22,399 bases of DNA, from positions 1 to 22,399 of the IMG/VR virus record IMGVR_UViG_3300031216_000073; one strand, given 5' to 3'. The notes beneath the pieces are model-generated. The model was not told where the DNA came from. It saw only the letters and a list, made by a program, of their open reading frames with translations, and ran no database searches. This DNA comes from a virus. This document shows positions 1 to 22,399 of this stretch, piece by piece (position 1 is the first letter of the stretch; every line of letters starts with the position of its first letter). The translations under genes were made by a program, and so were the position numbers.

Positions 1-3000
1 CCGAGACGAGTAGCTGCGCGCGTCGGCAAACTCGTATGATCCAAACGTCAGCGAAATTTCGGGGTCGATCGTGGTAGCCCTGAATCCCACCCAGGCCAGC
101 AGCTCGTCGGAAAGCTCATAGGTTCGACCATACGGCTCGACCTGACCTCGGATCGCTTTCATCGTTCGCTCGACGTTGTTGGCAACTCCGGGCTTCGTGA
201 CGTCAATGAAGTGGGCCAGCCCCTTGATCACGCGATCACTGAGAACGTCAGACTCGGACCAGACTTCTCGCCGGCCCTCGGACATTTGCTGGCCGGACAT
301 GGATTCAAGAAACGCTTGCAAGCCAATCTCGGGGGACAAGAACGGTGACAGCAAGCCCCATGCAGCTTCGCCGAACTTCTCCTCAATTCCCTCGTTGGAT
401 TCGTTCATCACCGCGTTCAGCGGTTGTTTGACGTAGGCATAGGGGTCCACATGGGACAAGTCCAAGTGAGTTGTTTTCCCGTCCTCGCCAATCCAAAGGA
501 ACAGAAGCTGGCTGTTTCTCTGCCAATTCGGGCCAAGCTGGCGAACGGCTTCGTCTGTCTCGTCGTCAATCCCCAGCATCCACCGCATTGACATAGTTGA
601 TGCATAGGTCCAGCCCGCAGCGATGCTCATGCCGGCCAAGCGCTGGGAACCAAGCCTGATCCGGCCCTCGGAAATATCCTTGGCAGCCAGCTTGCCCATA
701 TTGATGCTGGTCCGTCCGACCTCCCAAGGGAACGATACGAACGTCCCGATCGGCGCTCGGCGCAGTTTCTGAATGGCCTCAGGAACCATCGAGTATGTCG
801 GGTAGGTGTCGCGCACTCGGGTTGCGGCCTCGACCTCAAGCTCCGCATCGCTCATGCCGGCAAAGTCTGTGTCCCGGTATCGCTGTAGCATTGCAAGCTC
901 ATTTGCGAAACCGAGCACCTTCCAGAAATCATCACCCATCTGGTAGATTTTCTGGACAATTCGGAAGAATTTTCGGATGCCGTTTTTGGTCAGCCCTGAA
1001 GCCTTCTTGACGCCCCGAACCATCGTCGTCTGTTCCTCAATCATCAGATCGGTGATGTCGCTGAGAACAGCCTTGATCTCGCCAGAGCGCGCGCCGTCGC
1101 GGATCACGCCAAGCTCGGCCTGGCGCTTGGTGAACCTGTTCAGATCGGCCCTTGCTTCCCGAGCGCTGTCGTACCGGCCAATCCAAGCCCACACGCCAGA
1201 CATTCCCGGAAGCTCCGTCATGAGCTCGGAGAGTACGAGCTTGCCCGACGCCTTTAACCCAGTCGGATTGATATGGCCGTTTGCCACAGCGAACCAGCCA
1301 GCAGAGTGAAAGTTGCGCGAGGCCGTGGTCGGAGAAAGCACAGTCTTCCCGTATTTCACCATGCCGTTGACCGTCACCATGCCTTTAACCCAGCCCTCAA
1401 GCTGGCCGCTATCAACCGCCCGGCGCATCGCCTCAACAAAATCAGGTGTCGCCCATAGGCCAGCCATCGGAAGCATTGGGTCGCTGTCGGTGATCTGCTG
1501 GCTCATTTCTGCCGTCTGCTGAACGGATAAGAAGCCGTTGTCTAACCCGTCCTGGCGCACCTTCGACAAGAAGTAATGCTTAGCGTTGATCTGGGACATT
1601 TTCAGCATGGAGCGCGCGAAATTGATCTTGGGGTCTTGGTGCTCGCCCATCAGCGCGCGAATCTCTGGCGCAATATTTTTGCGGCGCTTCAGTATCCCCA
1701 GGTCTTTCCGGCCAACGTTCCCTGAAATCATGCTCACGAAATCAGAGGCATCCGTGTTCAGAATGCCATTGATCACGCCGTCAGCGTGGGAGCGCTTGGC
1801 CTCGTCGGACATTTCAGCCATATCCTCTCGCCGGCCAATCTGCTCAAGAAGGAAATCACGCGCCTCATTGACGACCGCCTCGGTTGGCTCCCAGTTGCCG
1901 CTCGGGTCAAATACCCGGTACGACCGATTCAGGTAGGTGCCCTTGTTACCCTCGATCGTCTGGACCAGGGCAATCTTCGCCGCAACCTTCCCGCCAACAC
2001 CTGGCATGACCTCGATCGCTGCGTATTCTTCCTCGGTCAGATCGCGAAAATCTCCATTCTCAAGCTGCGCCGCGCTAAGAATGTCCAATATCGCCTGCTG
2101 GTTGCTTTGCTCAAGCGTCTGGATCAGGTAGCGAATCTCGTCAACGATCATCGCCTGAGTCTCGGCCGACTTCGCATCAAGCATTGCCCGCATACCCTGG
2201 AGCTCGCGGAACAGATTGACCGACTCTTGAATCCACTTGATCGGTTCACCGCCCAGAAAAGCATTCATGTCCCGCAGCTTCTGGGATGGAATGTTCATGT
2301 AGAGCTTCGTTCCGGTCGCTTTCGCAGCTATGGCGCTGAACTCAGAAGTTAAAGACTCGACCTCGATCGCGTCAGATTCAAACTTACCCATCGCCTGAAT
2401 GTTGCGCTGGAATGCTTCATCGGTCAGCAGACCCTCTTTGACAAAATACCGCCTGGCCGCGCGCTTGAACTTCATGCGCCACCGCCGATCAGTGTTGGAA
2501 ACGTCCAGGTAGGGGTGCTTGGTCCGGTGCTCGACCAGATTGCCGTTGCTGTCGCGGCCGAAAACCACGCGGCCCTTGTTCCGCCCGGCATCAGGCGCAA
2601 CCACTTCCGGGTCCGCTCTGGATACCGGCTGACCGGCCTTGCCGTCAATGTCTACGGAAAAACCCGCATTCTGGTCTGACTTCTTGCGCGAGTACCGAAT
2701 ATCCGGGTTGCTGGGGTCAAACGTGCCTTGGTTTTCCGTGCGCTGATACATAGCAGGAGCATAAGACGGCCCCTCAGACTTACTCACGCCATCAATAACG
2801 CGCTTGACCGAACCACGCGCCATGTGAGCTACATCGGCAGACGTAAAGCCCTTGACGAGCGGCCTAGTCGCCTTGAACTTGCGGAGGAATGCCTTGATCG
2901 TCGCGACAATTTCGGAGAATGCGCCACCTTTAGCCCCGTTTTCGGCCATGTAGGCAATCGTCTCTTCCCAGAGAGCTCCGTCAGTCTTGATCGTGTCGTC

Positions 3001-6000
3001 TTTCAAAGCCCGCTGGTGAGCAGCATAAGCGTCACGCGATGACTTGCGAGCGCCTTCTTTTGCGCCCTCTTCGACCTGTTTCTTGATTCGGCTGATCAGA
3101 GAGCCGTACTTGTCGCCAAGCATGTCCTTGAGGCCGTGGTGAACGCCGACCTCATGCAAGATTAGGCCAAATTCGCTGCCGGGCTTGATATTGTTGGCCG
3201 CCATGTAGACCTTGCCGCCCATGTAGACCGCCGCAGCGTCGCTCGGGTGGTTTCCTGGCCAGTCTGCCGGGGATTCGGTCACGGTGATCAGGCCGGAGTC
3301 GATCAGGGCCTTCTGGGCGCGCGGGGTCAGGGAGCCGATGATTGCTCCAGAGGTGGTTCTACCTTGTTCTCGGCGGGAGTACATTTCCACGCCTTGGTCG
3401 GTTTCTCGGGTTTCAACGACCTGGAAAAAGTTGTCAAACGCAGCGCGAATGCCTGGCATTTCCCCTTCAGTCGGGTACGGGTAGCTCTCGGTCTTTCCGC
3501 CCATTGCCTCCCACGCTTGTTCGCTGACGACATTGGCAAGATAGTCGTTCGCTCCGTTCTGGTCGCGCAGCTTCTCGATCACGTAACCCTCAAACGCCCG
3601 GGCAGAAAGCTCAACCGACGTTGACCAGTAATCCTTAGACCGAACTGAGTCCAGCTCCTGCGACCGCTTAGGCATCCCGCTTTTGTAAATGGCCTGAATC
3701 ACGCCATTAAAAGCATCCCGGACTTCTGGGCGAATACCGCCAGCGTCTCGCTGTTCGCTCTCGGTCATGTAGTCGGTGCCGCCGTGGCGTTTACCGAACT
3801 CATTGTCCAGAGAATGCCAGAATTCGTGAGCAAGACTTCCTGCGCCCTGCATCTTAGTCAAGTTGATGACGACTTGACCCGGCTCGTAATGCGCCGCCGC
3901 AGACCTCTTCCCGCCCTTGCCGCGCGCGCCGAACGCCAAACCCAACTTGCCGTTCAGGGACAGGGCTTTGGCTGGCACGTCGATGACGCCAGCAAGGTCC
4001 ATCAGCGCGTCATAGGCGTTGTTAAGATCATCCTGGCGCTTTGACTGTTCGACCCAGTTGCCGAACTGGACGCCGCGGAAGCCGAATTCGTCAGCCCACA
4101 GCTCAGGAGTCGCATCCTGCCCATTCAGATGGTCAATTCCGACCCTGGGCGCATTGGTTTTGTCACGGTGCGGCGGGACCTCCCGCATCTTCTTGTATTC
4201 GCTCTCGAGTAAATCCCGATTGTCGTTCAGATACATTCGAGCGCGCATGACGTTATCAAACCCGGTCTTGACGCGCAGCAGGTTTTTCCCGATTTTTCTG
4301 CCGATAAACACGTCCTTTGTTCGACGATCACTGTAGATGTCAAACCTGATCGGACCCCGTTGTTTGCTGCCAAGCGCTGGATGCACTTCACGGAATTTTT
4401 CAATAGCCTCCTCGCGGGTGTTGCCAACAGCCAATTCGCGCGGGAAGTTTGAATACGCGCTGCCCTTGGTCTTTTGCTCGATCGACCACTTGACGACGTT
4501 CTTTTCTCCGCGATACAGCGAGTAAAGGTTCTTAGTGAACCAGATGCCCTTCAATGATTTCTCGTGACCAAACTCCTCGTACAGATCAGCGCGGCCGGTC
4601 AGGCGGTCCACATTCCTGACCGCGCCAGAAAGGCGCTGACGGAACTCGCTTGCCATGTCTGGGTTACGCAACAGCTCAACGGACACTGTGCGCAATTGCT
4701 CAAGGTTGTTGGCCCAAGATCGCATTCCGCGCGACCGGGGCTTGGCAGGAACCTCGTCGCGAAGCGCTCGAACCAATGCAACCACGGACGGATCAGAGCC
4801 TTCGTCAATGAGCTTCTGGTAATTTGGTTGAGGCCATGACTTCGACAGCGGGACTTTGGCCGCATCCTGCTCTGAAGCGGACTCCAGTGAATCAGCGTAA
4901 TCCTTGCGTGCACCGACGATCTTCTCGCCGAAATCGTCAATGGGCTGCGTAGGTTCGCTGCTTGTCGCTGCTGGCGCTTCAGGCTCAGGGGCCGGGGTTG
5001 CTTCGGCGGTCGGCTGGTCGATCGGTTCAATCTCTTTCTGCCCGATCAAGTCACCCTGAGCAGGACGCGGCCCAGCGAATAGGTCGCCGTCGCCTTCAAG
5101 CATGTCGGGGGATTGTTCGGTGCGGGTCTGCCGGTCGCGGTCGGAGTCGGCCTGAGCCTGAGCTGTGGAGTCTACCGGGCCTGCTAAATCTTGCGGGCCG
5201 GGATCGGCGTTCTCAGGCTCTCTGGAAGGATTATCTCGAACTTGCTCGACGGCTCGATCTGAGCCAGAAAGTCTCGGTGCGATCCTTTCCACTCCACCGG
5301 GCTCTTGCTCCCTGCCTGCGCGCTCGCCGGTTGCTTCGCGTCTGCGCTTTTCTGCCTTGAGTGCTTCATCTGCTGTATCCTTGTTAGCTCCCCGGCCAAA
5401 CGTAATGTTCAGCCCGCGCTTATTGATCACCGTACCATCTGATTTTGTCTCCCGCAATATGGCCTGCGAAAGTTCATTGTTCACTTCGGTCATGAGTGCA
5501 TCGACATTCTGGCCGTCTTCAGGCATAACATAGAAATCATCACCGCTAACATGGAACGACCCGCGATCTCCAAATTTGCCATGAATGGACCGAGCAACCG
5601 TAATAAGCAGGGCATCGCCAGCAGAAGGGCTCAGGTTGTCGTCAATCCATTTTAGGTTATCAGCATCAATTGACACTACTTCGCCCTGATGGCCTTTGAT
5701 GGCTCGCTCAAATGACCGGCGACCGTTGATGCCGGTAAGCTCGTTGCTCAGCAACGCAATCAACCGCTCTTCGCTGGTCATCTCATACGGGTCTTTAGCA
5801 GCAATCTCAGCCCTTTGTTCGGGCGTCGTTCTGCGCTCAGTCTGGTTTGTCGCCATAGGAGCATTAGGCTCAATGACGAACTCAGCTCGTTCAATCACCT
5901 GATCAGTCTCGTACTGGAGCGAATCAACCTGGTTATCAGTCAATTCTCCACGCTCCGCCCGCTGCTGGTCGCGTCTTGGGGCCAGTCGCTCCTGTAAGGT

Positions 6001-8268
6001 GTCAGGGCCAAATCCTTGCTCAAGATTTGCGCCCATGCGAACAGCCGAGATCGTTTCAAGCATCGCCTCAACAGTTTCAGCCTGTTGCTCGCCCAGCCTT
6101 TCTCCGTTTAGCGCCTTCTTCACAGCGTTTTGGATTCGCCCAACAGTCATGCCGTCAGCAATAATGCCTTGCGCCCACTGAGGATTCTCGCTTGGAACAC
6201 CAATGTAGTCGCCGGTATCCGATGGCCGGTCGCCTTGATTCGTGTTATAGCGACCCATAGCACCGCCGCCCTTTTTCAGATCAGACACCATAGACTCAAT
6301 CTGGTCTCGAAACTCTGGCCGACGAAGGCGCATATCGGACCACTGGCGAGTACCGCCGCTTTTTAGCTGGACGGTAGGCAGCGCGTCAATCTCGACGTAA
6401 GTGCTTGGCTGGTTCGTATCTGAGGCAACAGGCTCAGGCTGAACAGGTTCTTGAGTCGGCTGCGCTGTATCTGCCTGAGATTCAGGCCGCAACTGTCTCA
6501 GAACGTCACGAAGCCCCTGCCGGCCCTGCTCTACGCCATTGGCCTGCTCTGGCTGTGCGGTGGGCTCAGGGGTCGGCTCAATTGCATCAGCGGGCTCAGG
6601 AGCTGTCTGATTGGATGCGGGGGCAACTTCTGGCGTTGCAGTCTGTGGGGCGGGCTGGGCGCGGTTGCGGAAACCAGCAATACCGCCGATCGGTGCAAAC
6701 AGCGCGCCCATGCCAAAGGCTTCACCAGCGCCCTCAAACGTGCCCTGATCCGGGTTGACCGCCTGGGTGGCTTGGTTTGCCGCCACCTGCGTATACCCTT
6801 CTTCCAGGGCTTCTGAAAGACCTTCACCCACAAAGCCCGTTGCAGCGCCACGAAGAACACTGCCGCCGCCACGTCCCGACCCAGCAAGCGCTCGATCAAT
6901 TGCCAAAGCGCCAGGGATCAAATTCAGGCCCAGAGAAACGGCGGCCGTCTTGAGTCCAGCCAGTCGGGCCAGCTCAACAGAGACTGTTTCCTTGGCCTCC
7001 TCCTCGTCCACGCCTTCAGCAATCAGGCGCTTGTAGGTCTCATTCGCGGCCCACAATTCGCCGTCCTGCTGCATGAGCTGCTCAAACGCTGTGCTAGCAG
7101 AGTCAGCGCCCCCTAAAATAGCACCAGCTCCAGCGGCTCCAGCGGTTGCGGCTCCAGCGGTCGTTTTTGCCCCGGCGCCCATTACGCGCGCCAGAATGCC
7201 AGCGCCGCGACCAGCGACACCAGTAATCATAAGGTTCGGTGTCTGTTCAATGAAGAACGAAAGCAGTAATCGGGGACGTTTTACAGTCTCGGAGGCCACG
7301 GCCTTGAACGCGCCCCACTGGCCTTCAGCGGCAGTGGCTGACTCGACAGCCGCGTCTACATCGGCCTGCTGTCCGACGATCGTGTCAGACTCGATGGCGC
7401 TGGCGAAGCCCCTCACGCCTTCAGCGGCTTTGGTCAACACATTGTCCATGCCACCAGGCAGTCCGGTCAGCCCGTACAGGGTGCCAGCAGTTCCAACAGG
7501 CAGTGCGACGGCTTTGGCTAACACCGCAGCAATCTGATCAATCCAGTCCGTTGCGACGTTCTTGCGGTCTTCTCCGCCTACCCGGTCGCGCCATGACCGA
7601 TCAGGGTCAGACAGCAGTGCGCCCAATGTTGAATTATCTCGCCCAGGCGTCATGTCGGGCGCTCTCCAGTTATCGCGCCGGTTTTCCCATGTCTCGCCGC
7701 GGCCCTCGGAAGTCTGAACCCCCTCGGTGAGCTTCTGACCTAGCGATGTTGCGTTAGGGTCTGGCGACTGCATTGGAATAGCAGTGCCTTCGCTATCTGA
7801 CCAGCCAATCGGGTTGTTGTTGGTTTTCTTTGCTGTCGAGCCTGGACCGGGCTCGGAAACATTTTCTGAGCCAATTCCATAACTATCAATCCGGCGCTTT
7901 GCGCGCTCGTTGGCTGCTGACAGTTGCTCGGGCTCATATAGAGACTGAGGGACCATACCCTCACCAGCACCTCGGATGGTGTCACCAGCACGAGATGCGA
8001 AGTTGTCCATGTTGCCAGTCAATAGCCCATAGATATTCCCAGAAGTTCCGGCAAGATTACCTACGCCACGAACGCCATAGGAAGGCAATGTGTTGACTGC
8101 CCGGTTTGCGCCCTCGTCATACCCGTCACCAAAGAACTCCTGCTGAAGGGCTAAGTCTTTTTCTCTCTGGGTTTGGGGCAGGTCATAAACATCATCCTCG
8201 GTTACGTCAAGGCTGCTGAAGTCATATTTTGATGACGTACCAAGATGACTAAACTTGTACTTGCTCAC
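1..8268 (-). CDS. Giant polyvalent virion protein, at least 2756 residues (partial at 3' end)
   Basis: One frame is open from the GTG at 8268 to the first base of the window, so the stop is outside. It is probably a packaged protein ejected into the host. Domains in order: a polar N terminus; Gly/Ala-rich hydrophobic segments at about 250-275, 330-400, 440-495 and 517-535; a Pro/Glu/Gln linker (about 535-630); a degenerate GGDEF-like domain (about 835-980; LTGINGRRSFE at 844, IDADN at 867, SGDDF at 908-912); and a second acidic Pro linker (about 985-1110). Next is a region ending in a zincin-like domain with HEFWH at 1481-1485 and ELSARAFEGY near 1553. The preceding ALSLNGKLGLAFGARG resembles the LPD5/LPD1 domains of polyvalent proteins. 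A second zincin-like motif HEVGVHH (1705-1711) has EETIAYMAE near 1768. TFDPSNPDIRYS lies near 1850, then a long helical region (YLNRSYRVFD near 2110), and a C-terminal part resembling the LPD38 type (from about 2400). Pfam-style names are from memory. Confidence 0.92.
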   Translation of the reverse strand, partial: MSKYKFSHLGTSSKYDFSSLDVTEDDVYDLPQTQREKDLALQQEFFGDGYDEGANRAVNTLPSYGVRGVGNLAGTSGNIYGLLTGNMDNFASRAGDTIRGAGEGMVPQSLYEPEQLSAANERAKRRIDSYGIGSENVSEPGPGSTAKKTNNNPIGWSDSEGTAIPMQSPDPNATSLGQKLTEGVQTSEGRGETWENRRDNWRAPDMTPGRDNSTLGALLSDPDRSWRDRVGGEDRKNVATDWIDQIAAVLAKAVALPVGTAGTLYGLTGLPGGMDNVLTKAAEGVRGFASAIESDTIVGQQADVDAAVESATAAEGQWGAFKAVASETVKRPRLLLSFFIEQTPNLMITGVAGRGAGILARVMGAGAKTTAGAATAGAAGAGAILGGADSASTAFEQLMQQDGELWAANETYKRLIAEGVDEEEAKETVSVELARLAGLKTAAVSLGLNLIPGALAIDRALAGSGRGGGSVLRGAATGFVGEGLSEALEEGYTQVAANQATQAVNPDQGTFEGAGEAFGMGALFAPIGGIAGFRNRAQPAPQTATPEVAPASNQTAPEPADAIEPTPEPTAQPEQANGVEQGRQGLRDVLRQLRPESQADTAQPTQEPVQPEPVASDTNQPSTYVEIDALPTVQLKSGGTRQWSDMRLRRPEFRDQIESMVSDLKKGGGAMGRYNTNQGDRPSDTGDYIGVPSENPQWAQGIIADGMTVGRIQNAVKKALNGERLGEQQAETVEAMLETISAVRMGANLEQGFGPDTLQERLAPRRDQQRAERGELTDNQVDSLQYETDQVIERAEFVIEPNAPMATNQTERRTTPEQRAEIAAKDPYEMTSEERLIALLSNELTGINGRRSFERAIKGHQGEVVSIDADNLKWIDDNLSPSAGDALLITVARSIHGKFGDRGSFHVSGDDFYVMPEDGQNVDALMTEVNNELSQAILRETKSDGTVINKRGLNITFGRGANKDTADEALKAEKRRREATGERAGREQEPGGVERIAPRLSGSDRAVEQVRDNPSREPENADPGPQDLAGPVDSTAQAQADSDRDRQTRTEQSPDMLEGDGDLFAGPRPAQGDLIGQKEIEPIDQPTAEATPAPEPEAPAATSSEPTQPIDDFGEKIVGARKDYADSLESASEQDAAKVPLSKSWPQPNYQKLIDEGSDPSVVALVRALRDEVPAKPRSRGMRSWANNLEQLRTVSVELLRNPDMASEFRQRLSGAVRNVDRLTGRADLYEEFGHEKSLKGIWFTKNLYSLYRGEKNVVKWSIEQKTKGSAYSNFPRELAVGNTREEAIEKFREVHPALGSKQRGPIRFDIYSDRRTKDVFIGRKIGKNLLRVKTGFDNVMRARMYLNDNRDLLESEYKKMREVPPHRDKTNAPRVGIDHLNGQDATPELWADEFGFRGVQFGNWVEQSKRQDDLNNAYDALMDLAGVIDVPAKALSLNGKLGLAFGARGKGGKRSAAAHYEPGQVVINLTKMQGAGSLAHEFWHSLDNEFGKRHGGTDYMTESEQRDAGGIRPEVRDAFNGVIQAIYKSGMPKRSQELDSVRSKDYWSTSVELSARAFEGYVIEKLRDQNGANDYLANVVSEQAWEAMGGKTESYPYPTEGEMPGIRAAFDNFFQVVETRETDQGVEMYSRREQGRTTSGAIIGSLTPRAQKALIDSGLITVTESPADWPGNHPSDAAAVYMGGKVYMAANNIKPGSEFGLILHEVGVHHGLKDMLGDKYGSLISRIKKQVEEGAKEGARKSSRDAYAAHQRALKDDTIKTDGALWEETIAYMAENGAKGGAFSEIVATIKAFLRKFKATRPLVKGFTSADVAHMARGSVKRVIDGVSKSEGPSYAPAMYQRTENQGTFDPSNPDIRYSRKKSDQNAGFSVDIDGKAGQPVSRADPEVVAPDAGRNKGRVVFGRDSNGNLVEHRTKHPYLDVSNTDRRWRMKFKRAARRYFVKEGLLTDEAFQRNIQAMGKFESDAIEVESLTSEFSAIAAKATGTKLYMNIPSQKLRDMNAFLGGEPIKWIQESVNLFRELQGMRAMLDAKSAETQAMIVDEIRYLIQTLEQSNQQAILDILSAAQLENGDFRDLTEEEYAAIEVMPGVGGKVAAKIALVQTIEGNKGTYLNRSYRVFDPSGNWEPTEAVVNEARDFLLEQIGRREDMAEMSDEAKRSHADGVINGILNTDASDFVSMISGNVGRKDLGILKRRKNIAPEIRALMGEHQDPKINFARSMLKMSQINAKHYFLSKVRQDGLDNGFLSVQQTAEMSQQITDSDPMLPMAGLWATPDFVEAMRRAVDSGQLEGWVKGMVTVNGMVKYGKTVLSPTTASRNFHSAGWFAVANGHINPTGLKASGKLVLSELMTELPGMSGVWAWIGRYDSAREARADLNRFTKRQAELGVIRDGARSGEIKAVLSDITDLMIEEQTTMVRGVKKASGLTKNGIRKFFRIVQKIYQMGDDFWKVLGFANELAMLQRYRDTDFAGMSDAELEVEAATRVRDTYPTYSMVPEAIQKLRRAPIGTFVSFPWEVGRTSINMGKLAAKDISEGRIRLGSQRLAGMSIAAGWTYASTMSMRWMLGIDDETDEAVRQLGPNWQRNSQLLFLWIGEDGKTTHLDLSHVDPYAYVKQPLNAVMNESNEGIEEKFGEAAWGLLSPFLSPEIGLQAFLESMSGQQMSEGRREVWSESDVLSDRVIKGLAHFIDVTKPGVANNVERTMKAIRGQVEPYGRTYELSDELLAWVGFRATTIDPEISLTFGSYEFADARSYSSR

Positions 8269-9089
8269 TAAAGCAACCCTCCAATGATTGCTTCAATCTC
8301 ATATTGCGGAGCGCCCTGGTTAATGAGTTCCTGCCGAATACGGTCAACTGATACACCTCGCTGCATAGCTGCTCGGGCTTCTGAAATCTCGGCGTCAAGG
8401 CCGGTCGACTCTGGCTCCTCAGCGCCGCTAAGTAATCCTTGCGGTGGGGAAAATTCACCTGAGTACGCCTCTACCCTAGAGCGATAAAGAGCATTCTCGA
8501 CCATTGAAAGGGCTTCATTTAGAGGGGTTTCCGCAGTGATACCAAGGCTGCTCGCCATAGCCGGGTTTTCTGTCAGCAATGTTTCAACTCGCGGCGCGTC
8601 ATCTTGGTATTCCTTGAAATAAACGGGCGTCTGCTCAGAGGCAAAGCGCAATGAGTCCTGCCGGAACCTAAGCGGTATCTCGCGCTGAAGCGCAGTCGGC
8701 CCGCCAGCCGCAGAACTAGGCGGCCGCATACGGTCGGTAGCAAGGGCATTGCTTGCATTGATCTGCGCACGAATCCTCTCGCGCTCAAGCTCTGCCGTTG
8801 GCTGGTTGCGCTCAATCTCAGCATTTAGCAATCCAGCCTGGTACTGGCGGTCTTCGGACAAAGCGTTACGCTCACGCTCAAAAGCGTTACGCTCACGCTC
8901 AAAAGCATTCTGGTCGCGACTCTGCTGGAAGTCCCGCTCTTCTGCCAACTCTTGAGAGCGAATCTGACCACGCGCAGCAATCTCTTGAAGGCTCTGCCGG
9001 GCTCGATGTCTGGCCGTAATGTTGTCGTTGACGATAGAGCCAAATGCTTGCAGGCCCGCGCCTAGTGCAATCTTTCCTGCTGCTGACAT
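8268..9089 (-). CDS. Coiled-coil internal virion protein candidate, 273 residues, with NAFERER repeat
   Basis: No family is recognised with confidence. Residues 1-25 are a short Ala/Gly hydrophobic segment (GKIALGAGLQAFGSIV). About 28-120 form a highly charged Glu/Arg/Gln coiled coil that contains two exact copies of NAFERER (61-74) followed by a diverged third unit (NALSEDR). The rest is helical and acidic, with VSMVEN-like turns and a C terminus IRQELINQGAPQYEIEAIIG that resembles a small helical-bundle end. A hydrophobic N terminus followed by a long coiled coil, encoded immediately before a giant ejected-type protein, fits an internal virion or ejection protein. The ATG has GGGAG seven bases upstream. 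The stop TAG shares one base with the GTG of the giant gene. Confidence 0.75.
   Translation of the reverse strand: MSAAGKIALGAGLQAFGSIVNDNITARHRARQSLQEIAARGQIRSQELAEERDFQQSRDQNAFERERNAFERERNALSEDRQYQAGLLNAEIERNQPTAELERERIRAQINASNALATDRMRPPSSAAGGPTALQREIPLRFRQDSLRFASEQTPVYFKEYQDDAPRVETLLTENPAMASSLGITAETPLNEALSMVENALYRSRVEAYSGEFSPPQGLLSGAEEPESTGLDAEISEARAAMQRGVSVDRIRQELINQGAPQYEIEAIIGGLL
8277..8282 (-). promoter_or_regulatory. Ribosome binding site deciding the GTG start of the giant gene
   Basis: GGAGGG lies eight bases before the GTG at 8268-8266, inside the end of the preceding coding region. The spacing and the TAGTG junction make this GTG the most likely start of the giant gene. Confidence 0.8.
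8860..8901. repeat. Two perfect 21-bp tandem copies inside the coiled-coil gene
   Basis: Two identical adjacent 21-base units occupy 8860-8880 and 8881-8901, with a decaying third copy starting at 8902. The unit length is a multiple of three, and each unit encodes seven residues (NAFERER), one coiled-coil heptad. The perfect identity suggests a recent duplication by slippage. Confidence 0.95.
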
Positions 9090-9091
9090 AA

Positions 9092-9652
9092 TTAAGCTCC
9101 CAAAAGTCCTCGACCGACCGCCTGAGACACTTGGTTAGGTCTCGGCGCTGCCATCTGTTCACCTGCTGCCGCCGCCTGCGCCGGGTCAATCCCGCGCTGC
9201 CGCATCATCTGCTCTGCGTCACTCATTGCCTGGGCATAACTGCCGTCCTCCATCATCTGAGACAGCGCCTCTTGGGCCATTGCCTTTTGCTCTGGATCGT
9301 CACCGACCGCCTCCATGTGCATCGCCACCATTGAAATCAGCGACTCTTGACGAATGGCGTCAGCTTCGTGCTGGATGCCAAGTGCTTCAACAATCTCAAG
9401 CAAGTCGTCAATTGTCTCTGTAGCAAGGTATAGCAAAAAGTCAATGTCCAGAATCTCAGGGTTGCCGCCCTCAAACTGGTCAGCCGTCTCGCGAACGATG
9501 CGATAAGCAAGCGCGGCAATAGTCTGCCCCAAATCCTGCTCACCGCCCTGAACAGCCTGAATTATTTGCTCTTTGGCAGGCCCATGAATGTAGTCAAGAA
9601 TCCCGTCAAGAATTTCTTGCTCAAAGTTTCCTTCAATCAGTCCTTGCTCCAC
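9092..9652 (-). CDS. Acidic all-helical protein of the ejection cluster, 186 residues
   Basis: I do not recognise a family. The protein is strongly acidic and predicted almost entirely helical, with segments such as FEQEILDGILDYIHG near the N terminus, DIDFLLYLATETIDDLLEIV in the middle, and a Met/Gln/Ala-rich helix (AQEALSQMMEDGSYAQAMSD) toward the end. The C terminus is Pro/Gln-containing and ends VGRGLLGA. There is no membrane segment and no cysteine. It lies between a cationic hydrophobic protein and a coiled-coil protein. Its opposite charge to the preceding product suggests that the two could bind each other, which is inference. The start is the GTG at 9652, fixed by the AAGGAGG site. 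A two-base gap separates its stop from the next ATG. Confidence 0.72.
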   Translation of the reverse strand: MEQGLIEGNFEQEILDGILDYIHGPAKEQIIQAVQGGEQDLGQTIAALAYRIVRETADQFEGGNPEILDIDFLLYLATETIDDLLEIVEALGIQHEADAIRQESLISMVAMHMEAVGDDPEQKAMAQEALSQMMEDGSYAQAMSDAEQMMRQRGIDPAQAAAAGEQMAAPRPNQVSQAVGRGLLGA

Positions 9653-9654
9653 GT

Positions 9655-10452
9655 TCAGCCTCCTTGCCAAATCGGGTAGTTCACACTAGGCGGCCTGCCG
9701 GTCCAATCAGGTTGATACTGATCCCCCGGTTGCCGTGGTTGCCTTGGGGCTCCCTGCATAGGGCCACCCATGTATTGATTGCCTGGGTATGGATTCATCA
9801 TTGCGCCGTCAGCAAGCAAGCCTTGGTTAAAGCTCGGCTGAAATGACTCACCAGACTGCAAATTAACGCCGAACAGACCCTTTGGCTCATTCATCTCCTC
9901 AGTACCTTGGGCCTGAAGGTATGCGCCGCCCATCTGGAACGCTGCCGGAATAGCGGCTTGAGCGATGGTCTGCCCAATGCTTTGTTGGCCAAATAGTCCG
10001 CTTACTTGCGATCCATTGAAGAACCCCGAGCGCTGAACATTACTCATTGCTTCCGATGCTGATCTCGCTGGGCTTTTCCATCCGCTGCCGACCTTCAATG
10101 AATCCTGAAGCCCGCTGACGGCTTTGGAGCCAAACCCCATAGCCTGGGCCGCCGCACCATTTAATAGCGTGCTGCCAGTCATCCCAGACGCTGTAGCCGC
10201 CGCGCCAGACGCGCCGGAGCCAAGACCAATAGTTCCGGCAAGCCCTGTCGCGCCTGCCCACATTGTTGACCCAGCTGCCGATAGCGCCCCGGTTAGACCA
10301 CCTCCAGCCGCCGACATAGCGCCAGAGAAACCAGCCGTCCCAACGGTGGCAATCCCAGCCGTGAAAAGACCTGCGGCAACGGCGACGATTGGCTTCCAGT
10401 TCTTTTTGATAAACTTGCCGACCTTTTTAATCCCTTTCTTAATCTTGCTCAT
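9655..10452 (-). CDS. Probable ejected membrane-active protein with cationic N-terminal helix, 265 residues
   Basis: No family is recognised, but the architecture is clear. Residues 1-20 hold nine lysines spaced as on an amphipathic helix (KIKKGIKKVGKFIKKNW). About 22-110 form a long Gly/Ala/Thr/Ser/Met hydrophobic stretch without acidic residues. About 115-180 are mixed, with QTIAQAAIPAAFQMGGAYLQ, and the last 60 residues are Pro/Gln/Gly/Tyr-rich and probably disordered (PGNQYMGGPMQGAPRQPRQP). A cationic helix followed by a hydrophobic region resembles membrane-active peptides and suggests interaction with the host membrane after ejection. This is inference. The ATG has GGAGG six bases upstream and overlaps the previous stop as ATGA. 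The next gene's ribosome binding site lies inside this gene's last codons. Confidence 0.7.
   Translation of the reverse strand: MSKIKKGIKKVGKFIKKNWKPIVAVAAGLFTAGIATVGTAGFSGAMSAAGGGLTGALSAAGSTMWAGATGLAGTIGLGSGASGAAATASGMTGSTLLNGAAAQAMGFGSKAVSGLQDSLKVGSGWKSPARSASEAMSNVQRSGFFNGSQVSGLFGQQSIGQTIAQAAIPAAFQMGGAYLQAQGTEEMNEPKGLFGVNLQSGESFQPSFNQGLLADGAMMNPYPGNQYMGGPMQGAPRQPRQPGDQYQPDWTGRPPSVNYPIWQGG
9659..9665 (-). promoter_or_regulatory. Ribosome binding site deciding the start of the 186-residue protein
   Basis: AAGGAGG, inside the last codons of the preceding gene, is six bases before the GTG at 9652-9650. An in-frame TTG at 9670 lies upstream of this motif and would translate through it, so the GTG is the better start. 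Confidence 0.75.
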
Positions 10453-10889
10453 TTCTGGCCTCCGATGGTATGAACGAACATTGACCCGCGCCGCTCAAAT
10501 CCTTTCGTGCGATAGAAGCGATCTTTGGCCTTCAGCCGATCGCCGTTGCTATCACTCATCATTATTTCCTTGGCCCCGACTGATCGAGACCATGCCTTAA
10601 ACTCGTCGATGAGTTCCCCTCCGCCTTGCTTGGCAAAGAAGTCAATCTCTGAGGTAAATCGCCAATTCGATTGAAGCAACTCATCAGCCATGCCGATAAG
10701 AAGCCCGCAAATGTCCGGGTTCCGCGCAACCAATACCACGCAGTCCGGTCGCCGCAGAAGCGTCTTGAGACTCTTGCGGAACTTCGCGGCTGAGTACGGT
10801 ATATGACCCCAGGCAGAAGACTCGTGAGCCTCGCGCCCAAAGAGGACAATCTTGCCAATGTCCTTAATGGTTGCCTTGCCTGCCTTCAA
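10449..10889 (-). CDS. GNAT-fold acetyltransferase-like protein, internal virion protein candidate, about 146 residues
   Basis: The sequence follows the GNAT N-acetyltransferase pattern: KATIKDIGKIVLFGREAHESS at the N terminus, a strand CVVLVAR, then FFAKQGGGELIDEF where QGGGELI stands where the acetyl-CoA-binding motif is expected (about 88-94), and SVGAKEIMMSDS and RFYRTKGFERRGSMFVH at the end. Single-domain GNAT-like proteins occur in podovirus virion clusters, and T7 gp13 is a comparable small internal virion protein. It may be structural rather than catalytic. I prefer the TTG at 10889: it overlaps the preceding stop as TTGA like its neighbours and has GAGG eight bases upstream. A GTG at 10931 would add 14 residues but has no visible ribosome binding site and a 46-base overlap. 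The stop overlaps the next ATG. Confidence 0.7.
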   Translation of the reverse strand: MKAGKATIKDIGKIVLFGREAHESSAWGHIPYSAAKFRKSLKTLLRRPDCVVLVARNPDICGLLIGMADELLQSNWRFTSEIDFFAKQGGGELIDEFKAWSRSVGAKEIMMSDSNGDRLKAKDRFYRTKGFERRGSMFVHTIGGQK

Positions 10890-11890
10890 CCGCCACGCCT
10901 CATTGGTGGCAACTGACCCGCACTGGTCCACGCATTAGGGTTGATGAATGAAGGTGTATAGCCCTGCATCCAACTAGGCATCATGCCCATAGACTGCTGA
11001 GAGAATTGCGGGGCCATGTTCATCCAATTCTGGACCGCAGCGTTTTGCTGCTCGCCCGTCAAGTTAGGGTTGGAAAAAATGCCCGTGATCGGATTCATAA
11101 AAGCACTTTGGCTGTTCTGGAATACGTTTGCGCTTAGCTGGTCTCGGTTTAGTCCATGGTTAGCCCAATCCATATTTGATCCATGACGAAATCTAGCCCA
11201 ATCAATGCCCATGTTTTGATCAAACTGGTTCTGCTGGATCGTGCGGTCAATGTCCGACTGACCCGACCCAAACGCCTGCGAATCCTCACGCTCTTCAATT
11301 CCAAGCATTTGACGCCGATAGTCATCAAGAGACCCGAGCTGGTGCCCTAGAAGCATCTGGTCAAGCGCAGATTGGCGGTTTGAGCTTGCTGACATGGCTT
11401 GGGCTTGAGCCCTCATCTGAGCCTGGGCAGCACTGGCCTGCCTATCCCTAGAAGCGTTATCCATTTGTAGGTTTAAGTCTGATACGTTGCCGTACCGGGA
11501 AGCGTCAAATTGAGCAATTGGAGCTGCGCGGTCAATAGCCGCCCCCACCGAGTTAGCACCAGCAATTGAAGAATTCGCAAGCCCGCGACGTGATGCCATG
11601 TTTACGCCATCTTGTCGAGCCTGCTGAATATATGGGTTATCAGACTGCAAAAGCCCGTTAAGCTGGTGGCTCATTAGCTGATTGTCTTGAACTTGCTGAC
11701 TAGCTGGCCCCATCGCTGATCCGGCGGGGCCGCCTGCGCTGAACCCCACGGACGACGCCCCGCCGCCACCGAGACCACTCCTGAAATTAGCGGCCGCATT
11801 GAACAACGAGGGGTCAATGTTCATCCCTACGTTGTAGTTAGAATTGCCGTTTATGGTTGTGCCTAAATTGAAATCAAATGGCGAACTCAT
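10886..11890 (-). CDS. Asn/Gln/Met-rich virion protein, 334 residues, probably internal or ejected
   Basis: No enzyme family is recognised. The protein is strikingly rich in Gln, Asn, Ser, Ala and Met with few Lys. Its parts are a Gly-rich N-terminal third (SGLGGGGASS near 38-47), then RRGLANSSIAGANSVGAAID at about 100-120 followed by RAAPIAQFDASRYG. I recognise this pattern from small virion proteins of podoviruses encoded next to the internal proteins. After that comes a long helical region (about 130-215) with Gln/Ala repeats, and a low-complexity C terminus with MAPQFSQQSMGMMPSWM. The ATG follows AAGGAGG by eight bases and overlaps the previous stop as ATGA. Position and composition suggest an internal or tail-associated virion protein; the exact role is unknown. 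Confidence 0.7.
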   Translation of the reverse strand: MSSPFDFNLGTTINGNSNYNVGMNIDPSLFNAAANFRSGLGGGGASSVGFSAGGPAGSAMGPASQQVQDNQLMSHQLNGLLQSDNPYIQQARQDGVNMASRRGLANSSIAGANSVGAAIDRAAPIAQFDASRYGNVSDLNLQMDNASRDRQASAAQAQMRAQAQAMSASSNRQSALDQMLLGHQLGSLDDYRRQMLGIEEREDSQAFGSGQSDIDRTIQQNQFDQNMGIDWARFRHGSNMDWANHGLNRDQLSANVFQNSQSAFMNPITGIFSNPNLTGEQQNAAVQNWMNMAPQFSQQSMGMMPSWMQGYTPSFINPNAWTSAGQLPPMRRGG

Positions 11891-14800
11891 CGCTCTTTCC
11901 TCCTTGGCGAGACATCTGCAAAGCCCAGCGCCTGTATTGTGAACGGCTGATCAGTTGTTGATTCGTGGTTGAGTCTGATGGAAATATCACGACCCCTTGC
12001 GTTAGTTCTTGTTTTTGAGAAAGCGGGCCTTTCTCCAGAATAATAGTCTTGGGTGTTGTCCCCAAGCGCAAAGCTCTCTTCACGGCCTGCCGGCGGGCTG
12101 TAATCCGTCCCGACTTGGTGCGAAAGCTCAGCATACCCACGAATGCTGGAGTGAATGTGCATGACATTGAACCGAGCGTTCATCTCTGTGTCACCCTTGT
12201 TGAAAGGATTCGTAACTAAGTAAGACGATATCGGAAGCCCGTCAAAAGTATTTCCACGGTCGAGTTCTATCATGTGAGGGTAGTTTTGAGCGCCTAGAAA
12301 TATCCGATCTGATCCGCGCTCATCAATACCCCATGAGGCGCAAGAGAACAAAACAGGCTCTTCGCTGTAAACCCATGACGCCGGAGTCGGGCTAAGACTA
12401 TCGCCATCAACGTCCAGATATTCGCCATCCTTCTTAACTGAATATCGTTGAATGGTGAACTCGGGAGTATCGCGCCGGAACGTCATCGTAAGAACGTAAC
12501 CGTCCTTAAAGATCACCCTGTACTGAGATTTGTTTCTCACGACGATGCTCCCCGCTACCGACTGATCAGCATCAAGCCCCTTGTTCACGCCCTGAAGTCT
12601 TGGGTTAAGCCAGGGATGCACAAGCTCGCTCAACCGGCCTCTCTGAAAGTCCCCGTATTTGTCCGTTACAGATATGGTGCTGACGCCCCTGAAATCACAG
12701 AAAACCGGGATGCCCATATCCTGAACCGTGTATTCGATAGCGCCAGAGTTGGCACTGATAATGCTGGGCTGAAGAGTGTCGTTATCCGCGCCCTGGTAAG
12801 CAATGATCTGGCTTTCAGTGAATACAAATAGCGCATCACCCTGGGCTCGCAACATCCCCACAATTTTATCCCCCACCCCAAGCGTCAGAGCGTCACTGCC
12901 AGAGTAGTCCGTGGGCTCCGCTGGGACAGACATATCTATATTTCCATTTGCGTACCCCAATACGAGCCGGTCCTTGAGCCTCCCTATGTGCCGGGGGATA
13001 GCCTTATCGTCGTCGAGCCCTGTCCTGATCCAAATGAAATAGCTATCATTAAACGTAAACGCATTGCCCGCACCAGACGCGCCGTAAACAGCCTCAAGAT
13101 TCTCGCTTGCAAAGAAGTTGCTTGTTATGAACTGATACTGGCTTGACTCTTCTGCCAGCTTGAGAGGGCCAGGGAGCCTGTTTGGCGCTGGCTGGGAAAG
13201 CGCGTTGGCGACAAGAGACCCAGCACCATCCGCGCCAGTCCTGATCTCGGCCCCGGCAGGAATAGGGCTGGTAAGGGTCATCGACCGAAATGACAGATAA
13301 CCATCGCCAGTTCCATCCCATGCGCCACTTTTCAGGTAGCTATCAAGAACCTCTGCCGAACCATAGTCTGCGCTCACTCCGTCGTAGAAATAAACGGTAG
13401 CCGACTTCTGACGATAATGAGCCTTGACGCGAACCAAGAAAATTCGACCCCAATCCGAAAAAGAAATCGCGCTTCTTCTTCGCCTTGTCTGAATGGCGAC
13501 GCCGAAATTTATTTTCGATGCGTCAGAGCTCGTCAGCTTGGAGCCAAACATCTCGCTTAAACTTCCAACCGTGATCGTGCCCTTCGTCGTGCTGATCTCT
13601 TTGTTTACCGTAATCCAGTCTATTCCAGAGTCGGTAGGGTTGTCTGGGTCAACCAGTCCGACTCGGTATATATCAATGCTTGGCGATGGAGGGACCGTTG
13701 CTGCGTCAGTGCGCGCCTGAGCTGTTATCTCAACCTCAACCCCCGTCAGAACGTCAACGTCATCAAGCTCAAAGCCAAACCCTTCAAGGATCAAAGGTCG
13801 GCCTGAAGGTATCGAAGTTCCTGACCCGTGGTTGATCTGGGCGTATGTGCCGCCGTCAACCTCAAGCCTAGCAACAGTGGCTTGAGTCCATGTTATGTTT
13901 CCAGACCCGCCAATGTAGACATTTGAAAGCGTCCTGAATCCCGTATCAGTTATGTTGCCAGCGCCGTCCGACTGATCCAAGACCGACACAGGCTCAGTTG
14001 TCGCTGTTTCAATCTCGGACTCATAACCCATATTTGTTGGAATAAACCCCTCGCCAGACCCAGACTTAACAATTACCGCATCATCAGAGCTGACTCTAGC
14101 TTCAATCGTACACAGGGGCTCATCTACAGCGCTTCCCCCAAAGACGGAATAGACCTCAAATACATTATCGGCGCTTGAATCGGTCAACACGTCACCCTGA
14201 GCCACTGAGCCAGACACGGTTTCAACCAAGCAAATGCCAAGGTACTCCTCCCCAGCCACTTCAATGACAGCGCGAACAATGCACTCATAGCCGCCAGACG
14301 AATCAAGAGTGTCACCAAAGGAAGGAAATATCTCCGAATTTATGAATTTCAGCTCCGTCAAGAGGTTTATATCTCGACCAATAGGCATCTGCTCAAGCGA
14401 GGTGGCTACTGGGTCGGGCTCCGGCATCAGAAGCTCGATAGACTCCCCTAAGTCAACAATACGGCAGGTTTGATAGACGCCTACGCCATCTTCCGGTGGA
14501 ATGAGGCTGCGGGGGTCTCTGTTTCCCAGAGGGCCAGTGGTTACAAGCTGGTGGTCCTGAGAGTAATAAGCCCACTGATTGGGCACATAGAGGGCTGCTA
14601 TCGTCGAATCGTAGCTGGCATCCTCCATGTTGTAGCGGTAAGTTCTGGCGACTCCATAGTTCTCACCCCTAAACCAAGTCATACCCAATGGATAGCCTCC
14701 AGGAAATTGCTGCACGGTCTGCCTGTATGCCTGCTGGTTGAGGCTTGCCGCATTGTTGTAAGCAAGCCACGAAAGCCCGCTTGATGGCAGCATGTGAGCG

Positions 14801-15516
14801 TTAAATATCCCCTCTGTTCCGTGAGCGCCCGATACAAGCATGTCGGTAAAGGTGTTGCCATAAGTGAACAGGGTTGAGCCCTCAGAGGAACCGGCCTGCT
14901 GAACTTCGTTCTTGTATATTACTGTGCGCCCATATCTCTCCTTAGGCTCGTTTGGAATAATAGGGAAGTTGACCGGGCCGATGAAAGAATCAACGGAAGG
15001 GAAAAACACTTGCCCAGTCCTAACCGTTAGGTCAACGTCATCTATCCCATCCCCGGCCACGTTAATAAACTCCGGCGACTCTATGACGTAACCTTTTACC
15101 GGGCCTCTCCAGCTAACTACATTGATAAATTTGGTGCTTGCTCCGGTCCCGTCAGTTGTTGCGTCAGCGTTTTTCGGCAGCCTGAAATAGACCTCATCGC
15201 CAACAGCAAAGTTGGTGAATGATGAGGGGGGCCATATCCCGCTATTTAGACCGAACCCTTCGTAGAACGGAATCCCGCCGTCAGGAGTAGTCCCCCAACC
15301 ACCGCCGCGCTCCCCATCGGCAAACTGCTTGCGGAAGGTGTAAGTCGAAAGGGACGTTGGGATTTCCCTGCCGTCATACCTTGCAAACCCGTCAATTTTG
15401 CGATACCCATCAGAAATAGCAACCTCGAAATTCTCACACTCAGCAAGAGTGCCGGGATTGGAGGCTATCTTTGATGTTGATTGGTCAAGACCACCGACAA
15501 GCTGAATCGCGCTCAT
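11887..15516 (-). CDS. Very large tail/virion protein, 1209 residues
   Basis: This is probably a tail hub or tubular-B/stabilisation-type protein. The first 50 residues carry a motif typical of podovirus tail-stabilisation proteins: GGLDQSTSKIASNPGTLAEC, then NFEVAISDGYRKIDGF and RYDG. The last 40 residues (ARGRDISIRLNHE from about 1173) have the strand signature that often ends the same family. A segment near 885-915 (GMLRAQGDALFVFTESQIIAYQG) resembles a beta-propeller-like blade. Between roughly 150 and 800 the chain is Ser/Gly/Thr/Asp-rich and beta-predicted, with no strong motif; this looks like inserted domains that make the protein unusually long. No enzymatic site is apparent. The ATG overlaps the adaptor stop (ATGA) and the stop overlaps the next ATG in the same way. 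I saw no separate tail fibre gene, so receptor-binding parts may be inside this protein or outside the window. Confidence 0.72.
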   Translation of the reverse strand: MSAIQLVGGLDQSTSKIASNPGTLAECENFEVAISDGYRKIDGFARYDGREIPTSLSTYTFRKQFADGERGGGWGTTPDGGIPFYEGFGLNSGIWPPSSFTNFAVGDEVYFRLPKNADATTDGTGASTKFINVVSWRGPVKGYVIESPEFINVAGDGIDDVDLTVRTGQVFFPSVDSFIGPVNFPIIPNEPKERYGRTVIYKNEVQQAGSSEGSTLFTYGNTFTDMLVSGAHGTEGIFNAHMLPSSGLSWLAYNNAASLNQQAYRQTVQQFPGGYPLGMTWFRGENYGVARTYRYNMEDASYDSTIAALYVPNQWAYYSQDHQLVTTGPLGNRDPRSLIPPEDGVGVYQTCRIVDLGESIELLMPEPDPVATSLEQMPIGRDINLLTELKFINSEIFPSFGDTLDSSGGYECIVRAVIEVAGEEYLGICLVETVSGSVAQGDVLTDSSADNVFEVYSVFGGSAVDEPLCTIEARVSSDDAVIVKSGSGEGFIPTNMGYESEIETATTEPVSVLDQSDGAGNITDTGFRTLSNVYIGGSGNITWTQATVARLEVDGGTYAQINHGSGTSIPSGRPLILEGFGFELDDVDVLTGVEVEITAQARTDAATVPPSPSIDIYRVGLVDPDNPTDSGIDWITVNKEISTTKGTITVGSLSEMFGSKLTSSDASKINFGVAIQTRRRRSAISFSDWGRIFLVRVKAHYRQKSATVYFYDGVSADYGSAEVLDSYLKSGAWDGTGDGYLSFRSMTLTSPIPAGAEIRTGADGAGSLVANALSQPAPNRLPGPLKLAEESSQYQFITSNFFASENLEAVYGASGAGNAFTFNDSYFIWIRTGLDDDKAIPRHIGRLKDRLVLGYANGNIDMSVPAEPTDYSGSDALTLGVGDKIVGMLRAQGDALFVFTESQIIAYQGADNDTLQPSIISANSGAIEYTVQDMGIPVFCDFRGVSTISVTDKYGDFQRGRLSELVHPWLNPRLQGVNKGLDADQSVAGSIVVRNKSQYRVIFKDGYVLTMTFRRDTPEFTIQRYSVKKDGEYLDVDGDSLSPTPASWVYSEEPVLFSCASWGIDERGSDRIFLGAQNYPHMIELDRGNTFDGLPISSYLVTNPFNKGDTEMNARFNVMHIHSSIRGYAELSHQVGTDYSPPAGREESFALGDNTQDYYSGERPAFSKTRTNARGRDISIRLNHESTTDQPFTIQALGFADVSPRRKER

Positions 15517-16187
15517 TGATTGCCCCGAACTTGCACGTTTGGTGTTTGTTCTTGAGACATTTGCATGAACAAGTCAGCGTACTCAATCTCAAATCGCTGG
15601 TACTGGGTGCTGGCTTCGTCATAACCGGCATACTTACGCCCAGCATTGTGAACAATAATCTCATGGAACTCTTCGGGCAGGATCGGAATATCAGCATTTT
15701 CAGCAAGTCGCTGCGGCTGCCTCAGGTAATTGAACGCGATTGACTTGGCCTGAGTAGGTGTCGGGATAAGCAGCATATTGTCGCTTGGGTCGATAACCGC
15801 ATATTGTGGCTGACCCGCCTGCAAATCCAGATACTCTTTTCGACCAGCCCAATCAAGGTAGTCAAACACGAACACCGGGGTATCCCCATCGTGAATAATC
15901 CAGCGTTGCTTGTGAGGGCTGGTATAGGGCATGAGGCGACGAAAGCCGGGGTCAGTAATCAGCGCCCGTAAGTCGTAGCCCTCCTGATCTGGCGTAGTGT
16001 TGAAAGCGCCTTGCTCTGTCATAAACCGCCAAGCGGTCTGAAGTTGGATGCTGACCCAAGATTTATTAATCCACCGCACGCAATCACGAATATGCGCAGT
16101 AGGCGGGTCAGTGACATCGGTCAATATTGCCGAATCGTCCGTGCCAATCTCGTCAATCAGCTCTTGGGTCAGCTCCAGGTAGTTCAC
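15513..16187 (-). CDS. Head-tail adaptor (connector) candidate, 224 residues
   Basis: This is probably the adaptor ring that joins portal and tail, comparable to gp4/gp11-type or tail-tubular-A-type proteins of podoviruses. The evidence is position and a recognisable layout. There is an N-terminal helix (MNYLELTQELIDEIG) and an HIRDCVRWINKSWVSIQ helix at about 32-48 followed by a tryptophan-containing strand. A central beta region contains YDLRALI and later YAVIDPSDNMLLIPTPT. The C-terminal helical pair begins ILPEEFHEIIVHNAGRKYAGY at about 170, a pattern common in these adaptors. It starts with GTG, overlapping the previous stop as GTGA, and GAGGAG lies about eight bases upstream. Its stop overlaps the next ATG. 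Alternative: another head-completion protein of similar fold. Confidence 0.65.
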   Translation of the reverse strand: MNYLELTQELIDEIGTDDSAILTDVTDPPTAHIRDCVRWINKSWVSIQLQTAWRFMTEQGAFNTTPDQEGYDLRALITDPGFRRLMPYTSPHKQRWIIHDGDTPVFVFDYLDWAGRKEYLDLQAGQPQYAVIDPSDNMLLIPTPTQAKSIAFNYLRQPQRLAENADIPILPEEFHEIIVHNAGRKYAGYDEASTQYQRFEIEYADLFMQMSQEQTPNVQVRGNQ

Positions 16188-16948
16188 GCAGCAAGCTCCT
16201 CCATCATGTCAACGTCATATCCCAAGGAGCGCAACACGATCTCGCGAATCTCTTCGGCCTCAGCGCCTCGCGGATAGCGCAGCTTGAGGCGTCGAGCAAC
16301 GACAGTCATTTTGCGCTTGCTGTAACCCCGGAACAAGTCCTGATCTTCGGCAATAATACGAAATTGCTCTTTCTGGTCAAGCGGCAAATGGGCCGTTGCA
16401 GGATCATCGCCCAAGTCAGTGAAGTTCCATCGGTTGACCATGCGGGTATCCCATGTGCTGCGGGACTTCTTGCCCTCACGCACATAATCATTCTCAATCA
16501 CTTCAACGTGATTCGAGTTTTTGATGATCTGGTAAATGGGCCACGGCACTGAGCTAGGCGTATTCCACGGCACGAAAACGGTCATGTTGTGCCAGCGGAA
16601 AGGATGAGGACGCAGCCCCTTGTACTCGTCAGGCCGCACGATACTGACAATGCGACGACGACCGGGCCACTTGCCGCAGTTGGATGTTAGGTTAAGACCG
16701 AGCAGGAACTCAAGTTGATCCTTGCTCAATCGCCCTGCAGCCTCTGGTTCTGGCAGCGAGATTTCTGGCGGTGCATCTTCAACGCGCTCACCAAGTGATT
16801 CCAGCATTCGAGCACGTAGCTTCTCGTCTCCGATGTTCGGGTGGTAATCAATACCAAGAACACTCGCAAACGCTTCCAAATCAGCACGGTCAGAATTAAC
16901 GAACCGATCCTGCCGGGCTTGATCCAGGCGGCTTTGATCTACAGACAT
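16184..16948 (-). CDS. Unknown virion-module protein, 254 residues
   Basis: I do not recognise the family. The protein sits between the capsid gene and the adaptor candidate, where podoviruses often encode head-completion or minor capsid proteins. It has an acidic N-terminal helical part (QSRLDQARQDRF, then ADLEAFASVLGIDYHP). The centre is rich in Trp, Pro and Arg (WPGRRRIVSIV, HPFRWHNMTVFVPW), and the C-terminal region is basic then acidic (KRKMTVVARRLKLRYPRG followed by an EEIREIVLRSLGY helix). The middle looks like a small beta domain. No membrane segment is evident. I take the ATG at 16948 because of its well-spaced GGAG; an ATG at 16960 would add four residues. It ends in a GTGA overlap with the next gene. 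The abutting terminator suggests lower expression than capsid. Confidence 0.75.
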   Translation of the reverse strand: MSVDQSRLDQARQDRFVNSDRADLEAFASVLGIDYHPNIGDEKLRARMLESLGERVEDAPPEISLPEPEAAGRLSKDQLEFLLGLNLTSNCGKWPGRRRIVSIVRPDEYKGLRPHPFRWHNMTVFVPWNTPSSVPWPIYQIIKNSNHVEVIENDYVREGKKSRSTWDTRMVNRWNFTDLGDDPATAHLPLDQKEQFRIIAEDQDLFRGYSKRKMTVVARRLKLRYPRGAEAEEIREIVLRSLGYDVDMMEELAA

Positions 16949-16954
16949 TAGTTT

Positions 16955-16958
16955 CTCC
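16955..16958 (-). promoter_or_regulatory. Ribosome binding site deciding the start of the 254-residue protein
   Basis: GGAG lies six bases before the ATG at 16948-16946. A TTG at 16978 lies inside the terminator stem and an ATG at 16960 overlaps this GGAG. The spacing therefore favours 16948 as the start. Confidence 0.6.
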
Positions 16959-16963
16959 ATGTT

Positions 16964-16990
16964 AAAAGCCCCCGGCAAGACGCCGGGAGC
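16964..16990 (-). terminator. Intrinsic terminator after the capsid gene
   Basis: On the minus strand a nine-base stem (GCTCCCGGC with GCCGGGGGC, one G-T pair) encloses a five-base loop GTCTT and is followed by TTTT. This is a textbook rho-independent terminator, 21 bases after the capsid stop. It ends only a few bases before the ribosome binding site of the next gene, leaving no room for a promoter between them. Downstream genes must therefore be reached by read-through, antitermination, or a promoter inside another gene. Its probable role is to set the capsid transcript level above that of the tail genes. Confidence 0.85.
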
Positions 16991-17011
16991 CTGTTTTGCC
17001 TTGCGGCGGGT

Positions 17012-18085
17012 TTACAGCTGGGTCAGATCAGACGTAGCACCAACTTCCAAACGGACAAGCCAGTTGTCGTTCAGAATAACGTGCAGGTCATACCAGTGAG
17101 CCACGAAGAGGTCATTCAGTCCAGCCGGATCAGCCTTGTCGGCACCGTCCAGAATCTTGACATCAACGCCGCCCCATCCTTTCGAGCCAGAGCCCTTCAG
17201 GTCAGCACAGCCGAGAGCGTTCTTCGCCGTGATCAGGATCGGATAGACGTCAACTTTGTCTGTTCCAGATACGTCAGTCGCCTTCAGGTTAAGGCCAGTC
17301 GCCGTTGCACCACCGCCGGCAAAGGCAGTCAGCTCAGGAGACATCAGGAAGCGCAAATGCTCAATGCTGCCGCGCTCGAATTTACTGATCGGGTCAGAAC
17401 CACCGTACTCTGATACCTTGGTAAACCCGTCAATACGACGAACATCCGGCAAGAGATTGGTGTGACAGAAGGCGATATAGGCTGGCTCAAGGCCGACCGT
17501 ACCGTTCTCCATGCCGCCATTGTCCACTTCGGTAAAGGTGATGCCCTTAGCGTCGTCCAGAAGACGAATCGCTTCCTGAAGGATACCGAGAGACACCGGG
17601 CCATTTACTGAAGTCCGGGCACTGTGTGACGGATCGTTGTAGACCACTGACGTGCCGGCGAGCCACTTTGACCAGGCAACAGCGGTACGAATCCGCATAA
17701 CCTTGTCTTTGAGCTGATCGACGTTCGCCTTGCGGTGATCGTCTTCGCTCAAGTCGCGGGCGCGGCTCGTAACAGCGTAGATTTCAACACGCTCCTCAAA
17801 CGTGCCGGTGACGTCCTCGTAGCTGATTGACTGCCAATCAGGGTTGACGCCCTCAGTGATCTCAGTGGTTGATACCGCGTCATTGACGACCCGACGCCAA
17901 GAAACAGTCTCGTTCTTGTACATCGGAACCGGCTTCATGTCGGCTGCAGGAATGAAAATATCATGCGGACGAGCCCGTTCAAGGAACTCTTTTACCGCAT
18001 AAACGTTTGTCCGGTTGCCCGGTCCAGTGGCAGTGCCACCTGTGTAGTTGTTTGAACCGTCATAATGACGACCTAAATCAGCCAT
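17012..18085 (-). CDS. Major capsid protein, N4-gp56-like, 357 residues
   Basis: This is the HK97-fold shell protein of the head. The sequence resembles the N4 gp56 family of major capsid proteins. The N terminus contains NVYAVKEFLERARPHDIF (about 28-45). It is followed by a KPVPMYKNETVSWRR strand, the conserved ITEGVNPDWQSISYEDV segment (about 75-92), and a region with SRARDLSEDDH and a long helix (about 110-140), matching the N-arm, E-loop and spine-helix order of the fold. The length fits the family. The position immediately after a scaffold-like gene supports it. The ATG is preceded by GGAG with a nine-base spacer, and an AGAGGAG tract makes this a strong site, as expected for the most abundant virion protein. 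A strong intrinsic terminator begins 21 bases after the stop. Confidence 0.9.
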   Translation of the reverse strand: MADLGRHYDGSNNYTGGTATGPGNRTNVYAVKEFLERARPHDIFIPAADMKPVPMYKNETVSWRRVVNDAVSTTEITEGVNPDWQSISYEDVTGTFEERVEIYAVTSRARDLSEDDHRKANVDQLKDKVMRIRTAVAWSKWLAGTSVVYNDPSHSARTSVNGPVSLGILQEAIRLLDDAKGITFTEVDNGGMENGTVGLEPAYIAFCHTNLLPDVRRIDGFTKVSEYGGSDPISKFERGSIEHLRFLMSPELTAFAGGGATATGLNLKATDVSGTDKVDVYPILITAKNALGCADLKGSGSKGWGGVDVKILDGADKADPAGLNDLFVAHWYDLHVILNDNWLVRLEVGATSDLTQL

Positions 18086-18100
18086 GATTTAATACTCCTC

Positions 18101-19147
18101 TCAGAATAGAGAAGCGAATTGCTCTTCTGGCGTCATCGGCTTACCTCTGCCAGAGCTGCCGGATACACCGGAGCCTTGACTTGGTGGCGATGGCGGTGGA
18201 GGCTCGCGTCTCTGAGTTGGTTTTTGGGGATCAGCGGAACTAGCCTGTTGCTGCGCCTGTCCAGCCTGAAACATCTGTGATGCCTCGTCAGGAAAATACT
18301 GCTCCATATCTTGGCAAAACTTCTGCAATACATACGCGCTCTCTTCCGCAAACGGAGACCCCATAGCTTCTGCGATGTCCGGGTATTGCGTTGGTTGAGA
18401 TTGCACTGCGTTGCGCCAATGCGAGAAGTGCGGCGTCTGAGTAATGGCCCTAGCGTTCGGAAACATTTGCTCAAGTCGCTGGAACTCTCGCGAAGTGACT
18501 TTTTGATGAAACTGGCTTAAACCGGACGCAGTTTTTTGGGATTGCGCCTGCTGGTTCTGAATGGCCCTAGCCTGAGAGGCAAAAACTTTCTTTACCTGTG
18601 CAGCCTCTTCGGGCAAGTCTTCAGATATTGCTTTCCATCCATCATTATCCTCCAAGTCTTTCAGAGTCGGAGCTTCACCTTGCTCGATTTTGAGGAGTCG
18701 CTTCTGCAAGTCCTCATTTTGCTGCTGCACAGGGGCAAGGCGGCCATATACAGCTTGGTAACTTTGGTGCAAACGGCTGGAATAATCAGCCATTGTCTGT
18801 ATTTCTTTCTTGGCCTGATCGCGGTCTTCGTCGCTCAAGCCCTTGAACCACGCGGGCTCGTTGTCAATTTTGGGCGGCTTGTCTGCCTTGCCTGGGTCAG
18901 ACGCCGACTTTTGCTTTACAGTGGGCTCGGGATCGTCACTTGAGCGCTCCGGCTCACCCTTTTGCGGCTCTTCGTCGCTATCGGGCTCTTGGGGCTCTGA
19001 CGGACCCGGATCTTCCGGCTCACCTTCAGGGGCTTCTGGCTCCTGCTCTTCAGTTAATCCCGCGCCGGTCTTCGGCGCCTCATCTTCATCGTAGAGTGTG
19101 GCGAAAGCCTGCTCATCTGTCAGGGTCTCGTTTAGTTCATTGCTCAT
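18101..19147 (-). CDS. Scaffolding-like head assembly protein, 348 residues
   Basis: This is probably the internal scaffold around which capsid protein assembles before DNA packaging. The call rests on its place directly before the major capsid gene and on composition. Residues about 20-95 are an acidic Glu/Pro/Asp/Ser-rich disordered region. Residues about 100-230 are helical and coiled-coil-like with many Gln, Lys and Glu. The tail from about 300 is Gln/Pro/Ser/Gly-rich. No catalytic motif is visible, so it does not look like a fused protease. A similar ten-residue motif occurs at both ends: TDEQAFATLY (10-19) and TPEEQFASLF (339-348, the very C terminus). The ATG has AAGGA eight bases upstream and lies inside the end of the preceding small gene. 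The stop is 15 bases before the capsid start. Confidence 0.8.
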   Translation of the reverse strand: MSNELNETLTDEQAFATLYDEDEAPKTGAGLTEEQEPEAPEGEPEDPGPSEPQEPDSDEEPQKGEPERSSDDPEPTVKQKSASDPGKADKPPKIDNEPAWFKGLSDEDRDQAKKEIQTMADYSSRLHQSYQAVYGRLAPVQQQNEDLQKRLLKIEQGEAPTLKDLEDNDGWKAISEDLPEEAAQVKKVFASQARAIQNQQAQSQKTASGLSQFHQKVTSREFQRLEQMFPNARAITQTPHFSHWRNAVQSQPTQYPDIAEAMGSPFAEESAYVLQKFCQDMEQYFPDEASQMFQAGQAQQQASSADPQKPTQRREPPPPSPPSQGSGVSGSSGRGKPMTPEEQFASLF

Positions 19148-19343
19148 CTAATAGTTCCTTTGGCAGTCCTAGAAGTTCTCGAAGTACCGTTGCTTGCGAT
19201 TGCCACTTAATGGCTGTCTCTCGATCCGCTGCCGTTTCGAGGTATCCAGGCTCATCAAGTGACCCGATAATTTCATTTAGCTGGGTGTTGGCCCAATTCT
19301 CGACCGCGATCCAGCTTGAGTCTTTGATGTTAATCTCGTCCAT
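19137..19343 (-). CDS. Small protein of 68 residues between portal and scaffold
   Basis: I do not recognise this protein. It is acidic, predicted mostly helical, and has no membrane segment or cysteine. Features that can be seen are a central region with Trp and Ala-Asn (SSWIAVENWANTQLNEIIG) and a C-terminal helix ending in LGLPKELLDEQ. Its ATG shares one base with the portal stop and its own end overlaps the scaffold start by 11 bases, so it is embedded in the coupled head operon. Small genes in this place in other podoviruses are often head-assembly accessories. That is context only; no function should be assigned. Confidence 0.65.
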   Translation of the reverse strand: MDEINIKDSSWIAVENWANTQLNEIIGSLDEPGYLETAADRETAIKWQSQATVLRELLGLPKELLDEQ

Positions 19344-21577
19344 CAGATTGAATCTCGACCGAGACGAAGGTTCTCCTTGCGGCTCATCTCCCGGTTTGCA
19401 TCAATCTGGTTCTTGACCGCCGCGTTCTCTGCCCGTCTCGCTGAATCAGTCTCGCGCTGAGCGGCCTGTATCTCAGCCTTATAGGCGTCAACCTCAATCC
19501 GCATCTCAGCAATGCCCAAGTCTTTCTGAATCTGGGCCAGCGACACGTTTTCTCGGGATGCCGCGTCAGCCAGCTTGCCATTCATATCCATCTCAGCAAT
19601 CATCAGCTTGACCTGCAGCTCACGGTCGCGAAGTCGTCGGTCTGCCTCTTCACGCTCAAACTCACGACCGGCGGACTGATCGCTTGCGGCCGCCTGGGCC
19701 TCCGCTTCAGCTTTGGCCGCTTCAGCCATTAGCTTACGCAACTCAGCCTCTTGAGCCTGCTGCTGCATCTGAGCTGCCGGATTTGCCGCGCTCTGCTGTA
19801 TCTCTTCGTCAGACAGCCAGAGATCGTCTGTAGGGAAGTCAAGCGTCCCAAGTACCCGCTTGTACATCTCAACACCCTTAATGGCTTGCCGTAGCTCTGG
19901 GTCGCCGTTGATAAGCTGCATCGCAAGCATCCCGTGCTGGCCCTGCATGTCCTTGACCATCAGGTAGGACGAGCCGCGAGCCACTACCTGCATCTCAATC
20001 TTTGCGTCATCGTCTTCACCAAACTCCATCTCCCACCAGTAATAGCGAGTGAGCATCGGAATAGTGATGTCATCGTCCCAGCCGTGAGCAGCTCGACGCT
20101 GCACGATATTCTGGGCGTTCATGACCATGGCCTGCCCGGAGGCGGTCATTTGCGTTTGAGCGGCCTCCCCTTGGGCAAGCATAGGCAACTGAGTATTTTC
20201 GTTCGCGTTCTGCTTGGCCCGGTCGTAGATTGGCAGCAATTGACCGACCACTGAGGGAATGTTCTCGTGGACAATTGCATCGGACGATTTGTTTACGTCC
20301 TTGCTCTTGATGATCCAAGTCTTCGGGCCGCGAATCGTGTAATCGCCGTTTGCCGGCTCAATCTTGCCCTGCTTAACCGTAGTCTGCGGGCCGCTGCACA
20401 ACTCTGCGTTGTACTGAATGGCCTCCCACAGAATGTCAACCGACTCCTGCTCTTCTCGAACCAGGCGAGGAACGCCCCAAGCATTCAGTATGTCAGCATC
20501 GTCACGCTTGTAAGAGAAAACATAATAAGGGACGCGCTCATCACCAAGGATTGAGTTAATTTCCACTTTGATGACGTGGCTGCCGCTGAACCATACCTCA
20601 CCCCAGTACATATCGAGCGAGCCATCTAGTTCACCGAAACCTATCTTTTGCAGTAGCTCGGCGTCAATCGCTCCCCGGTACTCCCAGACAATGTAGTCCT
20701 GAAAGTTTGATTGCCCGCTCTCAAGCAGGTTTTGGCGCTCTCGAATCAGCGACGACTCTTGACCTGTGTAAGAGGGCTTGCCCTTGTTCTCTAACATTAC
20801 GCGGCCAATCGCCTCTTCACTGAATCCGGGCCAGTTCCGCATCTCGTACAATTTTGACTTGGGCATATGGTGGAGCTGGTACACGCCCTCACAGGAATCC
20901 ATTGACCGGCACGGCAATGGGAAAAATGTCCACGGGTCTACGCGCTCTGATGCTGGCCGGTTCTCTCGCACGATCTCTGAGCGCACCGAATAGCCCTCAA
21001 TAATCACCTCGCCGGTCATTGGGTCCACGGCGGGCTGCCCGGTCATCGGGTCGATTGCGGGGACTTCGCTGCGCCTAACAACGCGCTTCACGCCACTCTT
21101 TGAGAATGGCCCCTTGATAATTCCGATTCCAAGACGGCAGGCGTCCTCAATGGCTTGGCGCCCGTGTTTAGGGTAGTTGCAGGCGTTGAGATTATCCTCG
21201 ACTTTGCGCTCAATGCGGTCTACAGCTTTCTCGGCCTGCGCTGCGTCAATCGGGTTGCCGTCGATATCCAGAGGCTCCGGGCTCGCCGTTAGCGCGAAAT
21301 TCTTGTCGTTAGTCGGAAACAGCATATCTCCAATACGACTCGCGGCAATGTCAGTCTTGGACCGAGTGATATTGTCAATTGGCGGGCGATCAGAATCCGA
21401 GTCCTCATCGTTGCGCTTTGACCGGATGCCCCAATACTGGCGCTCGTCCTCAATCCACCGAGACTCTGCCGCCCGCTTGTGATCGACAGCCTTTTCTTTC
21501 TTGATGGTGAGTTTTTGGGCGAGCGCAGCTAGAGCAGACTCTACAGCCCCGCGATCTTCGCCTTGAGTGTCAATCAC
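19343..21577 (-). CDS. Portal protein, 744 residues, with long C-terminal helical region
   Basis: The portal forms the dodecameric ring at the packaging vertex, binds terminase during packaging and later holds the tail. Position between terminase and scaffold/capsid genes, and a length close to that of large podovirus portals (N4-type about 760 residues), identify it. The N-terminal part has the usual portal features, including RPPIDNITRSKTDIAASRI near residues 65-85 and FPTNDKNFAL soon after. A short internal duplication, DPMTGQPAVDPMTGE, lies at roughly 175-195. From about residue 604 to the end the chain is Ala/Glu/Arg/Gln-rich and almost certainly alpha-helical or coiled coil, as expected for a portal barrel or crown extension. 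The start is GTG, chosen because GGAGG lies six bases upstream and because it makes a GTGA overlap with terminase. The stop shares one base (TGATG) with the next gene. Confidence 0.9.
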   Translation of the reverse strand: MIDTQGEDRGAVESALAALAQKLTIKKEKAVDHKRAAESRWIEDERQYWGIRSKRNDEDSDSDRPPIDNITRSKTDIAASRIGDMLFPTNDKNFALTASPEPLDIDGNPIDAAQAEKAVDRIERKVEDNLNACNYPKHGRQAIEDACRLGIGIIKGPFSKSGVKRVVRRSEVPAIDPMTGQPAVDPMTGEVIIEGYSVRSEIVRENRPASERVDPWTFFPLPCRSMDSCEGVYQLHHMPKSKLYEMRNWPGFSEEAIGRVMLENKGKPSYTGQESSLIRERQNLLESGQSNFQDYIVWEYRGAIDAELLQKIGFGELDGSLDMYWGEVWFSGSHVIKVEINSILGDERVPYYVFSYKRDDADILNAWGVPRLVREEQESVDILWEAIQYNAELCSGPQTTVKQGKIEPANGDYTIRGPKTWIIKSKDVNKSSDAIVHENIPSVVGQLLPIYDRAKQNANENTQLPMLAQGEAAQTQMTASGQAMVMNAQNIVQRRAAHGWDDDITIPMLTRYYWWEMEFGEDDDAKIEMQVVARGSSYLMVKDMQGQHGMLAMQLINGDPELRQAIKGVEMYKRVLGTLDFPTDDLWLSDEEIQQSAANPAAQMQQQAQEAELRKLMAEAAKAEAEAQAAASDQSAGREFEREEADRRLRDRELQVKLMIAEMDMNGKLADAASRENVSLAQIQKDLGIAEMRIEVDAYKAEIQAAQRETDSARRAENAAVKNQIDANREMSRKENLRLGRDSI

Positions 21578-22399
21578 AAACGTCCTCCAAATCTCTTGTC
21601 GTGGATCAGCGGTTGCGGGATAGTGGCCTCTCTCTTGCTCATGGCCATATCAATCATGCGCACCAGATAAATCAAGCAGTCCATCAAGTGGTCGTTCTCC
21701 TTGACAATCTTTTGATCCTTGTAACGAAACTGCCGAAGCTCAAGAATAGACTTCACCAGCGTTCTATAAAACCTGAGTCGCCCACTCAGCAGTCGCTCTA
21801 GCACGTTATCAATAGCCGCGCTCTTGCTGTGCTTGTCTGCCAGCGCAATATCAACACCATAATCGCCGTATGCCTGGACGAGGTTCTTGCCGTCCTCCTG
21901 ATTGATAGCAGCCGCATCTCCGACTATCGGTATCCAGCTACCACGGCAGGTAATAGCTGCGGCATGTGAAGCGATCGGCTGTTCGCCGTTCTTGTACTCG
22001 GAATAAACGTAAATCGTGTCCGTGTCGCGATCCACAGCACCCCAGAGCGCAGCGGTGTTGTGATAACCGCCGTCAAAACCAACAAGCCTGGGCCAGTGAT
22101 CCGGTATTCTCTCCAGTGGATCGCAAAGAATAGTGTCTAAATCCACAGGATAAACTGCCCCTTCGCCAATTGCCGGTATGCCAGTGCTTCGCGTTGCCCG
22201 CATGTGAGCTGGCGTGTTCTTCAATGTTGCTGACTTATATGCCTCTGTGACGTGCGGCGCATCGTCCCAGGTTATCGAGATTAGCTCACGCTCGGGAGAG
22301 AGTGTCTCCATCTCAATCGTCAGCGGTGTAATTCCGTCCATTGGCGTGTACGTCAAGAGCGATATTGGATGCTCGCCACCGCGCAGCCTAGCCATTGCC
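21574..22399 (-). CDS. Terminase large subunit, C-terminal part (partial)
   Basis: This is the motor-nuclease subunit that packages phage DNA into the prohead through the portal. Only the C-terminal part, mostly the RuvC/RNase H-like nuclease domain, lies in the window. The frame stays open past the last base, so the ATPase domain and the true start are outside; the ATG at 22395 is internal. Visible signatures are TWDDAPH near the start of the segment (the ATPase-to-nuclease junction seen in many TerL proteins), GFDGGYHNTAALW with the first nuclease Asp at about 22072, and NDHLMDCLIYLV near 21690 carrying the last acidic residue. The gene ends in TGA at 21576-21574, which overlaps the GTG start of the portal gene by three bases out of frame, a GTGA junction. 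Being next to the portal supports the call. I saw no small terminase gene in the window. Confidence 0.93.
   Translation of the reverse strand, partial: AMARLRGGEHPISLLTYTPMDGITPLTIEMETLSPERELISITWDDAPHVTEAYKSATLKNTPAHMRATRSTGIPAIGEGAVYPVDLDTILCDPLERIPDHWPRLVGFDGGYHNTAALWGAVDRDTDTIYVYSEYKNGEQPIASHAAAITCRGSWIPIVGDAAAINQEDGKNLVQAYGDYGVDIALADKHSKSAAIDNVLERLLSGRLRFYRTLVKSILELRQFRYKDQKIVKENDHLMDCLIYLVRMIDMAMSKREATIPQPLIHDKRFGGRL

Follow-up and report, generated by a model that had tools for sequence, protein, structure and literature searches.

A GGDEF domain inside a giant polyvalent-type phage protein belongs to a phage clade of putative cyclases and carries two private active-site substitutions

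The window analysed in this study is the whole 22.4-kb stretch (22,399 nucleotides) of a virus record (IMG/VR IMGVR_UViG_3300031216_000073). Its left 8.3 kb is occupied by one minus-strand open reading frame, encoding a giant protein of at least 2756 aa (Table 1). Upstream of this gene, and on the same strand, are located genes of an SU10-type adaptor, a major head protein, a head-tail adaptor and a terminase, which places the giant gene within a structural cluster. As is typical for polyvalent proteins, several unrelated domains of this type (LPD5, LPD1, GGDEF and a C-terminus similar to virion structural proteins) are combined in one phage protein. The gene order, the PHROG similarities and the behaviour of the Dar proteins of phage P1, used as an analogue with respect to packaging and injection (PMC12810830), suggest that the virion probably carries the giant protein and delivers it together with the DNA. 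Two zincin-like motifs (HEFWH of LPD1, and HEVGVH) are present after the GGDEF module, at 2746-3654 on the minus strand, and the segments containing them are possible self-processing peptidases. The major head protein of the window has a 100% identical counterpart on a 12.4-kb viral contig (L158); this contig gave no match to the giant-protein segment searched (window residues 1-1923).

Table 1. Features of the window and active-site positions of the GGDEF domain of its giant protein.
Feature	Position	Strand	Remarks
Giant polyvalent-type protein	1..8268	-	at least 2756 aa; ORF open at the 3' end, runs off the contig
C-terminal region, phrog_22602 (virion structural protein)	64..1971	-	PHROG E 5e-70
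Segment with HEVGVH, zincin-like peptidase motif	2746..3357	-	50% identity to the G013 orthologue; peptidase assignment by motif alone
LPD1 domain, HEFWH within	3406..3654	-	Pfam E 2.4e-19; motif read from the sequence
LPD5, large polyvalent protein-associated domain 5	4090..4491	-	Pfam E 2.5e-32
GGDEF (SGDDF) domain, residues 827-996 of the giant protein	5281..5790	-	Pfam, AlphaFold2 and PDB matches
R983 in the phage-type tail K-x6-G-x-R-A	5320..5322	-	95% conserved; probable counterpart of PleD R446
K974, phosphate-binding Lys position (PleD K442)	5347..5349	-	97% conserved; role from PMC7288161
SGDDF loop, S908-F912	5533..5547	-	fourth residue D911; Glu there in nearly all relatives
D885, guanine-specificity Asp (PleD D344)	5614..5616	-	role from PMC7288161, PMC9140294
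D876 at the guanine-binding Asn position (PleD N335)	5641..5643	-	Asn in all other relatives compared; role from PMC7288161
D868, metal-binding Asp (PleD D327 position)	5665..5667	-	invariant in the clade; role from PMC7288161
N-terminal region similar to phrog_2206, virion RNA polymerase (residues 322-842; profile positions 212-650)	5743..7305	-	PHROG E 9e-13
Structural cluster upstream of the giant gene: SU10 adaptor, major head protein, head-tail adaptor, terminase	15513..22395	-	

The original prediction had placed a GGDEF domain at 5290-5770, in agreement within about 20 bases with the boundaries computed here, although the domain extends further, to residue ~996, and takes in the phosphate-binding K974 and R983. 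The isolated domain scored 26.3 bits with PF00990 (cut-off 23.8; E 7e-6), while the score obtained with the full 2756-aa protein (19.7 bits) was below the cut-off; GGDEF is the sole Pfam match in that part of the giant protein. A profile of phage relatives scored the window domain at 184 bits, which is not an independent value, since the domain itself is among the profile rows. An AlphaFold2 model, built with 31 relatives, reached a pLDDT of 96.7 and a pTM of 0.89, and solved GGDEF domains matched this model at Z 13-17, the top PDB match being DgcB (6tts_A; Z 16.9, rmsd 2.4 Å, 143 residues). The PDB entries that matched best were without exception GGDEF domains, from diguanylate cyclases or related proteins. 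Among viral models, the closest belongs to a protein of at least 1143 residues (TM 0.91, 41% identity), and the second is a solo GGDEF protein, that of Bordetella phage CN1. Residues 827-996 are thus confirmed as a genuine GGDEF domain, with the proposed GGDEF/palm fold supported by the profile, by the model with its PDB matches and by about 90 relatives; a chance match or an artefact is ruled out by the score, the fold and the family conservation.

Relatives in viral contigs were identified by a scan with an alignment of relatives, for which the inclusion of YuA-type proteins was needed. The scan confirmed 109 relative-encoding stretches, with 80 loci kept; together with other loci, these yielded 101 distinct domain pieces, including some split halves of one domain. 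One match to a query consisting of the window protein only (L002) proved to be false (a chance DDFYVMPE match), and plasmid matches were set aside, as they look like ordinary bacterial GGDEF proteins, many of them annotated as EAL or cyclase proteins.

The signature of the phage-specific clade to which the window domain belongs comprises, in this order, the metal-binding segment D-x-D-S-L-K-W-[IV]-N-D, the loop H-x-S-G-D-E-F and the tail K-x6-G-x-R-A-x-R-G-E-x-P. The loop is H-x-S-G-D-E-F in 58 of the 77 sequences and R-x-G-G-D-E-F in 13. The residues covary in this region (L009-L127): H two places before the loop pairs with S (58) and R with G (13), with few mixed cases. A tail composed of K-x6-G-x-R and a basic, Pro-ending stretch was detected in 71 of 75 phage domains versus 3 of 29 bacterial domains, and the I-site pattern in 1/75 versus 22/29, respectively, the bacterial set being small and derived from four genomes only. 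The window domain carries the H-x-SGD loop and the K-x6-G-x-R tail and has no I-site, so that the earlier observation of a missing RxxD inhibitory site before the loop is borne out. In a quick tree with modest support, which reflects clustering and not a rooted history, the phage and bacterial domains were placed on opposite sides of a branch (SH-aLRT 93), with the exception of three bacterial-like rows from the search. When ~85,000 bacterial and archaeal genomes were screened with one strict motif, only 5 matches were obtained, all of them in MAG contigs, and recent acquisition from a host is therefore unsupported; one of these matches (L048) is an ordinary bacterial GGDEF domain in the tree.

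Comparison of up to 92 distinct sequences revealed that the metal Asp is invariant and that the guanine-binding Asn is present in all of them except the window. The specificity Asp is kept in 81, the phosphate-binding Lys in 87 and Arg in 84, SGDE or GGDE is retained in the loop, and its third residue is Asp or Glu in all clade members but one. With the catalytic set kept and the I-site nearly absent, the clade as a whole looks like a group of working, unregulated cyclases. Conservation of the metal Asp and of the loop among homologues, proposed earlier as a check of the domain, was thus observed, the loop being SGDEF or GGDEF in nearly all cases. The Ser replacing the first Gly, originally regarded as a departure, is the norm of the clade (71 of 92 sequences) and no sign of decay.

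For the window copy, the original description of D868, of the AGDALL segment and of the S908-G-D-D-F loop was confirmed. This copy differs from its relatives at 2 of the 18 positions at which at least 90% of the other sequences agree, namely by N876D (the replacement of the guanine-binding Asn of the canonical motif, which had escaped the original prediction) and by an E-to-D change at 911. Both positions are invariant in the other 76 sequences, and the remaining 16 of the 18 are kept. The term "degenerate" therefore applies to this copy at two conserved positions only, and not to its relatives, in which the catalytic residues are kept. A search of viral contigs for near-identical copies of the two altered codons gave none, and a polymorphism or an assembly error at these sites is conceivable.

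In PleD, D327 and E370 bind the metal, N335 and D344 the guanine, and K442 and R446 the phosphates, and N335 has been reported to be essential (PMC7288161). Of the features expected of a diguanylate cyclase, the window domain has the metal Asp (D868), an acidic third loop residue (D910) and the specificity Asp (D885), but lacks the guanine-binding Asn (Asp876) and the Glu at the fourth place of the loop (Asp911). Judging from the sequence, both substitutions are mild and the remainder of the active site is intact; nevertheless, they probably weaken or alter catalysis. As N335 is reported to be essential in PleD-type enzymes and two invariant residues are altered here, the cyclase activity of the window copy is doubtful. 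A fourth-position mutant, AGDAF, has served as the active-site-dead control for VCA0965 (PMC3974145). With regard to the first position of the loop, the SGDEF cyclase ECA3270 is active, while VCA0965 lost its activity when Ser was present at this site (PMC3974145), and thus a first-loop Ser has to be judged protein by protein.

Members of the clade occur in two settings, i.e. as small solo proteins and as modules inside giant proteins. The solo members include small proteins of Yuavirus and Vojvodinavirus and the Bordetella phage proteins; two of them, YuA gp44 and MP1412 gp43, adjoin a KlcA-type antirestriction gene. The domain is present in no fewer than 66 distinct giant proteins of phages, at positions that range from residue 41 to residue 2292. 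The partner Pfam domains vary across 20 of the giants (InPase, LPD22, LPD38, RadC, ddrB-ParB, ART-PolyVal, PBECR5, acetyltransferase, methyltransferase), and DarB-like antirestriction is also found among the companions. When ten segments of the window giant protein were compared with the 66 giants, the non-GGDEF segments recurred in at most 6 of them, the GGDEF segment being present in 66/66 by selection. A search with the C-terminus of the giant protein gave no matches.

A related phage, G013, whose major head protein is 68% identical to that of the window, encodes an orthologous giant protein of 3149 aa (L174). This protein aligns with window residues 648-784 and 1026-1081, on either side of the GGDEF domain, while about 110 residues replace the 241 residues separating these flanks in the window. 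A maximum-sensitivity scan of the G013 giant protein for GGDEF gave no signal (best domain score -2.3 bits). Since the flanks align without the domain, it must have been gained or lost in one of the lineages, the data being compatible with either direction. These results point to heavy domain shuffling on a backbone common to both giants; the empty-site orthologue, together with the occurrence of the other segments in at most 6 of 66 giants, indicates that the GGDEF domain is a shuffled module. That one module turns up so widely in giants with little else in common suggests that it is worth keeping. The G013 protein also lacks similarity to LPD5 and LPD1, and its other segments include HEIQH and HEVGVH peptidase-like motifs.

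GGDEF domains were listed in injected polyvalent proteins by Iyer et al. 2017, who proposed interference with cyclic-nucleotide signalling (PMC5512222). Virion delivery of such a domain, put forward originally as a new way to touch c-di-GMP, is therefore not a new idea, and YuA gp44 had already been annotated ('contains diguanylate-cyclase domain; putative role in host cell conversion'). In the class of Iyer et al., as in the window, GGDEF is part of a giant protein that combines it with LPD-type and peptidase-type domains and is a proposed injected effector, but the example given there is a prophage-derived protein of Acetonema. The window domain thus adds a member to an already reported kind; this study contributes the SGDEF signature and tail motif of the clade, the lack of the I-site, the empty-site orthologue and the two substitutions private to this copy.

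YuA gp44, MP1412 gp43 and gp39 of Bordetella phage CN2 are assigned to the clade of the window domain on the basis of their signature, their tail motif and their place in the tree. Unlike the window protein, they are small separate proteins of a non-structural gene cluster (with antirestriction neighbours in Yuavirus), and their loops are SGDEF or AGDEF, with the canonical Asn and Glu. PleD, DgcB and WspR (PF00990) share with the window domain the fold, the metal Asp, the specificity Asp and the phosphate-binding residues, although the identity is only about 17-25%; in contrast to these proteins, the phage type has no I-site, a longer tail spacing and no sensory partner domain, and its acidic pair is preceded by H-x-S rather than R-x-G. 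DarB and DdrB of P1 resemble the window protein as giant proteins of the virion-delivered type, and DarB-like and ddrB-ParB domains occur among its relatives. However, packaging and injection of the P1 proteins are known by experiment, and these proteins are not known to carry a GGDEF domain. No biochemical study of any clade member was found in the open-licence literature. In another report, lysogens of a Bordetella phage of the same group show more biofilm, which its authors linked to its GGDEF gene (PMC8471281).

The reading that we favour, and to which we give roughly even chances, is that the window encodes a GGDEF cyclase module in a probably packaged giant protein, and that the clade makes a cyclic dinucleotide early in infection. 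The giant polyvalent protein would be packaged in the virion and enter the cell with the DNA, the module might be released by the peptidase-like domains of the giant, and unregulated synthesis by clade members would take place within minutes of the start of infection. A point against this reading is that GGDEF enzymes are active as dimers, while the model obtained here is of a single domain copy. The product would be c-di-GMP in most members, given that the guanine-specificity Asp is kept, and it may change the state of the host or interfere with nucleotide-based defence. If the clade is active, a c-di-GMP-type synthase without a product brake would be delivered with the genome, ahead of phage transcription, and such virion cargo would be linked both to the control of host lifestyle and to cyclic-nucleotide immunity.

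In the case of the window copy, we consider an active enzyme only slightly more likely than a remnant that binds nucleotides. The domain may be a non-catalytic binder (a GTP or cyclic-dinucleotide sensor or sponge, or a switch of the neighbouring domains), with only its relatives acting as enzymes. This possibility deserves serious attention, even if we would not place it first: both departures affect invariant positions of the active site while the fold and the phosphate-binding residues are intact, and degenerate GGDEF domains that bind GTP or c-di-GMP are known (PMC7288161, PMC3974145). On the other hand, the changes from N to D and from E to D are conservative, the motif definition in PMC12657218 permits Asp or Glu at the fourth place of the loop, and the domain has no I-site, on which many c-di-GMP receptors rely. 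Far less credible is the assumption that the module is a decaying passenger, acquired by recombination and functionless in the window phage. It is absent from the G013 orthologue, and hence dispensable there, and is shuffled among unrelated giants; nevertheless, the domain is in frame, has a high-confidence fold and retains 16/18 conserved positions, which is unlike neutral decay.

It is also conceivable, but improbable, that some clade members make a product other than c-di-GMP, e.g. cGAMP, through altered base selection. The specificity Asp is replaced by Thr in L035, L103 and L107 and by Asn in seven others, the window alters a second base-contacting residue (N to D), and Hypr GGDEF enzymes with Ser or Thr at the specificity site accept both ATP and GTP (PMC9140294). 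The Asp is, however, kept in 81 members, including the window, and we consider Thr and Asn at this site as a lead towards other products and not as evidence. Returning to the favoured reading of an early-acting cyclase module, its broadest form would be that the virions of many phages contain a cyclic-dinucleotide synthase insensitive to feedback, which acts ahead of phage gene expression and floods or confuses the nucleotide-based signalling or immunity of the host, and that the branches with changed base contacts (Thr, or Asp in the window) make other or mixed nucleotides; this extended proposal is rather speculative.

Analysis of base composition revealed that the G+C content dips to 0.48 at window positions 5400-5699, within the GGDEF domain, compared with 0.53-0.63 in the flanks, which is a weak hint in keeping with an imported module.
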